Shown: positions 1 through 64,000 of the stretch, one piece after another
Layout: every line of letters starts with the position of its first letter
How positions within the stretch are numbered: position 1 is the first letter of the stretch
NCBI GenBank assembly: GCA_903824575.1
Contig: CAIJXJ010000041.1
Coordinates: 1-64,000 of the forward strand
Reading direction: 5' to 3'
Source: an uncultured Methylobacillus sp.
GTDB lineage: Bacteria; Pseudomonadota; Gammaproteobacteria; Burkholderiales; Methylophilaceae
Length of the DNA stretch: 64,000 nt
Made by a program: the position numbers and the translations under genes
Notes under the pieces: model-generated
Told to the model about the DNA's origin: nothing
Databases searched by the model: none
Seen by the model: the letters and a program-made list of their open reading frames with translations, nothing else

Positions 1-2102
1 GTGCGGATTTCGTGCGACATATTGGCAAGAAACTCGGACTTGGAGCGCGCCAAATCTTCCGATATTTCTTTTGCCTCATTCAGTTCAGTCACATCGTAGA
101 ACCAACCCAGAACAGCACGCTCGTCCTGAAAGTCAATTGGCAGATAGGATGCGAGCGCCCAGCGCTTGCCTTTCCCCGGAATGTTCAGCTGAATCATTTT
201 ATCGGTGACAGCCTGACCTTTTACCAATTGTTGCAGAATCTCTTCATACTCCTCGGCATTGGCGTAATAGGCCTTGGGATCCGCGCCTATCATCTTGTCC
301 GGGACGCTATTGATCAATTGGGCGTAACGGTGATTGGCAAACAAAACTTTGCGCCCACCTGAAGCCGCAATACGCACGGCCATTGGACTGGTCTCCAACA
401 TGTGCTGCATTGCCTGCTCACGGTTCCGGTTGTCAGTAATGTCCGTATGTGTGCCAAGCATCCGTGTCGGGATGCCATTGGCATCACGGGTCGTCGCGAT
501 GCCCCGGGCCAGAATCCACTTGTAATTACCGTCCTTGCACAACACCCGATGCTCATTTTTGTAGGAGGGGGTCATGCCATCGAAATAAGCCTGGATGTCC
601 GCCATCACATGAGGCAGGTCTTCCGGATGAACGCGCTTTTCCCATTCATCCACGCTGCCGCTGATTTCGTCCTCGGAGAACCCCAGCATTTCCTTCCAGC
701 GTTTTGAAAAATAGACCGCGCCGGTCGTGACATTCCAATCCCACATGCCATCGCCGGAACCTTCAAAGGCAAAATTGAGGCGTTCTTCGTTTTCTCTAAG
801 CACAGCATCTGTCAGCAGACGATCGACATTGCCTTGGTCCAGCCCATCAGCCATGCGGTTGAAAACTTGCGCCGCTTCCGATATTTCATCATTGTCGGCC
901 TTTTCTGCCGCGAACCGACTTTGATGATCGCTGACGTAATTCTGCATGGCAGTGCTCAACGCCTTGATACGGCGCGTGATGCTGCGGCCTATCGCCGTGC
1001 CAATGATCCCCCCGGTCAATGCCGTCACCAGCAATATCATGCCGACCACGGCCTGGATCAGTCGGCGGGTATGGGCCATGATCTCATCCACCGGCGTCAG
1101 TCGGTAATAGCGCCAGCCCAGTGGCTCCAGTCGCAGTCCGGTCACGACATAGCGCTGCCCTTGCAGCAGGAGTTCCTTATTCAGCGTTCGTGGCTTGTTC
1201 GTGAGCGTTGATTTAAGCAAATCTCTCATTTGCGGCTCGTGACTCAGGTCCGGCCGGAATTTATCCGGGGTGGACTCAAGTTGTTTTTGCCACGCCCCGG
1301 CCAGGATGAAGTTGCCCTGCCGATCCAGAAGGAAGTGCTGAACTCCATGATAAATCTGGCTACTGTCAAACATGGCTTCCAGCACGCTGGACAATTGCAT
1401 ATCCTCGCCAACCGAACCTATCCATTGGCCATCGACATACAGCGGATACAGGGCGCTCACCATCCAGACTTTGGGTACCGGGTCATAAAGGGGTGGTGTA
1501 AAACGTAATTCCTTGTTTGGATCCAGTTGCGGTGACGTATAGGTCACCCAGGGGGTTTGGGTATAGTCGTTGTCCGCTTTTTGCTCAAAAACAAACTCAG
1601 GATATGCCCGGTCGAAAATGATTTCGCTGCGCTGTAGTGACAGGTACCAGACATTCTCCAGTGGTTTGCTGGCAGCGGCACCAAAACTATCCATCACGGT
1701 TTTGATGCGTAAATGCCGGACCTTCTGCAAGTCACTTTCCTGATCATTAGCCGGCAAGAAAACACCGGCTTCGTGCACCCCGTCGTAAGCCGTCTTGCGG
1801 TTGCGCCACACGCCGTCCGCGTCGCGTTGCAGAAGTCGATGGAAAGCCACAAGTTCATCCGGGCGGACAGGTTTTGACAGATCCTGTTGCAATATCCTCG
1901 CCAGCGAGGTCAACTTTGATTCGCTTTGATTGAACCGCTGCATAGCCGATACGACAAAAATACCCATCGTTTTCTCGAGGGTGGAGGCTTCGACTTCCAA
2001 CGTATTATTTTGGGCAAAACTGTAAATCAGCGCAGCCCCGGGCACAGCCGTCAGCAGAATGCTGACGGTGACAATCAAAACAATTTTTCTGCGGACATCC
2101 AT
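1..2102 (-). CDS. Sensor histidine kinase, N-terminal 700 residues (cut by window edge)
   Basis: Membrane-bound sensor kinase read on the minus strand; I checked the frame codon by codon from the ATG at 2102 to base 3 and it is open throughout. Order of parts: TM1 about residues 7-25, a large periplasmic Cache-like region to about 335, TM2 about 340-365, HAMP, a PAS domain from about 437, a second PAS from about 560, then a coiled linker ending in the H-box NMSHEIR, where the window stops. The catalytic ATPase and any receiver domain lie outside. It starts 37 bases downstream of the outer-membrane protein gene on the same strand, so the two may be cotranscribed. The ligand is unknown. Confidence 0.9.
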   Translation of the reverse strand, partial: MDVRRKIVLIVTVSILLTAVPGAALIYSFAQNNTLEVEASTLEKTMGIFVVSAMQRFNQSESKLTSLARILQQDLSKPVRPDELVAFHRLLQRDADGVWRNRKTAYDGVHEAGVFLPANDQESDLQKVRHLRIKTVMDSFGAAASKPLENVWYLSLQRSEIIFDRAYPEFVFEQKADNDYTQTPWVTYTSPQLDPNKELRFTPPLYDPVPKVWMVSALYPLYVDGQWIGSVGEDMQLSSVLEAMFDSSQIYHGVQHFLLDRQGNFILAGAWQKQLESTPDKFRPDLSHEPQMRDLLKSTLTNKPRTLNKELLLQGQRYVVTGLRLEPLGWRYYRLTPVDEIMAHTRRLIQAVVGMILLVTALTGGIIGTAIGRSITRRIKALSTAMQNYVSDHQSRFAAEKADNDEISEAAQVFNRMADGLDQGNVDRLLTDAVLRENEERLNFAFEGSGDGMWDWNVTTGAVYFSKRWKEMLGFSEDEISGSVDEWEKRVHPEDLPHVMADIQAYFDGMTPSYKNEHRVLCKDGNYKWILARGIATTRDANGIPTRMLGTHTDITDNRNREQAMQHMLETSPMAVRIAASGGRKVLFANHRYAQLINSVPDKMIGADPKAYYANAEEYEEILQQLVKGQAVTDKMIQLNIPGKGKRWALASYLPIDFQDERAVLGWFYDVTELNEAKEISEDLARSKSEFLANMSHEIR

Positions 2103-2139
2103 GCCGGACTACCTTTTCATCGGATTCATGACGCCCAGC

Positions 2140-3003
2140 CTAAAAGCTGCGTGAAAGTGAAAACAAGAGCCGGGGACGCATGGCATCATAGGTTTCACCG
2201 TTGTTGGTCAGCCCGACGAAACCCTTGAAAGCGGCAGGCTCGCTGCTGGCTGAGTAGGCCAGGCTTGCCGCCCAAGCGCCGAGAGTGCGGGTCACGCCGG
2301 CCTTGTAGTAGTTCCAATCCAGATGCCTCGCATGGCTGATGGTTTCCCGGCCAAGTTGACCATTGATGCTCCAGCCGGGCGCAAGTTCATGATTGGCATT
2401 GGCCTCGAAAAACCACGATCCGCGCGTATTTCCAGTGATTCCGGCCGACGCATCGCCGGCAAATGCACCGGTCGGGGAATTGTTAGTGTTCCAACCATAA
2501 AAACTGGTCAGCATGCGCCCTGTCTTCAGGCTGATCGATTGGTAATTTAATGCGACAGAGGCCTCGACACCGGTTGGCCTGGTGGACTGCAGGCGCGGTG
2601 TGAAACCTGTCTTGTCAAAATTCCCCCCCGGATAATAAGCGCAAAGCACGTTAAGATCATAGCCAAGGGCAGACCAGGGGCCTGCGAACTTGTCGCGTAG
2701 CCCCGCGTAGAAATCCGTTTCGACATGCCCGCCGGGGACCCACTGGTTCGACACATTAGATGCCCAGGCGCCGGCATACAGGCCTGTGCTGTGGCTGACT
2801 TCAAGACCCAACTGCAGTGCGGGATTGCCCCAAGTCTGGCTTTGCCCGCGCCAGATATAATCGTTGACCAGAGTCGCTGATCCACTGAACTCAAAGTTTG
2901 ATTTGGCCGAGTCCGTTGCGCCAGTTTCATCTGCAGCACTGAGATTGGCCGCCAACGCAAAGCAACACCAAAGCAGAATGCTGGGAATTATTGCGATTTT
3001 CAT
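2140..3003 (-). CDS. TorF/TIGR02001-type outer-membrane beta-barrel protein
   Basis: A 287-residue exported protein. The start at 3003 (MKIAIIPSILL) is chosen because it begins a clear signal peptide ending near SLAADE-like residues and has a GAGAGA stretch upstream; a longer frame to 3114 would put 37 non-signal residues in front. The mature part opens with FEFSGSATLVNDYIWRGQSQ, the hallmark of the Gcw_chp/TIGR02001 family of putative porins, and ends in a C-terminal Phe typical of outer-membrane barrels. Alternating aromatic strands run throughout. The family's substrate is not established. It sits just upstream of the Cache sensor kinase on the same strand. Confidence 0.8.
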   Translation of the reverse strand: MKIAIIPSILLWCCFALAANLSAADETGATDSAKSNFEFSGSATLVNDYIWRGQSQTWGNPALQLGLEVSHSTGLYAGAWASNVSNQWVPGGHVETDFYAGLRDKFAGPWSALGYDLNVLCAYYPGGNFDKTGFTPRLQSTRPTGVEASVALNYQSISLKTGRMLTSFYGWNTNNSPTGAFAGDASAGITGNTRGSWFFEANANHELAPGWSINGQLGRETISHARHLDWNYYKAGVTRTLGAWAASLAYSASSEPAAFKGFVGLTNNGETYDAMRPRLLFSLSRSF

Positions 3004-3733
3004 AGCTGCGTCTCTCGCCGGGCTGGTGCAACTGAAAACGAAAATGTCTTCATGCGAAGTAAATATCGCGCATATCCAGTGAAATGACAAGTACCCCCCT
3101 ATAATCAAGGGCAAATAAATTCGGGGGGGTTACCGCTTCAAAGCGGCCATGCACTATTCGATTTGAGCGCTAGGGCAGAGAGGTGGCCCCGTTTGGTTGG
3201 ACAGAATTTCTCATGTTTTAAGTGAGGCGCCTTACGATTCTGCCTTAGGATCATCAGGCGGCTATGCCGCCATTGATTCTGTGTGACGAAGTGCTCTTGC
3301 ACAGGCTTTGATCAGGCAGGTTTTCGACAACGGCATTAATGCTGATTAGTAAAAAGGCAATGCAGTCGTGCCCTCTTTAAATACAGTGTGATGGGAAAAT
3401 AAAAACCGAATGACTTCATTAACCAATTATTCGACAGTAACGCCAGAAGTGCTCAAGACGTCTCCCCACAACGGCACAAAATGTCGCGACCATAATTCAA
3501 CGAAAAATCACATCCTGCAATCATCGGTGCTTAATTATGAGAGCCTTGGGTGATGGCATGGACGTGTGGGGCACGTTGGTATGAAACTCTTAGAAATGCA
3601 AAATGCAACTCATATACAATCATTGAAGATGGATCAAATTAAAACAAATTCCTTTGGCTCGACCCCACAATATGCCCCACAAAATAGATATTATTTTATA
3701 TAATATCTATATAAATCAATATGGTATAAAAAA
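3004..3733. other. Intergenic region, no supported gene; several inverted repeats
   Basis: About 730 bases between divergent genes. I see no convincing reading frame. It holds a short hairpin at 3257-3271 (GGCGGC-TAT-GCCGCC), a pair of inverted imperfect copies of a GTGGGGCA-centred sequence (3564-3578 and 3668-3682, 12 of 15 matching) and an AT-rich perfect inverted repeat with 9-base arms (3685-3693 and 3701-3709) just upstream of xth, which could be an operator. The stretch near 3194-3214 resembles ends of IS3-family elements from memory, without any transposase frame beside it. Confidence 0.5.
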
Positions 3734-4501
3734 ATGAAAATCGCTACCTGGAACGTCAATTCATTGAAGGTCAGATTGCCGCATGTGCTGGACTGGCTTG
3801 CCGCAAATGAGCCTGATGTGTTGTGCCTGCAGGAGACCAAGCTGGAGGATGCCAATTTCCCTGTTGCGGCGATCGAAGCCGCCGGCTACCGCGCGATATT
3901 CAGCGGACAAAAGACTTACAACGGGGTCGCACTGCTGGGCAGATTGCCTGGCACCGAAATCGTCAGCGCCATTCCCGATTTTGCAGATGATCAAAAACGG
4001 GTATTGGCCGCCACCTTTGGCGATGTGCGGATCGTATGCGCCTACATCCCCAATGGTCAGGCCCTCGATTCGGACAAATATCAATATAAGCTACGCTGGC
4101 TGGAGGCTCTAACCAACTGGCTGAAGGACGAAATTGTGAAACACCCCAGACTCGCCTTGTTGGGTGATTACAACATCGCCCCGCAAGACCGTGACGTGCA
4201 TGACCCCATGGCCTGGGAGGGACAGGTACTGGTAAGCCCGGCAGAACGGGCGGCATTTTCAGCATTACAGGCACTGGGATTGACCGATGCATTTCGACTA
4301 TTCGAACAGGATGACCAGTCTTTCAGCTGGTGGGATTACCGCATGGCAGCCTTTCGTCGCGACATGGGTTTGCGCATCGACCACATCCTGCTGACACCGG
4401 AACTGGCGAAGCTCTGTAGTGCCTGCTGGATCGACAAGGCGCCGCGTAAACTGGAGCGTCCGTCAGACCACGCGCCAGTAATAACGGAAATCAATTGCTG
4501 A
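3734..4501 (+). CDS. xth: Exodeoxyribonuclease III
   Basis: A 255-residue AP endonuclease/3'-5' exonuclease of the ExoIII (EEP) family that cuts DNA at abasic sites in base-excision repair. The family landmarks are in order: MKIATWNVNSL at the N-terminus, LQETKLED with the metal-binding Glu near residue 34, the GDYNIAP loop, and the C-terminal RIDHILLT and SDHAPV motifs carrying the catalytic Asp-His pair. Length is normal for the family. Its promoter region is strongly AT-rich. It converges with the HD-GYP gene, 28 bases away. Confidence 0.95.
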   Translation: MKIATWNVNSLKVRLPHVLDWLAANEPDVLCLQETKLEDANFPVAAIEAAGYRAIFSGQKTYNGVALLGRLPGTEIVSAIPDFADDQKRVLAATFGDVRIVCAYIPNGQALDSDKYQYKLRWLEALTNWLKDEIVKHPRLALLGDYNIAPQDRDVHDPMAWEGQVLVSPAERAAFSALQALGLTDAFRLFEQDDQSFSWWDYRMAAFRRDMGLRIDHILLTPELAKLCSACWIDKAPRKLERPSDHAPVITEINC

Positions 4502-4529
4502 TTCCAATCCAGCCTTCAGTGCCGAAGGA

Positions 4530-5885
4530 CTATGCTGCGGCACTGCAAGCAAGCTGATCCGTACCCTTTACGATGGGACTTTCAGGGCGTACCTGCAAAT
4601 CCTGAGCCGCTTCCTTCTTGAGGAAATAGTAGCTGATACGCTTGCGCGGACCAAGATAATCAAACACTTCTCTGGGCAATTGGCTGGCTTGCAGGCTGTT
4701 TCTGATCTTGAGATTGTTGCTCTCTCCCAAATTGATGACAACCGGTGTTTCACGTGCCACCTTGGGCAAATAAACCATCACGTAGGGTAACAGCGGCTGA
4801 TCATGATTCGATGTGATCACCATGCCATACAGGCCATTCGACAGCTGTACGATGCTGCCTGGCGGATAAACCCCAAGCAACTTGACCAGCATCTTCAGCA
4901 TGCGCGGATCGAATTTCTCAGGATAGCTGCCATACATTTTCGACAACGCTTCATAAGGCGTTAGCGCCTCGGAAAATTGCCGCGGATTGCACAGATTATC
5001 GTAATGGTTCACCATCGCCACCAAGCGCGCCAGCGGATCAATTGCATCAGCCCTGAGGCGCTTTGGAAACCCTGAGCCATCCATGCATTCATGATGTTGC
5101 AGAATGATTTCAGAAACTCGTTCCGGAAAACCTGATCTTTGCGTAATGCTGTAACCCGTCTCGCAATGCAAGTCCAAGAATGACTTTTTTCTGGGCGATT
5201 CTTCCTTCCCTGCATCATGAAACAATGCTGCCATGCCCAGCATTTGAATATGTTCATCTTTCATATCAAGCGATTTGGCAAGCATCAGAGCCAGCACGGT
5301 AACATTGAGCGAATGAACGAAGGGTTCCTCGTTACGGCCATGACTGCTGATCGCGTGCAATGCAACATCAGACTCCGTCATCACTGAGTTAACCATGTCG
5401 GTGACCATCGTTTCGGCCATTGCTTTGGCAGACTCCGGATATTCGCTCAGATCGCGTATCACTCCACGTACTTTTATTGCGTTCCTTGAAAATTCCTGAT
5501 CAGCATGCAATATGGCCTCATTCAATTGCTTAAGTCGCAATGCCTGCTGCATGGCTTTTTCAGATGAAGTAAGCACTTGCATTGCAGCAGATTCAACTGG
5601 CGCGACTGGAGCCACTTGCCCGATTTGCATCTGCGCTATTGCTTCAGATTCACTGGCGCCGGGCACGACATCGCTACGCAGGGGATCGTAACGAATCTGT
5701 CTCAGATTCAACGCACGGACCCGATCGATCTGCTCTTCGTTCTTGATCTTGAAATTGCGAAAGACAAACGGATGCTGCATCCATCCCAGATCAAGGTGCA
5801 CGTACAGTCCGACACAAAGTTGATCAGGTGAGATGTAATGACCGGGCAAGTCTTCACTGCTTAGCATTTTCTGCGGCATGCTCAT
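4530..5885 (-). CDS. HD-GYP domain c-di-GMP phosphodiesterase with DUF3391 N-terminus
   Basis: A 451-residue cytoplasmic protein predicted to hydrolyse cyclic di-GMP. The N-terminal part (about 1-150) matches the DUF3391 region often fused to HD-GYP; the HD part runs about 185-330 with FHDAGKEE (H223, D224), the double His HHECMDGSGFP (from 264). The signature reads GFP where the family has GYP, a mild change. I chose the ATG at 5885, which has GGGGG about seven bases upstream, over a TTG at 5900. The start overlaps the stop of a 52-aa ORF by ATGA, and a GEMM-I riboswitch lies upstream, so the product probably takes part in a c-di-GMP feedback loop. Confidence 0.9.
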   Translation of the reverse strand: MSMPQKMLSSEDLPGHYISPDQLCVGLYVHLDLGWMQHPFVFRNFKIKNEEQIDRVRALNLRQIRYDPLRSDVVPGASESEAIAQMQIGQVAPVAPVESAAMQVLTSSEKAMQQALRLKQLNEAILHADQEFSRNAIKVRGVIRDLSEYPESAKAMAETMVTDMVNSVMTESDVALHAISSHGRNEEPFVHSLNVTVLALMLAKSLDMKDEHIQMLGMAALFHDAGKEESPRKKSFLDLHCETGYSITQRSGFPERVSEIILQHHECMDGSGFPKRLRADAIDPLARLVAMVNHYDNLCNPRQFSEALTPYEALSKMYGSYPEKFDPRMLKMLVKLLGVYPPGSIVQLSNGLYGMVITSNHDQPLLPYVMVYLPKVARETPVVINLGESNNLKIRNSLQASQLPREVFDYLGPRKRISYYFLKKEAAQDLQVRPESPIVKGTDQLACSAAA

Positions 5886-6040
5886 GATGCACCCCCACAA
5901 TTCTGAAGTTTCAGAACTGACAGAACAGATTTCAATCTGTTACCGGCCTGATGCTGATGGCGATCAAACACATCTACAGCAATAGGATTGCAAAAATCAT
6001 TGGGGGTACTAAGGAATTGTTTTTCTACGGAATTTTTCAT
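5882..6040 (-). CDS. 52-residue small ORF translationally coupled to the HD-GYP gene
   Basis: Starts MKNSVEKQFLSTPNDF, preceded by AGGGGAAATAC as a good ribosome-binding site, and ends with TGA overlapping the HD-GYP ATG (ATGA). It lies wholly between the c-di-GMP riboswitch and the phosphodiesterase gene. I recognise no family; there is no signal or membrane segment. Its last third spans two consecutive perfect hairpins in the RNA (ACAGAT-TGAA-ATCTGT and TTCTGA-AACT-TCAGAA), so translation of this ORF would open structures just before the phosphodiesterase start. It may be a leader peptide rather than a functional protein. Confidence 0.55.
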   Translation of the reverse strand: MKNSVEKQFLSTPNDFCNPIAVDVFDRHQHQAGNRLKSVLSVLKLQNCGGAS

Positions 6041-6112
6041 GTATTTCCCCTATATCACTGCGGGCAAACATGAATTCCGGATGCGTGCGACCTCAGTCGC
6101 AAGCGTTTGACG

Positions 6113-6207
6113 TATAACAATCCGGTGACCCCGATGTCATGGGATTTCTCCTTTAGACCGGTGGTTTTGCTTCCCTGCCTTTCGGCGAGGTTTGCCCTTT
6201 ACAGATG
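6113..6207 (-). promoter_or_regulatory. Cyclic di-GMP-I (GEMM-I) riboswitch aptamer
   Basis: On the minus strand the order of conserved blocks matches the GEMM-I aptamer: AAAGGGCAAACC, a GAAA-capped stem (CGCCGAAAGGC), GCAAAACCACCGGTCTAAAG, then a second hairpin closing with GGGGTCACCGG. The canonical blocks are GGGCAAACC, GCAAAGCCACCGGCCTAAA and GGGTTACCGG-like, so only a few bases differ. It faces the 52-aa ORF and the HD-GYP gene about 70 and 230 bases downstream. A perfect hairpin TGCGAC-TGAG-GTCGCA between the aptamer and the small ORF may belong to the expression platform; no U-run follows it, so control may be at translation. Confidence 0.85.
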
Positions 6208-6360
6208 ATGGGAATTTAAGGACTGGCGAGATGTCTGTCAAAACTGATCGATGAACGGTGGAAATCAGACGACAGAAGGTCATTTATTTCCGACCAGTAT
6301 GCAGGAATAGGGGGTTACAGGTAAAAACTGAACACCCTGGGGGAAGGGCATGGATGACGC

Positions 6361-8277
6361 CTAATCGGCCTTATACTGCCAATCGACGCCGCCGTGATGA
6401 CCCGAGAAGATGCGTTGCGGTGCCAGTGCATGCTGCCGCAGAGTATGCGTCATATCTTTTGCCGGCATCGCACTAAAATAACTCAATCCCATATTGCTCA
6501 GCATCTGCTGAACGATTGTCGCGCCGACAACCTCGGTAATCTTGCATTGCCTGCCGGCGGCATCCGATCCCCAGTTCGCTTTCAAACTCTCCAAGGCGTC
6601 ATACACTTTTTTGTGGGCCAGTAACGCCGATTGTTTCTCGGCAAGAATTTTCTCCAGGGCCTTTAGCGCGGAAGAAAATTTTGTGGCCGATTGGTTAAAA
6701 TTCTGTTCCTGTTCCGGGGAAAATTTGAGCTTGCCGGAACTGACCATGTTCTTGAGGGACAGAAATTTGGCAAAGCTGGGATCAGATTTTGCCGCTGCAA
6801 TTGAAGGGTCAAAAGCATCCGCTGCAATCTTCTTTTCTTCCAGCGACTTTGAAAGCACCTCAACTTGCTTGTGAAAACCCGATGGATCTGGAACCAGAAG
6901 AGTAATGACTGTTTCAATATGCTTGCGCGCAGCAGAGGTTTTCAACTTCACCGATTTCGCCGCGATGGCACAACCTTCGGATATCCCCATGGTCAGACTG
7001 TCCGCCAAAATGGTGCAGTTGATCCCCTGATCAATGATCACTTCCCGGCCTATAATCGTGCAGCTTTCCGCGTAATTAAGTTCGATTCTTCCATCCACAG
7101 CTTCAATGATCGAGTTTGATGCCCTTTCCTTGACGGTAATACTACCACCGGGACTCTTCGCAGCACCGGCAGACAGATTTTCTTCCAGAATGATATTTCC
7201 ACCATTGGACAGCAGGGTGCCATAGACCGGGGCAAAGAAATGCATGTGCTTGCCTTCGACCAACCGGCCCTCCTGCACTTCACCGCGCTCGACAAAATCA
7301 TCAACTGACAGGCTAAGATCACCTGTTGTCTTGGCGCTGATACCACCCTTGTTCTCTATCTTCTCCGTGACGGAAATACGATTCGACTCAAGGTCAATGG
7401 AGAGAAATCCATCTGCGATAGCAACGATAAATTCGCCATCCTTGCTTGCTTCAACCTTGGTGCCAGGCCCCGCCAATTGGTGCATGTCCAGATCCTTCGG
7501 CAGTTCCGGCTCTACCGGCTTTCCGGTCACCAAAAAGCCCCACTTGCCCATCGTGCGCGGAATTTTCCGCATCATGCGCTGGCCTTTTTTAATCTGCGGG
7601 AAGCGATTTTTAAATCGGCGCAAGTCGGTTTTCCCACTGGAATTAACCGAGGGCGAGTCATCCCGATGCAAGCCTTCGCAAGACTCCTGCAATTCGGCAT
7701 CGATACCGGGAATGGCAGGGCGTTCGTTAGCGATGACGACAAGCCCCATCTGGCCATGTGCTATGGTGTTTTTCACGAGTTGGGCATTGATACCAAACTG
7801 CACGCCGTCTTGCCACATATCGGCAACAAACTCGTCAAAATTCAGCTTGGTCTGTTGCGAGTTGATTACCTGACGATAATTCACGATAGCTGCTGTCCCC
7901 TCTTCGTCCGGTTCGCCATAAACCGGCACCTGAGTGGTCACCTCCAGGAACACAGGCTCAAACATATACTCAGCCTTGGATCCTGAATCATGAATTCTGA
8001 CATTCCGGTACAACGCCTTTCGTGCATCACTGAAGGCCACAATATTATCCGCCAGGCGCAGCTTGGCGGTCTTGTCCTCAATGGAATTGAAATCGTAAAG
8101 CAGTTTCTGGAACAGTTCGTAGTTCAACCCGGAAAACCTTGCTCCATAGGTGAACAATTTGCCGAAAAAAATACGGAAAGCATCTTCTGATGGCATGACA
8201 GAGGGGAGAACATAAACCCCATCTTCTGATTTCAGTACAAATCCGGGGAGTAGAATATCTTCTGAGGCTGAACCCAT
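6361..8277 (-). CDS. FapA/DUF342 family protein
   Basis: A 638-residue cytoplasmic protein. Residues about 240-440 form the glycine-rich repeated right-handed beta structure of the DUF342 (FapA, 'flagellar assembly protein A') family, with blocks such as VEASKDGEFIVAIADGFLS and GHxHxF-like VEGKHMHFFAPVYG; residues about 450-560 are charged and likely coiled coil. The N-terminal 230 residues are less typical. No flagellar genes are next to it, so the flagellar name should not be taken literally. It is read in the same direction as the riboswitch-HD-GYP unit, which begins about 150 bases after its stop. The start codon lacks a strong ribosome-binding site. Confidence 0.75.
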   Translation of the reverse strand: MGSASEDILLPGFVLKSEDGVYVLPSVMPSEDAFRIFFGKLFTYGARFSGLNYELFQKLLYDFNSIEDKTAKLRLADNIVAFSDARKALYRNVRIHDSGSKAEYMFEPVFLEVTTQVPVYGEPDEEGTAAIVNYRQVINSQQTKLNFDEFVADMWQDGVQFGINAQLVKNTIAHGQMGLVVIANERPAIPGIDAELQESCEGLHRDDSPSVNSSGKTDLRRFKNRFPQIKKGQRMMRKIPRTMGKWGFLVTGKPVEPELPKDLDMHQLAGPGTKVEASKDGEFIVAIADGFLSIDLESNRISVTEKIENKGGISAKTTGDLSLSVDDFVERGEVQEGRLVEGKHMHFFAPVYGTLLSNGGNIILEENLSAGAAKSPGGSITVKERASNSIIEAVDGRIELNYAESCTIIGREVIIDQGINCTILADSLTMGISEGCAIAAKSVKLKTSAARKHIETVITLLVPDPSGFHKQVEVLSKSLEEKKIAADAFDPSIAAAKSDPSFAKFLSLKNMVSSGKLKFSPEQEQNFNQSATKFSSALKALEKILAEKQSALLAHKKVYDALESLKANWGSDAAGRQCKITEVVGATIVQQMLSNMGLSYFSAMPAKDMTHTLRQHALAPQRIFSGHHGGVDWQYKAD

Positions 8278-8420
8278 AGGAGGCTGTTACTTCCATAATA
8301 ACTGACTAATCTTAATTGCCAGCATAGTACAAATTTTTAATTTAAACCATCAACCACAGATACTAAAGTCCCGAAAATCCATTAAACTCACACTTTGACT
8401 CCAATGTTAGACCGTTGGAG

Positions 8421-8494
8421 TGGAGCGGGTGACGGGAATCGAACCCGCGTATCGAGCTTGGGAAGCTAGCGTTCTACCATTGAACTACACCCGC
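8421..8494 (-). tRNA. tRNA-Gly (anticodon TCC)
   Basis: A 74-base cloverleaf: acceptor stem GCGGGTG/CACCCGC, D-arm with TAGTTCAATGGTAGAAC, anticodon loop TTCCCAA giving anticodon TCC (reads GGA), and T-arm GGGTTCGATTCCC. The discriminator is T and the 3' CCA is encoded. It is divergent from thiS. Confidence 0.97.
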
Positions 8495-8551
8495 AAAACT
8501 TCCTGAATTTTACTCGATCCAGATTCTTTCACCAAACTGATTGACCATGAC

Positions 8552-8758
8552 ATGATCACGCTTAGCATCAATGGCAATGCCCGCAGCTTCGATGTCGTCG
8601 ACTTTACGGTCGCGCAACTGGTCCAGCAGATGGGTCTGGAAGGTCGCCGCATCGCCATCGAGAAGAATGGTGAGATTGTGCCTCGTGGCGCGCATTCGAC
8701 CACATTACTATTATCCGACGACCGGTTAGAAATCGTCGGCGCAGTCGGCGGAGGCTGA
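8552..8758 (+). CDS. thiS: Sulfur carrier protein ThiS
   Basis: A 68-residue ubiquitin-fold protein that carries sulfur as a C-terminal thiocarboxylate for thiazole synthesis in thiamine biosynthesis. It begins MITLSINGNARSF and ends in the essential GG (AVGGG). The next gene, thiG, starts six bases after its stop, so the two are cotranscribed and the products act together. Confidence 0.95.
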   Translation: MITLSINGNARSFDVVDFTVAQLVQQMGLEGRRIAIEKNGEIVPRGAHSTTLLLSDDRLEIVGAVGGG

Positions 8759-8764
8759 GGACAC

Positions 8765-9553
8765 ATGACAATTACGGATGAGTTGGTCATTGCCGGCAAG
8801 GCATACCAATCGCGCCTGCTGGTCGGCACCGGCAAATACAAAGACTTTGCACAAACACGTGCGGCGCTTGACGCGAGCGGCACGCAAATCGTCACTGTCG
8901 CCATCCGTCGCACCAATATCGGTCAAAATGCGGGGGAGCCGTCTCTGCTTGATTTTGTGCCGCCAGAGCAATTCACCTACCTGCCCAACACCGCCGGCTG
9001 CTACAGCGCGGATGACGCCGTGCGCACGCTGCGCCTGGCACGGGAACTGCTAGATGGCCACAAGCTGGTCAAACTGGAAGTTCTTGGCGATCCGCACACG
9101 CTGTACCCGAACGTCATTGAAACCATTGCGGCCGCAAAGACTCTGGTAAAGGACGGCTTCGATGTCATGGTGTATACCTCAGATGATCCCATCATCGCCC
9201 GCCAACTGGCAGACATCGGTTGCGTGGCAGTAATGCCGCTGGCGTCCCTGATCGGCTCCGGTATGGGCATCCTCAATCCTTGGAATCTTCAAATCATCCG
9301 CGACACCGTCAAGGTGCCATTGCTGGTTGATGCCGGCGTCGGCACCGCCTCAGACGCGACAATCGCGATGGAACTGGGCTGCGACGGCATCCTGATGAAC
9401 ACCGCCATTGCCGGCGCCGGCAACCCGGTGCTGATGGCTTCCGCCATGAAGAAGGCGGTCGAAGCCGGACGTGAAGCATTCCTGGCCGGTCGCATGCCGA
9501 AAAAGCTATACTCGGCAGCGCCCAGTTCCCCCACCACCGGCCTGATCAGCTGA
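8765..9553 (+). CDS. thiG: Thiazole synthase ThiG
   Basis: A 262-residue TIM-barrel enzyme that builds the thiamine thiazole phosphate from deoxyxylulose phosphate, dehydroglycine and ThiS thiocarboxylate. Typical stretches are [13 protein letters not shown], the Schiff-base Lys in [14 protein letters not shown], and the phosphate loop [11 protein letters not shown] with [11 protein letters not shown]. Length is standard. It follows thiS closely; no TPP riboswitch is visible upstream of the pair, where the divergent tRNA-Gly leaves only about 57 bases. Confidence 0.96.
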
Positions 9554-9567
9554 GGCAACAGACACCC

Positions 9568-9951
9568 ATGTCCTCTCACAAGCGTTACGAATTCACGGTT
9601 ACAGTCGAATCGGCGTTCGTGCCGGAACAGTCGGATGAATCCCAAAGCCGCTATGTTTTCGCCTACACCATCACCATCACCAACACCGGCAGCATCCCGG
9701 CGCAATTGATCAGCCGCCACTGGCTGATTACCAATGCCAACGGCGAACTACAGGAAGTTCGCGGACTGGGAGTCGTCGGCGTCCAACCCTTGCTGAAACC
9801 GGGAGAACATTTCCAATACACCAGCGGCACAGTGTTTACCACGCCTGTCGGCACCATGCATGGCAGTTACCACATGACCGCAGAGGATGGCACCCAATTC
9901 GATGCGCCCATCCCTGCCTTCACGCTCTCCATGCCGCGGGTGCTGCATTAG
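9568..9951 (+). CDS. apaG: ApaG/Co2+-Mg2+ efflux-associated protein
   Basis: A 127-residue protein of the ApaG family, a fibronectin-III-like beta fold. Recognisable features are YVFAYTITITNTGSIPAQL near the start, the RHWLITNANGE segment, GVQPLLKPGEHFQYTSG and the GTMHGSYHM motif. The precise biochemical role is unsettled. It starts 14 bases after thiG and is followed by mltA, so it is probably in the same transcript. Confidence 0.93.
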   Translation: MSSHKRYEFTVTVESAFVPEQSDESQSRYVFAYTITITNTGSIPAQLISRHWLITNANGELQEVRGLGVVGVQPLLKPGEHFQYTSGTVFTTPVGTMHGSYHMTAEDGTQFDAPIPAFTLSMPRVLH

Positions 9952-9994
9952 TGGTTTGCGGCCTATGGCCTTGCTTGCTTCCGGAGAAATTTAC

Positions 9995-11251
9995 GTGAAG
10001 TACACCTCTCTTGTTTTATCGCTCATCCTCACCGCCTGCGTAGAACTGCCGGTGAAACCGGCAGCGGAAACCACCGCAAACATCAAAATGGCACCAGACA
10101 CCTGCAGCTGCGGCCCGCTGGACACACTGCCGCCGCTGCAAATTCCCGACGTTGAGCGCTACTTCCCGCCACCCGCCACCAAGGCTGAGGAAGCCAAGGG
10201 CAACGAATTTGGCCTGTTACGCAAGGCAGACTGGAACAGCCTGAACGGTTTCGAGCAGGACAATCTCAGCGCCGCCTGGGGCGGCCTGCTGCAAAGCTGC
10301 AGTGTGCTGAAAAAACAGGAGGTTTGGCGCGCCTCCTGTGAAGCCCTGGCGCAACAATCATCGCCATCAAACGACAAGATCCGCACGCTACTGCATGAAC
10401 ACCTTGCGCCCTATCAGGTCACCAACCCGGACGGCACCGATACCGGCCTCATCACCGGCTACTACGAACCATGGCTCAAGGGTAGCCGTAGCCGTAGCGA
10501 GCGCTACCGCTATCCGCTCTATGCCAAACCCGATGACTTGCTGGTGATTGATCTGGGCGCGGCTTACCCCGAATTCGCCCATCGGCGCCTGCGCGGCAAA
10601 CTCAATGGCAACAAGGTTACCCCGTATTACAGTCGCGGCGAAATTGACGTCGTGCAGTCGCCACTGGCTGGCAATGAACTGCTGTGGGTAGACGACAGCG
10701 TGGACCTGTTCTTTCTGCAGATTCAAGGCTCTGGCTTCATCTCGCTCGAAACTGGAGAAGGCCTGCATGTCGGTTACGCCGATCAGAATGGCCAACCGTA
10801 CCAATCCATTGGCCGCATTCTGATTGATCGTGGAGAGCTGACGGCCGACCAGGCCTCAATGCAGGGCATCAAGGAATGGGGGCGTCGCAATCTGGACAAA
10901 TTGCGGGATTTGCTCAACAGCAATCCCAGCTATGTATTCTTCCGTGAGCTGCCTGGCGGCCTCTCTGGCCCACTGGGTGCCCTCGGCATCCCCCTCGCCG
11001 CCGAACGCAGCCTGGCCGTCGATCCACGCTACATCCCGCTCGGTGCGCCGGTATTCCTCAGCACGACCGGGCCCAACAGCAACCACCCGTTGCAACGCCT
11101 GATGCTGGCGCAAGATACTGGTGGCGCCATCAAGGGTGCCGTGCGTGCCGACTTCTTCTGGGGTGCGGGACTGGAGGCTGGACGCCAGGCCGGCGCCATG
11201 AAGCAACGCGACAGCCGGATGTGGGTATTGCTGCCAAAAGGCTGGAAGTAA
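9995..11251 (+). CDS. mltA: Membrane-bound lytic murein transglycosylase A
   Basis: A 418-residue outer-membrane lipoprotein that cleaves peptidoglycan to anhydromuropeptides. I place the start at the GTG at 9995 because CCGGAG precedes it by eight bases and it gives a compact signal peptide with lipobox LTAC (Cys15); longer frames run back into apaG. The MltA domain includes GLITGYYEPWLKGSR, LLWVDDSVDLFFLQIQGSG and, near the end, the 3D domain with LAQDTGGAIKGAVRADFFWG bearing the catalytic Asp. Length is normal for the family. Confidence 0.93.
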   Translation: MKYTSLVLSLILTACVELPVKPAAETTANIKMAPDTCSCGPLDTLPPLQIPDVERYFPPPATKAEEAKGNEFGLLRKADWNSLNGFEQDNLSAAWGGLLQSCSVLKKQEVWRASCEALAQQSSPSNDKIRTLLHEHLAPYQVTNPDGTDTGLITGYYEPWLKGSRSRSERYRYPLYAKPDDLLVIDLGAAYPEFAHRRLRGKLNGNKVTPYYSRGEIDVVQSPLAGNELLWVDDSVDLFFLQIQGSGFISLETGEGLHVGYADQNGQPYQSIGRILIDRGELTADQASMQGIKEWGRRNLDKLRDLLNSNPSYVFFRELPGGLSGPLGALGIPLAAERSLAVDPRYIPLGAPVFLSTTGPNSNHPLQRLMLAQDTGGAIKGAVRADFFWGAGLEAGRQAGAMKQRDSRMWVLLPKGWK

Positions 11252-11388
11252 ATAAACGCTGTCCCTGAATCTTTTGTTCCCTTACTATTAGGCACCAGGG
11301 TAGATGCTTCACTGATGCCTGCTGAGTTTTCAGCTTCTGCGTAATTCCGCTTGGTAACGGGACTACGATTGAATGAGGATGCCATGAC

Positions 11389-12894
11389 ATGAAAGAATTA
11401 GATCCTTGCACCATCATTATCTTTGGGGCCTGCGGGAACCTGTCACGCATCAAGCTGATGCCGGCCCTGTTCAAACTCGAGAAAATGGGACGCTTGCCGG
11501 AAAAACTGGCGATCCTGTCCTGCGGTCTGGAACTCTATACACGTGAAGAGTGGCTGGCTGAGGTAAGCTCCATGCTTGAGGCCAAGTTTGCCGCTGGCCT
11601 CGACCAGCACACGCTGGAAAAATTTCTCACCCGGCACCATTACCATGCGAATCCACCGGGGGATGATGCCTCCTATGCGCGCTTGAAAATGACCATGGAG
11701 GATGATCCGACCTTCCCGGCCAACGTCATCTTCTACATGTCGGTACGCCCATCCGAATTCCCCGGCATCATCGACAATCTCGGCAATATTGGCCTGCTGG
11801 AAGAAAAGTGCGGCTGGCGGCGCGTGGTGATCGAGAAGCCGTTCGGTCAGGACCTGCTCAGTGCGCAGACCCTGCAAGCTGGCCTCTACAAGCATCTGGA
11901 CGAACCGCAGATCTTCCGTATCGATCATTATCTGGGCAAGGGCACGGTGCAGAACATCATGGTGTTCCGCTTTGCCAATCTCTTGCTGGAGCCATTGTGG
12001 AGCCATCATTACATCGACCACGTGCAGATTACCCACTCCGAAAAGCTCGGTGTGGAAGGTCGCGCCGGCTACTACGATGGCGCAGGCGCTCTGCGGGACA
12101 TGATCCAGAGCCACTTGCTGCAATTGCTGGCCCTGATCGCCATGGAACCACCGGTGTCCATGAGCCCGGAGCATCTGCGGGATGAAAAGGTCAAGGTATT
12201 GAAATCCATTCGCCCAGTGACGCAAAATGCAGTGCATGCGCATGCCTTCCGCGGTCAATACACCAGTGGCACCATCGATGGCAAGGTAGTGCCGGGCTAT
12301 CTGGACGAACCCGGAGTGGCCGCCGACAGCGTCACGGAAACCTATGCGGCGATGAAACTATTCATCGACAACTGGCGCTGGGCCGGAGTGCCGTTTTACG
12401 TGCGCACCGGCAAACGCCTGCCGGAAGGCAGCTCTGCCATCTGTATCCGCTTCAAGAACCCGCCAAAGGAATTGTTGCGCAACCGATCGCACGACACATC
12501 CAATCCCAACTGGTTGTTACTTGGTATCCAGCCCAACGACTGCATGAAGATTGAAATGCAGGTCAAGGTGCCTGGACTAGATCTCAATACACGCTCCATC
12601 AGCCTTGACGCCACCTACCGGGACGATGCGGACGAAGATTACGATGCCTATGAGGGCTTGTTGCTCGACGTGATGAAGGGCGACTATTCCCTATTCCTGC
12701 GTTTCGATGAGGTCGAGTGGGCATGGCGCGTTGTAGACCCGATCCTGAAGGTCTGGTCGATGGAGCGCGGCTTCATCAACACCTACTCGGCAGGCAGTTG
12801 GGGTCCACGCGGCACTTATCGCCTGTTCGATCGGGATGACCAGTTCTGGCGCCATTCACTCAACGTAGATGGAGCGAAACTTGAACCGTATTAA
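11389..12894 (+). CDS. zwf: Glucose-6-phosphate 1-dehydrogenase
   Basis: A 501-residue enzyme oxidising glucose-6-phosphate to 6-phosphogluconolactone with NAD(P). The nucleotide loop is FGACGNLSRIKLMPAL (usual form GATGDLAxRKL) and the substrate-binding catalytic motif RIDHYLGKGTVQN is intact, followed by VEGRAGYYDGAGALRDMIQ. In ribulose-monophosphate methylotrophs this enzyme drives the oxidative formaldehyde cycle, which fits the other methylotrophy hints here. It has its own leader after mltA and is followed by a strong terminator. Confidence 0.95.
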   Translation: MKELDPCTIIIFGACGNLSRIKLMPALFKLEKMGRLPEKLAILSCGLELYTREEWLAEVSSMLEAKFAAGLDQHTLEKFLTRHHYHANPPGDDASYARLKMTMEDDPTFPANVIFYMSVRPSEFPGIIDNLGNIGLLEEKCGWRRVVIEKPFGQDLLSAQTLQAGLYKHLDEPQIFRIDHYLGKGTVQNIMVFRFANLLLEPLWSHHYIDHVQITHSEKLGVEGRAGYYDGAGALRDMIQSHLLQLLALIAMEPPVSMSPEHLRDEKVKVLKSIRPVTQNAVHAHAFRGQYTSGTIDGKVVPGYLDEPGVAADSVTETYAAMKLFIDNWRWAGVPFYVRTGKRLPEGSSAICIRFKNPPKELLRNRSHDTSNPNWLLLGIQPNDCMKIEMQVKVPGLDLNTRSISLDATYRDDADEDYDAYEGLLLDVMKGDYSLFLRFDEVEWAWRVVDPILKVWSMERGFINTYSAGSWGPRGTYRLFDRDDQFWRHSLNVDGAKLEPY

Positions 12895-12910
12895 ACCTGA
12901 ATCCGGTTTT

Positions 12911-12942
12911 AAAAAAACGGGGGCAAAAGCCCCCATTTTTTA
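12911..12942. terminator. Bidirectional Rho-independent terminator
   Basis: GGGGGC-AAAA-GCCCCC (12919-12934) is followed by ATTTTTT on the plus strand and by GTTTTTTT on the minus strand, so it can end both zwf transcripts and the minus-strand pqqA transcript. Confidence 0.9.
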
Positions 12943-12956
12943 TGTTGCTTGACCGA

Positions 12957-13028
12957 TCAACGATTGCAGACGTACATAGTTACTTCAAAACCAAAACGCA
13001 TTTCTATCACTTCAGGCTTGATCCACAT
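12957..13028 (-). CDS. pqqA: PQQ precursor peptide PqqA
   Basis: A 23-residue peptide, MWIKPEVIEMRFGFEVTMY plus VCNR, matching the Pseudomonas/Klebsiella-type PqqA pattern (MWxKPx..RxGxEVTxYxxNR). The Glu and Tyr that are crosslinked to make pyrroloquinoline quinone are Glu15 and Tyr19, three residues apart as required. A strong GAGGAG ribosome-binding site lies seven bases upstream and a terminator follows directly. No pqqB-E genes are in the window, so this copy stands alone, as occurs in several methylotrophs. PQQ is the cofactor of methanol dehydrogenases. A longer frame through it to 13145 exists but is not needed. Confidence 0.9.
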   Translation of the reverse strand: MWIKPEVIEMRFGFEVTMYVCNR

Positions 13029-13164
13029 GCTGAAACTCCTCAATTTTAGTTTAAATGCCAACATTTCAATGATCGAGCGAGCAGCTCTGAAACCATTGAC
13101 TGTATTGTGCACCGGGAATTTCGGATTCCTGCCAGCCAAAGTCATGAATTGAACCTCATGATTT

Positions 13165-13372
13165 TCATGAATTCACTGGCAGGCCCAGCATGTCGATGAT
13201 CTTGCTGTCAGACGCAATCACAAAAATCTGCGATATGACTGACTAGAATGTCGTTCTGCAGCGTTTCCGCGCCCTTGGATTCAAAATATTGGGTGTATTG
13301 CTGGGCATACATCAGGCCGAGCAGGGAATAGTTTTGCGCAGGCAAAAATGGGACTTTAACGATGTGGTGCAT
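13165..13372 (-). pseudogene. Small unknown gene with a single-base frameshift (54 aa, or 68 aa if repaired)
   Basis: Begins MHHIVKVPFLPAQNYSLLG with an excellent AAGGAG site eight bases upstream of the ATG at 13372. As read it stops at 13208 after 54 residues (ending ADFCDCV). Removing one base from the run of five T (plus-strand A at 13222-13226) gives a natural continuation ADFVIASDSKIIDMLGLP and a stop at 13165, 68 residues in all. The lesion could be real or a sequencing error. I recognise no family. It is upstream of pqqA on the same strand and could share its terminator. Confidence 0.5.
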
Positions 13373-13570
13373 AATTTCTTCTCCTTGTGGGATGTTTTAA
13401 CGGTCCAGGATTGTGTCCCGGCACGCGCATACTACTAGTCAATCACGAAAAACACTAGGAATCATCAACATAAACGACTCATGTGACAAATTGATGAAAT
13501 CCAAACCTCAGCTTTACCTCTGCGGCTTTGACCAGTACCATCAAACCAATCTTGTTCAAAGGAAAACAAC

Positions 13571-14332
13571 ATGCGTCGCAAACTCGTGGTTGGAAATTGG
13601 AAAATGCACGGCAGCATTGCTGCCAACAAAGTACTGCTTGAGGGCATTATCAAGGGTGTCCATGACTTGCATGAGGTTGATGCCGTGGTGTGCGTACCCT
13701 ACCCCTACCTGTGCCAGGCGCAATCTCTTCTCCTGGACAGCAATGTCGCCTGGGGAGCGCAAAACATGTGCTCCAATAACGATGGCGCCATTACCGGGGC
13801 GGTATCACCCGCCATGCTGGTGGATTATGGCTGCACGCATGTCATCATCGGGCATTCTGAACGGCGCAACCTGTTCCACGAGACGGACGACACCGCAGCC
13901 GCCCGCTTCAATGCAGCCCTGGCGGCAGGCCTTACCCCGATTTTCTGCATGGGAGAATCACTTGAGGAGCGCGAGTCAGACTGGACCGATTACATCGTTG
14001 GCCGCCAATTAGATTCCATCATCCGCCGCTTTGGCCCTCTCGTACTGGAACATGCCGTGCTGGCCTATGAGCCGCTATGGGCAGTGGGCAGCGACCAGGC
14101 GGCGACGCCGCAACAAGCTCAGGACGTGCATGATTTCATTCGTCGACGCATCAGCCGTTGCAATGCCAGTGTCGCCTCGGCAGTGCAGGTACTCTATGGC
14201 GGCAGCGTTACCCCCGCCAACGCCGCACAGCTATTCGCAATGCCGGACATTGACGGCGTCTTGGTAGGTCGCGCCTCGCTGAAGGTCGATGATTTCGTCG
14301 GCATCTGCAAAGCTGCTAATGTACAAACCTGA
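13571..14332 (+). CDS. tpiA: Triosephosphate isomerase
   Basis: A 253-residue TIM-barrel enzyme interconverting dihydroxyacetone phosphate and glyceraldehyde-3-phosphate. All catalytic elements are present: NWKMHG with Lys11, the His in VIIGHSERR, the Glu in AYEPLWAVGS, and the phosphate-binding YGGSVTP and DGVLVGRASL. AAAGGA precedes the ATG. In many betaproteobacteria tpiA is followed by secG and a tRNA before the nuo operon; here it is followed by a convergent tolC-like gene, so it may be a second copy in the genome. Confidence 0.94.
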   Translation: MRRKLVVGNWKMHGSIAANKVLLEGIIKGVHDLHEVDAVVCVPYPYLCQAQSLLLDSNVAWGAQNMCSNNDGAITGAVSPAMLVDYGCTHVIIGHSERRNLFHETDDTAAARFNAALAAGLTPIFCMGESLEERESDWTDYIVGRQLDSIIRRFGPLVLEHAVLAYEPLWAVGSDQAATPQQAQDVHDFIRRRISRCNASVASAVQVLYGGSVTPANAAQLFAMPDIDGVLVGRASLKVDDFVGICKAANVQT

Positions 14333-14368
14333 GCAAGGGCACCATCCCGCTGGCGAGCACGGTGCGGC

Positions 14369-15742
14369 TTAAGAAGCTTCCAGCATGCCGCTGATTTCAG
14401 CCAAGTCCTTGTCCTGCAGTACGCCAGCCGCTGCCTTGAGCTGCAAAATACTCAGCAGATAACTATAACGCGCCTTTAGCAAGTCGCTCTTGGCGCCAAA
14501 TAGCTGTTGCTGCGCATTAAGCACATCGACACTGGTGCGTACACCGACGTCATAGCCCAGACTGGTCGAGTCCAGTTGGCTCTGACTGGAAATCAAGGCC
14601 TGTTCAAAGGCCCTGACCTGCGCTACTGAACTCGAGACATTAAGAAAGGCCTGGCGCGCCTGCAAATCAGCCTGACGCTTGGCCGTCTCGACATCATCCA
14701 TGGCCTTCTGCTGGTTGGCGGCCGCCTCGCGTTCACGGGAAGTGACCGCGCCTCCCTGATATAACGGCAGTTGCAGCTGCAAACCGACAGTGAGATTCTT
14801 CAGGTCGTTACCATAACCATTCATCCCGCCGTTGGCGCGGGTATCACCGTAACTACCGACAACATCCAGGGTCGGCAAGTGACCGGCATGCGCAAACTCA
14901 ATCTGCTGATTCGCCAGCTGCAAACTCTGCTGCTGCACCTTGAGGGCGAGATTATTCTGTTCCGCCAGTTCCACCCAGGCATCCATGTCAGCTGGCTGCG
15001 GCATGACCGCCACCAGATCTCGCTTCGCGCCAGCCAGTCGCGACGGCAGTTGATTAGTAATGGCCTGGATCGCACGCTTCTTGACTTCAAGGTCATTTTT
15101 GGCAGCAATCTCTTGGGCGACGGTCAGATCAAAGCGCGCCAGTGCCTCATGCACATCGGTGATAGTAGAAGTACCTACCTCGAAATTGGCGCGCGCTTGC
15201 TCCAGCTGACGCGAGATAGCGGCTTTCTGTGCGGCAATGAGATCGATCTTGTCTTGCGCCAGCAGCACATCGAAATAAGCCTGTGAGACCCGTAACATCA
15301 GATCCTGACGCGATGTATTGAGCTGTTCCCCGGCTTGGGCCACCTGAATTTTCGATTGCTCGTACTGTACGCTGTTCTGTTTGCGGTACAGGGGCTGGGT
15401 CAGATTAAGGTTATAGCCGTAGGTCTCGAAGGATTCCCGGCCATTACGCAGACCCACTGCCCCCCCCGGCGTGGCAGGCACGCCCGGATAGTCGATATTA
15501 GTATTGGAATGGTTGGCGCTGGCGCCAGCCGTCACTGTTGGTAGTGTCAGCGCGCGACCTTGCACCTGTTTTTCCTGCGCAGCAAGATTTGAGCTTTGCG
15601 CCGAGGCCCAGGCTGGATCGTTGCTTTGCGCCTGCCGGTAAATTTCCAGCAAGTTCTGGTCCTGGCCTGCCAGGCAGGAGCTAACCGGAAATGCCACACA
15701 ACTCAGGGTAAAACTAATCGTCAGGAATCGCTTCATTTTCAT
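14369..15742 (-). CDS. TolC-family outer-membrane channel protein
   Basis: About 457 residues, an outer-membrane efflux/type I secretion channel of the TolC family. The start at 15742 (or the in-frame ATG at 15736, preceded by GGTGA) begins a signal peptide ending SSCLAG. The mature region is two long helical repeats with typical text such as LLEIYRQAQSNDPAW, RVSQAYFDVLLAQDKI and the second-repeat SLGYDVGVRTSVDVLNAQQQ with the conserved VLNAQQQLF. No pump or membrane-fusion gene is adjacent, so its partners are unknown. It is divergent from uppP. Confidence 0.9.
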   Translation of the reverse strand: MKMKRFLTISFTLSCVAFPVSSCLAGQDQNLLEIYRQAQSNDPAWASAQSSNLAAQEKQVQGRALTLPTVTAGASANHSNTNIDYPGVPATPGGAVGLRNGRESFETYGYNLNLTQPLYRKQNSVQYEQSKIQVAQAGEQLNTSRQDLMLRVSQAYFDVLLAQDKIDLIAAQKAAISRQLEQARANFEVGTSTITDVHEALARFDLTVAQEIAAKNDLEVKKRAIQAITNQLPSRLAGAKRDLVAVMPQPADMDAWVELAEQNNLALKVQQQSLQLANQQIEFAHAGHLPTLDVVGSYGDTRANGGMNGYGNDLKNLTVGLQLQLPLYQGGAVTSREREAAANQQKAMDDVETAKRQADLQARQAFLNVSSSVAQVRAFEQALISSQSQLDSTSLGYDVGVRTSVDVLNAQQQLFGAKSDLLKARYSYLLSILQLKAAAGVLQDKDLAEISGMLEAS

Positions 15743-15852
15743 CACCCGTTCATGATACTTCGTGCAGGAATTTTTCGCATTGTATTTGCCTACTATAGAT
15801 GGTGCATTGTTCGCGTGTAGAATGTGATTTTCTAACAATTACCGACTACCTC

Positions 15853-16650
15853 ATGGACCTCATCCTTCTGCTCAAGGCTTTTCTGCTCGGCATCGTCGAA
15901 GGCGCGACCGAATTTCTGCCCGTCTCCAGCACCGGTCACCTGATCATCGCAGGCGACCTGCTCAACTTCAATGATGACAGGGGAAAGGTATTCGAAATCG
16001 TCATCCAGTTGGGTGCCATCCTGGCGGTATGCTGGGAATACCGCACGCGTATTGCACATACCCTGGTCAGCATGAAAACCGAGGCCGCATCGCAGCGTCT
16101 GGCGATCAACCTGTTGATAGCGTTCATGCCGGCGGCGGTGCTGGGATTGACATTTCACCATGCCATCAAGGAATACCTGTTTTCCCCCATTACCGTGGCT
16201 ATTGCGCTAATTATGGGCGGCTTCGCCATCCTGCTGATTGAAAAATACGCACCACAACCCGACACCTTCACGGTGGACGACATGGACTGGAAACACGCAC
16301 TAAAAGTGGGCTTCGCACAGTCGCTGGCGCTGTTTCCAGGCGTTTCACGCGCCGGGGCCACCATTCTGGGCGGCGTGATGTTCAGGTTGGAACGCAAAAC
16401 CGCGACTGAATTCTCATTCTTTCTGGCGATTCCCATCATGTTTGCGGCAACTGTTTTTGATGTCTACAAGGGGCGAGATCTGCTGCATGCGGCTGATTTT
16501 GACGTCTTCGCGGTGGGCTTTGTAGTTGCCTTTTTCAGCGCGCTAGTGGTCGTGCGTGGCTTGCTGCGTTATGTGGCACACCATGATTTCCGTGCTTTCG
16601 CTTGGTATCGCATCGTGTTCGGCACGCTGGTGCTGGCCTACTTCTGGTAG
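15853..16650 (+). CDS. uppP: Undecaprenyl-diphosphatase UppP/BacA
   Basis: A 265-residue polytopic inner-membrane enzyme that recycles undecaprenyl pyrophosphate for cell-wall synthesis. The start at 15853 gives [20 protein letters not shown], the standard N-terminus with the active-site Glu-rich motif, followed by [12 protein letters not shown]; the second motif is [14 protein letters not shown]. The longer upstream frame adds a non-membrane stretch and is rejected. The TAG stop overlaps the GTG of the exoD-like gene. Confidence 0.95.
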
Positions 16651-17300
16651 TGAAGTCCGACTACCCCACCCTGCTAGCCACATTACAGCGTTTCGCGGAA
16701 ATTTCCAAGACGCGCCCGCTAACCTTGGGCGAGGCGATCGACAGCATCGATGAAGCCGCCTATGCCTTCATCGCAATCATCCTGGCACTGCCTTTTTTGC
16801 AACCGATTCCTCTGGGGCCGCTGTCAGTGGCAGGGGGCTTGGCATTCGCCGCGCTAGGCTGGCAACTATGGCAGGGCCACGCCACGCCTGCGCTACCGCA
16901 AAAATTACGCCACGTGGTGTTGAGTGCACACATATGGGGCCTATTGAGCCGGGTCTGCCTGAAGTTCCTAGGCTTCTGCCGCAGGTTCACCAAACCGCGC
17001 CTGACGCAGTTGGTCAGTGGACGCCAGGGTCAAAAAATGGGCGGCTTCATCTTGCTGGCCGCTGGCCTCCTGATGGCCATTCCATTCGGCGTGCTACCGC
17101 TCAATAACACGCTACCAGCGCTCTCCATCCTGTTCTACGGGTTTGCCGAGCTGGAAGACGACGGCCTGATGGTCATCGTTTCCCTGTTCTGGCTGGTCGT
17201 GACGGTGCTATATTTCTCGGCTTTCTTCATCGCGCTGTGGATTCTTGGCAACGGAGCGCTGGATTTTTTCCACCACCCGCTTGGTGCTACACTGCGCTAA
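16650..17300 (+). CDS. ExoD-family exopolysaccharide synthesis membrane protein
   Basis: About 216 residues from the GTG at 16650, which overlaps the uppP stop codon by one base and suggests translational coupling. The N-terminus (LQRFAEISKTRPLTLGEAID) and SYAFI-like helices FIAIILALPFLQPIPLGPLS match the ExoD family, which is linked to exopolysaccharide production and alkaline tolerance in rhizobia but is biochemically undefined. Four or five membrane segments are visible, including GGFILLAAGLLMAIPFGVLP. Confidence 0.85.
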   Translation: MKSDYPTLLATLQRFAEISKTRPLTLGEAIDSIDEAAYAFIAIILALPFLQPIPLGPLSVAGGLAFAALGWQLWQGHATPALPQKLRHVVLSAHIWGLLSRVCLKFLGFCRRFTKPRLTQLVSGRQGQKMGGFILLAAGLLMAIPFGVLPLNNTLPALSILFYGFAELEDDGLMVIVSLFWLVVTVLYFSAFFIALWILGNGALDFFHHPLGATLR

Positions 17301-17324
17301 AATTTTATTGTTCGGACGACATTC

Positions 17325-19652
17325 ATGAACAAAATTCTCAAGTACTCGCTCATTGCAACAGGCAGCCTGATCGCGCTGCTCCTCGTCGCCATCATCACCA
17401 TCAGTGCCAGCTTCAATCCCAACGATTACAAGCCGCTGATCGTCAAGCTGGTGCAGGAAAAGAAACAGCGCACGCTCAATATCGAAGGCAACATCAAGCT
17501 CGCCTTCTGGCCAAAACTGGGAGCAGATCTGGGCAAGATCACGTTGTCCGAGCACAACGATCCTGCTGAATTTGCCGGCATCTCCAGCGCCAGAGTATTC
17601 GTCTCCGTGCTGCCACTCTTCAGGAAGCAACTGGTGATCGATACCATCAAAATCGATGGCGTTCATGCCAGCATCGTGCGACACAAGGACGGCAGCACCA
17701 ACTTCGACGATCTGCTGTCCAAGGACGAGGAATCCGAGGCCATCAAGTTCGACATCGATGGCGTGCAAGTCACCAACGCCGCGCTCAAACTGTCCGACGA
17801 AATGGGCAATCGTCACCTCGAGATCAGCGACCTGTCGCTCAGGACCGGGCATGTAGCTAAGAACCAGCCGATAGACCTGCAGACCAATTTTGCCGTGAAA
17901 GGCGACAATCCTGCCATCAATGCCAAAATGCAGTTGAAGGGCACGCTACTGGCGGATTCTGCGCAAAAACAATATGGCGCCCATGATCTGGACTTTACCC
18001 TGCAGGGTGACGTCAGCACGCTCAAGTCTGCCGACCTCAAGCTTAGCGGCGACCTCAGTGCCAAACCGGAACGCATGGAATTTAGCGTGGATGGCCTCAA
18101 GCTGGCACTGCAGGCCAATGTCAGCGGCCAAATGACAACCCTCAAGCTTGATGCTCCCAGCTTGTCGGCTCGCGACAATGAAGTCAGCGGCAAGGAAGTA
18201 CGCCTCAGTCTGGCTCAGACCAAGGGTGACGACAAGCTGAGTGCAAACCTCGTGATCGCCGACCTCAAGGGCTCGCCATCAGCGTTCCAGAGTTCCAGCG
18301 TCAGTGGCGACCTTGCCGGCCACCAGGGCGCGCGCAAGCTGGACGGCAAGTTCTCCACGCCCTTCTCCGGCAACCTGAAAACCCTGGTGTTTGACTTGCC
18401 CAAACTGGCCGGCAATATCGACCTGAAAGACCCGGCCCTGCCGGGCGGGGCGATGCAAACTGCTTTCCAACTGGGGATTCATGCCGACATCAGACAGGAA
18501 CTGGCGAAAGCTACAGTGGACGCTACTGTTGACTCGATCAAACTCAAGGGTGACATCGGTGTCGCGCACTTCGCCCAGCCACACTACAGCTTCAATCTCG
18601 ATATCGACCGCATCGACGCCAACCGTTACCTGCCAGCGAACAACTCGAAGACCTCGACTGCGACAGCGGCAGAGCCTGCCAAGCCGCTCGATCTGTCGGC
18701 ACTCAAGGCACTGAATGCGGCAGGCAGCCTGCATCTTGGTCAATTAAAATACGCCAAGATGCAAGCCTCCGACATCCGCATCAACCTCAAGGCCGATGCG
18801 GGCCAGATCGCAATCAGCCCTTTTTCTGCCAAGCTGTATGACGGCAACATGAATGGCACGCTCAATCTGGATGCCCGCAGCACGCCTGCCCTCGCCTTGA
18901 AACAGGAAATCAAGGGCATCAACATCGGCCCGTTACTGCTGGCCTCGCTCAATAACGACATGCTGGAAGGCCTCGGCAGCTTGCATCTCGATGTCCAGAC
19001 CCGAGGCACCGACATCAACGCCATGAAGCTGGCACTGAACGGCAATGCCGCCCTATTGCTGGCAGACGGCGCGGTCAAGGGCGTGGACATTGCTGGCACC
19101 ATTCGCGACATCAAGAACAAATTCAACTTCAAGGGCAATGCCCTGGCTGCGGACCAGAAGAAACGCACTGATTTCAGCGAAATGTCCGCCAGCTTCAAGA
19201 TCGCCAACGGTGTCGCCCACAATGACGACCTCAACATGAAGTCGCCCCTGCTACGCATCAACGGTAGCGGCGACATCGACATCGGCCACGAAACCCTCAA
19301 TTACACCGCCCGTCCTACCGTGGTCGCGTCCCTCAAGGGGCAGGGCGGCTCGGACTTGGATTCGCTCAGTGGCTTGACCTTCCCGGTAAAGGTGACTGGC
19401 AGCTTCACCGACCCCAAATACGGACTCGATTTTGGCGCCATCGGGCTGGATATTGCCAAGAAGAGTCTGCTTACCGTTGGCGGCAAGGGCGGGGTGCTGC
19501 AGGGATTGGCCGGGGGTGCTGCCGGCGCACTGGGTGGCCTGATCGGCGGCAAGCAGAAGACAACTGATGCAACGACCGGCGGTAACCAACCGGCCCCGGC
19601 CACCCCGGCAGACAGTGCCAAGAAGAAACTCAACAAACTGCTGGGATTTTAA
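17325..19652 (+). CDS. AsmA-family protein
   Basis: A 775-residue envelope protein with one N-terminal membrane anchor (about residues 6-28) and a long periplasmic region rich in beta strands. The N-terminal AsmA text FNPNDYKPLIVKLVQEKKQR and the C-terminal AsmA_2-like part with LNYTARPTVVASLKG place it in the AsmA/TamB-like group of bridge-type proteins thought to move phospholipid or aid outer-membrane assembly. The last 60 residues are Gly/Ala-rich and low in complexity. It lies between exoD and mutY, both close by on the same strand. Confidence 0.88.
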   Translation: MNKILKYSLIATGSLIALLLVAIITISASFNPNDYKPLIVKLVQEKKQRTLNIEGNIKLAFWPKLGADLGKITLSEHNDPAEFAGISSARVFVSVLPLFRKQLVIDTIKIDGVHASIVRHKDGSTNFDDLLSKDEESEAIKFDIDGVQVTNAALKLSDEMGNRHLEISDLSLRTGHVAKNQPIDLQTNFAVKGDNPAINAKMQLKGTLLADSAQKQYGAHDLDFTLQGDVSTLKSADLKLSGDLSAKPERMEFSVDGLKLALQANVSGQMTTLKLDAPSLSARDNEVSGKEVRLSLAQTKGDDKLSANLVIADLKGSPSAFQSSSVSGDLAGHQGARKLDGKFSTPFSGNLKTLVFDLPKLAGNIDLKDPALPGGAMQTAFQLGIHADIRQELAKATVDATVDSIKLKGDIGVAHFAQPHYSFNLDIDRIDANRYLPANNSKTSTATAAEPAKPLDLSALKALNAAGSLHLGQLKYAKMQASDIRINLKADAGQIAISPFSAKLYDGNMNGTLNLDARSTPALALKQEIKGINIGPLLLASLNNDMLEGLGSLHLDVQTRGTDINAMKLALNGNAALLLADGAVKGVDIAGTIRDIKNKFNFKGNALAADQKKRTDFSEMSASFKIANGVAHNDDLNMKSPLLRINGSGDIDIGHETLNYTARPTVVASLKGQGGSDLDSLSGLTFPVKVTGSFTDPKYGLDFGAIGLDIAKKSLLTVGGKGGVLQGLAGGAAGALGGLIGGKQKTTDATTGGNQPAPATPADSAKKKLNKLLGF

Positions 19653-19675
19653 TTGGTCGCCCACGCCCACATCTG

Positions 19676-20710
19676 ATGTCAGGCTTCTCCGACCGCATCA
19701 TCGCCTGGCAGCGCACGCACGGACGACACGATCTGCCGTGGCAAAATACCCGCGACCCTTATGCAATCTGGGTGTCGGAGATCATGCTGCAGCAGACACA
19801 GGTCAGTGCAGTGATCCCTTATTACCAGCGTTTCATGTTGCGCTTTCCAGACATCGCAACGCTGGCGATTGCAGAACAGATTGAGGTGCTGCAATTATGG
19901 AGCGGCCTTGGTTATTACTCCCGGGCGCGCAATCTGCACGCCAGCGCGCAAAAACTGATGCTGGAATCCGGCGGCAAATTTCCGCCCTCCGCCGATACTA
20001 TCGCACAGCTGCCAGGCATTGGACGCTCCACGGCAGCAGCCATTGCCGCCTTCTCATTCGGCCATAAAGGCGCCATTCTGGACGGTAACGTCAGGCGCGT
20101 GCTATGCCGCTGTTTCGGGGTCAGCGGCTGGGCAGGCCAGCCCGCCGTTGAAAAGGAACTCTGGACGCTAGCGACGAGCCTGCTGCCACCCGACAACATC
20201 GAAGCCTACACGCAGGGACTGATGGATCTGGGTGCATCGCTGTGTTCACGCAGCAAACCTGCCTGCAGTCAGTGCCCGCTACAACAGCTGTGCATCGCGC
20301 ATCGAGACAATCTCACCGCTACCCTGCCCACGTCAAAACCCCGCAAGGCGCTGCCGGAGCGGGCAATCACCCTGCTGTTACTCATCGACGGCAATCAAAT
20401 CCTGCTGGAACAACGCCCGCCGACTGGCATCTGGGGTGGGCTCTGGAGCCTGCCAGAAGTGGACGGCGCCTTTAACGTACAACAGGCAGCCCGTTTGCGC
20501 TACGGCCAGGAAACCGAACTACTGCCCACCATGCCCGCCTTCACCCATACCTTCACCCACTTCCGCCTGCATATCACGCCGCAACCGCTGCTGGTTACTC
20601 GAAGGCTGTCACCGGCGGAAGAAACGCTAACCCTCTGGCTGGATCGAGAAGATGCGATTCAAGCCGCGCTGCCGACGCCAGTCAGAAGCTTAATTAACCG
20701 ACTTCGATAA
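19676..20710 (+). CDS. mutY: A/G-specific adenine DNA glycosylase MutY
   Basis: A 344-residue repair enzyme removing adenine opposite 8-oxoguanine. It has the helix-hairpin-helix LPGIGRSTAAAIAAF, the catalytic Asp in GAILDGNVRRV, the substrate text WVSEIMLQQTQV, and the iron-sulfur Cys set C-x6-C-x2-C-x5-C (CSRSKPACSQCPLQQLC). The C-terminal Nudix-like 8-oxoG recognition domain includes GIWGGLWSLPEV. Length is normal. It starts 23 bases after asmA. Confidence 0.96.
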   Translation: MSGFSDRIIAWQRTHGRHDLPWQNTRDPYAIWVSEIMLQQTQVSAVIPYYQRFMLRFPDIATLAIAEQIEVLQLWSGLGYYSRARNLHASAQKLMLESGGKFPPSADTIAQLPGIGRSTAAAIAAFSFGHKGAILDGNVRRVLCRCFGVSGWAGQPAVEKELWTLATSLLPPDNIEAYTQGLMDLGASLCSRSKPACSQCPLQQLCIAHRDNLTATLPTSKPRKALPERAITLLLLIDGNQILLEQRPPTGIWGGLWSLPEVDGAFNVQQAARLRYGQETELLPTMPAFTHTFTHFRLHITPQPLLVTRRLSPAEETLTLWLDREDAIQAALPTPVRSLINRLR

Positions 20711-20795
20711 TCGGATAGGTTTATACGATTGACAATTCAGACATAAAAGATTCTGATATCCATTTTTGCCACCTCCCCAGATTACGGAAATTGAA

Positions 20796-21758
20796 ATGGA
20801 AACAAGATCAATAATCACTTTAATCTGCGCGGCACTCTTTTTTCTTGCCGGTTGTGCGAAGCCACCTGATCATCCGCTCCGTGTTGCAACACTTCCGTGG
20901 CCTGGATATGAATCGATGCACCTGGCCCAAAGTCTCAAGTATTTTGATACCAAGCAGGTTCGACTGGTAGAACTTGCCAACGCCAGCCAGAGCTCCCAGG
21001 CAATGCGCAATGGAACGGTTGATGCAGCCATGCTGACGCTCGATGAAGTGCTCAACCTGAAACAGAATGGCTTGGACTTGCGCATTGTGTTGGTGATGGA
21101 TGTGTCCAATGGGGCGGATGTTCTGATGGCCAATCCAAGTATCGCTAAATTAGCTGATCTACGCGGAAAGCGCGTTGGCGTGGAAAGTTCAGCTGTTGGA
21201 GCCGTGATGCTTGACGCTGCACTCACGACCGCAGGTCTGTCCTCCACTGATGTACAGTTAATCCCCATGCCGGTAAATGAGCATGTTGCAGCCTACCGTG
21301 ATGGCAAACTGGATGCCATCGTCACCTTTGAACCATCTCGAACTGAATTACTCGCCCAAGGGGCACATATCCTATTTGATAGCAGCCGTATTCCGGGTCG
21401 AATCGTGGATGTGCTAGTGGTAACCGATGAGGCTATTTTGAATCATTCCAAGCCACTCTCCGACATGGTGACAGCGCACTTTAAGGCGTTGGACTATTTA
21501 TCCAAGCATGCGCAAGATGCCGCCAATCGTATAGCTCCTTTCCTACAAGTTACCGCAGATCAGGTTCTGCCACAATTCGAAGGTCTCAAGTTACCAGACT
21601 TGACTGAGAACCAGGCACAGTTAGCTGGCAGCAGCCCGAAATTGATCAGTGCGGCTGTTAACTTGCGTGATCTGATGCTTAAACAGAAACTCTTGAGTCG
21701 TTCCGTGTTAGTGGATCAACTGGTCGATCCCAGCTTTCTGCCGCCGATAACAAAATGA
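20796..21758 (+). CDS. ABC-type substrate-binding lipoprotein (NMT1/SsuA-like)
   Basis: About 320 residues from the ATG at 20796; signal peptide with lipobox LAGC. The fold is that of nitrate/sulfonate/taurine-type periplasmic binding proteins: LRVATLPWPGYESMHLAQ, NGTVDAAMLTLDEVL, the hinge LADLRGKRVGVESSAVGAVM and DGKLDAIVTFEPSRTELLAQ. No permease or ATPase gene is adjacent. Its stop overlaps the start of a hybrid histidine kinase (ATGA), so it probably presents a ligand to that kinase rather than serving a transporter. Confidence 0.85.
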   Translation: METRSIITLICAALFFLAGCAKPPDHPLRVATLPWPGYESMHLAQSLKYFDTKQVRLVELANASQSSQAMRNGTVDAAMLTLDEVLNLKQNGLDLRIVLVMDVSNGADVLMANPSIAKLADLRGKRVGVESSAVGAVMLDAALTTAGLSSTDVQLIPMPVNEHVAAYRDGKLDAIVTFEPSRTELLAQGAHILFDSSRIPGRIVDVLVVTDEAILNHSKPLSDMVTAHFKALDYLSKHAQDAANRIAPFLQVTADQVLPQFEGLKLPDLTENQAQLAGSSPKLISAAVNLRDLMLKQKLLSRSVLVDQLVDPSFLPPITK

Positions 21759-24700
21759 ATAGCCAATCATCTATAAGGTTGGGGCGTTGGCTGCCAGTCC
21801 TCATGGCTATGGCGTTCCTGCTGTTGACTCTTAGTACGTCTTATTGGCGCAACAGACAAGCAGAAACGACTGTTATATCTAACGCACAAGCCTTGGTCCA
21901 GAACCGTATGGCTGATGAGCAACATCGCATTGAGCAGCTACTGCGGATGCAACAGGCAGTCCTGCTGACTGAAGAGATCGCACAGTTAGGATCGACTCCA
22001 GAAGTCATCTCAGTAGCATTAGTCAACGACCAAGGAAGGGTGCTTTTTTCGGCCACGCCTACGGCGATAAATCAATTGATGCGGGATTCGCTGCCAGCGT
22101 TTGACGCCACAAAACTTCGTTTGATCCAGAATGAGCGACACTTTACGATGGTCCTTGATACTGACAACGCACGCATTGTGGCTTATCAACCGATTGTTCT
22201 AGCCGAACTTGCCGGGAAAATTCGCCCTGACTTGGTGGGAGGACTGTTGCTGGAGTATGACCTGAGCTTAGCTCTTGGGAAGGGACAACATGAAGCCATA
22301 GTGACCACGCTCTTGGAACTGGGCTTTACCATCATTCTGATGTTAGTCGTCATGTTGATACTTCGCCACTGGCTTACGCGGCCCCTGGTCCATTTGCATG
22401 AAACGGTAATGCGTATCGGTCAAGGAAGCCTGACCAATGAGATCAGCATTATTGGCGAGGGTGAGTTGGCTGATCTCGGTAACGCTATCAATAATATGCA
22501 AAATGCCCTGGCCTTGACAATCACTGAGCGCCAGGAAGCCAATGAATCTCTGCGTAAAAGCGAGGAAAACTACCAATCAATATTTCGGAACTCTCCTGAC
22601 GCCTATCTCATCATGGAGCTCGAAGGTGGAAGGGTTGTTGACTGCAATTTTGCAGCCGAGAGAATGCTGAAGGGAAGTCGTGAAGAAATCATTGGCGAGA
22701 CCCCGGACGTACTTTCTCCGCCCACTCAGCCTGACGGGAGGACTTCCATGGAGTCCGTGCCCGAAAAGATCGAGCGCGCAATGGAAACTGGGTACAACCG
22801 TTTCGAATGGGTGCATCGCCGACTTGATGGGGAGAATTTCTGGGCAGATGTCACCATATCAGTGATCAATTACCAGAACCAAAAAGTTCTATTGGTTGCA
22901 TGGCGGGATATTTCCGAGAAGAAGCAATTGGAATTAACTCTGCAAAAACAGCAGAAAGCCTTGAAAATAGCCAACCAGAATCTCCAGTTGCTGAACTCCA
23001 TGGTTGAATCCAGCGCCGATCCATTCTATGTTCTGGATGTGAACGATGGTTTCCGGCTGGTTTTGACGAACCAATCTGGCTGCGAGCATTACGGCCTGCC
23101 AAAAGAAAAACTGCTGTCCATGAGGGTGCCCGATTGGGATCCTGACGTCGGGCCAGAGCAGCTTCAGCAACTGTTGGCAGCCGTTAAAGAAAAAGGCCAC
23201 CTGAGTATCGAAACACGTCATTATCATTCTTCAGGCAACATTATCCCCGTTGAGGTATCGATAAACCACCTTAAGGATGAAAGTGGTGAATATGTTTACG
23301 GTTACATCAACGATATCAGCAGTCGCCGTGAAATGGAAAAATCACTACTTCAGGCCAAGGAGTCTGCCGAAGCCCTTACCAAATCAAAATCCCAATTTCT
23401 CGCCAACATGTCTCATGAGATTCGTACGCCGATGAACGCTATCATTGGCCTGTCGCATCTGGCGCTGAACAAACAAATGCCCAGTGATGTTCGTGATTAT
23501 CTGGAGAAAATCAATCATTCATCTGAAGGCTTGCTCGGTATTCTGAACGACATTCTCGACTTCTCCAAGATGGAGGCCGGTAAACTTATCATCGAGAATG
23601 GCCACTTTAATCTGAATACCATCCTCAACAACCTGAATAACATGTTCTCAGCTCGTGCGGAAGAGAAACACTTGGAGTTTGGGTTAGAGGTGTCTGATGA
23701 CGTGCCTACTGATCTCATCGGTGATGCGTTACGTTTGCAACAGATACTTACCAATCTTGTTGGAAATGCCTTCAAATTTACCGAGAGAGGCAAGGTTGCG
23801 ATTAAGGTTCTGCTTCAGGATGCTGAAGGTTCCCACGCACGCCTGCACTTTCGTGTCTGCGACACAGGTATCGGCATGTCGCGAGAAGACCAAGAGAAAT
23901 TATTCAAGCCTTTTAGTCAGGTTGATACCTCAGCCACACGGCAGTTTAGAGGCACGGGTCTTGGACTCGTCATCAGCCACAATCTACTCAACCTGATGGG
24001 TGGCGAATTCCAGATAGAAAGTGCCCCCGGCAAGGGCTCTATTTTTTCATTTGACCTGCTATTCAGCGTAGCTTCCAACGAACTGCATCATGAAGTTAAT
24101 CATCGCCATGAAAAAAGACGGGCTGGAACGCTAGCTCTTGATCTGCGGGAGCTTGGCCAAGCACTCTCAGGCACACGAATACTGGTCGCAGAAGACAACC
24201 AAATCAACCAGCAGGTCGTGAAGGAATTTCTCAAGTTATCCGGCGTGAATGTGGACATTGCCAATGACGGCAAAGAAGCACTGCAACTATTGGAGCGACA
24301 TCGCTATGACGCTATCCTGATGGATGTTCACATGCCCGAAATGGGGGGCGTTGAAGCCACAGAGAGTGTTCGCAAGCAGCCACAATTCAAGGAACTCCCC
24401 ATCATCGCCTTGACCGCAGGCGTCACCCAGGAAGAGCGTGAAGTTTGCGAAGCGATTGGTATGAATGACTTCATTGCCAAACCGGTCAATCCTGAAGCCT
24501 TGATTAAAACCCTGTGTGAATGGATCAAGCCCAAGGTGGCGAGCGCTCCCCCGTCGGATGAAGCAAGCAACGATTGGGCGGACATTGAGGATGATTTACC
24601 CGGCTTTGATCTGAGGATGCTCAAGACCATGATCGGAGGGAGCAGCGAGATTCTCCAAAGCTTGCTACAAACCTTCTTTGCCGACTGTGCGGGAGAGTCA

Positions 24701-24940
24701 TCGGTCATCATGGCGAGCATTCAGAAGCCCGACCTTGTCGTTGCTGAAAAACAGCTACATCGTCTCAAGGGGGCAGCTGGCAATCTGGGGGCAAAAGCAC
24801 TCCATCAGGCCTGTGAAGCCCTTGATGCCCAACTAAAAAAGGGAAGTTATAGTGCGGAGTCTTTACAAGTTTGGCTCAAGACTTTTGATGAGACGATGCT
24901 TACGTTGGGGAACATGCTAGTCAAGTGGGAAGAAAAATAG
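21755..24940 (+). CDS. Hybrid sensor histidine kinase with receiver and HPt domains
   Basis: A 1061-residue phosphorelay kinase. TM1 about 9-28, a periplasmic part to about 185, TM2 about 187-206, HAMP to about 260, PAS about 272-390 and 410-530, HisKA with the H-box FLANMSHEIRTPMNAI (His near 555), an HATPase with GDALRLQQILTNLVGNAFKF and RGTGLGLVIS, a receiver with AEDNQINQQ and phospho-Asp in AILMDVHMPEMGG (near 855), and an HPt domain with LHRLKGAAGNLGA (His near 1001). All phosphotransfer residues are present. It overlaps the binding lipoprotein gene; no separate response regulator is nearby, so the output is not evident. Confidence 0.93.
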   Translation: MNSQSSIRLGRWLPVLMAMAFLLLTLSTSYWRNRQAETTVISNAQALVQNRMADEQHRIEQLLRMQQAVLLTEEIAQLGSTPEVISVALVNDQGRVLFSATPTAINQLMRDSLPAFDATKLRLIQNERHFTMVLDTDNARIVAYQPIVLAELAGKIRPDLVGGLLLEYDLSLALGKGQHEAIVTTLLELGFTIILMLVVMLILRHWLTRPLVHLHETVMRIGQGSLTNEISIIGEGELADLGNAINNMQNALALTITERQEANESLRKSEENYQSIFRNSPDAYLIMELEGGRVVDCNFAAERMLKGSREEIIGETPDVLSPPTQPDGRTSMESVPEKIERAMETGYNRFEWVHRRLDGENFWADVTISVINYQNQKVLLVAWRDISEKKQLELTLQKQQKALKIANQNLQLLNSMVESSADPFYVLDVNDGFRLVLTNQSGCEHYGLPKEKLLSMRVPDWDPDVGPEQLQQLLAAVKEKGHLSIETRHYHSSGNIIPVEVSINHLKDESGEYVYGYINDISSRREMEKSLLQAKESAEALTKSKSQFLANMSHEIRTPMNAIIGLSHLALNKQMPSDVRDYLEKINHSSEGLLGILNDILDFSKMEAGKLIIENGHFNLNTILNNLNNMFSARAEEKHLEFGLEVSDDVPTDLIGDALRLQQILTNLVGNAFKFTERGKVAIKVLLQDAEGSHARLHFRVCDTGIGMSREDQEKLFKPFSQVDTSATRQFRGTGLGLVISHNLLNLMGGEFQIESAPGKGSIFSFDLLFSVASNELHHEVNHRHEKRRAGTLALDLRELGQALSGTRILVAEDNQINQQVVKEFLKLSGVNVDIANDGKEALQLLERHRYDAILMDVHMPEMGGVEATESVRKQPQFKELPIIALTAGVTQEEREVCEAIGMNDFIAKPVNPEALIKTLCEWIKPKVASAPPSDEASNDWADIEDDLPGFDLRMLKTMIGGSSEILQSLLQTFFADCAGESSVIMASIQKPDLVVAEKQLHRLKGAAGNLGAKALHQACEALDAQLKKGSYSAESLQVWLKTFDETMLTLGNMLVKWEEK

Positions 24941-25255
24941 AGCTCCGTGCCCGGCGCTGAAAAATGTGGAATCCATATACGGCCATCGGCGCCACGCCGC
25001 TCAATTTTTCACGCCAGCGGCGGCGATGCAGACTCCCATTGGAGTCGTTCAATTGGGCCTAGTAGCTGGGTCATAAACCAACTAACACCAGTCTTGTTGC
25101 AAGGAAGAATCCAGGCCTGGAGTATTACCCTTAAGATTCAAAAAGAAAAAATTCAGGCATCATCACTGAAAATGGACTTCAGCATCTGAAAGAAGCGTAT
25201 AAGGATGCCTATGTGCTTACTTCCCAACCAAACAAATATATGAATGGAGCCAATT
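24941..25255. other. Intergenic region between hybrid kinase and chemoreceptor
   Basis: About 315 bases. A weak hairpin CGGCG-CCA-CGCCG (24987-24999) followed by CTCAATTTTT could end the kinase transcript. The frame at 24947-25189 has no ribosome-binding site and no recognisable sequence, and I do not support it as a gene. Confidence 0.4.
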
Positions 25256-28186
25256 GTGTTTAAGAACCTGAAAATCAGCCTGAAGCTGTCCTTGGCGTTC
25301 GGCTTATTACTGGTGGCGCTGGGAGGCACTGTTGTTTACAGCCTCAACAAGATGGACATACTGAAGACAGAGTTCGGTCTGATCGTCAGCGACGAGTTTC
25401 CCAAGACCGTCTTGGCCAATAACGTAATCGACGCGATCAATGCGGTCGCCCGCGCCAGTCGCACTGGGTTGCTCGCCAAGGATGACAAAACCATAAAGGA
25501 AGAACGCGTCAAGATCGAGAAGGGCCTGGCCCAGATACAAGACAACCTGGACAAGCTCACGCAAAGCGTAAAGGGCGACAAAGGCCGGGCTGAAATCGAC
25601 AGGGTCACAAAGGCGCGAGACGCCTACATGGAAAAGGAAACCCGTCTCAACCAGCTGCTGGACGCCTACATCCAGGCGCGGGCGCAAGGCGCCAAGGCTA
25701 GCGGCAACATCGACGTCCGGAGGGATGCGGCGGTGGATTTTCTGCTAAACGACCTGCGCCCGGCCCAGCATGAGTTTACGGCGGGGGTAGAAGCCGCGAT
25801 CGATTTTTACGAAGCCAACGTCAAGCAGGCCAATGATGAAGTGGTGGTCATGTATGTCGCTGCCCGCGACCTGCTCATTAAAATCGCAGTGGCTGTGGCA
25901 CTTACCGCGATGCTGTTCGCGTTCTTCATCATCCGCAGCATCACCCATCCGCTTGGTCAGGCTTTGCGTGCTTTCGATGGCATCAAGCAGGGCAACTTCG
26001 ATAATGCGATCAACATCAAGGGCCGAGATGAACTCGGCATCGTATTGCAGGGGCTGAAGGAGATGCAGGAAAAACTCGGCGCCGATGCGGACGAGACTCA
26101 GCGTGCCTCGACCGAAATGGCCGCCGTACTCGGTGGTCTTGCCACCGGCGATTTGACTAAAAAAGTCGCCGGTAACTACTCAGGCGCCTACGACACCATC
26201 AAGCATGACATCAATCGCGTCAACGAAACCCTGAATAACCTGATCACACAAATGAATCATATGTCAGCCGAACATGATGCAGGTGACATCGACGTCATGA
26301 TAGACAGTGTCCAATTCCAAGGGACCTACCGGCAGATGGCGCAGGGTGTCAACACCATGGTGAGTGGCCACATTGCCGTCAAGAAAAAAGCCATGACCTG
26401 CATCAAAGCGTTCGGTGAGGGCAATTTCGATGCGCCGCTGGAACAGTTCCCTGGCAAGAAGGCCTTCATCAACGACACGATCGAGCAAGTCAGGCGAAAT
26501 CTGCAAGCGTTGATCTCGGATGTTAACGACCTTTCACAGGCGGCGATCGAGGGCAGGCTGCAGACCAGAACGGACGCCAGTCGACATCTTGGCGATTTCC
26601 GAAAAATTGTAGAAGGTGTAAACGCGACACTAGATGCGGTCATCGGACCGCTCACCGTGGCCGCTGATTATGTCGCCCGAATTTCGAAGGGGGAAATTCC
26701 TGATCCGATTACCGATCACTATAATGGCGACTTTATCACCATAAAGAACAACCTCAATATTTGTATAGCAGCCGTGAACAATCTCGTGCAGGACGCCAAC
26801 TTTTTGGCGCAGGCGGCGGCCGATGGCCGCGTCACTGCCCGTGCGGACGCCGGGCAGCATCAGGGAGATTTCCGTAAAATCGTCGAAGGCTTTAACGCCA
26901 CCCTGCAGACCATTGTCGATCCTATTATCGTGGTCAAGGAAGCCGCTGACGCCATCAATATGGCTGCCCGCGAGATTGCTGCAGGCAATACTGACCTGTC
27001 GCAGCGCACCGAGGAACAGGCCTCTTCACTGGAACAGACCGCCTCCAGCATGGAACAACTGGCCTCGACCGTGAAACAGAACGCCGAGAACGCCAAGCAA
27101 GCTAATCAAATGGCAGCAGCGGCATCCTTGGTTGCCGTCAAGGGTGGAGAAATGGTGGGACAAGTCATCCATACTATGACCACCATCAATACCTCCTCAC
27201 GCAGGATAGAAGATATCATCAGCGTGATTGACGGTATCGCCTTTCAGACCAACATCCTGGCACTCAATGCTGCGGTCGAAGCTGCCCGTGCCGGGGAGCA
27301 AGGACGCGGGTTTGCCGTAGTCGCAAGCGAGGTACGCAATCTTGCCCAACGAAGCGCCGCCGCCGCCAAGGAGATTAAGCAACTCATCTCGGAATCTGTG
27401 GGAGAAGTCGAGGAAGGCACCAAGCAGGTTCAGGTCGCTGGCCAGACCATGGAAGAGATCGTCACTTCGGTCAAGCGGGTCACTGACATCATGTCTGAAA
27501 TCGCAGCGGCCTCACTTGAACAAAGCTCCGGTATCGATCAGGTCAACCAGGCCATCACCCAGATGGATGAAGTCACCCAGCAGAACGCTGCGCTGGTAGA
27601 ACAGGCAGCAGCAGCAGCAGAGTCCCTTGAAGAGCAGGCCAATGCGCTGTCTGAGGCTGTCAGCCAATTCCGGCTAGACGAAGCCTCCGGTCGTCCATCT
27701 AACTCTCGTCAGTCAAAGCTTGCTACCACAAGGCCGGTCGCAGCGTTACCGTCTAATAAAAAATTCAGCTTTGATGATGCGGTCAATGCCCATAAGAAGT
27801 GGAAGAGTCGATTGGTCGATTACATCAGAGGCAACTCTTCCGAGACATTAGATGCAGAGACTGTCTCACGTGACGACAAATGCGACCTCGGTTGTTGGAT
27901 TCATGGCCCGGCTAAATTGCACTCCAATTTGCCTGAATACAAAGAACTCAAGTCCGCCCATGCCAAATTCCACAAGAGCGTGGGCAAGATTGTAGAGGTG
28001 ACGCAGCAGGGCCACGAGGATGAGGCGATGAAACTGCTTGGGGGTGAGTTTTTCCAGCAATCGAACCAAACAATACACGCCATTGAGAATTTAAAGTCGC
28101 GCGTCGATGGCAAGTCTCCGTCACCAGTTCGATTAACGCCACCTTCCAGAAATGACGTAACTGCTGGTGATTGGGCAGAATTCTAG
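25256..28186 (+). CDS. Methyl-accepting chemotaxis protein with several HAMP-like units and a C-terminal CZB domain
   Basis: About 976 residues. I prefer the GTG at 25256 (GGAG six bases upstream) to the ATG at 25244, which has no site. TM1 about 7-27, a four-helix-bundle-like sensor, TM2 about 205-227, then HAMP followed by repeated HAMP-like segments (recurring [18 protein letters not shown] / [18 protein letters not shown]). The signalling hairpin has [20 protein letters not shown]. The final 120 residues form a chemoreceptor zinc-binding domain: His in AHKKWKSRL, the [10 protein letters not shown] motif and [11 protein letters not shown] domains sense zinc or hypochlorous acid. No che genes are in the window. 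Confidence 0.92.
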
Positions 28187-28338
28187 CAATTACGCTGGAC
28201 TGAGAAAAACCGTTTGAGTGCGAACAGGATCACTCAATCGCTGGGGGGAGTAAAGGCGGCGGCGGGGATGTTCTTGCAATTGAAAAATTCAACTAGCCTG
28301 TCAGCTCACGCTAATTGACGTCCGACTCTGTTTCAGTC

Positions 28339-28388
28339 AAAAAGGGCAGCCTGCGCTGCCCTTTTCAGTCTTTCGGTCATGACCGAAA
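28339..28388. terminator. Bidirectional terminator between chemoreceptor and fae-like gene
   Basis: AAAAGGGCAG-CCTGCG-CTGCCCTTTT (28340-28365) has A/T tails on both sides, so it works on either strand. A second palindrome TTTCGGTCATGACCGAAA follows at 28371-28388 next to the stop of the fae-like gene. Confidence 0.85.
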
Positions 28389-28396
28389 ATTATTGA

Positions 28397-28951
28397 TTAC
28401 TTCTGATCCCAGCTATCTTCCCACATGCAATGACGGACACTGTGGCGATTCTTGATCAATTCTTCGATCGAAGGTTCATCATTCAAGGCACGCTTGATCG
28501 CGAGCTTGGTGGCGTCGTAGTTGTTCTTGTACATGTCCGCCTTGTCCAGAGTTCCGGCCTTCGCCAGAGCGGCACAACCGGGGTCGATCCACACCAGGCT
28601 GATGATGCACAGATCGTTGGCCTGATCACGCGGGATGATGCCTTCGATCACGCAATCCAGGACCGCATCGGCCGTTGCCGCCTGCACCACGCCACCAAAC
28701 AGTTCAACATTGGTGGAATCCTTCAGCGTCACCTTTGGCACCGTCATGGTGACCGGGCGCACCATCTGGTTGATATCACGCACTGCAAACATGGCAGTAT
28801 GGCCCTTGCTCTGTGCCATCAGGTTGGCGAAAGCCTGGCCAACCGGGCCATCGACGGCGCCGATCAGGATTTCCGGCATGGCTGCTGTGACATCCTTGCC
28901 CTCAGTGTAGATGGTGGCTTCGCCAGCCTTGAAAATGATCTTGTTGGACAT
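28397..28951 (-). CDS. Formaldehyde-activating enzyme homologue (Fae family) with altered active site
   Basis: A 184-residue member of the Fae family, whose type enzyme condenses formaldehyde with tetrahydromethanopterin in methylotrophs. Family text includes GEATIYTEGKDV, KVTLKDS, AVLDCVIEGIIPRDQANDL and NYDATKLAIKRALNDEPS. In the well-studied Methylorubrum enzyme the catalytic His lies in VAHIDLIIG; the aligned stretch here reads AAMPEILIG, with Met25 where that His would be (comparison from memory). It therefore looks like one of the divergent fae paralogues, whose role is uncertain, rather than the main enzyme. It is transcribed alone. Confidence 0.88.
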   Translation of the reverse strand: MSNKIIFKAGEATIYTEGKDVTAAMPEILIGAVDGPVGQAFANLMAQSKGHTAMFAVRDINQMVRPVTMTVPKVTLKDSTNVELFGGVVQAATADAVLDCVIEGIIPRDQANDLCIISLVWIDPGCAALAKAGTLDKADMYKNNYDATKLAIKRALNDEPSIEELIKNRHSVRHCMWEDSWDQK

Positions 28952-29018
28952 GCTGTGCTCCTGGAAAGGGATTGCTTAAAAACTGCATATTCTATAGAAA
29001 CGGGTGTTGTGCGGCAAA

Positions 29019-29429
29019 TCAAGGGGCGAGTTCGAGCCGCATGTCATGATGAAGAATGCCGGCATCCCTATAGACATCACCATGCACGATAAAACCAGCC
29101 TGCCGATAAAATTCCGTCGCATGCACCTGTGCCGAGATTTTAAGCTGAGAAAAACCCTGTCGCCGGCACTCGTCGATGGCCGCCGCAAGCAGTGTGCGAC
29201 CGACTCCCTGCCGGCGCCATGCCGGCAATACCGCCATGCGGCCGAGGCTGCCATCCGACAGCAGGCGGGCACAGGCTATGGCGTGCTCCATGCCATCCAC
29301 GGCCAGAAAATGCGTGGCTACGGCATCCTGCCCGTCCCACTCCAAGGCATCCGGCACCATTTGCTCCTCGATGAAGACCTGGCGACGGATTGTAGTCAAC
29401 GCAAATTCGGCTTGTTGCCATGAAACCAT
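29019..29429 (-). CDS. GNAT-family N-acetyltransferase (ElaA-like)
   Basis: About 136 residues from the ATG at 29429; the longer frame runs back through the lipoprotein gene in a different phase and is unlikely. The core is RRQVFIEEQMVPDALEWDG (ElaA-like start), then LGRMAVLPAWRRQGVGRTLL with the acetyl-CoA pyrophosphate loop RRQGVG, and YRQAGFIVHGDVY at the C-terminus. The substrate is unknown. It starts 13 bases after a small lipoprotein gene on the same strand. Confidence 0.85.
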   Translation of the reverse strand: MVSWQQAEFALTTIRRQVFIEEQMVPDALEWDGQDAVATHFLAVDGMEHAIACARLLSDGSLGRMAVLPAWRRQGVGRTLLAAAIDECRRQGFSQLKISAQVHATEFYRQAGFIVHGDVYRDAGILHHDMRLELAP

Positions 29430-29442
29430 GGCAACCGAATAT

Positions 29443-29634
29443 TTACTGCGTCTGCCCATCGACATCCTGACGCTGCCGTTCTGCTTGCTGTTGCACCGTC
29501 TCATCCACCGCCCTGGCTTTTTCCAGCGCCTGGCGTTGAGGCTCAAACAATTTTGGCGGTTTTGGTGCCTGATTCGGGCCACAGGCAACCAGCAACAATG
29601 TGCAAACAGATGCCGGGATAAATAATGTTTTCAT
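29443..29634 (-). CDS. Small lipoprotein
   Basis: A 63-residue lipoprotein: signal peptide MKTLFIPASVCTLLLVAC with lipobox LVAC (Cys18), then a Pro-rich stretch and a Gln/Arg/Glu-rich helical tail. I recognise no family. It is upstream of the GNAT gene and likely cotranscribed with it. Confidence 0.75.
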   Translation of the reverse strand: MKTLFIPASVCTLLLVACGPNQAPKPPKLFEPQRQALEKARAVDETVQQQAERQRQDVDGQTQ

Positions 29635-29707
29635 TTAAACTCCCTCTTGCGGCACATTTCGGTTGCGTGCATGATGTGCCGCTTTGGTACCTAACTGGAA
29701 AACTCCC

Positions 29708-30091
29708 ATGCAAAAACTCATCCCGGTCATCGCTCGCCTGCTATTGGCACAAATTTTCCTGGTCGCTATCGTGATCCAACTTTCGATTTTCATGAATAAT
29801 CCGACCGGCTACGAAGATTTTCGTGCCTTTCTGGGCATGCACGGCTTGCCTGGCATCTTCGCCCCGCTAATGGTCGCGGTGCAACTGCTGGGCGGACTCG
29901 CCCTGGCTTTTGGCTTCAGGACGCGCCTCACCGCGTGGGTCATGGCTGGCTACGCGACTTTCATCGGTGTCGCACTGCACTTGAATGAACCCGTCATTTT
30001 CATGCAGTATGTAGCCATTGCGGGCGGCCTGCTGGCCCTGAGCGCGCTTGCCCCCATGGCGTACAGCCTGGACCAGCTACAGAAAAAGTAA
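29708..30091 (+). CDS. DoxX-family membrane protein
   Basis: About 127 residues from the ATG at 29708, a four-helix inner-membrane protein of the DoxX family: ARLLLAQIFLVAIVIQLS, the GLPGIFAPLMVAVQLLGGLAL helix pair, GFRTRLTAWVMAGYA and a last helix at MQYVAIAGGLLALSAL. DoxX proteins are linked to respiratory or oxidative-stress functions, but this branch has no assigned role. It is convergent with ubiX, whose stop abuts its own. Confidence 0.82.
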   Translation: MQKLIPVIARLLLAQIFLVAIVIQLSIFMNNPTGYEDFRAFLGMHGLPGIFAPLMVAVQLLGGLALAFGFRTRLTAWVMAGYATFIGVALHLNEPVIFMQYVAIAGGLLALSALAPMAYSLDQLQKK

Positions 30092-30700
30092 TCAGGCGGT
30101 GGAACTGCCCCACTTCTCGACCAGCTTGTGCTCCAAGCCCAACTGATCGAGGATCTTGGCGACAACGAAGTCAACCAGATCGTTCACACTGTGGGGCTGG
30201 TGATAGAAACCAGGGTTGGGCGGCAAGATCACCACGCCCAATCGTGCCAGTTTCAGCATGTTCTCCAGATGAATAGCCGAGAATGGCGTCTCGCGTGGCA
30301 CTAGAATCAGCTTGCGGCCCTCCTTGATCATCACGTCGGCTGCCCGCTCGATCAGGTTATCGCTCATACCGTGCGCTATTGCTGCCAGCGCCCCCATGGT
30401 ACAAGGACACACAACCATCGCGTCCACCGCGCCGCTACCGGATGCGATCGGCGCCATCCAGTCTTCGCGCGCATAAACCTGTAACTGCTGCGGCAAGCAT
30501 CCATATTGCTCGACCAGGGCACGCTTTGCTTCCGCCGGTTTGGCTGGCAGGGCCGCCGACATTTCCTGCACCGCGACAAACTGCGCCGCCTGAGAGTAAA
30601 CCAGATATACCGTATGGCCGGCGGCCAGCAACAGTTCCAGCAAGCGCATGGTATAAGGCATGCCTGAGGCACCTGTCAGCGCCAGCGTGATGGTTTTCAT
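30092..30700 (-). CDS. ubiX: Flavin prenyltransferase UbiX
   Basis: A 202-residue enzyme that prenylates FMN to make the cofactor of the decarboxylase UbiD in ubiquinone biosynthesis. The family's opening [19 protein letters not shown] and later [14 protein letters not shown] and [19 protein letters not shown] are present. Its start overlaps the end of ispH by four bases, giving a coupled isoprenoid/quinone pair. Confidence 0.95.
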
Positions 30701-31623
30701 GCCGTGGCAAGGTTCCGTGGCAACTGAAATACCACACTCTCAACCACGCCATCGAGTTCCCGCACATCATTGGCTCCCAGCGCGATGAGCCTTGCCACCA
30801 CGGCCTTCACCAGCACATCAGGAGCCGACGCGCCGGCGGTCACGCCGACGCGTAGCCGCCCCTCCAACCACTCCGGCTGCAACTCGCCAGCGTTATCTAC
30901 CATGAAAGCAATAACGCCCTGATTCTCGGCAACTTCACGCAGGCGATTGGAGTTTGAACTGTTGGGAGAGCCGACCACGATCACCAGGTCGCACTGGCCA
31001 GACAGCACCTTGACGGCATCCTGCCGGTTCTGCGTGGCATAGCAGATGTCGTCGCTCTTGGGCGCGTCAATTTTGGGAAAACGCTGACGCAAGGCCGCGA
31101 TGACGCGCGCTGCATCATCCAGCGACAAGGTAGTCTGCGTGACAAACGCCAGATTATGCGGGTCCTTCACCTGAAGCCGCTCGACATCTTCCGGCGTCTC
31201 GACCAGATACATGCCGGTATCCGCCTGCCCCATGGTACCTTCCACCTCAGGATGCCCACGGTGACCGATCATGATGATTTCGCAACCACGTGCACGCAAC
31301 TTGGATACCTCGACGTGCACCTTGGTCACCAACGGGCAAGTGGCATCAAAAACACGCAAACCACGTGCTTCGGCCTCGCTGCGTACCTGTTTCGAAACGC
31401 CATGCGCACTGAAAATCAAGGTACTGCCGGCAGGAACTTCGTCCAGACTTTCGACAAATATCGCGCCCTTGCACTTCAATTCATCCACCACTAACTTGTT
31501 ATGTACTACCTCATGCCGGACATAAATAGGGGCACCAAAACGCGTCAACGCCTGTTCCACGATGATGATGGCGCGATCGACCCCGGCGCAGAAACCGCGA
31601 GGATTTGCCAGCAGGACATCCAT
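30697..31623 (-). CDS. ispH: 4-hydroxy-3-methylbut-2-enyl diphosphate reductase
   Basis: A 308-residue iron-sulfur enzyme, the last step of the MEP isoprenoid pathway. The start at 31623 gives the standard [19 protein letters not shown]. The three cluster cysteines are Cys12, Cys96 ([12 protein letters not shown]) and Cys194 ([11 protein letters not shown]), and the catalytic TQTTLS motif is present. Its ATG shares a base with the stop of the CobD-like gene (TAATG), and its end overlaps ubiX. Confidence 0.96.
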
Positions 31624-32534
31624 TAATTGCCTAACCAATGCGAAAACGTCAACAGCAACAGCAAGCCACCCATCAGTACCAGTACACGCCAGATCAATCC
31701 CACCGCGCTGGAAAGAAAATCTGCATCGGCTTCATCACCCAGTCCCAGTTCGGGTCGATATTGCAACGCGCCATTCTGCGTCAATGCCTCGCCCAGACGC
31801 ACGCCCAGCGCACCCGCTCCGCTGGCGAGGATGATGCCAAGCGCTTCATCAGGCCATGATGCCGCCTGTGTCCGCCAGCAGTAAACGGCATCCTCGAAGT
31901 CGCCCACCACAGCAAAACTGCCTGCGGTAAATCGAGCCGGCAACCAGTCCAACCAGTCAAACAATTTCAAAGAAAAATGACGAAACTCACCGTTGCGGTC
32001 GCCCCAGGCATTTTTAAGCAAGTAGGCCAGACGATAGAGCAAGGCGCCACCGGGGCCCAGCAACAAGAACCAGAACAGCGGCGCAAACAGGTCGTGATGC
32101 GCGTGGCGCAGGGTCGCTTCGATGCCAACGCGTGCAACCTCTCTTTCCGAATAGGTTCCGGTCTCGCAAGCCTGCCAGGTCGCCAGTTCGGCGCGCGCCC
32201 CTTCCAGATTGTTGGCACGCAAAGATTGCGCAATGCTCTCAGCGACACTGCCGAAGCGAGCAAAACGTAAGGTGACATACAACACGCCGATGCCACACAA
32301 CAAACCGAACAGAGAATTAATCCGGGTCAGCGCAGTGTAGCCGCCCGCCACCAGTATCACCGGCAGAACAACGGCCAAAAGACTGGCAATGACGCCATGC
32401 TGTGCCTGCCCATCATTGAAATTACGCTCCAAAGCGGCGGCATAAGGCAGGAATAGCCGCCGTAACCAGTCTTCCCGTGGAAGTGGCCGATAATAGGCCA
32501 GGGTCAACGCTACCAAAAGAGAAAACAGGCTCAA
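31623..32534 (-). CDS. CobD/CbiB-family membrane protein
   Basis: A 303-residue polytopic membrane protein resembling the CobD/CbiB group (adenosylcobinamide-phosphate synthase) often found in betaproteobacteria outside cobalamin clusters. Visible cues are an N-terminal helix with [32 protein letters not shown], and [20 protein letters not shown]. No cobalamin genes are nearby, so an actual cobalamin role is not supported by context. It overlaps the GyrI-like gene before it and ispH after it. Confidence 0.75.
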
Positions 32535-33049
32535 GGTCGTCCTCCCAGTGGCATTTCAACCGACAGCACGCTGGCCTGGTAAATTTCGACCGTTGGCATA
32601 TGCAATGTTTCACCCTGCCGTTTGACGTAATCGAGTAAGGTGCCGTAGACCTTGCCATAGGCCAGCAGTGGGTGCGCCTTGATGCTTGCAACCACCACAC
32701 GCCGGGCCGGAATGGTTTCCATCGAAAGTGGCGGCTTTGGGTTTACGGTCATGTCGATCAAATATCCGGTGCGCGCACGCCGCTGGTCTGCTTTGGTGGT
32801 ACGCGGGTCATCAAAAATGAGTGCGACTGGACTGCCGGCGACAATGCCTTGCCGGCGCAGCTCGGAAGCCACCTCCTGTTGTTTGGATGCAAGCTTGGAA
32901 TAAGGGCCTTGCACCTCCAGATAAACGTAGCGGGTTGGACCGCGATCCTCAGTGGCAAGGGTTGCCACCCGGAATAGCCCCCACCACCACAGCACGATGA
33001 GGGTAGGCAGGAGAAAAGCCAACAGAAAAAAAAGGGTTTGTTTCTTCAC
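32531..33049 (-). CDS. Membrane-anchored GyrI-like domain protein
   Basis: A 172-residue protein with one N-terminal membrane segment (about 5-27, including LIVLWWWGLF) and a GyrI-like small-molecule-binding domain after it: YLEVQGPYSKLASKQQEV, PVALIFDDP, and the typical ending MPTVEIYQASVLSVEMPLGG. Such domains bind small ligands in AraC-family regulators, but this one has no DNA-binding part. It starts the minus-strand run GyrI-like, CobD-like, ispH, ubiX with four-base overlaps. Confidence 0.75.
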   Translation of the reverse strand: MKKQTLFFLLAFLLPTLIVLWWWGLFRVATLATEDRGPTRYVYLEVQGPYSKLASKQQEVASELRRQGIVAGSPVALIFDDPRTTKADQRRARTGYLIDMTVNPKPPLSMETIPARRVVVASIKAHPLLAYGKVYGTLLDYVKRQGETLHMPTVEIYQASVLSVEMPLGGRP

Positions 33050-33129
33050 GCAAGGCAGACTTTAAAGAGGATTAGGGGAAAAGATACCACAATCGAGTGA
33101 CCACGGAAAACCGGTATAATTCATGCACC

Positions 33130-33984
33130 ATGAAAAATACCGCTACATTGCTCATCAACTGCCCGGATCGCAAGGGTCTGGTGGCTGCTATCGCCGAGTT
33201 TCTATATCGCTTCGATGCTAACATTCTGCACGCCGATCAGCATCAGGATGCCGAAAACAATCTGTTCCTGATGCGCGTGGAATGGGACCTGAATGGCTTC
33301 GGCATCGCCACGGAAGACTTCGCCCAACATTTCGCACCAGTGGCGACACGCTTCTCGATGGATTGGCAACTCAAGCTGTCACGGCAGCGCCCGCGCATGG
33401 CGATCATGGTATCGCACTACGATCACTGTCTGGTCGATTTACTGTATCGCCACCAGAGCGGTGAACTCGCCTGCGACATCTCGCTCATCATCAGCAACCA
33501 TCAGGACACCCGGCGCGTGGCCGAATTTTACGGCATCCCGTTCCACTACGTCGAAGTACGTAAGGACAACAAGACGGACGCCGAGGCGCAGCAATTTGCG
33601 CTGTTCGACCAGCATCAAATCGACCTTATCGTGCTGGCGCGCTACATGCAAATCCTGTCGCCGGAATTCGTGCGGCGCTATCCACAGCGCATCATTAACA
33701 TTCACCACTCGTTCCTGCCTGCTTTTATTGGCGCACGGCCCTATCACCGCGCTTTCGAGCGCGGCGTCAAATTGATCGGAGCAACCAGTCACTACGTTAC
33801 CGAGGTTCTGGACGAAGGCCCTATCATCGAACAGGACCTGATGCGCGTCTCGCACCGCGACCAGATCGAGGACCTGATCCAGAAAGGACGCGACTTGGAG
33901 AAGGTGGTGCTATCACGCGCCGTGCGCTGGCACGTTGAAAGCCGCATCCTGGTGTATGCCAACAAGACCGTTATTTTTGATTGA
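33130..33984 (+). CDS. purU: Formyltetrahydrofolate deformylase PurU
   Basis: A 284-residue enzyme releasing formate from 10-formyltetrahydrofolate. It has an N-terminal ACT domain (LLINCPDRKGLVAAIAEFLY) and the formyltransferase-like catalytic part with NIHHSFLPAFIGARPYHRAF, GATSHYVTEVLDEGPIIEQD. The catalytic Asn-His-Asp set (NIHHSFLP and LDEGPII) is intact. I start at the ATG at 33130; a GTG at 33097 is possible. In methylotrophs the enzyme can feed C1 units into formate. A strong terminator follows. Confidence 0.95.
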   Translation: MKNTATLLINCPDRKGLVAAIAEFLYRFDANILHADQHQDAENNLFLMRVEWDLNGFGIATEDFAQHFAPVATRFSMDWQLKLSRQRPRMAIMVSHYDHCLVDLLYRHQSGELACDISLIISNHQDTRRVAEFYGIPFHYVEVRKDNKTDAEAQQFALFDQHQIDLIVLARYMQILSPEFVRRYPQRIINIHHSFLPAFIGARPYHRAFERGVKLIGATSHYVTEVLDEGPIIEQDLMRVSHRDQIEDLIQKGRDLEKVVLSRAVRWHVESRILVYANKTVIFD

Positions 33985-33995
33985 TTGCGGGTGAT

Positions 33996-34030
33996 AAAAA
34001 AGGCGGAAGCATCAGCTTTCCGCCTTTTTT
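33996..34030. terminator. Rho-independent terminator after purU
   Basis: GGCGGAAGC-ATCA-GCTTTCCGCC flanked by A6 and T6, so it can act on both strands: for purU and for the small exported-peptide gene that converges on it. Confidence 0.9.
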
Positions 34031-34045
34031 GATGCTACAACAACA

Positions 34046-34189
34046 TCAGTTCACGTCACCCGATTCGGTCAGTGGCGGGAGAGAAACAGTAGTATCGTCC
34101 GCCTGAATTTCCGGCAGATCCTCAGCATAAACAACGGGTACTGCGGTCAGTGCAAACAGCGCAACCATGGCAAGCAAAAATTTCCTCAT
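34046..34189 (-). CDS. 47-residue exported peptide of unknown function
   Basis: Starts MRKFLLAMVALFALTAVPVV with cleavage likely after VYA, preceded by AGAAGGATA as ribosome-binding site. The mature part is only about 25 residues, acidic (EDLPEIQADD). The gene ends 16 bases before the bidirectional terminator. I recognise no family. It lies downstream of lysA on the same strand with about 128 bases between. Confidence 0.65.
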   Translation of the reverse strand: MRKFLLAMVALFALTAVPVVYAEDLPEIQADDTTVSLPPLTESGDVN

Positions 34190-34317
34190 TATCCTTCTCC
34201 CGAGTCTGAATTATAGGTTAATTGCATCGCGGGTATGTTTCCGCGAACCGCTAATTTACGCCAAACGGCAACATTCCGCAACACCGTGATAAATATTTAA
34301 ATTAACTTATAAAACAA

Positions 34318-35565
34318 TCAGTTATCAACAATATGTTCCAGCGAAAAAAGCTGACTCAGTGATTCCCGCTCACGCACCAGATGCATCTGGCACCCGTCCA
34401 CCATGACCTCGGCGGCGCGTGGGCGCGTATTGTAATTGGAACTCATGCTCATGCCATAGGCACCAGCAGAGAGGACAGCAAGCGTGTCGCCCGGTTGCAG
34501 CGCAAGATTCCGATCGTGGCCGAGAAAGTCTCCACTTTCGCATACCGGACCGACAATTTCATAACATGTCTGCGCACCAGCACGCGGTCGCACCGCCCGG
34601 ATCTCATGATGGGCATCGTAGAGCGCCGGACGCATCAGGTCATTCATGGCGGCATCAACGATGGCGAAATTCTTGGCCTCACCCGGCTTGAGATATTCTA
34701 CCGTGGTCAGCAGCACGCCGGCATTTCCCACCAGTGCACGTCCAGGCTCCATGACCAGCTTAAAAGTGCGCCCTGCCAATTTTTGCAGCATGGCTTCGGC
34801 ATAATCGGCAAAATCAGGCGGCGTTTCGTCGGTATAGCGGATGCCGATGCCGCCGCCAATATCCAGGTGGCGTAACTTGATGCCATCCGCCTCCAACTGA
34901 TCGACCAGCGCCAGCACACGATCCAGCGCGTCCAGGAACGGCGACAGCTCGGTCAATTGCGAACCGATGTGACAGTCGATGCCATGCACGTCCAGACCGG
35001 GTAAGGACGTGGCGCGTCGATACAGCGCAAGCGCTTGCTCATAGGCCACGCCGAATTTATTATTTTTTAGACCAGTAGAAATGTAAGGATGGGTCTTGGC
35101 ATCCACATTGGGGTTCACCCGCAGCGAAACCGGTGCACGCCGGCCCATGTCAGTCGCCACCCGGCTCAATCGTTCCAGTTCGGCCTCGGACTCGACGTTG
35201 AAGCAGAAAATGCCGGCTTCCAGTGCTGCCTGCATTTCCGCAGCAGTCTTGCCGACGCCGGAAAAAACCACCTTGGCGGGATCACCGCCGGCCGCCAGCA
35301 CGCGTGCCAGTTCACCGCCAGACACGATATCGAAGCCTGCTCCCAGCCGGGCAAACAGATTGAGAATAGCGAGGTTCGGGTTGGCCTTGACCGCGTAACA
35401 CACCAGATGATCATGGCCGGCAAAGCCGGCATCGAAACGCTGGAAGGCCTGGGTCAGTGCAGCGTGCGAATAGACATAGCAGGGCGTGCCGTAGTCGGCA
35501 GCAATTTTGGACAATGCCACATCTTCAGCGTGCAATTCGCCGTTTTTCATTTGAAACAGGGTCAT
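34318..35565 (-). CDS. lysA: Diaminopimelate decarboxylase
   Basis: A 415-residue PLP enzyme making lysine from meso-diaminopimelate. The PLP Lys is in CYAVKANPNLAIL, followed by GAGFDIVSGGEL, HIDIGGGIG-like HLDIGGGIGIRY, EPGRALVGNAG and the C-terminal CESGDFLGHDRNL. Its ATG overlaps the stop of the lptM gene (ATGA), the usual lptM-lysA pairing in proteobacteria. Confidence 0.96.
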   Translation of the reverse strand: MTLFQMKNGELHAEDVALSKIAADYGTPCYVYSHAALTQAFQRFDAGFAGHDHLVCYAVKANPNLAILNLFARLGAGFDIVSGGELARVLAAGGDPAKVVFSGVGKTAAEMQAALEAGIFCFNVESEAELERLSRVATDMGRRAPVSLRVNPNVDAKTHPYISTGLKNNKFGVAYEQALALYRRATSLPGLDVHGIDCHIGSQLTELSPFLDALDRVLALVDQLEADGIKLRHLDIGGGIGIRYTDETPPDFADYAEAMLQKLAGRTFKLVMEPGRALVGNAGVLLTTVEYLKPGEAKNFAIVDAAMNDLMRPALYDAHHEIRAVRPRAGAQTCYEIVGPVCESGDFLGHDRNLALQPGDTLAVLSAGAYGMSMSSNYNTRPRAAEVMVDGCQMHLVRERESLSQLFSLEHIVDN

Positions 35566-35669
35566 GGATTGCCTTGCGGGTATTGTTTTTCAGGCAGGTA
35601 TAACGGCCCCTTGGAGCCGCAAGCGGTCACCATGAGGCAGAGGACAAAACATATTAACAGCAGTCGCAT
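35562..35669 (-). CDS. lptM: LPS translocon maturation chaperone LptM (YifL-like lipoprotein)
   Basis: A 35-residue lipoprotein, MRLLLICFVLCLMVTACGSK and then GPLYLPEKQYPQGNP. The lipobox VTAC and the following CGxKGPLYxP match LptM, which helps oxidise LptD during LPS-export assembly. The start at 35669 is chosen over longer frames because it begins the signal peptide. It overlaps lysA by four bases. Confidence 0.88.
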   Translation of the reverse strand: MRLLLICFVLCLMVTACGSKGPLYLPEKQYPQGNP

Positions 35670-35715
35670 GGGAGTGATTCCAAAAAAAAGCATCTTATCA
35701 CAGGAGATTTTTGGT

Positions 35716-36357
35716 TTAATACAGCTGCTCGATAATCTGCGGCATCGGTATCGGCGCGCCCGGAACCGTGGCCTCGGATTTTTCATTATCTGTTTTAACT
35801 GACGGCAGTGTCGCAGCGGGAGCCGGTGTCAGCTTCACCTCTTTGGGTTCAGGTTTGGGCAAGACAACGGGGGTAGCATCCTTCTCGTCCCTGCGGCGAG
35901 CCTCAAGCTCGGCAGCGGCCGCTTTTTGCTCCGCCTTGATGCGCGCCTCTTCCTGCTTGTGCCAAACCAAAGGGCAAAGTGAGCGTTCGAAAGCGTCGCC
36001 CACGGTGTCAGGAACGATAGGTGCAGGCTCTCCGTCCTCCTGAACCACATACTCCAGGGTTTCTCCACTGGCCGAGTAATACAAATAACTCACCAACTTG
36101 GCCGTATGTTCGGTGCAGTTGATCCGCTCGCGCAGCAGTCCGGAGCTTGCAACCTTGCCGTGCAGATCTTGCGGCACCTTGAAAACGACTTTTTTCCAGA
36201 ATGTAATTTCATCGTCCCGAATCACGAGCTTGCTGCGATCATAGGAATATTGGTCGGCCGAACCGGCGCCGGGCAAAGCCACCCAGTCCGCAGCGAACAC
36301 CTTGTTGGTCAGCGACAGCGCCGACAGGACAGTCAGTAGTGCAACAATTAATTTCAT
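35716..36357 (-). CDS. Exported protein with surface-adhesin-E/CNP1-like domain
   Basis: A 213-residue secreted protein: signal peptide ending KVFAAD, then a domain of about 110 residues with YDRSKLVIRDDEITFWKKVV, NCTEHTAKLVSYLYYSASGE and VGDAFERSLCPLVW, resembling the surface-adhesin protein E/CNP1 group with its conserved Cys pair. A charged helical stretch rich in Glu/Ala/Arg and a Pro-rich tail follow. It begins directly after the Gx-transporter-like gene and probably ends that operon. Confidence 0.65.
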   Translation of the reverse strand: MKLIVALLTVLSALSLTNKVFAADWVALPGAGSADQYSYDRSKLVIRDDEITFWKKVVFKVPQDLHGKVASSGLLRERINCTEHTAKLVSYLYYSASGETLEYVVQEDGEPAPIVPDTVGDAFERSLCPLVWHKQEEARIKAEQKAAAAELEARRRDEKDATPVVLPKPEPKEVKLTPAPAATLPSVKTDNEKSEATVPGAPIPMPQIIEQLY

Positions 36358-36882
36358 TTAGGGCTGATTTCTCACAGGGGTTAGCAATCTCGCCGCAATC
36401 ATGCCATTAATCGCACCAAAAATCAGTGCGGCGGCGGCAAATATGGGAATCAGATAGGCCACACCCGCATGAGGAATGAGCCACAGGCGTACCACCAGAA
36501 GTTGCCCGGCAATATGGGCAAACGCCGCAAGAATGCTGAGGCTGACCGGCCCGAACCGGTTTCGTGGCAGATGCATGGAGATAAGCAGTGCAGTCAGACT
36601 GAGTAGCGTACCGCACAGGCTCAGCAGAAACGTCGGCGAAAGAAAATTACCCAGCAACAGGCTCCCCGCTACCACGCGTAACAGCGAAACCCACACCGCT
36701 GTGGCAAAATCGAAACGGTACAACACATACAAGGTAACGATATTGGCAATCCCCGGCTTGACTCCAGGCAAGGGCGAGGGGAATACCGCCTCGGCCAGGT
36801 GCAACCCAATGGCCAGCGCAGCCAAGCGCGCGACCCGGTGGTCATCCATCGTGGTGGTAATGCTAATAGTTGAGCGAGTCAT
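36358..36882 (-). CDS. Gx transporter family membrane protein (Hpre_diP_synt_I)
   Basis: About 174 residues, five to six membrane helices. The text AEAVFPSPLPGVKPGIANIV is the signature of the family named after heptaprenyl diphosphate synthase component I and now called Gx transporter; homologues with ApbE and NusG_II partners occur in flavin-linked extracellular electron transfer loci of Firmicutes (EetB-like, from memory). I start at 36882; an ATG at 36849 is also possible. It overlaps the NusG_II gene by 20 bases. Confidence 0.75.
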   Translation of the reverse strand: MTRSTISITTTMDDHRVARLAALAIGLHLAEAVFPSPLPGVKPGIANIVTLYVLYRFDFATAVWVSLLRVVAGSLLLGNFLSPTFLLSLCGTLLSLTALLISMHLPRNRFGPVSLSILAAFAHIAGQLLVVRLWLIPHAGVAYLIPIFAAAALIFGAINGMIAARLLTPVRNQP

Positions 36883-37246
36883 AAATCTTCTTATCCCCCA
36901 ACAATTCCAGGCTAATCCGGTTCGGCAAGCACACGGCCACCTCGCCACCGTGCGTCAACCAACCTTGGTGCACGCAATACTGGTTGCGGCAGGGCGACTG
37001 ACTGAAGCGCACCCGGCCCTGTTGAATGACTATGTGACTCACCCCCACGGGTCCCGGCACCAGGACGTCGCGGTCCTGCGCCAGACTGAACGTGGCATAG
37101 ATGCCATTCTGATCTCGAATTTGCAGTCTTGCCGCATGTTCCGGGTGCCACAGGGTCGCAAACAGCACGACCACAGCTGCCAAAGCCAGACCCGAGATCA
37201 GCCAGTCGCCTGGCAACAGCTTAGGGAAGGACTTCCAGCGTGACAT
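36863..37246 (-). CDS. NusG domain II-containing membrane-anchored protein
   Basis: A 127-residue protein with one N-terminal membrane helix (about 12-32, WLISGLALAAVVVLFATLW) and a NusG_II domain outside: SHIVIQQGRVRFSQSPCRNQ, YCVHQGWLTHGGEVAVCLPN. The Cys residues of SPCxxxxC and AVCLPN are the family's hallmark. It is not the transcription factor NusG. It overlaps apbE upstream and the Gx transporter gene downstream. Confidence 0.82.
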   Translation of the reverse strand: MSRWKSFPKLLPGDWLISGLALAAVVVLFATLWHPEHAARLQIRDQNGIYATFSLAQDRDVLVPGPVGVSHIVIQQGRVRFSQSPCRNQYCVHQGWLTHGGEVAVCLPNRISLELLGDKKIYDSLNY

Positions 37247-38252
37247 TTTTTTCTACCAATTTCAGTTGTGCATTCATGGCCCGGGTCATGTGCAAGTGAC
37301 CCTGCCCATCCACCAGCAACACATGAGTAATGCCCATGGCTATTGCGGACTGGCGCCAGCCTTTCAGGCCCGAGATGAAGATCGGCTTCGATGCTGCATC
37401 GGACAGGGTACCGGCATGTACACCGGGAGGCACCAGAATGGTCACGGCCTGTACGCCCTGCGTTGGATAACCGTTTCGCGGATCGATCAGATGACAGTAG
37501 CGTTTGCCACCAAACTCGAAGTAGCGCTGATAGTCTCCAGAGGTGCCGATCGCCCAGCCATCCGGTAAATCCAGCGTCGCCATGGGTCCGGGCTGGCGTG
37601 GGTGCTGTATGCCCACGCGCCAGGGATGATCGCCATGCATCCCGAGTGCAATGATGTTGCCACCGACATTGATCAAAGCACCATGTACTTTTTCGGCTCG
37701 CAAATATGCGCTGGCACGGTCGAGCGCGTAGCCCTTGGCATAACCGCCAAGATCCACCTTTACCCACCGATTGCGGCTACTAACCTGGCCCCCTTCAATC
37801 TGGATGTCGGTCATGCGCGGCTGGGCCCGGGTCAACGCCCGGATTTGTTCCGGATCAGGACTGATTGGTGTGAATTCGTCACGCTGGAAGCCCCACAGTT
37901 TAATCAGTCTCCCTATGGCCGGATTGAAAAGCCCATCAGCACGCTGTGAAAGACTCGTTGCGTCCAGAAGGATCCCGGCCAATTCAGGCGACACACCTCT
38001 CGGTTTACCGTCGGCAAAAGACGCATTAAGCTGGTACAGCTCGCCGCCTGGTTGCCATGCATGCAACTGAACATGCAAGCGCTGAAAATCCTGCTCTATG
38101 TGATTTGCCAGCAATCGCGCACGCTCGTCAGTTTCGCCATAGATAGTAATGTCGACCATGGTACCGAACACATAGGTCTGTGACTGGTAGAGCGGCTCGC
38201 GCCCGCAGCCGTCTAGCAGCAGGATGAAAATCAGGATCAGACAGTGGCGCAT
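37221..38252 (-). CDS. apbE: FAD:protein FMN transferase ApbE
   Basis: A 343-residue lipoprotein that attaches FMN covalently to a Thr/Ser in flavoprotein partners outside the cytoplasmic membrane. Start at 38252 gives a signal peptide with lipobox LLDGC. Family motifs: VFGTMVDITIYG, WVKVDLGGYAKGYALDRA, NVGGNIIALG, AIGTSGDYQRYFE and HLIDPRNGYPTQ. It overlaps gshB by 16 bases and the NusG_II gene by 26. No RnfG/NqrC-type target with an FMN-attachment motif is in the window, so its substrate is open. Confidence 0.92.
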   Translation of the reverse strand: MRHCLILIFILLLDGCGREPLYQSQTYVFGTMVDITIYGETDERARLLANHIEQDFQRLHVQLHAWQPGGELYQLNASFADGKPRGVSPELAGILLDATSLSQRADGLFNPAIGRLIKLWGFQRDEFTPISPDPEQIRALTRAQPRMTDIQIEGGQVSSRNRWVKVDLGGYAKGYALDRASAYLRAEKVHGALINVGGNIIALGMHGDHPWRVGIQHPRQPGPMATLDLPDGWAIGTSGDYQRYFEFGGKRYCHLIDPRNGYPTQGVQAVTILVPPGVHAGTLSDAASKPIFISGLKGWRQSAIAMGITHVLLVDGQGHLHMTRAMNAQLKLVEKNVTLEVLP

Positions 38253-39181
38253 GAGCGTTCGAGCGCATCCAGGAACAATGCCGCCGGATTGCAATCGGTC
38301 TGTGCGCAGATCTCCACCATGCAGGTAGGGCTGGTAACGTTGATTTCAGTAAGATGCTCGCCGATGACATCCATCCCGACCAGGAACAAGCCTGATTTTT
38401 TCAATTCAGGCCCGACCGCATCGGCAATTTCACGATCGCGCGGGGTGAGCGCTTGGGCCACGCCGGTGCCTCCTGCAGCAAGATTACCACGGGTTTCACC
38501 CGATTTCGGAATACGGGCCAGGGCATAGGGCAGCGGCACTCCATCGATCATCAAAATGCGTTTGTCGCCAGACTTGATCTCGGGCAGGTAGCGCTGAGCC
38601 ATCACGGTGCGCCTGTCGTAATGGGTGATGGTTTCCAGGATCACGCCAATGTTGTGGTCGGCGCGGTGCAGGCGGAACACACCACTGCCACCCATGCCGT
38701 CCAGGGGCTTGACCACGATATCGCCATGTTCAGCCAAAAAGTCTCGGATTTCCTCACTGCTGCGGGTCACCAGAAATTCCGGTGCGAATTGCGGGAAACG
38801 CGCCACCGACAGTTTCTCGTTCCAGTCACGGATCGACTGCGGGCGATTTAGAACGCGTGCCCCCTGCTGCTCGGCGATTTCCAACAGATAGGTACTGTAG
38901 ACGTATTCACTATCGAAGGGCGGATCCTTGCGCATCAGGATGGCGTTGAACAATTCGGGCACCTGCTCAAATTGTTCACCCAAGTGATACCAGCTGTGCC
39001 CTTGGCTGAACTCGAACGCAGTTGTTTGTAATCGCGCCACGCCATCTCGCAGCAACAAACCGGACTGCCCGGTGACGAACAGTTGATGAGCCCGCCTTGA
39101 TGCCTCGCGCATGATGGCGACACTGCTATCTTTATAGACCTGCAGGCTTTCGAGCGGATCCAAAATAAGGGCGATTTTCAC
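38237..39181 (-). CDS. gshB: Glutathione synthetase
   Basis: A 314-residue ATP-grasp ligase adding glycine to gamma-glutamylcysteine. Start MKIALILDPLESLQVYKDSS is standard; DMGGSGVFRL-like KPLDGMGGSGVFRL, RYLPEIKSGDKRILMIDG and the metal/ATP residues in ETRGNLAAGGTG and EINVTSPTC are present. Its ATG is three bases after the vapC stop; gshA lies just beyond the toxin-antitoxin pair. Confidence 0.95.
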   Translation of the reverse strand: MKIALILDPLESLQVYKDSSVAIMREASRRAHQLFVTGQSGLLLRDGVARLQTTAFEFSQGHSWYHLGEQFEQVPELFNAILMRKDPPFDSEYVYSTYLLEIAEQQGARVLNRPQSIRDWNEKLSVARFPQFAPEFLVTRSSEEIRDFLAEHGDIVVKPLDGMGGSGVFRLHRADHNIGVILETITHYDRRTVMAQRYLPEIKSGDKRILMIDGVPLPYALARIPKSGETRGNLAAGGTGVAQALTPRDREIADAVGPELKKSGLFLVGMDVIGEHLTEINVTSPTCMVEICAQTDCNPAALFLDALERSCATV

Positions 39182-39184
39182 CCA

Positions 39185-39553
39185 TTAATCCTCAATTTGA
39201 TAGGGTATGCGAACGCCAGGAACATCCCCAGGAAAATCTCTGCTATTGCATGTCACCAGCAATAGATTGCGGGATTGTGCGGAAGCCCAGATGATGGCGT
39301 CCGGCAAGCGTAATTTTTGGGTGCGGCGAAGCGTGACAGCCAACTCCATGACCGCCTCATCAGCCACTACCATCTCAAATCGCCGCAAGTATGCGCGCGT
39401 AGCTGCTTCTGTTTCCTCAGTGGCACCGACCATGACCGTAGCCCAGGTGATGGCACTGATAAAACCGCGCTCGTATTTTTCCAGTTCGATGCGAGCGCTC
39501 TCAATCCCATTCAAGTAATCGATCAGGACATTGCTATCGAACAGCGCATTCAT
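39185..39553 (-). CDS. PIN-domain toxin (VapC-like)
   Basis: A 122-residue PIN-fold RNase. The acidic active site is visible: Asp7 in LFDSNVLIDYL, Glu near residue 46-48 (TEETEA region), Asp in RLPDAIIWASAQ and the final NSRDFPG. It starts within the antitoxin stop (ATGA). Such toxins cleave tRNA or rRNA when the antitoxin is degraded. It sits inside the glutathione operon. Confidence 0.88.
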   Translation of the reverse strand: MNALFDSNVLIDYLNGIESARIELEKYERGFISAITWATVMVGATEETEAATRAYLRRFEMVVADEAVMELAVTLRRTQKLRLPDAIIWASAQSRNLLLVTCNSRDFPGDVPGVRIPYQIED

Positions 39554-39771
39554 TGTCGTTCGTCGCTCAAATTGCTCTGATCATCCAGGCTATCCAGCAC
39601 TGGCAGATGCTTTTTCCACAGACCGAAGGCCGACTGATTGCCGACTGCATGCTCCTTGAGAAAAGCATCGACCGCCTGCCGTACCGCTTCCGCACGTGAT
39701 AGCCCGCGTTGCCTGCAAAGTTCACCCAGAGCAGCAATTTGCGCATCCGGCAGATCAACAATGGTCCGCAT
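39550..39771 (-). CDS. Ribbon-helix-helix antitoxin (VapB-like)
   Basis: A 73-residue protein from the ATG at 39771: MRTIVDLPDAQIAALGELCR then GLSRAEAVRQAVDAFL is a ribbon-helix-helix DNA-binding fold; the C-terminal part (AFGLWKKHLPVLD) would wrap the toxin. RHH antitoxins usually repress their own operon. The longer upstream frame is not supported. It begins 46 bases after gshA. Confidence 0.85.
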   Translation of the reverse strand: MRTIVDLPDAQIAALGELCRQRGLSRAEAVRQAVDAFLKEHAVGNQSAFGLWKKHLPVLDSLDDQSNLSDERQ

Positions 39772-39817
39772 GAAAACTCCAGTGATGAATGATAACGATG
39801 CCATACATCATAGCTTG

Positions 39818-41095
39818 TTACCCCTTCGGTGCAGTGTCTTCCAATTCCAGGCTAGCCGCCAAAAGCGCCAATCTGGCAATGACACCATAGGCATAGAACC
39901 GATTGGGCAGGGTATCCGGCTGGCCGGCGCAGTCAGGCAAAGAGCAGGGGGTGTCGAAGGCAAGCGGTACGAAATGGCTGCCGGGAGCATTGAGGTTTTC
40001 ATCAATACCGCGACCGGTATGCACCCGATAGAAGCCACCAACGACGTAATGGTCCATCATGTAGATCACTGGTTCCGCCACCGCATCGTGGATATGTTCG
40101 AAGGTATAGACGCCTTCCTGGATAATGACCTCGCTGACCTCCAGGCCCTCCTTTACTACCGACATCTTGTTGCGTTGTTTGCGGTTGAGGCCGCGAACAT
40201 CATCCGGGCTTTTTACCGTCATGATGCCCATGCCATAGGTGCCGGCATCGGCCTTGACGATGACGAAGGGATCTTGCGTGACGCCATATTCGCGGTATTT
40301 TGCACCGATGCGTGACAACAGATCAGACACCTGCGACGCCAGGCAATCCTCTCCCACGCGCTCCTGGAAATTAATCATGCCGCAACTGGTAAACATCGGG
40401 TCGACCAGCCATGGATCGATGCCAATCAGTTCGGAAAACTCGCGCGCAACCCGGGTATAGGCGGCGAAATGTCTGGTTTTGCGTCGAACCGCCCAGCCCG
40501 CATGCAAGGGCGGGATGACAGATTGTTCAAGATTCTGCAAGATCTCTGGAATGCCGCCGGAAAGGTCATTATTGAGCAAGATGGCACAGGAATCGAAATC
40601 GTCTAACACCAGGCGATTGCCAATCCGCCGTACCGGCTCGAGCAGTAGTTCACCCCCCTGCGGCAAGGCCAGGCGGGTGGGCCCGGTGATCTCGGGGGAG
40701 ATGCTGCCGATGCGCGCATCCAGTCCAGCTTGGCGCAGGATATTGAGCAAGGCGGCCACGTTCTGCAGATAAAAGCTGTTACGTGTGTGATTTTCCGGGA
40801 TCAGGAGAATGCGCTGCGCCTCCGGGCAGATCTTCTCCACCGCCGCCATCGCCGCTTGCACGCACAACGGCAAAAAATCAGGATTCAGATTATTGAAACC
40901 AGCAGGGAACAGATTGGTATCGACTGGCGCCAGCTTGAAGCCCGCATTGCGCAGATCGACCGAGGCATAGAAAGGCGTACCGTGGGTCAGCCACTCGGTA
41001 CGCAACCAGTGCTCGATACGAGGCATGGCAACGAGAATGCGCTGTTCGAGTTCGAGTAGCGGGCCGGTTAGTGCAGTCGTCAGATGGGGAACCAT
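39818..41095 (-). CDS. gshA: Glutamate-cysteine ligase, T. ferrooxidans type
   Basis: A 425-residue enzyme of the TIGR02049 (gshA_ferroox) family making gamma-glutamylcysteine. Hallmarks are YASVDLRNAGFKLAPVDTNL, FPAGFNNLNPDFLPL, LIPENHTRNSFYLQNV, and KADAGTYGMGIMTVKS. Length is standard. It begins the minus-strand run leading through vapBC to gshB and apbE. A terminator-like hairpin stands about 30 bases before its start codon, so its leader may be regulated. Confidence 0.92.
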   Translation of the reverse strand: MVPHLTTALTGPLLELEQRILVAMPRIEHWLRTEWLTHGTPFYASVDLRNAGFKLAPVDTNLFPAGFNNLNPDFLPLCVQAAMAAVEKICPEAQRILLIPENHTRNSFYLQNVAALLNILRQAGLDARIGSISPEITGPTRLALPQGGELLLEPVRRIGNRLVLDDFDSCAILLNNDLSGGIPEILQNLEQSVIPPLHAGWAVRRKTRHFAAYTRVAREFSELIGIDPWLVDPMFTSCGMINFQERVGEDCLASQVSDLLSRIGAKYREYGVTQDPFVIVKADAGTYGMGIMTVKSPDDVRGLNRKQRNKMSVVKEGLEVSEVIIQEGVYTFEHIHDAVAEPVIYMMDHYVVGGFYRVHTGRGIDENLNAPGSHFVPLAFDTPCSLPDCAGQPDTLPNRFYAYGVIARLALLAASLELEDTAPKG

Positions 41096-41124
41096 GAGTT
41101 GATTTTAACACGTTCATGACGTGC

Positions 41125-41151
41125 AAAAAAATGGGCGCCATCAGGCGCCCA
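41125..41151 (-). terminator. Terminator-like hairpin in the gshA leader
   Basis: On the minus strand TGGGCGCC-TGAT-GGCGCCCA is followed by seven T (41131-41125). It lies only about 30 bases before the gshA ATG. Either it blocks read-through from upstream or it is an attenuator; a promoter cannot easily fit between it and the gene. Confidence 0.7.
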
Positions 41152-41256
41152 AAGGAGGAGATTTAAGCTTTGGAGGAAGCTCGAGTTTACATAAGCAATA
41201 GGCATGCCAGATTTTAAAAAGACTTGCATGGCAAACACGAAACAGGCCAGCATCGT

Positions 41257-41286
41257 AAAAAAACCTGCGACAAAACGCAGGTTTTT
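41257..41286. terminator. Terminator downstream of the Anbu gene
   Basis: AAACCTGCG-ACAAAA-CGCAGGTTT with T-runs on both strands (TTTTT on plus, TTTTTTT on minus), about 70 bases after the Anbu stop on the minus strand. Confidence 0.85.
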
Positions 41287-41356
41287 CATGGGGTGCATGC
41301 TTCAATTGCGAGGCGTGGTTAAAGCCGGAACACAACCACCCGGGCAGTTCTACCTT

Positions 41357-42085
41357 TCAACACCAGTCGGGAGCAGGCAATTCGGAAAACACCTTTTTCA
41401 GCCCTTCTGCCCAGCCGCGCCGAAGCTGATTAAAATAGGGGTCAGCATCGGTGATGCGTTTCTTGCAAGCCGTGCTGTAGCTGTCTGCGCGGTATATGAA
41501 CAGGTCGATGGGCATGCCAACCGACAGGTTACTGCGAATGGTTGAATCGAACGAAATCAGGGTGCATTTGGCCATCTCGTCGAGGTCGGTATGATTACCA
41601 ATGACCCGGTCCAGAATGGGCTTGCCATACTTGGTTTCGCCGATCTGAAAATAAGACGTCTCAGGAACCGCCTCAATGAAATTACCTGCCGCGTAAATAT
41701 TGAACAGACGCGGTCGTTCCCCCACAATCTGCCCGCCCAACAAGATGGCCTGGCTGAAATCTGACGCGTGGCGACGCAGATGTTCTGCATCTTCATGGTG
41801 CACGGCGCGCACCGCATCGCCCACAATTCGTGCAGCCTCAAACATGGAGACCGCTGTATACAAGTTAGGCACCACGCTTTCAGTGATGTCTTTTTGCAGG
41901 CGATTGATCACGGCCTGTGAAATCGCAAGATTGCCTGAAGTCAGCAGCACCAACACACGTTCATCCGCCTGAGAGAAAATATTCATCTTGGGGAATATCG
42001 CCACATGGTCCACCCCTGCGTTAGTGCGGGAGTCGGAAGCCATGACCAAACCGGTGTCTAGCAGAATGCCTACGCAATAAGTCAT
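41357..42085 (-). CDS. Anbu proteasome-like peptidase (proteasome-type protease)
   Basis: A 242-residue N-terminal-nucleophile hydrolase related to proteasome beta subunits and HslV. I choose the ATG at 42085 so that removal of Met exposes Thr1 of MTYCVGILLDTG; the family requires this. SDSRTNAGVDHVAIFPKM carries the conserved Asp and Lys of the active site, and GNLAISQAVIN and AAGNFIEAVPETSYFQIGE follow. Anbu genes are typically grouped with alpha-E, ATP-grasp and transglutaminase-like genes, and all of these are in this window, though 8 kb or more away on either strand. It ends in a clear terminator and is divergent from ppc. Confidence 0.9.
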   Translation of the reverse strand: MTYCVGILLDTGLVMASDSRTNAGVDHVAIFPKMNIFSQADERVLVLLTSGNLAISQAVINRLQKDITESVVPNLYTAVSMFEAARIVGDAVRAVHHEDAEHLRRHASDFSQAILLGGQIVGERPRLFNIYAAGNFIEAVPETSYFQIGETKYGKPILDRVIGNHTDLDEMAKCTLISFDSTIRSNLSVGMPIDLFIYRADSYSTACKKRITDADPYFNQLRRGWAEGLKKVFSELPAPDWC

Positions 42086-42226
42086 GAATTGAAGTGCTAC
42101 CATGATAAAGAGAAAAGGGTTTCATCATAAACGCACAGACTGAGTCTGACAAATGCGGCATCCAGCTCGCTCTTGGCTTGATAGTTGCTAATGTATAAAA
42201 CTTAATCAACCATCGAGGGATCCAGC

Positions 42227-45007
42227 ATGACGTCAAACTCCGTTGCGCATGAAAAGTGGCTCAAAGACAACATACGCGATCTAGGCCGCATTCTGGGGGA
42301 AGTGATACGAGACAAGGAAGGCGAACAGACCTTCGAAATGATCGAATCGATTCGTCAAGCGGCGGTAAAGTTTCATCGTGATGCTGACCAGGCTTCAGCC
42401 AAGACACTCGATCGGTTGCTGAAATCTCTGGATACAGACCAGGCGATCGCCGTCGCCCGCGCCTTCAGCTATTTCAAGCATCTGGTTAATATTGCCGAGG
42501 ACCTCTCTAGCCACAAACAGATCTCGCAGCATGAGGTTGACTTGGAGCCGGGTCAACTCCCGCACTCACTGGCCAGCTTCAAACAGCAACAAATAGCGCT
42601 GCCTGCGATCGAGGCATTTTTTTCAATGGCTCTGATCTCGCCTGTGCTGACGGCGCATCCGACCGAAGTCCAACGCAAGAGCCTGCTTGATACTGAGCGT
42701 TCCATCTCGGCCCTGCTGGCCAACAAAGCGCAATGCCTGTCCCGGCAAGAGGCCTTGCGCAACGAGCGTCTGCTGCAAGCCGCCATCACCCTGTTGTGGC
42801 AAAGCCGGATGCTGCGATATTCACGACTGACGGTCAGCGATGAAATTGACAATGCGCTAACCTACTACCGTATGAGTCTGCTCGATACCATCCCGGAACT
42901 GCTGCAGGATCTGGAACAGGAAATCATCACTCAATTTGGCGAAGAAGGCCGGAACTTCAGCTTACCCGGTTTCCTGCAAATGGGCAGCTGGATCGGCGGC
43001 GACCGCGACGGCAACCCTAACGTCAACGCCGCTACTCTTCTGCAAGCCATAAAAGCACAAGCCATCACCGCCATCGACTTCTACCTGCAGGAGACCCGGT
43101 TGCTGCGGGGCGAACTATCACTCAGCACCAGACTAGTCAAAGTCACGCCTGAATTACTGCAACTGGCACAAACTTCTCCTGACCAATCCCCGCATCGCCA
43201 GGATGAGCCTTACCGTCTGGCACTGGTAGCGATGCTCGAACGGTTACAGCAAAGCCGTATGCAGCTGACCGTAAAAGCGCCGGTAACCGGCGTAACTACT
43301 GCTCTCGCTGCCTATGAGCATGACACGGATTATCTGGCCGACCTCAACATCATTGCCGCTTCCCTTTCAGCCAACAGTGCAGATGCGCTGATTTATCCAC
43401 GCTTGGGAAAACTGATCAAGGCCGTCGAGACCTTTGGCTTCCATCTGGCGACCATTGATTTGCGGCAGAGTTCAGATGTACATGAGGCGGTCATCACCGA
43501 ATTGTTTCAAAAGGCCGGGGAGAGATTCAGCTACACGCAACTCGATGAGGCCGACAAGGTCAGGACGCTGCTGGCTGAATTGAGCCAGCCCAGATTGTTG
43601 TATTCTCCCTTTCAGGACTATAGCGAACTAGTGGAGTCTGAAGTCGGCGTATTCCGGGCAGCCCTTGAAGTACGGCGGAAATTCGGTCCGCGTGCCATTC
43701 GTCAGTATGTCATTTCACACACAGAGGCGCTATCCGATCTGCTGGAAGTAGCGCTGTTGCAGAAAGAAGCCGGACTGTTGCGCGGCCAGTGGGGCACAGC
43801 CAAGGTCGAGATGGATCTCAACATCTCACCGCTGTTCGAGACTATTGAGGACTTACGCAACGCTCCTAGCATCATGAGCGAGTGGCTAAGTCTGACCGGC
43901 ATCCGTCACCTGCTGCGTTACCAGGGGGGTTGTCAGGAAATCATGCTGGGCTATTCCGATAGCAACAAGGATGGGGGCTTCCTGACCTCCAATTGGGAGT
44001 TGTACAAGGCGGAAATTTACCTGGTAGAACTGTTCCGCCAAGCCAAAACCCGCCTGCGTCTGTTTCATGGCCGTGGCGGGACTGTCGGCCGTGGCGGCGG
44101 CCCGACCTACCAGGCCATCATGGCGCAGCCGCAGGGCACGGTGGATGGTCAGATTCGCCTTACCGAACAGGGCGAAATCATCAGTAACAAGTTTTCCGAC
44201 CCCAGGGTCGCCCGCCGTAACCTTGAAACCATGGTTGCCGCCACCATCGACGCCACGCTGTTTCCGCAAGATCAGTTGTCCCCTGTCCGGCGCCATGAGT
44301 TTGAGGCCTTAATGGACAAACTCTCGGCTACCGCCATGGCCGAGTATCGCAATCTGGTCTACGAGACGCCAGGATTCACTGAGTATTTTTTCAGTGCCAC
44401 CCCGATCAACGAAATAGCCGAACTCAACATTGGCAGCCGCCCCTCAGCGCGAAAGGCCACGCAACGCATCGAGGATCTACGCGCGATCCCGTGGGGTTTC
44501 TCCTGGGGCCAGTGCCGACTGCTGCTACCCGGCTGGTATGGCTTTGGCAGTGCCATTGATCATTACTTGAATTCCGGCATGGATGCGGCCGGCAAGCAAG
44601 CACGCCTGCAGATCCTGCGCCAGATGCACCAGGAATGGCCACTATTCAAGACTCTGCTCTCGAACATGGATATGGTGCTTGCCAAAACCGATCTGGAGAT
44701 GGCCGGGCGTTACGCCCAGTTGGTGGAAGATGAAACTCTGCGCAACCATGTTTACGGTCGTATCAAACACGAGCATGAACTCACCGCTCAGGCACTGACC
44801 GTGCTGCTCGACAGCCCGGTCAGGTTGTCTAGCAACCCTGCACTGGCGGAATCCATACGGCGCCGCTTACCCTACCTTGACCCGCTCAATCACCTGCAGA
44901 TCGAGCTAATCAGGCGCCACCGCGCGGGCGCCACCGATGACCGGGTGCGTCGAAACATCCATCTCACGATCAACGGCATTGCCGCTGGTCTTCGCAATAC
45001 CGGCTGA
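42227..45007 (+). CDS. ppc: Phosphoenolpyruvate carboxylase
   Basis: A 926-residue enzyme forming oxaloacetate from PEP and bicarbonate. The three classical motifs are present: LTAHPTEVQRKS with catalytic His, the FHGRGGTVGRGGGP loop, and YSDSNKDGGF. Length is slightly longer than the E. coli enzyme (883). In serine-cycle or RuMP methylotrophs it fills up the TCA pool. It stands alone between Anbu and a repeat element. Confidence 0.96.
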   Translation: MTSNSVAHEKWLKDNIRDLGRILGEVIRDKEGEQTFEMIESIRQAAVKFHRDADQASAKTLDRLLKSLDTDQAIAVARAFSYFKHLVNIAEDLSSHKQISQHEVDLEPGQLPHSLASFKQQQIALPAIEAFFSMALISPVLTAHPTEVQRKSLLDTERSISALLANKAQCLSRQEALRNERLLQAAITLLWQSRMLRYSRLTVSDEIDNALTYYRMSLLDTIPELLQDLEQEIITQFGEEGRNFSLPGFLQMGSWIGGDRDGNPNVNAATLLQAIKAQAITAIDFYLQETRLLRGELSLSTRLVKVTPELLQLAQTSPDQSPHRQDEPYRLALVAMLERLQQSRMQLTVKAPVTGVTTALAAYEHDTDYLADLNIIAASLSANSADALIYPRLGKLIKAVETFGFHLATIDLRQSSDVHEAVITELFQKAGERFSYTQLDEADKVRTLLAELSQPRLLYSPFQDYSELVESEVGVFRAALEVRRKFGPRAIRQYVISHTEALSDLLEVALLQKEAGLLRGQWGTAKVEMDLNISPLFETIEDLRNAPSIMSEWLSLTGIRHLLRYQGGCQEIMLGYSDSNKDGGFLTSNWELYKAEIYLVELFRQAKTRLRLFHGRGGTVGRGGGPTYQAIMAQPQGTVDGQIRLTEQGEIISNKFSDPRVARRNLETMVAATIDATLFPQDQLSPVRRHEFEALMDKLSATAMAEYRNLVYETPGFTEYFFSATPINEIAELNIGSRPSARKATQRIEDLRAIPWGFSWGQCRLLLPGWYGFGSAIDHYLNSGMDAAGKQARLQILRQMHQEWPLFKTLLSNMDMVLAKTDLEMAGRYAQLVEDETLRNHVYGRIKHEHELTAQALTVLLDSPVRLSSNPALAESIRRRLPYLDPLNHLQIELIRRHRAGATDDRVRRNIHLTINGIAAGLRNTG

Positions 45008-45043
45008 GTCGGCGTAAACTCCGTCTAATTGATCGAAAATTAT

Positions 45044-45121
45044 TTAAGGATGCACTGATTGATCAAAGCCTGTCCTGAGCTTGCCGAAGGGCATAATTTC
45101 GAATAAATCAGTGCTATCTAG
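45044..45121. repeat. REP-like dispersed repeat with short terminal inverted repeats
   Basis: About 78 bases containing the widespread GTCCTGAGCTTGCCGAAGG core, bounded by GCACTGATT (45052-45060) and its complement AATCAGTGC (45106-45114). The edges AAGGATGCACTGATT resemble ends of small palindromic elements seen in related genomes (from memory). A possible second end, AATCAGCGCCTCCTTA, is at 47047-47062. Confidence 0.6.
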
Positions 45122-45144
45122 ACAAAATTAAGGAAACCCCCTCT

Positions 45145-45942
45145 GTGTGGCTCCGTACCGGTTGTGACATTAGCTTTGACGTGAGCATTCCTACCCCCTT
45201 CATTCTGATGCTGCGTCCACGCAGCGGATTGCATCAATGGGTAGCGCGCGAGTCATATACACTAATACCGAGCGTGCCCGTGGTCGAATATACCGACCAT
45301 TATGGCAATCTGTGTCAGCGCCTGATCGCGCCTTCCGGTGAATTCTTCATTCGCACCGCATCCGACATCATGACGGCCGACCAGTTGGACGTGTGTCCCG
45401 GCGCGCCGTTCGCTGAGGTACAGGATCTGCCGGATGCGACACTTACTTACCTGTTGCCCTCACGCTACTGTGAATCCGACCGTTTCATCGATCTTGGACG
45501 AGAAATCGTGGCGGATGCGGCACCAGGCTATGACCAGGTAGCCGCCATCGTGGCCTGGATTCGGAACAACGTAAATTTCAACCCGGACTCGCTCCACTTC
45601 CAGTTATCTGCAGTTGAAGTCAACGCACAACGCGAAGGCGTGTGCCGGGAACTGGCACACCTGGCCATCGCCCTCTGTCGTGGCTTATGTATTCCGGCGC
45701 GCATGGTGGTCGGCTATCTGCATGGACTGCAACCAATGGACTTTCATGCCTGGTTCGAAGCCTATGTCGGCGGACGCTGGTATACATTCGATGCCACCCA
45801 ATCCCAACCAAGGGGAGGGCGGGTAACCGTTGCCTATGGTCGCGATGCAGCCGACGTGGCCATATTCACCCAGTTTGGTCCGGCCCTCTACCCCCGGGAA
45901 ATTTCGGTACGTGTTGAAATGCTGAATTCTGCGCCAGATTGA
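45145..45942 (+). CDS. Transglutaminase-like cysteine protease, family member 1
   Basis: A 265-residue protein from a GTG start. The N-terminal beta domain ([17 protein letters not shown]) precedes a transglutaminase fold whose triad is Cys167 ([10 protein letters not shown]), His201 ([10 protein letters not shown]) and Asp216 (YTFDATQ). Bacterial members are thought to be peptidases or isopeptide-forming enzymes. It is followed four bases later by a second transglutaminase-like gene, so the pair is cotranscribed. Both belong to the families grouped with Anbu and ATP-grasp/alpha-E genes. Confidence 0.88.
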
Positions 45943-45946
45943 TGTG

Positions 45947-46801
45947 ATGCAACGCCTGCGCATTCAACACCTGACAGAATACCTTTATGCCGGCTCGGTC
46001 ATTCTTAACGCACACCGCCTACTGCTTCGCCCGCGAGAAGGGCATGACGTTCGTATCGAGTCATCAAAACTGGAAATCAGTCCAGCCTACAACATCAAAT
46101 GGCAACGTGACGTGTTTGACAATTCCCTGGCAATCGTCAACTTTCAGGCACCGTCTGATCGCCTGACCATTGCCAGTGAGGTCGTAATCGGGCATTACGA
46201 ACAAGCCCCGTTCGATTTTCTGCTGGAAGAATACGCAGTGCAATTTCCATTCGCTTATGCCCGGGGAGAGCAGGGCGATCTAGCCGCCTTCCAGCAACCA
46301 ATTTATCTGCAGGACCAGCGCCACATCCGAGACTGGCTGCATGGCTTTGCTTTGGGTGGCATGCAGACCTTTGCCCTGCTGGTTATACTCAACCAGAGCA
46401 TCAGCCGGGAGTTTCGCTATCGCATGCGCGAGGAAGCCGGCGTTCAATCGCCGGCGCAAACACTTAACCAGCGCAGTGGCTCCTGTCGGGATTTCGCCAC
46501 GCTGCTGATCGAAGCTTGCCGCCACTTGGGGCTGGCCAGTCGTTTTGTCAGTGGTTATCTGCATGCGCCGGCTACCGAAGTCGGCAATGCCACCACCCAT
46601 GCCTGGGTGGAAGTCTACCTGCCGGGCACCGGTTGGAAAGGTTTCGATCCCACGGTGGGCGAGGTCACTGGCAACCGGCATATCGCCGTGGCCGTGGCGC
46701 GCGATCCGGAAACCGTCCCGCCAGTCTGCGGCAGCTTTATCGGCCCGGGATCAATTGCTCCCATCATGCGGGTGAATGTGCAGGTCAACTTGCTGCTTTA
46801 A
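45947..46801 (+). CDS. Transglutaminase-like cysteine protease, family member 2
   Basis: A 284-residue protein (ATG at 45947; GTG one codon earlier also possible) with the N-terminal domain IQHLTEYLYAGSVILNAHRL and an intact triad Cys180 (GSCRDFATLL), His218 (THAWVEVYLPGTGW) and Asp234 (GFDPTVG). It resembles the N-terminal third of the large transglutaminase-DUF2126 protein at 50-53 kb and may share a substrate with it. Confidence 0.9.
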   Translation: MQRLRIQHLTEYLYAGSVILNAHRLLLRPREGHDVRIESSKLEISPAYNIKWQRDVFDNSLAIVNFQAPSDRLTIASEVVIGHYEQAPFDFLLEEYAVQFPFAYARGEQGDLAAFQQPIYLQDQRHIRDWLHGFALGGMQTFALLVILNQSISREFRYRMREEAGVQSPAQTLNQRSGSCRDFATLLIEACRHLGLASRFVSGYLHAPATEVGNATTHAWVEVYLPGTGWKGFDPTVGEVTGNRHIAVAVARDPETVPPVCGSFIGPGSIAPIMRVNVQVNLLL

Positions 46802-47108
46802 CCCTGAACACCGCCTGCCCTATCCTTTGCCCGGATGTTGGCAAAGTTCAAATGGACAATTTTTCTCGCCCGCGTCCATTTGACATTTTCATCAAAAAAT
46901 TTCTACCTTTACAAATCGAGGGCTCATAAATAAACTGGGGTTTGGTCATCGGATAATTAAAGCAAGCAGCTAGAATTGATTTAGCTTTTCCTGGATTAGT
47001 GCCTGGCTGATCCCTTTTTTTGGCAGCTTAGGCAAGCTGAACGGAATAAATCAGCGCCTCCTTAGACATTGACCCTATTTATGTTTTTGAAGATTGTGCC
47101 ACGTGAAC
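46802..47108. other. Intergenic region, no supported gene
   Basis: About 300 bases between the transglutaminase pair and a PilZ gene. It includes a possible end of the REP-like element (47047-47062) and a T-rich stretch at about 47012-47020. I see no gene or clear terminator. Confidence 0.4.
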
Positions 47109-47504
47109 ATGCTCCTGACAAAACCCGTAGGCGAACCGCGCAAGGATGGCAGGTATAGGGCTTCATGGAGAGTGGCGATTGTCAGGCAGGGTAGAATTTT
47201 GCATGAGGGGAGAATCAGGGATATTTCGATCTCCGGAACAGCTGTATTGTTTGACTACAATTTTGAACTGGGCATGGAGGTTGAATTGCACATCCTCATG
47301 CCGGTGCAAAGTAATGGCAGCGCGCAGAAAATTTTGATCGTCCACGGGAAAGTCTGCTATTCCACCCACGACTCCAAATATTTCTGTTTCAGAGTTGGTA
47401 TCAGCTTCTATAAGTTTGAGGTGGCATCAGACCGTGACTATTTAATCAATATTCTGACGACACGCCAAACGGTCATACCAAAATCTAGGTATGCTCCGCT
47501 GTAA
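47109..47504 (+). CDS. PilZ-domain protein, short form
   Basis: About 131 residues, almost only a PilZ domain, the c-di-GMP-binding fold. The arginine motif is in RKDGRYRASWRVAIV and the second motif is RDISISGTAVLF. The C-terminal text HDSKYFCFRVGISFYKFEV is nearly the same as in the PilZ protein at 48.3-49.0 kb on the other strand, so the two are paralogues. A TTG at 47094 is an alternative start. Confidence 0.82.
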   Translation: MLLTKPVGEPRKDGRYRASWRVAIVRQGRILHEGRIRDISISGTAVLFDYNFELGMEVELHILMPVQSNGSAQKILIVHGKVCYSTHDSKYFCFRVGISFYKFEVASDRDYLINILTTRQTVIPKSRYAPL

Positions 47505-47666
47505 GCCCTTCCAACAGAGCGAAGGGTGCACCTCTAAAATATTGCGTCAGGATGAATTTACTAATCTGGCATTTGATCATTTTTACAGCATTTTTAACCG
47601 CACAGACATCACTGAGCCTTGAGCCTTGCCCCTAACCCTTTCATCAAACACGTATCCGGATAGATC

Positions 47667-48044
47667 ATGAAAAAGCAAAATGTCAGTATCAGTATTATCG
47701 GGCTAGGCAGGATAGGAACGGCATTTTTTGATGCGATGCGATTGCGGCAGAATATAAATCTGGTTTGTGTGGCTGAACTGGAGGAGACCCCCACTAAAGC
47801 CAAAGCTGCTGCTGCAGGCATCCGGATTGTGACGCTGGATCAAATCGTTGGTATGGGAAATACGATTGACGTCATCTTTGAACTGACCGGCCTGCCGGAG
47901 GTGCGCAAGGACCTCCGTGAAAAACTCCATGAGGCGCGAAACTATCACACGATAGTGGCTTCTGAGACTATCGCCAGGCTAATCTGGCCACTGATTGACG
48001 ATGCCGAGCCAGTGGCGGTTGAAGAACGCATACCAGGCTATTAA
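47667..48044 (+). CDS. Stand-alone Rossmann-fold NAD(P)-binding protein
   Basis: A 125-residue protein with the nucleotide motif SIIGLGRIGTAFFDAM (GxGxxG) and an acidic residue at the end of the second strand (VCVAELEE), then helix-strand units to FELTGLPEVRK. No catalytic domain follows. It could be the free N-terminal domain of a homoserine/aspartate-dehydrogenase-like enzyme or a sensor of NAD(P). It lies between the two PilZ genes; I cannot assign a function. Confidence 0.7.
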   Translation: MKKQNVSISIIGLGRIGTAFFDAMRLRQNINLVCVAELEETPTKAKAAAAGIRIVTLDQIVGMGNTIDVIFELTGLPEVRKDLREKLHEARNYHTIVASETIARLIWPLIDDAEPVAVEERIPGY

Positions 48045-48253
48045 TTCACCATTGAAATTTCAGACGGCCCCATCAGGCCTGACCCGGCAGGTCGTATCGT
48101 GAATGTGTGCAAGTCACTTGGCACAAGAAATGCCCGAAAACCAATCAAGGTAAACTCGGTGCATCTTGGATGGGCGAAAACTTAAGCTAGGTGGACAAAG
48201 CAGGATCTTGATCAATGCAACGAAATATTAGCCATGAAATGCCAATATCAAAA

Positions 48254-48970
48254 TTATTTTACTTTGTTATGACTTTCAAGGCGCGCTTCAAGGAATTCAC
48301 GGTCAGCTTCCACGTCAAACTTTTCAAAAGCGATGCCGACTCTGAAACAATTGTGTTTTGAGTCATGTACAGTATTCTGCGTTACACCATGAACTCTGAT
48401 TACTTTATGCTCATGGTGAGCTTTCGGGGGGACGAATATGTGTAGTGTTGTGGCCAGTCCAGGTTTCAGGTTGAAATGACTCATAATTGAGACCCCGCTT
48501 TTAGAAATATCTATGGTTCTTTCTGCGCGTGAACTATAACCTTCGATTGCGACTGCCACTCTCCAAGAAGCATGGTATCTTTTATTGACACGGTTTTCCT
48601 TATTTGGTGCGGACTGTTTGGATTCCTTACTAAATATTGTGGCATCGCTTCGGCCTGTTTCTTCTTCAATCCAAACTTCATCAAGAATCAGGTCTTGTGA
48701 AATTGGCTTGAGATTAAATCCAGACGCTTCGGCATTCAGCGGCAATCCAGAAAGTTCAGGGTTATTTGATGCGGTCCCTGAAGCATCTTCAAGGGATTCG
48801 ACTGCAACTGGTTCTTCTTCAAAGAACAAGCCTCGCTCAAGCAACGCATCCATCTGCTTCTGGTTTACAACTGTACCAGCCTTGAGCAATTCCCTGCCCT
48901 GTTTGTCAAAACAGTCAAATGGAATCGGCTCGCCAACCACAATCAATGATCGATTCGATTTTTTAAGCAT
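48254..48970 (-). CDS. PilZ-domain protein with extended N-terminus
   Basis: A 238-residue protein. The first 130 residues are mostly acidic and likely disordered after a short folded start (EPIPFDCFDKQGRELLKAGT, which resembles the entry strand of HD-GYP-associated domains). The PilZ domain has RVNKRYHASWRVAVAI and TIDISKSGVSIM, so the c-di-GMP residues are present, and ends HDSKHNCFRVGIAFEKFDVE like its paralogue at 47.1 kb. Target unknown. Confidence 0.82.
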   Translation of the reverse strand: MLKKSNRSLIVVGEPIPFDCFDKQGRELLKAGTVVNQKQMDALLERGLFFEEEPVAVESLEDASGTASNNPELSGLPLNAEASGFNLKPISQDLILDEVWIEEETGRSDATIFSKESKQSAPNKENRVNKRYHASWRVAVAIEGYSSRAERTIDISKSGVSIMSHFNLKPGLATTLHIFVPPKAHHEHKVIRVHGVTQNTVHDSKHNCFRVGIAFEKFDVEADREFLEARLESHNKVK

Positions 48971-49131
48971 TAGTTTCGACCGCTTACGGCAAAGATCTTA
49001 TCCTGCTCAAGTTGAATGACGGGTATTAATTTGTTTATCATCGAGCTTTACTAGTTTCGGATACCGGTCATGACATACATCAGCCACGTATCGGATCATC
49101 ATTAAATGCCCAGACGGCCTTGCCTGTAGCT

Positions 49132-49262
49132 TCAGCATGAGCGCCGTGCGCCTCCCTTTAGAACAAACGCAGCACCGCCACCTAAGATTAGCACCAGTAT
49201 GACAACCGCGATGATGATTATCGTTTTATATTGCTTGGGACTGGCGCATCTCTAGCCATCAT
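49132..49262 (-). pseudogene. Remnant of a FliL-like single-span membrane protein; rest of the 48971-49606 gap is empty
   Basis: Starting ATG ATG GCT at 49262 the frame reads MMARDAPVPSNIKR and stops; adding one base in the CCCAAGC stretch gives MARDAPVPKQYKT and then IIIIAVVILVLILGGGAAFV, followed by LKGGA, which is the typical N-terminal anchor of FliL-type proteins. The frame then stops within five codons, far short of the usual 150 or so residues. A 9-base-arm palindrome with an A7 loop (49260-49284) overlaps the start. Elsewhere in this 635-base gap I see nothing I can support. Confidence 0.4.
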
Positions 49263-49606
49263 TCAGTCAAAAAAAGACTGAATGGGGAACATTGAGAGTT
49301 CTAGTCTCTTGATTATTAATGAATAGTCGCAACTCACTTACAGGCATTATATATGAGAACTTCTGCCAGATGAAAGTTGAGATACCCTATCCGACTCAGC
49401 CAATTCTTAAAAATGCGCTTATGCCAGTTGCTATACTGTAGTTAGTAATGCGAATAAGGATTGACTCTGAGGGGCTCTCCGACCAGCCAACTCCAAGAGG
49501 ATTATGAACGAATTTTCTGCGAACAATCTGCCGTGAGTTAACCGTTGCGTGCTTACTAAATGATGGCTATTCGCCTAAATTTGGACGGCTCCTTGCACCA
49601 TCGGCA

Positions 49607-50056
49607 TCACTCATTCTGATCTTGACGATGGCGGGTGATCACTTCCTGGGACGCCAGAATAATCTCCCTGAGAAAAAAGATGAGGCCGCAGATCAAGGCA
49701 AACATGGCGGTGATAAAGGTCAACAAAACAAAATCTGACAGATTGATTCTGGCAGCCACGCCGACGAATATTGAGGCAATCGACAAAGACACGCAAAGTC
49801 CGGCAAAGATGAACAAGCCAACCGACCATCGCATCCAAGTCGTTCTTTTGACGATAATGTCCAGCTCATCCAGAAACTTTTTGCGCTGTTCCAGAGTCAG
49901 TGCATTCAAGTTTCTGGCGCGGTCAACGGCACGACCCAATCGATTCACCAGCACGGACAGTATCGAACCGATACCAGTCAGCAGGAATACCGGGGCAACC
50001 GCATCCCGGATTGCCACGGACACGTCGCGGATGTCAGATGGCGTATTGAATATCAT
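49607..50056 (-). CDS. DUF2721 family membrane protein
   Basis: A 149-residue protein with three membrane segments (about 21-40, 76-100, 108-128) matching the DUF2721 family: AVAPVFLLTGIGSILSVLVN and RLGRAVDRARNL near the start. Function unknown. It starts six bases after the stop of the transglutaminase-DUF2126 gene and probably ends that operon, which would place it in the membrane part of the system. Confidence 0.85.
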   Translation of the reverse strand: MIFNTPSDIRDVSVAIRDAVAPVFLLTGIGSILSVLVNRLGRAVDRARNLNALTLEQRKKFLDELDIIVKRTTWMRWSVGLFIFAGLCVSLSIASIFVGVAARINLSDFVLLTFITAMFALICGLIFFLREIILASQEVITRHRQDQNE

Positions 50057-50062
50057 CAGTTA

Positions 50063-53000
50063 TCAAAGTGCATGCCAGCGCAAATCCAGTGTCAACGGAT
50101 AGTCGTGGTTGGTCGTGGTCGTCGGCAGTTCGTCGGCCATGTCGCCAGGCGTGTGGCCATGATCCCAGAAACGACTGACGCGCCGGCCTTCAGCTTCATA
50201 GGCATTGACCGGCAGCGTATCGTAGCTGCGTCCGCCAGGATGCGCCACATGATAGGTACAGCCACCGATGGCGCGACCATTCCAGGTATCAATGATGTCG
50301 AACACCAGAGGGGCCTGTACACCTATGCTCGGATGCAGCGCGGAAGGTGGATTCCATGCCCGGTAGCGAATACCTGCAACCATTTCGCCGAGCGTCGCTG
50401 TCGCCCGCAACGGCACACGGCGGCCGTTACAGCTGAGGGCATAACGCTCGCCGATTGCACCCGTGAGCCTGACCTGCAGGCGCTCGACTGAGGAATCGAC
50501 ATAACGCGCCATGCCTCCACTGGTAATTTCTTCGCCCAGCACATGCCAGGGTTCGATGGCCTGATGCAAATCCAGCTGCAATTCCTCCACCTGTAGCGTG
50601 CCCATGTGCGGAAATCGGAACTCCAGGAACGGTGCAAACCATTCCGGCCTGAAGTCAAAACCCGCGGCTTGCAAATCCCGTGCGACATCATTAATGTCGG
50701 CCTCGATAAAGTGTGGCAGCATGAATCTGTCATGCAATTGCGTACCCCAGCGTACCAGCGGTTGTTTATAGGGCTGCTGCCAGAACCAGGCCACCAGCGT
50801 ACGCAACAGCAACATCTGCACCAGGCTCATCTGCGCGTGCGGCGGCATTTCGAAGGCGCGCAGTTCAAGCAGGCCCAGACGGCCGGTGTCCGAACCGGGG
50901 GCATACAGCTTGTCGATGCAGAATTCGCTGCGATGGGTATTGCCGGTCATGTCAACCAACAGGTTACGCAACAGCCGATCAACCAGCCAAGGCGACGGCA
51001 CCTCGCCGTCAGGCATCTGCTGGAAGGCGATTTCCAGTTCATACAGGCTGTCATTGCGTGCCTCGTCCACCCTGGGTGCCTGACTGGTCGGACCGATGAA
51101 CAGGCCAGAGAACAGGTAGGACAGCGCCGGGTGGTGCTGCCAGTAGGTGACGAGACTGCGCAACAGGTCAGGCCGCCGCAGGATGGGACTCTCGGCTGGC
51201 GTGATGCCCCCCAGGGTGACATGATTGCCGCCACCGGTGCCGGTGTGGCGGCCGTCCAGCATGAATTTCTCGGTGCCCAGTCGGGTCAGCCTGGCCTGTT
51301 CGTACAGCGTAGTCGTATTGTGAACCAGTTCCTGCCAGCTTGCTGCGGGATGAATATTGACCTCGATCACGCCAGGATCGGGGGTAACCGGCAAGCGTGT
51401 CAGACGCAAATCGTGCGGCGGCTGATAACCTTCAATAATCACCGGCATCTTTAAGGCCTTGGCCGTGGCCTCAGTCGAGGCGATAAGATCAAGGTAATGC
51501 GCAAGATCGGTGGTAGGAGGCAGAAACACATGCAGTCGCCCCTCCCGACTCTCCACCGTCAGTGCGGTGTGCGGTGTCCATTTCTGTTCCGGCTCAACAA
51601 CATCGTCGGCCGCGTCCATCTCGGTAGGGTGGCGGGCAGCCTTCTGGAACTGACTGAAGCGCCGGGCGATCTCGGAATCAATGTCGCCTAACGGTTCCAC
51701 GGTGTCATACAAGCTGCGTTCCGGCTCATGATCGTGGTGCGCCAAAGGCACCCAGGGCAGGCTGTTCAATGGCAGGCGCAAGCCCATGGCAGAGTCACCC
51801 GGCACCAGAAACATCTGCTCGCGCCGGAATTCCCACGGGCTGCTGCTCCAGCCATGCGATTGGCGACTCCAATGCAGCGGCAACACATAGCCTACAGGCG
51901 CGCCGAGATCGCCGGTCAAAACATGGGTCAGTCGGCGGCGTTCCAGGTCATCCTTGAGATCGCTTGCCAGCGGGTCAATATTGTCCGGCAGCAAACCTTC
52001 CTGCAACAGATAGTAGAGTGGGTCTTCGAACCCTTCCCGTATATGCGTGCCCTTGAGACCGAGTCGCCCCGACAGTTCCCGGATGAACTTTTCGGCGTGG
52101 CTTGCAGTGAAGCCATAATCGCGGGTTTCGATCGCCAGCAGGTCAGGATTCTTCCAGATCGGATGGCCATCCTTGCGCCAGAAGCAGGCCAACTGCCAAC
52201 GTGGCAACGGCTCGCCCGGATACCACTTGCCCTGGCCAAAATACAGCAAGCCACCAGGCGCAAAACTGTCACGCAGGCGCCGTACCAGTTTTCCCGCCAG
52301 CACCCTCTTCTCAATGCCATCGGCATCGGTATTCCATTCCGGCGCGTCCATGTGGTCGATGGAGACAAAGGTTGGCTCGCCACCCATGGTCAGGCGCACA
52401 TCATTTTCTTTCAACTGCTGGTCGATGTTGTTGCCGAGCGCGTTGATCGCCGCCCATTGTTGCTCCGAATAAGGCTTGGTGACGCGTGGATCTTCATGGA
52501 TACGCGTGACGTGGTTGCCAAAGCTGAACGTAGTATTAGCCTGTCCGGTGAAGCCGCCGGTGACCGGTGCCGCACTGACATAATCGGCGGCACAGGCCAG
52601 CGGAATGTGCCCCTCTCCGGCAAACAGACCTGAGGTCGGATCCAGCCCGATCCAGCCGGCGCCGGGAATGTAAACCTCGGCCCAGGCATGCAGGTCGGTG
52701 AAATCGTGATCGGTACCACTCGGGCCATCGAGCGATTTAACGTCACTCACCAATTGCACCAGATAACCGGAGACGAAGCGCGCAGCCAACCCCATGTGGC
52801 GAAGCACCTGCACCAGCAGCCAGCCGGAATCGCGGCAGGAGCCGAGCTTGCCTTCCAGTGTTTCCTCGCAAGTCTGCACACCGGGGGCCAATCGGATAGA
52901 GTAGTTGACAGCATGGTGTACGCGACCATTGATGTCGACCAGGAAGTTGACAATGGCTTGGCTGTCACGGCTGATTTCACTCAGAAACTTGGTCAGCAAC

Positions 53001-53374
53001 GGGCCATGTTCACGCAATTCCAGATAGGGAGCGAGCTCTTTTTGCAGTTGTTCCGGATAACTGAATGGAAAAAATTCAGCATATTCTTCCAGGAAGAAAT
53101 CGAATGGATTGATTACCGTCATCTCGGCGATCATGTCGACTTCGATCGAAAGTTCGGTCGATTTCTCAGGGAACACCACTCGCGCCAGATAGTTGCCGAA
53201 CGGGTCCTGCTGCCAATTAATGAAATGCTTTTCCGGCGTGATCTTCAAGGAATAGGCCGAAATCGGCGTGCGCGAGTGTGACGCCGGACGCAAACGGAAC
53301 ACGTGCGGGCCGAGTTGTACCGGCTGATCGTAGTGATAGGCGGTCTTGTGGTGAAGCGCTACTTTGATGGTCAT
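50063..53374 (-). CDS. Transglutaminase-DUF2126 fusion protein
   Basis: A 1103-residue two-part protein. Residues 1-290 are a transglutaminase-like protease with Cys180 (LGSCRDSGWLL), His229 (DLHAWAEVYIPGAGW) and Asp245 (GLDPTSG). Residues about 300-1100 are DUF2126, a domain related to glutamine-synthetase/COOH-NH2 ligases and predicted to be a peptide amidoligase; cues are LTMGGEPTFVSIDHMDAPEW, GTGGGNHVTLGG and HRSEFCIDKLYAPGSDTGRLG. The combination of a ligase and a peptidase in one chain suggests making and trimming of an isopeptide product. Its start overlaps the VOC gene stop (ATGA). Confidence 0.9.
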   Translation of the reverse strand: MTIKVALHHKTAYHYDQPVQLGPHVFRLRPASHSRTPISAYSLKITPEKHFINWQQDPFGNYLARVVFPEKSTELSIEVDMIAEMTVINPFDFFLEEYAEFFPFSYPEQLQKELAPYLELREHGPLLTKFLSEISRDSQAIVNFLVDINGRVHHAVNYSIRLAPGVQTCEETLEGKLGSCRDSGWLLVQVLRHMGLAARFVSGYLVQLVSDVKSLDGPSGTDHDFTDLHAWAEVYIPGAGWIGLDPTSGLFAGEGHIPLACAADYVSAAPVTGGFTGQANTTFSFGNHVTRIHEDPRVTKPYSEQQWAAINALGNNIDQQLKENDVRLTMGGEPTFVSIDHMDAPEWNTDADGIEKRVLAGKLVRRLRDSFAPGGLLYFGQGKWYPGEPLPRWQLACFWRKDGHPIWKNPDLLAIETRDYGFTASHAEKFIRELSGRLGLKGTHIREGFEDPLYYLLQEGLLPDNIDPLASDLKDDLERRRLTHVLTGDLGAPVGYVLPLHWSRQSHGWSSSPWEFRREQMFLVPGDSAMGLRLPLNSLPWVPLAHHDHEPERSLYDTVEPLGDIDSEIARRFSQFQKAARHPTEMDAADDVVEPEQKWTPHTALTVESREGRLHVFLPPTTDLAHYLDLIASTEATAKALKMPVIIEGYQPPHDLRLTRLPVTPDPGVIEVNIHPAASWQELVHNTTTLYEQARLTRLGTEKFMLDGRHTGTGGGNHVTLGGITPAESPILRRPDLLRSLVTYWQHHPALSYLFSGLFIGPTSQAPRVDEARNDSLYELEIAFQQMPDGEVPSPWLVDRLLRNLLVDMTGNTHRSEFCIDKLYAPGSDTGRLGLLELRAFEMPPHAQMSLVQMLLLRTLVAWFWQQPYKQPLVRWGTQLHDRFMLPHFIEADINDVARDLQAAGFDFRPEWFAPFLEFRFPHMGTLQVEELQLDLHQAIEPWHVLGEEITSGGMARYVDSSVERLQVRLTGAIGERYALSCNGRRVPLRATATLGEMVAGIRYRAWNPPSALHPSIGVQAPLVFDIIDTWNGRAIGGCTYHVAHPGGRSYDTLPVNAYEAEGRRVSRFWDHGHTPGDMADELPTTTTNHDYPLTLDLRWHAL

Positions 53375-54606
53375 ACTGTGCTTTCGGCCTGCAACAGGCG
53401 CAAATTCTCTTCTACACCAGCCGCCTCGGTCAGTTCTGCTACATTCTGCTTGGTGAAGAAGCCGTCAAAATCACCGAAGCGCTGCACGTATTCTACAATC
53501 AGGGACGAGTGCTCGGAGGCGCTGGAGAATATCTGCTTGAGTCCCTCCTCGCGCGAGCCGATCACATCCAGCAGAAAATCGCGGCCCTGGGCCTTGATGG
53601 CGTCCACCACATAATCGATGTTGGCTTGACCGCCCACCTCGCCATCCGCCACCGACAGCGCGATGTGGTGCAGGCGTGGGCCGTAATTGCGCACGAAGTT
53701 CTCGGTAGGAGAGGGGCATCCATTCAGGTGGTTGACGAAATAAGGATGGTTGGCCGCCGTGAACACCTTGGCCGGACTGGCATGTTCATCAGAATAATGC
53801 AGGCTCTTGGTAACATTGGTGGAAGAATTCTGGCTGACAATATCGTAGGAACCCCAGTAGAAATAGCTGGACAGCGTCAAGTATTCCAGGATCGCCACTT
53901 CCCGGTTTTGGCTGTAAACACGGGTGGCAAGATGATCAATGGGCTGGATTAATTTATCCAGTCCCAAGCTCTTCTGGACCTCCTTGGCCGCTTGATAGCC
54001 ACGATTGACGTCATCACGGATCACGCTATTGCCGAGTGCATAGACCCGCAATTCATCCAGCGGGCGCTCCCAATAGCCAACGATGTTGTGGGTGTAGGGG
54101 GATGGCTTGACGATGGCCATGTTGCCCGGCAATTCCAGCTTGCGAATCTGGTCCTGATTGAAAAATCGGATTTCACGGGCCTTTTGCAACTCGACCACGT
54201 CATGCAGATTGGTGACACGAAATATTTCGCCCATATAGCGCGAATTGGGTTTGTGTGCGCCGATCGGGTAGACCTCGTTGAGGCTCCGGAAGATGCCATG
54301 TTTGCCCGGATCGCGCACCTCGCGCAGCAGGATATCCGGCGAGTTCATGTCGATACGCAACACATGGGTCCAATGGGATTCCGACTCCAGCGTAACGAGA
54401 TAATGATAGGGCGTCATCAAAGCCAGTTCGCTGACGTAGGCCACCGAGCAGTCCGGCTCGACGGTAATCATCATGGTATCAATTTCACGAATCATGTCCG
54501 TCAAGCCGATAGAATCACGTTCCTCCAGCAGTCGCGCCAGATATGTTTCAAACCACGCGGAATTGGCCTTGTCGCCCTGTTTGGGGTGTATCAGTGAATT
54601 GGTCAT
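53371..54606 (-). CDS. VOC-superfamily protein resembling 4-hydroxyphenylpyruvate dioxygenase
   Basis: A 411-residue protein with an N-terminal part without clear motifs (1-215) and two VOC-type modules. Three metal-ligand positions of the HPPD family can be matched: His225 (QPIDHLATRV), His314 (RLHHIALSV) and Glu372 (LIVEYVQRFGDF), followed by DGFFTKQNVAELTEA where HPPD has its gating C-terminal helix. It therefore probably binds Fe(II) and may be an oxygenase. It is embedded between two transglutaminase-like genes with a 14-base gap on one side and an ATGA overlap on the other. Overall identity to HPPD looks low and its substrate is unknown. Confidence 0.75.
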   Translation of the reverse strand: MTNSLIHPKQGDKANSAWFETYLARLLEERDSIGLTDMIREIDTMMITVEPDCSVAYVSELALMTPYHYLVTLESESHWTHVLRIDMNSPDILLREVRDPGKHGIFRSLNEVYPIGAHKPNSRYMGEIFRVTNLHDVVELQKAREIRFFNQDQIRKLELPGNMAIVKPSPYTHNIVGYWERPLDELRVYALGNSVIRDDVNRGYQAAKEVQKSLGLDKLIQPIDHLATRVYSQNREVAILEYLTLSSYFYWGSYDIVSQNSSTNVTKSLHYSDEHASPAKVFTAANHPYFVNHLNGCPSPTENFVRNYGPRLHHIALSVADGEVGGQANIDYVVDAIKAQGRDFLLDVIGSREEGLKQIFSSASEHSSLIVEYVQRFGDFDGFFTKQNVAELTEAAGVEENLRLLQAESTV

Positions 54607-54620
54607 TTTGTCTCGAAGAA

Positions 54621-55418
54621 CTATTGTTGGGACTGTTGCATGCCGAGTGCCTGCACCCGGAATGTGGTGGATGCATCGGCATCAGTCCGCATCAGGCTAA
54701 TCGGCCGGGCATCCCGCTCATCCAGGCCGGTCGCCAGGCGAACATGCACGCCATTGGTTAGTTGGCCATGGGTTACGTCGAAACTCTGCCATGAGCCGTC
54801 TACCCAGGCATCGGCCCAGGCATGATTGCCAATCATTTCATCGCCTGCATTGAACAGATAGCCGCTGACGTAGCGTGCGGGTACCCCGAGGTAGCGGCAA
54901 CAGGCAATGAAGCAGTGGACCTGATCCTGATTGCTGCCGGTTCCGATAAAAAATGCATCTGTCGCTGTCGCGCGCAACTCGGGTAATCCCCGGCACAACA
55001 CGACACGATTGCGGACGGCGTGCATCAAGGCCTGCAATTCAATCTTTTCAAGGCCATGATCGGGCTGGCCAAAAAGTTGGGCAAACTCCATCAGGCGCGC
55101 ATCCATGGCGGTGAGCTTGGTCGCGCGCAGGTAGACTTGCAGCGGCAACACCTCTTGCGGCGGCGGGACGTCCAGCCCGGTCTCCACTTCGCCCATAGCA
55201 ACAATGTCGATCATGCTGTGCCTGCCATCGATCACCAGCGTGTGAGCGAGGTTACCGTAGGCATCGCATTGCGACTGCATGTTGCCATTGACGCGGATCT
55301 CCCAATGCTTGACGCGTTGACCAAAACCATCTTGCGGCGTCAGGTGCAATTGCTGAATGGTGTATTCCACCGGGGCATCAAAAGCAAAACGTGTACGATG
55401 TTCGATATTCAGTTGCAT
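54621..55418 (-). CDS. Transglutaminase-like protein with Cys-to-Asn change at the nucleophile
   Basis: A 265-residue transglutaminase-fold protein with the N-terminal domain LNIEHRTRFAFDAPVEYTIQ. His199 (NHAWADAWV) and Asp214 (SFDVTHG) are present, but the stretch that in relatives reads GVCQDHAH is GSNQDQVH here; the codon at that place is AAT, so Asn163 replaces the catalytic Cys. It is likely inactive as a protease and may act as a binding or scaffold subunit for its active paralogues. It lies between the alpha-E gene (23-base gap) and the VOC gene. Confidence 0.85.
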   Translation of the reverse strand: MQLNIEHRTRFAFDAPVEYTIQQLHLTPQDGFGQRVKHWEIRVNGNMQSQCDAYGNLAHTLVIDGRHSMIDIVAMGEVETGLDVPPPQEVLPLQVYLRATKLTAMDARLMEFAQLFGQPDHGLEKIELQALMHAVRNRVVLCRGLPELRATATDAFFIGTGSNQDQVHCFIACCRYLGVPARYVSGYLFNAGDEMIGNHAWADAWVDGSWQSFDVTHGQLTNGVHVRLATGLDERDARPISLMRTDADASTTFRVQALGMQQSQQ

Positions 55419-55441
55419 GGCAATTCCTTCGCAAAAATTCC

Positions 55442-56389
55442 CTAATGCGCTGGCGCATTGAGGAAGGAGATTTGAATTTCCCGCCCCAACCGGTTGTTAA
55501 GCGCGATGAAGTCCTGCAGGAATTCATGCAGCCCTTCCTTGAAGATGTCATCCATGCGGCCAAAATGCAGGCGTGCGTGCGTTTCTCCGGCGATACGCAA
55601 ACATTCGCGGCCGCGTTGTGTGCAGATCTGCTCCAGTATGGGTGTCAATTCATCAAAGCAGGCGTGCAGTGAACGCGGCATGTCGTCACGCAACACCAGC
55701 AATTCCGCGACCTTGGATGGCAAAATGGTGTCGCGAAAAACCTTCTGGTAAGCCTCAAACGACGACACCGAGCGTAGCAGGGAACTCCATTCGTAATAGT
55801 CCACCGGACCGTTCAAGTCGCCAGCTGCTGCCATCAAAAGGTGATACTTGGCATCGAGCAGGCGAGCCGTGTTGTCGGCACGCTCGATGAAGGTGCCTAG
55901 CCGCAGGAACTTGTACCCATCATCGCGCAGCATGGTGCCGTAAGTGACGCCGCGAAACAGGTGCGAACGCGATTTCACCCAATCACAGAATTCACCGATA
56001 TCGGCCTCGTTGAGTCCGGGCTGAAGCCGTTGCGTCAGTTCCAACCATAAGGCATTGACCGTTTCCCACATCTCCGATGACATCGCCACGCGGACCGATC
56101 GTGCGTTTTCACGAGCGGAACCTAAGCAACTGACGATGCTCGATGGATTACGTGTGTCGAGCGCCATGTAGTGCATCACGTTGGCCGCGTTGTAATCGCC
56201 ATAATCGCGTTCGAAGGCGGCGACGTCATCGGCAATGAGTACCGGCGGCTGCCAAAGGGTGGCTTCACTTTCACCGGCGTGCGACACCAGCGACATGCGG
56301 TAAGTCACGTCCAGCACCCGCGCCATATTTTCGGCACGCTCGATGTAGCGCGCCATCCAGTACAAATGATCGGCGGTACGGCTCAGCAT
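55442..56389 (-). CDS. Alpha-E domain-containing protein (DUF403)
   Basis: A 315-residue all-helical protein. The start at 56389 gives MLSRTADHLYWMARYIERAE, the family's standard beginning, followed by RVLDVTYRMSL and conserved Arg/Glu-rich helices such as LRLGTFIERADNTARLLD. Alpha-E proteins are found next to circularly permuted ATP-grasp and transglutaminase genes and are predicted partners in peptide-bond formation; no activity is proven. Its start overlaps the ATP-grasp gene by seven bases. Confidence 0.92.
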   Translation of the reverse strand: MLSRTADHLYWMARYIERAENMARVLDVTYRMSLVSHAGESEATLWQPPVLIADDVAAFERDYGDYNAANVMHYMALDTRNPSSIVSCLGSARENARSVRVAMSSEMWETVNALWLELTQRLQPGLNEADIGEFCDWVKSRSHLFRGVTYGTMLRDDGYKFLRLGTFIERADNTARLLDAKYHLLMAAAGDLNGPVDYYEWSSLLRSVSSFEAYQKVFRDTILPSKVAELLVLRDDMPRSLHACFDELTPILEQICTQRGRECLRIAGETHARLHFGRMDDIFKEGLHEFLQDFIALNNRLGREIQISFLNAPAH

Positions 56390-57816
56390 GATGCCACCTC
56401 GTTCAACACCCAAGTGTCCTTGGTGCCGCCCCCTTGCGAGGAATTAACCACCAGCGACCCTTCCGTCATGGCGACCCGACAAAGTGCGCCAGGCACCAGC
56501 GACACGGTCTTTCCGGACAGCACGAACGGTCGCAGATCAACATGGCGCGGTGCCACACCCTGCTCCACCAGCGTCGGGCAAGTGGACAGCGCCAGCGTCG
56601 GCTGGGCGATATAGTTATTAGGGTTCGCCAGGATGCGTTGCCTGAAGTCCTCGACCTGCTGTTTCGACGAGGTCGGCCCCACCAGCATGCCGTAGCCTCC
56701 CGAGCCCTGCACTTCTTTCACCACCAGTTCGGCCAGGTGATCGAGCACGTAACGCCGGTCGTCAGGAATGGAAAGCTTCCAAGTCGGCACGTTGGACAGA
56801 ATGGGCTCTTCTCCCAGATAGAATTTCACCATCTCGGGCACATAGGTATAGGTTGCCTTATCGTCCGCCACGCCTGTGCCAATGGCGTTCGCCAGCGTCA
56901 CGCCGCCGTTGCGGTAAACCGAAACCAATCCCGGCACGCCCAGCATGGAATCGGCGCGAAATGCCAGTGGATCAATGAAGTCATCGTCGATGCGTCGGTA
57001 GATCACATCCACGCGCTTCGGTCCCTCGGTAGTGCGCATGTACACGGCGTCGTCGCGCACAAACAGATCCTGCCCTTCCACCAGTTCGATGCCCATTTGC
57101 TGCGCCAGGAAGGCATGTTCGAAATACGCGCTGTTATAGGCTCCCGGCGTCATCAGCACTACAGTTGGATCCTGCACGCCGGGTTGCGCCACGGCGCGCA
57201 AGTTGTTTAGCAGGACCTGCGGGTAATGCTCGACCGGGGCCACTGAATAACGACGAAACAACTCCGGGAACAGCCGCATCATCATCTTGCGGTCTTCCAA
57301 CATATAGGAAACACCGGACGGCGTGCGCAGGTTGTCTTCAAGCACGTAGAACTGATTTTCGCCGGTGCGCACGATATCGATGCCGGCGATATGGGCATAA
57401 ATGCCACCCGGCACATCCACACCCTGCATTTCCGGGCGGTACATCTCATTGGTCAGGATGCTGGCGGGGACAATACCAGCACGGATTATTTCCTGCCCAT
57501 GGTAGAGGTCATTCAGAAACGCGTTGAGGGCACGTACGCGCTGGATGGCCCCAGCCGACAGATGTTGCCATTCTTGAGCCGCCAGGATGCGTGGCACCAC
57601 ATCGAACGGGATCAGGCGTTCAGCGCCTGCATCTTCGCCATAGACATTGAAGGTGATGCCGACGCGGCGGAACAGCAGTTCTGCTTCGCGGGTCTTCTGC
57701 GCGAGATGGGCATGGCTGGTGGAAGCCAGCCAGTCGGTATAGGGCCCGTAAACTTTCCGGACCTTGTCCCCACTGGCTCGCATTTCATCGTAAGATTTAC
57801 TGATATTGATCGTCAT
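56383..57816 (-). CDS. Circularly permuted ATP-grasp protein
   Basis: A 477-residue enzyme of the circularly permuted type 2 ATP-grasp family (DUF404/DUF407), predicted to make peptide or isopeptide bonds using ATP. Cues are VLEDNLRTPSGVSYMLEDR, NAIGTGVADDKATY, LVVKEVQGSGGYGMLVGP and the C-terminal LVVNSSQGGGTKDTWVL. It is the first gene of the six-gene minus-strand operon; a region of about 150 bases upstream separates it from the cytochrome b gene and should hold the operon's promoter. Confidence 0.93.
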   Translation of the reverse strand: MTINISKSYDEMRASGDKVRKVYGPYTDWLASTSHAHLAQKTREAELLFRRVGITFNVYGEDAGAERLIPFDVVPRILAAQEWQHLSAGAIQRVRALNAFLNDLYHGQEIIRAGIVPASILTNEMYRPEMQGVDVPGGIYAHIAGIDIVRTGENQFYVLEDNLRTPSGVSYMLEDRKMMMRLFPELFRRYSVAPVEHYPQVLLNNLRAVAQPGVQDPTVVLMTPGAYNSAYFEHAFLAQQMGIELVEGQDLFVRDDAVYMRTTEGPKRVDVIYRRIDDDFIDPLAFRADSMLGVPGLVSVYRNGGVTLANAIGTGVADDKATYTYVPEMVKFYLGEEPILSNVPTWKLSIPDDRRYVLDHLAELVVKEVQGSGGYGMLVGPTSSKQQVEDFRQRILANPNNYIAQPTLALSTCPTLVEQGVAPRHVDLRPFVLSGKTVSLVPGALCRVAMTEGSLVVNSSQGGGTKDTWVLNEVASC

Positions 57817-57969
57817 GGTAATGAATTAACAGCAAGGCCCGTGCCAAGTTAATATAGTCAATAAATTCATTTGGTTAGCTATATTTCCATTAAAAATTTT
57901 GGCGGCATGCACCATACTTGGGCGAATAATCCGGACTGCGCTCTACAAAGAGGCCAGGCTTCATCAGAA

Positions 57970-58704
57970 TTATTGCGAATAATTCAACTCCCCATTCCTG
58001 ATCAATGTATCAATGCTGTTTTCTGCCTGCAGCCAATCCTCCCAGGCACGCCCGGACTCAAAGCCATGTCGTTCGGCGATGTAATAGGCGGCTTCTTCGA
58101 TATATCGGATCCGAATGAACTCAGGCACCGTCATGTCGGGTATTTCATCATGTCTGTTGCCCATCGGGTTCAGCCTGCGCACCTTTTCACCCGTAATCAT
58201 GGCCCATGGCAGATTTTCCCGATGCACCACGCTTCCCGCAACAACACCCAGCAGATGAAGGGCGATGACCATGGTCCATAAATTTGCCACCCAGCCATGC
58301 AAATTCTTGATCTGATCCACTCCCAGCAGAACGTGCGGAAAGGACCATTCATTGAAAGACAGATAGCCCGTGATTACCGTCAGCGTGCCAAGTGCCAGCA
58401 TGGCATAGACGGCCAGGGCCCCCGCAGGATTGTGGCTGATATGCCGCTTAGCCTTGCCCTTGGCCAGACCCAGCAGATAATTGACGCCCGCAATCGGATT
58501 GGGCGGGAATCTGCGAAACGAAGAAAAATCACGCATGCCGAATCCCAGCAGCCAGCGGATTGCAATCACGACCCCGGCGATGGTTCCAGCCTCGATGTGA
58601 ATGTCACGCATCAGTTCCGAATTCCGGGTATAAAATGCAGCAACAAATGCCACGACCAGCACCCAATGCATCAACCTGATGGGAATTGACCAAACCTTGA
58701 TCAT
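57970..58704 (-). CDS. Cytochrome b561-like protein fused to a DUF2934-type C-terminus
   Basis: A 244-residue membrane protein from the ATG at 58704. The first 175 residues hold four helices with heme-ligand candidates in PIRLMHWVL, MRDIHIEAGT, IKNLHGWVANL and IALHLLGVV, typical of the diheme b/b6-domain cytochromes. The last 60 residues (EFIRIRYIEEAAYYIAERHG followed by SGRAWEDWLQAE) look like DUF2934, usually a free-standing soluble domain. No c-type partner is adjacent. A 36-residue Cys-rich ORF ends two bases before its start. Confidence 0.85.
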   Translation of the reverse strand: MIKVWSIPIRLMHWVLVVAFVAAFYTRNSELMRDIHIEAGTIAGVVIAIRWLLGFGMRDFSSFRRFPPNPIAGVNYLLGLAKGKAKRHISHNPAGALAVYAMLALGTLTVITGYLSFNEWSFPHVLLGVDQIKNLHGWVANLWTMVIALHLLGVVAGSVVHRENLPWAMITGEKVRRLNPMGNRHDEIPDMTVPEFIRIRYIEEAAYYIAERHGFESGRAWEDWLQAENSIDTLIRNGELNYSQ

Positions 58705-58705
58705 G

Positions 58706-58816
58706 TCAAGTCCGGCAACCAAGGTAAAGCTTGCAATAACGGTTACCGCCCGAATGGCAAATATAGGTGGCGTAGCAGCGCTCTACCCCACTTCGCTCCA
58801 GGTCTTCAATCACCAT
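58706..58816 (-). CDS. 36-residue Cys-rich small ORF upstream of cytochrome b
   Basis: Reads MVIEDLERSGVERCYATYIC then HSGGNRYCKLYLGCRT, with four Cys and a strong AAGGAG site before the ATG at 58816. The TGA is one base from the cytochrome ATG (TGACATG), so translation of the two would be coupled. I recognise no family; it could be a leader peptide or a small metal- or redox-sensing protein. Confidence 0.6.
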   Translation of the reverse strand: MVIEDLERSGVERCYATYICHSGGNRYCKLYLGCRT

Positions 58817-58916
58817 GCCGCACTCCTTCGTTTTCAAAGCACCTCACAATGACTCAGCAAGTTGCATGCCAATATATTGAGTGATTGTGACGACACCATG
58901 AATTCTGGAAATATGG

Positions 58917-60170
58917 CTAATTGCCTTCTGCGGCCTCACAATCCAGATCGAAGCAAAGAACACGAATTCCTTCCCGGCTATCATAGGCTAGCGACAAGGT
59001 GACGCATAAGCGGCCAGTACGGATTGAAAGATAAGGCCGCGTACACTGCACTTCTCCAGGCCTTGACATGGCGCGCAGCCAATAGGGGCGGCGAATCCAT
59101 ATGGCACCCTGCCCGCTTTCCAGCGGTTTGAAATGACGGTCTCCCAGATAGACGGCGCTTTGATTTACACAAGTTTCACCAAGCTGTTTTCCGTGGTGGT
59201 CGAGCAAATAGCAGCATTCCCCACCCTTCGGTACCAGCAACGGCTTAAAGCAATCAAGATTCTCAGAGAAAATGCCCGCGTTCCCCTCCAGGCAAGCGAC
59301 AGCGCGTTCCAATGCTGCAACATAAGACTGATATTTGTCGCCGCCCTGCCTCAATCCCAGCACTTCGCGGTATTGCGTGAACAGCTCCGACACAACTGTC
59401 GCGGCACTGTCAGCAACAATAGGACCTGAGACTGGCCGGCCGAAGTAATACCCTTGTACCAATTCGGCGCTGGTTTCCATCGCAATCATGGCCTCAGCTT
59501 CATTCTCAATGCCTTCGACCAGTACCAGGCTGCCGGCCTCATGCAAAGTGTTCACGATGTTGGGCAACATGCGTCTGGCAACAACATCGTTGGCAGCGTT
59601 ACAAATAATGGATCGGTCCAATTTGACGATATGCGGCTTCAACCGCCAGATGCGCTGAAAATTGGAACTGCCGGCACCAAAATCATCAATGGCGATGAGA
59701 CATCCCAAGTCGCGATAGAAAGCCACACAATTGTCCAGGCTCGGTTCATCGACCAGGGTATTTTCCAGTATCTCCACGACGATCTGATCGGGCGACAACC
59801 CTGCGGCCGCCAGCAACTCCCGAAAGAAAGTTCCGTATTTTTTGCCGTGTACAATGACATTTGGATTAATGTTGAGAAATAACCAGCCTGTAGGGTGGTT
59901 CGCCTGCTTAAAGTTGCTGACGTGCAAGGCACGGCAAAGCCGATCCAGATAAACAATGTCGAATTCGGTTTGTGCGAGACTGAAAATTGCCGGCGGATAT
60001 ACCGGTTTACCAGCTTGGGAGTAGCCCCGTACTAACGCTTCGAAGCCTACAGCTCGATGATGAGCCAGGCTGATGATCGGCTGAAAAGCAGTTTCAAGTG
60101 TTACCCCTGAAAAACCTGCAGATAGCCCGCTAGCCGCAGTGTCAATATTCTTGATGATGTGCTTTAACAT
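58917..60170 (-). CDS. EAL-domain c-di-GMP phosphodiesterase with C-terminal sensor-like domain
   Basis: A 417-residue cytoplasmic protein. The EAL domain (about 20-260) keeps the catalytic set: EALVRG, the Asn in NINPNV, Glu in VVEILENTL, DDFGAGSSN, Lys in VKLDRS, EGIENEAE and QGYYFGRP, so it is probably active. Residues about 270-417 form a second domain with Cys-rich text (GGECCYLLDHHG) and RPYLSIRTGRLCVTLSLAYD, similar to the regulatory domains found after EAL in YcgG-like proteins. With the HD-GYP and PilZ proteins it adds to the window's c-di-GMP theme. Confidence 0.9.
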   Translation of the reverse strand: MLKHIIKNIDTAASGLSAGFSGVTLETAFQPIISLAHHRAVGFEALVRGYSQAGKPVYPPAIFSLAQTEFDIVYLDRLCRALHVSNFKQANHPTGWLFLNINPNVIVHGKKYGTFFRELLAAAGLSPDQIVVEILENTLVDEPSLDNCVAFYRDLGCLIAIDDFGAGSSNFQRIWRLKPHIVKLDRSIICNAANDVVARRMLPNIVNTLHEAGSLVLVEGIENEAEAMIAMETSAELVQGYYFGRPVSGPIVADSAATVVSELFTQYREVLGLRQGGDKYQSYVAALERAVACLEGNAGIFSENLDCFKPLLVPKGGECCYLLDHHGKQLGETCVNQSAVYLGDRHFKPLESGQGAIWIRRPYWLRAMSRPGEVQCTRPYLSIRTGRLCVTLSLAYDSREGIRVLCFDLDCEAAEGN

Positions 60171-60789
60171 GCAGGCCTTGGGTTTGTTTTTTTAAAGAAC
60201 GTCATGTGGTCGGTAAGGCGTCAACTATCCACGTCGCTTTTTTCAACCCGTTGAATATCTGTTCTCACCGACACAGGGATTTTGCAGTCGGCCAAGTCGT
60301 TCTTGATGACTTGTGAATATTAATAGCAAGTTTTACGCCATGACTCCATGACCATAGACAACAGGGTTATTTTCTACGAGGCCGCAATAAATGCACCATG
60401 ATGGGGCGCCATCAATACCAGCCCAAGGCCGATGCCTCATTGGCGGGCGTATCAAGTGCGCCAGGAGGCTGCCCATGATTACCACAGCGGATATTGAACA
60501 AGCCTTAGCCGGAATTGCACTTACTTAAGCTCCCTGTCGTGATCATGTATCTTAATTTTCCTGCGGGCGAAGTCACGCAAAACCTTTAACCAGAGGTACC
60601 CGCCCTGATTCAAATGCTTACGCCCATGACTTCATCGTCATGCGGCTTAAATAAGTGCCATTCCTTTTAGACTTAACTTTTCAAGCTGGTAATAAAGAGG
60701 GTAATGAGAAAACTGGTAGAACATTCGCGCCAGTGAACTGCTTATGTGGCGCGATACTGATTCCCGCGCCACTAAAAAGAGAGCATGGC
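60171..60789. other. Intergenic region, no supported gene
   Basis: About 620 bases before the split hsdR-like gene. A very short frame at 60476-60529 (MITTADIEQALAGIALT) has a good AGGAGG site and may be a gene remnant. A hairpin GTGGCGCG/CGCGCCAC at about 60743-60770 stands just before the hsdR-like start. Nothing else can be supported. Confidence 0.4.
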
Positions 60790-60834
60790 ATGCCAATTGT
60801 CGTACCCGAACAAGAGTTTCAAAGGTTGTTGCAC
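60790..60834 (+). pseudogene. 5' fragment of a split type I restriction (hsdR-like) gene
   Basis: Fifteen codons from an ATG, MPIVVPEQEFQRLLH, ending in the 15-bp repeat that recurs at 62807-62821. Beyond it the frame runs into unrelated sequence. Joined to the fragment starting at 62822 it gives a continuous, plausible HsdR N-terminus (see that entry). Confidence 0.7.
60820..60834. repeat. Left copy of 15-bp direct repeat flanking hipBA
   Basis: CAAAGGTTGTTGCAC, identical to 62807-62821 and in the same reading frame of the interrupted gene (codes QRLLH). Confidence 0.9.
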
Positions 60835-60889
60835 AGTTGCTTGCGCATTGGTTTTTTCGGTTTTCCGTATTCCGTTACATCACTAAATA

Positions 60890-62218
60890 TCAAAACAACT
60901 CTTTGCTGACTTTTTTGATTTCATTGGCCATAAGAAGGTGACGCTGACATTCAGTTTTGATTGTCGCTTCGACGCGCTCAATAGTTTGAACATCAGCCCC
61001 TTCATCGATAACTTCGCGCTTTACTTCATCAATAACGCTGAGAATCTTCTGTGCCTCGTCTTTCAGTATCTTGCTGACCAAGTTAAATTTCAGTCCGCAT
61101 CCAGTTGCAAAATTAGCCCATTCATACGGACAAAGCTGTTCTGACGTAAATGCGTCTCCAATAGCCATTGCATAGCTCTTATCAATCGCATCATTTTTGA
61201 AAGATGCTCCGCTGACCAAATCGTAGGCTGGTGCCATGCTCAATCCGGCACTACTCGATCTGAAGGAAATTTTTTTGGCATGAGCATCAATATTTCCGAT
61301 TAGCACGTGATAAATAGCCCATCGTAGCAAGTCGAGACGCTGCTTTGCCGGGGTTGAAGTATGCTTTTCCAGTAATTCAAATAATGCCTTGTAACTTGCC
61401 CCCGAACGAATGTGCGCAACATCCCTGCCAGATCCGAACGGTCGTTCCATTTTGAAGCCAGTTGACAGCCCAAGCGCCTGGCATCCGTCAATGTAATGTA
61501 GGCGTTCAACACCGTCACCGGTCATTTTTCGATCAAATCTTGTCACCACCAACACGGGTTCTGGTACGTGCATCAGTGTGACAGGGGCCACTGGAAGCCG
61601 TATGCGCTCAGCAAGGCGCATGCAAAAAAATTCATTCGACGTCATGCCACGCATTGCATCCGACACCGGTTCAGGTTTAAGGATGTGAGTGGAGGCGACC
61701 TTTTGTCCTTCCGGTAAGTACCATTTACCGTCAAGAAGCAATGCAGCAATCTTGTCCTGGAATCCAGCAATAGACAGACGAACCTTCCCATCCCATACCG
61801 TGAATGATTGATGTGGTCGCGCCCTTATTTTCTTGGAAATCTCTTCGTCCGTCAGTTCTCGCAGCTTTTGTTCCTGTGTATAGCGTCCAACACTGAGTGC
61901 TCCGGAAGTTTCTTTGCCGATCACCATCAGCATGCCCATTAGATTGGATTTGGATATCTGATTGGCAATAGCAGCATCATCCAGAGCCTGACCTTCCGGA
62001 AGAAGATTTTCAAAAAACTGGCGAACAGCGGCACTATGATGTCCTTTACTTGCCTCCACTGTCGGTTCAAGCGGCAGTTGTGGACTGAGAGGAAATCGAT
62101 CTTCTCGCCCCAGCCATGTCACATCATATTGGAACGAAAACTGATTTAACTTGGCATCATGCGTTAGCCATCCAACAGTTTTCCCATTCATAAGAATTTC
62201 TACTTGGATCTGCTGCAT
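60890..62218 (-). CDS. hipA: HipA-family serine/threonine kinase toxin
   Basis: A 442-residue HipA kinase, which in E. coli phosphorylates glutamyl-tRNA synthetase and causes growth arrest. N-terminal LMNGKTVGWLTHDAKLNQFS, the FFENLLPEGQ stretch, the Gly-rich ATP loop region, and the catalytic IGNIDAHAKKIS with Asp and the metal-binding LVSGASF-type motif (APAYDLVSG) are intact. It begins two bases after hipB and ends inside the segment flanked by the 15-bp repeats. Confidence 0.92.
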   Translation of the reverse strand: MQQIQVEILMNGKTVGWLTHDAKLNQFSFQYDVTWLGREDRFPLSPQLPLEPTVEASKGHHSAAVRQFFENLLPEGQALDDAAIANQISKSNLMGMLMVIGKETSGALSVGRYTQEQKLRELTDEEISKKIRARPHQSFTVWDGKVRLSIAGFQDKIAALLLDGKWYLPEGQKVASTHILKPEPVSDAMRGMTSNEFFCMRLAERIRLPVAPVTLMHVPEPVLVVTRFDRKMTGDGVERLHYIDGCQALGLSTGFKMERPFGSGRDVAHIRSGASYKALFELLEKHTSTPAKQRLDLLRWAIYHVLIGNIDAHAKKISFRSSSAGLSMAPAYDLVSGASFKNDAIDKSYAMAIGDAFTSEQLCPYEWANFATGCGLKFNLVSKILKDEAQKILSVIDEVKREVIDEGADVQTIERVEATIKTECQRHLLMANEIKKVSKELF

Positions 62219-62220
62219 AA

Positions 62221-62499
62221 TTACCTCAGCTTGAACTTAGTTGGCTCGCGATCTTCAGCAGGTACCATAAAGAGGGCAACGCCAAGTCCATTAGCAGCGG
62301 TTAGCGCATTACCAAAGTTTACCGAAGCTTTCCCAAGTTCAATGTCTGAAAGTGTCTGCTTTGCCATGCCAAGTATTAGTGCCGCTGCTTCGAGCGTCAG
62401 ACCCGAGCGTGTGCGTGCAGCACGAACAGCCTCTCCAAATTGCTTTGTTGCAAGCAACTCTGGGCTATCTGGAAATGGTGTTGGTTTAACTGTGCGCAT
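62221..62499 (-). CDS. hipB: HipB-family HTH antitoxin
   Basis: A 92-residue protein with a Cro/CI-type helix-turn-helix (FGEAVRAARTRSGLTLEAAA, LILGMAKQTLSDIELGKAS) that should bind HipA and repress the operon. Three operator-like palindromes lie directly upstream of its ATG. Confidence 0.9.
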   Translation of the reverse strand: MRTVKPTPFPDSPELLATKQFGEAVRAARTRSGLTLEAAALILGMAKQTLSDIELGKASVNFGNALTAANGLGVALFMVPAEDREPTKFKLR

Positions 62500-62503
62500 A
62501 TCT

Positions 62504-62625
62504 ATTATCCTATCATATTAGGATAATAAAGGTTTAACCGTGATGAGTCGATTAAAATCCTTTTTTGGTAGGATTATATAGAATAAACTGATGAATCGGC
62601 TAATATATCCTATTATGGTAGGATT
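62504..62625. promoter_or_regulatory. Three HipB-operator-like palindromes spaced exactly 50 bp
   Basis: O1 62506-62525 TATCC-N10-GGATA (extended to a near-perfect palindrome 62504-62527), O2 62556-62575 AATCC-N10-GGATT, O3 62606-62625 TATCC-N10-GGATT. The centres are 62515.5, 62565.5 and 62615.5. The E. coli operator is TATCC-N8-GGATA, so the half-site is the same but the spacer is two bases longer. Confidence 0.85.
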
Positions 62626-62806
62626 TTATTGTTTTTGATTACGCAATTTGTAATCAGCACTTGCCTGAAACAGATAACAAATTGAATTTATTCGACTTTT
62701 AACCGGACACTAGTGGGCAGTTTTTGAGATTAAAACCAAAGGGAGATTACGCCAAGCGAGATAATTGGAATAGTTAATCAGGGCAAAGCCGGGGGTTACC
62801 TTACTC

Positions 62807-62821
62807 CAAAGGTTGTTGCAC
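62807..62821. repeat. Right copy of 15-bp direct repeat flanking hipBA
   Basis: CAAAGGTTGTTGCAC, identical to 60820-60834; the distance between equivalent bases is 1987. Confidence 0.9.
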
Positions 62822-62995
62822 GAAGCGGCATTTGAAGACGTAGTAATGGCGGCACTAGCTGCCAGTCCATTGTATAGCGCTCGCGATGCCTACCACTTCG
62901 ACGCGACAACCCTGCTCGATGTCGATCAGTTACGGGACTTCGTTGAAACGACCCAGCCTAAGGAGTTGGCTAAACTGCCAAAATTCAATCAGGCA
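62822..62995 (+). pseudogene. 3' part of the split hsdR-like gene, itself truncated
   Basis: Continues in frame from the repeat: EAAFEDVVMAALAASPLYSA, then a YHFDATTLLDVDQLRDFVET stretch and TQPKELAKLP, matching the N-terminal region of type I restriction subunits (the FExx.. start and the TQPKxWxKL-like motif). After KFN the frame becomes unrelated sequence overlapping the next gene, so only about 75 residues of a roughly 1000-residue protein survive. Confidence 0.75.
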
Positions 62996-63017
62996 CAATC
63001 AGGCAAGTCATGCTGCG

Positions 63018-64000
63018 TCAATAACCACTATGCCCTGGAATCCAGTCGGTACCTGCGAGCGGAATTCTGGCCATGGCGGCCGCTTCCACGGTTAAGGCCA
63101 CCAGGTCCTCGCGCTCCAGATGGTGCACATTGGATTTGCCGCAGGCGCGCGCCACCGTGGTGAGTTCCATGTTGAGGGTCTTGAGGTAATTCTTTACCCG
63201 CTTGGCACCGGTGATTGATTCCAGCCGTTGCTCCAGAATCTCGTCTTGGGTCGTTACACCTACCGGACATTTGCCAGTATGGCAATGATGGCAATAGCCA
63301 GGTGCAGTGCCAAGCGCGGCATATTCGGCTTCCGCTGAAATATGCTCGCCATTGTGAATATAACTGCTGCTATTGCAGCCTAGCGAATACAAAATACCTT
63401 GGCCGATGGCAACCGCATCGGCACCCATGGCCAACGCCTTGGCAACGTCTGCACCGGTACGGATGCCACCGGAGATGATGAGCTGGACTTTGCCGCGCAT
63501 GTTCATATCCTCCAGCGCATCGACCGCCTGACGCAGTGCCGCCAGCGTGGGAATACCAACATGCTCGATGAACACCGTCTGGGTCGCCGCCGTCCCGCCC
63601 TGCATGCCGTCAACCACGATCACATCGGCGCCGGCATGGACCGCCAGTTTGACATCATTGAAGGTGCGGGTAGCACCGATCTTGACGTAAACCGGCTTTT
63701 CCCAGTCAGTGATCTCACGTAACTCCTTAATCTTGATCGCCAAGTCATCGGGCCCGGTCCAATCCGGGTGACGGCAAGCCGAACGCTGGTCCACGCCGAC
63801 CGGCAGGGTGCGCATACCGGCCACGCGTTGAGTCACTTTCTGCCCCAGTAGCATGCCGCCTCCACCTGGCTTGGCGCCCTGGCCGATGACCAGTTCGATG
63901 GCGTCGGCACGACGCAAATCGTCCGGGTTGAAACCGTAGCGCGACGGCAGGCATTGATACACCAGCGTCTTGGATGAACGCCGCTCCTCCTGCGTCATGC
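63018..64000 (-). CDS. FMN-binding glutamate synthase-family protein (GltB2/MgsC/GlxD-like), C-terminal part
   Basis: At least 326 residues; the frame runs off the window, and the usual proteins are about 440 residues, so the N-terminus is missing. The FMN domain has GQGAKPGGGGMLLGQKV, KIGATRTFNDVKLAVHAGAD, VDGMQGGTAATQ and SGGIRTGADVAKALAMGADA, and the iron-sulfur Cys set CHHCHTGKCPVGVTTQ follows. In methylotrophs such a stand-alone unit can be mgsC of N-methylglutamate synthase; glxD or archaeal-type GltB are alternatives. The neighbours that would decide lie outside the window. Confidence 0.85.
   Translation of the reverse strand, partial: MTQEERRSSKTLVYQCLPSRYGFNPDDLRRADAIELVIGQGAKPGGGGMLLGQKVTQRVAGMRTLPVGVDQRSACRHPDWTGPDDLAIKIKELREITDWEKPVYVKIGATRTFNDVKLAVHAGADVIVVDGMQGGTAATQTVFIEHVGIPTLAALRQAVDALEDMNMRGKVQLIISGGIRTGADVAKALAMGADAVAIGQGILYSLGCNSSSYIHNGEHISAEAEYAALGTAPGYCHHCHTGKCPVGVTTQDEILEQRLESITGAKRVKNYLKTLNMELTTVARACGKSNVHHLEREDLVALTVEAAAMARIPLAGTDWIPGHSGY

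Follow-up and report, generated by a model that had tools for sequence, protein, structure and literature searches.

A putative Fe(II) 2-oxo-acid oxygenase encoded in an ATP-grasp/alpha-E/transglutaminase operon behind a sigma-54 promoter-like element

Introduction

Operons that combine genes for an ATP-grasp protein, an alpha-E protein and transglutaminase-like (TGL) proteins, often together with Anbu, respond to nitrogen limitation by induction in a number of bacteria, according to the portions of three reports drawn on here (PMC5491218, PMC8050072, PMC7801951). In B. cenocepacia H111, the genes I35_5080-5083 (DUF404/407, DUF403, TGL and large TGL) appear among the common sigma-54/NtrC targets, where the ntrC mutant has table values of -6.0 to -9.4 (PMC5491218). 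When P. putida is grown without ammonium, PP_2688 (ATP-grasp) and PP_2685 (proteasome-like) go up, and PP_2685-2688 are named in the excerpts as likely NtrB/NtrC targets (PMC8050072, PMC7801951). The Anbu operon has also been described, with hypotheses on its role that the excerpted text called unconfirmed in 2017 (PMC6376114), and the 2009 amidoligase paper of Iyer et al. is among the works cited in the available parts of PMC6376114 and PMC12096838.

The window analysed here, by which we mean the whole stretch of 64,000 nucleotides, carries an operon of this kind with one gene more, coding for a VOC protein that resembles 4-hydroxyphenylpyruvate dioxygenase (HPPD) and hydroxymandelate synthase (HMS). 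A search of the open-licence PMC literature found no description of this VOC oxygenase. We propose, with a probability of roughly 60%, that it is an Fe(II) 2-oxo-acid oxygenase of nitrogen starvation that acts on a free small keto acid and not on a peptide. Three points are new: the nitrogen-type promoter in front of the operon, sigma-54-like sites at copies that lie apart from it, and the shift of attention toward a small keto acid. The VOC oxygenase would be the first chemical handle on a poorly understood amide-bond-making gene set: a dedicated oxygenase of recognisable chemistry is an assayable step, and the identity of its keto acid would show what the system builds or degrades.

The operon and its fourth gene

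Five genes make up the operon, in the order of transcription:

56383 to 57816, minus strand: operon gene 1, circularly permuted ATP-grasp protein, 477 aa (Pfam PF14403, E = 5e-168; PF04174)
55442 to 56389, minus strand: alpha-E protein (Pfam PF04168, E = 4.6e-103, match 55463-56389)
54621 to 55418, minus strand: transglutaminase-like (TGL) protein, 265 aa (Pfam PF08379, PF01841; TGL core E = 1e-14)
53371 to 54606, minus strand: VOC gene, 411 aa, ATG start; HPPD/HMS-type two-module VOC protein, putative Fe(II) oxygenase
50063 to 53374, minus strand: TGL-DUF2126 protein, 1103 aa, putative amidoligase (Pfam PF09899, E = 0; PF08379; PF01841)

The Pfam matches of the neighbours bring the whole amidoligase-operon core (ATP-grasp, alpha-E, TGL and DUF2126) together at this locus, so that the setting of the VOC gene in an ATP-grasp/alpha-E/transglutaminase operon, on which the original prediction was built, holds. 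The open reading frame at 53371-54606 was recovered as predicted and lies on the minus strand, which the prediction had left out. Both features said to lock the gene into the operon are seen in the junction sequence, namely a 14-base gap between the TGL and VOC genes and an ATGA shared by the VOC stop and the DUF2126 start. For alpha-E, the listed reading frame opens at TTG 56413 and the Pfam match opens at residue 9, the ATG at 56389, which is the likelier start.

Predicted fold and putative iron ligands

Family models and sequence searches placed the VOC protein nowhere. No NCBIfam family matched it at E ≤ 1, and hence TIGR01263 (HPPD) did not; the sole Pfam line was PF13669 (Glyoxalase_4) at E = 0.19, with PF07063 (HglS/DUF1338) unmatched. 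Searches of PDB sequences with the protein and with its profile returned no true relative, one of them giving a chance-level match to a ribosomal protein, and a plasmid search gave no match.

The fold was recognised from predicted structure. An AlphaFold2 model built on 31 sequences has a mean pLDDT of 70.7 and a pTM of 0.76, with residues 342-409 below 50, and a second model, built on 26 sequences that took in more distant relatives, brought no improvement (mean pLDDT 66.5). HPPD and HMS make up the 50 matches listed by Foldseek against the PDB, and VIA-align superposed the model on human HPPD with Z 17.8 (294 residues, rmsd 4.3) and on HMS with Z 17.4. As modelled, the VOC protein has the HPPD/HMS-type fold that the original prediction expected, in a model of low confidence over 342-409. 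This low-pLDDT C-terminal part contains Glu372.

Three residues, His225, His314 and Glu372, had been matched to the Fe(II) ligands of HPPD. Across the 81 aligned sequences (the window's protein, P0001, and 80 relatives), neither histidine varies, and the glutamate is kept in 80, the exception being L092, which stops short of that position; all three are still invariant once five distant relatives of 36-39% identity are added. In a local hhalign comparison with 8 HPPDs, they fall on His168, His246 and Glu330 of HPPD L137, in an alignment that is near full-length (310 columns) and has, with the confidence filter off, an E-value of 8e-4 for one comparison and a probability of 24%. Another run against 8 HPPDs returned a 44-column match in the same C-terminal block (E = 6.7e-4, probability 27%); the hhalign results rest on local mode, the global alignment being nonsense. 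The C-terminal HPPD signature is retained as well (QIF..., E-x2-QR-x-G-...-GF-...-N). The three residues are thus present and near-invariant, and a weak profile alignment sets them on the ligand positions of HPPD; we infer that they are the ligands of an Fe(II) ion and that the protein is an active oxygenase. Two further residues of HPPD L137, Gln231 and Gln245, which we take to be substrate-binding, face Pro300 and His313 in the VOC protein in the alignment of 24% probability.

Distribution and gene neighbourhood

A scan of GTDB contigs for close relatives found 172, of which 80 were kept as loci. Their VOC proteins are 71-86% identical and span beta-, gamma- and zetaproteobacteria. Read by eye, about 58 of the 80 titles name methylotroph-type or sulfur/iron-oxidiser-type taxa, the remainder giving broad names only. 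Hosts of the methylotroph type include Methylomonas, Methylotenera, Methylophilaceae, Methylococcaceae and Methylocaldum, among others, and those of the sulfur/iron-oxidiser type include Thiobacillus, Acidithiobacillus, Gallionella, Halothiobacillus, Mariprofundus and Thiogranum, among others. The gene was found in 7 of 397 proteobacterial genomes, and a match to it in 31 of the 100 nearest relatives of the window. Around a distant relative of another class, presumably Alphaproteobacteria, it occurs in 6 of 195 genomes, all of one genus, with 1 more among 337.

The relatives and their genomes are phylogenetically related, so that neither linkage nor promoter counts are independent; read in this light, the VOC gene has an ATP-grasp, alpha-E or DUF2126 gene no more than 5 kb away in 55 of the 80 loci, 25 being unlinked, and among the 54 loci whose flanks measure at least 4 kb each way, 40 are linked. 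Among the VOC genomes of the nearest-relatives sample, alpha-E lies within 5 kb in 30 of 31; the exception, G041, holds a 65-residue fragment match, and a comparison by eye found no alpha-E there. The 25 genomes with an unlinked VOC gene all have alpha-E elsewhere, against a background of 232 in 397, as do all 7 VOC genomes of the 397-genome sample, and no exact probability is given for this co-occurrence because the genomes are related. The association with ATP-grasp/alpha-E/TGL/DUF2126 genes is genuine. The VOC gene is not essential to the alpha-E system, because most of the sampled proteobacteria with alpha-E (225 of 232) are without it.

The ligases next to the VOC gene vary. Identity of the ATP-grasp protein to that of the window is at least 75% in 17 loci, 40-75% in 31 and under 40% in 4, and given the narrow range of the VOC proteins, one VOC type pairs with different ligase subfamilies. 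Other neighbours within 5 kb are Anbu (22 of 80 loci) and malic enzyme (6 of 80: L035, L037, L039, L040, L043 and L092). The scanned neighbours of unlinked VOC genes have no common theme beyond the malic enzyme in 6 loci; they include TetR, dienelactone hydrolase, FMN oxidoreductase, QRPTase, aldolase, sulfate permease and sodium symporter. In the distant cluster L114, which belongs to another class, the VOC gene is preceded by genes for agmatinase-like, class-II amidotransferase-like and two glutamate-synthase-like proteins and a directly adjoining malic enzyme, and is followed by genes for two TPP decarboxylase-like proteins and for peptidase- and amidase-like proteins.

Sigma-54-like and NtrC-like sites

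Upstream of the operon lie two elements:

57832 to 57846, minus strand: sigma-54 promoter-like element TGGCAC-N5-TTGC, 15 nt ahead of the ATP-grasp ATG; the window has no other exact match
57908 to 57924, minus strand: NtrC-like palindrome that agrees at 8/10 positions, at a distance of 78 nt upstream from the sigma-54 element

A scan of the window for TGGCAC-N5-TTGC with up to 2 mismatches gave 132 sites against 97 expected, 1 of them exact. Because the expected transcription start is only a few bases before the ATG, a later start codon for the ATP-grasp protein is possible. Sites scoring at least 19/20 lie upstream of 25 of the 53 ATP-grasp genes near VOC, compared with 11 of 496 other genes (searched over 130 nt before and 60 nt within the ATP-grasp genes, and over 130 and 20 nt for the others). 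Of the unlinked VOC genes, 11 of 25 have a sigma-54-like site of their own that scores at least 17, versus 27 of the 496 other genes; in ten of these cases the distance upstream of the start is 36-47 nt, and in the remaining one it is 68. Nine others among the 25 lack a convincing site, their best scores being no higher than 15 (L069, L072, L082, L085, L088, L089, L090, L094 and L097). The low scorers include four of the five unlinked Acidithiobacillus copies, the fifth scoring 16, and both zetaproteobacterial ones.

NtrC-like sites were scored in the 29 ATP-grasp upstream regions with a good sigma-54 site, where 19 reach at least 8/10 and 10 reach at least 9, and in 2000 random 250-nt stretches, where 212 and 24 do; the window's own score of 8/10 is thus also reached by 212 of the 2000. 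The 78-nt register recurs in 8 of the 29 relatives listed (L021, L023 and L026-L031), six of them Methylomonas, the others having their sites elsewhere. From these sequence elements, the operon, with the VOC gene in it, is probably transcribed from a sigma-54 promoter under NtrC upon nitrogen shortage. Of the 16 unlinked VOC genes that have such a sigma-54-like site, 6 score 8/10 for an NtrC-like site and 0 score 9, which is suggestive only, and NtrC control of these copies is therefore not claimed.

Arg229 and the possible substrate

Arg229 lies at His225+4 and does not vary, even with the distant relatives included. In the excerpted account of HglS, the ligands are His70, His226 and Glu294, and Arg74 (His70+4) holds the distal carboxylate of 2-oxoadipate (PMC7286885). 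The first-ligand motif is H-x-A-x-R in E. coli YdcJ, HglS and two further DUF1338-type structures, and H-L-T-H-N in the 8 HPPDs. By analogy with the spacing of HglS Arg74, it may be speculated that the substrate is a 2-oxo-dicarboxylate. An arginine four residues past the first histidine is frequent in VOC proteins generally, so that Arg229 is a weak guide to a dicarboxylate. Hints of a dicarboxylic keto acid come from Arg229, from malic enzyme in 6 of the 80 loci and from the distant cluster L114.

Proposed role and alternatives

The chemistry that we favour is that of the mononuclear Fe(II), two-substrate 2-oxo-acid class to which HPPD, hydroxymandelate synthase and hydroxyglutarate synthase belong. 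A free 2-oxo acid would dock through its keto-carboxylate on the iron held by His225, His314 and Glu372; it would be decarboxylated with O2, and the second oxygen atom would be placed on the resulting acid. When nitrogen is short, the enzyme would be co-produced with the ATP-grasp/alpha-E/TGL/DUF2126 system from the sigma-54 promoter, and would either dispose of the keto acid left once nitrogen has been stripped from the system's substrate or supply a hydroxy acid to the system. A further specification is doubtful, namely that the VOC proteins form a new family of nitrogen-starvation oxygenases that turn a 2-oxo-dicarboxylate into the 2-hydroxy acid one carbon shorter, in the simplest case 2-oxoglutarate into malate, either as carbon-skeleton disposal tied to the ATP-grasp/alpha-E/Anbu system or as a source of hydroxy-acid blocks for its ligases.

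A special case of the keto-acid reading, rather unlikely in our estimate, is a 2-oxoglutarate/oxaloacetate shunt, modelled by analogy on the conversion of 2-oxoadipate to 2-hydroxyglutarate by HglS, in which 2-oxoglutarate and O2 would give malate and CO2 and the malate would pass to malic enzyme. Arg229, at the His70/Arg74 spacing of HglS, is consistent with it, as is malic enzyme in the 6 loci and directly before the VOC gene in L114, yet malic enzyme is unseen within 5 kb in the other 74 of 80 loci, some of which are short. HglS itself was active with 2-oxoadipate only and did not turn over 2-oxoglutarate, as given in the available part of that report (PMC7286885). In the window's family, 0 of 60 genomes gave a match to the E1 subunit of 2-oxoglutarate dehydrogenase, which would leave room for the shunt, but VOC-negative members of that family are likewise without the dehydrogenase, and E1 is above the cut-off in 34 of 54 genomes that carry the VOC gene and were drawn from all over the VOC family (50 from the 80 fetched loci and 4 distant ones). 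A general bypass of 2-oxoglutarate dehydrogenase, attractive from the 0 of 60, was rejected on account of these 34 genomes.

By the original prediction, an oxygenase in the operon would imply oxidation of the peptide product or of an aromatic residue within it. Such a peptide-tailoring oxygenase, hydroxylating or cleaving a residue of a peptide made by the ATP-grasp/DUF2126 ligases, would account for the tight spacing with the ligase genes and for the co-occurrence with alpha-E. To our knowledge, however, free 2-oxo acids are the substrates of the characterised enzymes with the HPPD fold, and one type of VOC protein accompanies different ligase subfamilies while being unlinked in 25 of 80 loci, which makes peptide tailoring distinctly unlikely. 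Of the earlier reading, the HPPD-type fold, the conserved ligands and the operon association therefore stand, and the oxidation of a peptide or of its aromatic residue is unsupported. Given the varied ligase subfamilies and the 25 unlinked copies, 11 of which have a sigma-54-like site, a shared small metabolite fits better than one peptide.

That the protein is a true HPPD or HMS acting on 4-hydroxyphenylpyruvate is very unlikely, since, although HPPD and HMS are the top fold matches, TIGR01263 is unmatched, the equivalents of Gln231 and Gln245 (L137) are not Gln, genome G439 encodes, besides its distant VOC relative, an HPPD of its own (L137) above the family cut-off, and tyrosine breakdown would be unlikely in many of the named hosts, which are methylotrophs or sulfur/iron oxidisers.

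Comparison with known systems

With HPPD and HMS (TIGR01263), the VOC protein shares the predicted two-module VOC fold, the His/His/Glu set and the C-terminal QIF...E..QR.G motif, but it differs in matching no family model and in the loss of two Gln, and its gene in having a sigma-54 promoter-like element and amidoligase neighbours. The likeness to HglS/DUF1338 (PF07063), as the latter is described in the excerpts used, lies in the VOC fold, the His/His/Glu set, the Arg at the first His+4 and, by analogy, 2-oxo-acid chemistry, whereas PF07063 is unmatched and the fold matches listed are HPPD and HMS. In terms of gene content, the locus resembles I35_5080-5083 and PP_2685-2688, the latter with Anbu, in its core gene set and its sigma-54/NtrC-type promoter-like sequences. 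In contrast to both, for which the available portions of the reports list no VOC oxygenase, the operon described here carries a VOC gene between its TGL and DUF2126 genes.

Relationships of the VOC protein

The putative Fe(II) oxygenase of the VOC type (gene 53371-54606) shares 85-86% identity with its relatives in Methylomonas, a genus of Gammaproteobacteria (among loci L021-L031). Within its own family, Methylophilaceae, identity to most of the genomes that carry VOC is only about 69-72%, although four others reach 81-85%. Because the protein is closer to those of Methylomonas than to most of those in its own family, sequence identity suggests horizontal transfer of the operon type that carries VOC.

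Surroundings of the operon

The following features, all on the minus strand, lie around the operon:

48254-48970, minus, PilZ-domain protein (Pfam)
57970-58722, minus, cytochrome b561-type protein, DUF2934 at its C-terminus (Pfam)
58857-58871, minus, sigma-54-like sequence, one mismatch (motif scan)
58917-60170, minus, EAL-domain protein (Pfam)

The cytochrome b561-type/DUF2934 gene shares the operon's strand and is its direct upstream neighbour, and the one-mismatch sigma-54-like sequence is located approximately 135 nt ahead of this gene. Across the whole window, 132 such sequences (matches to TGGCAC-N5-TTGC with at most two mismatches) were counted, exceeding every one of 100 shuffles (mean 97). 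The EAL-domain and PilZ-domain genes flank the operon region, one per side.

Other loci with VOC relatives

In one locus (L121; G086 contig 33, 1-18000), VOC, two separate ATP-grasp/alpha-E pairs, and one fused ATP-grasp-alpha-E gene are found on a single contig, all inside 15 kb. The cluster around a distant VOC relative from another class (L114) comprises agmatinase-like, class-II amidotransferase-like, two glutamate-synthase-like, malic enzyme, two TPP decarboxylase-like, PepQ-like, and amidase-like genes, and looks like a nitrogen-compound pathway.
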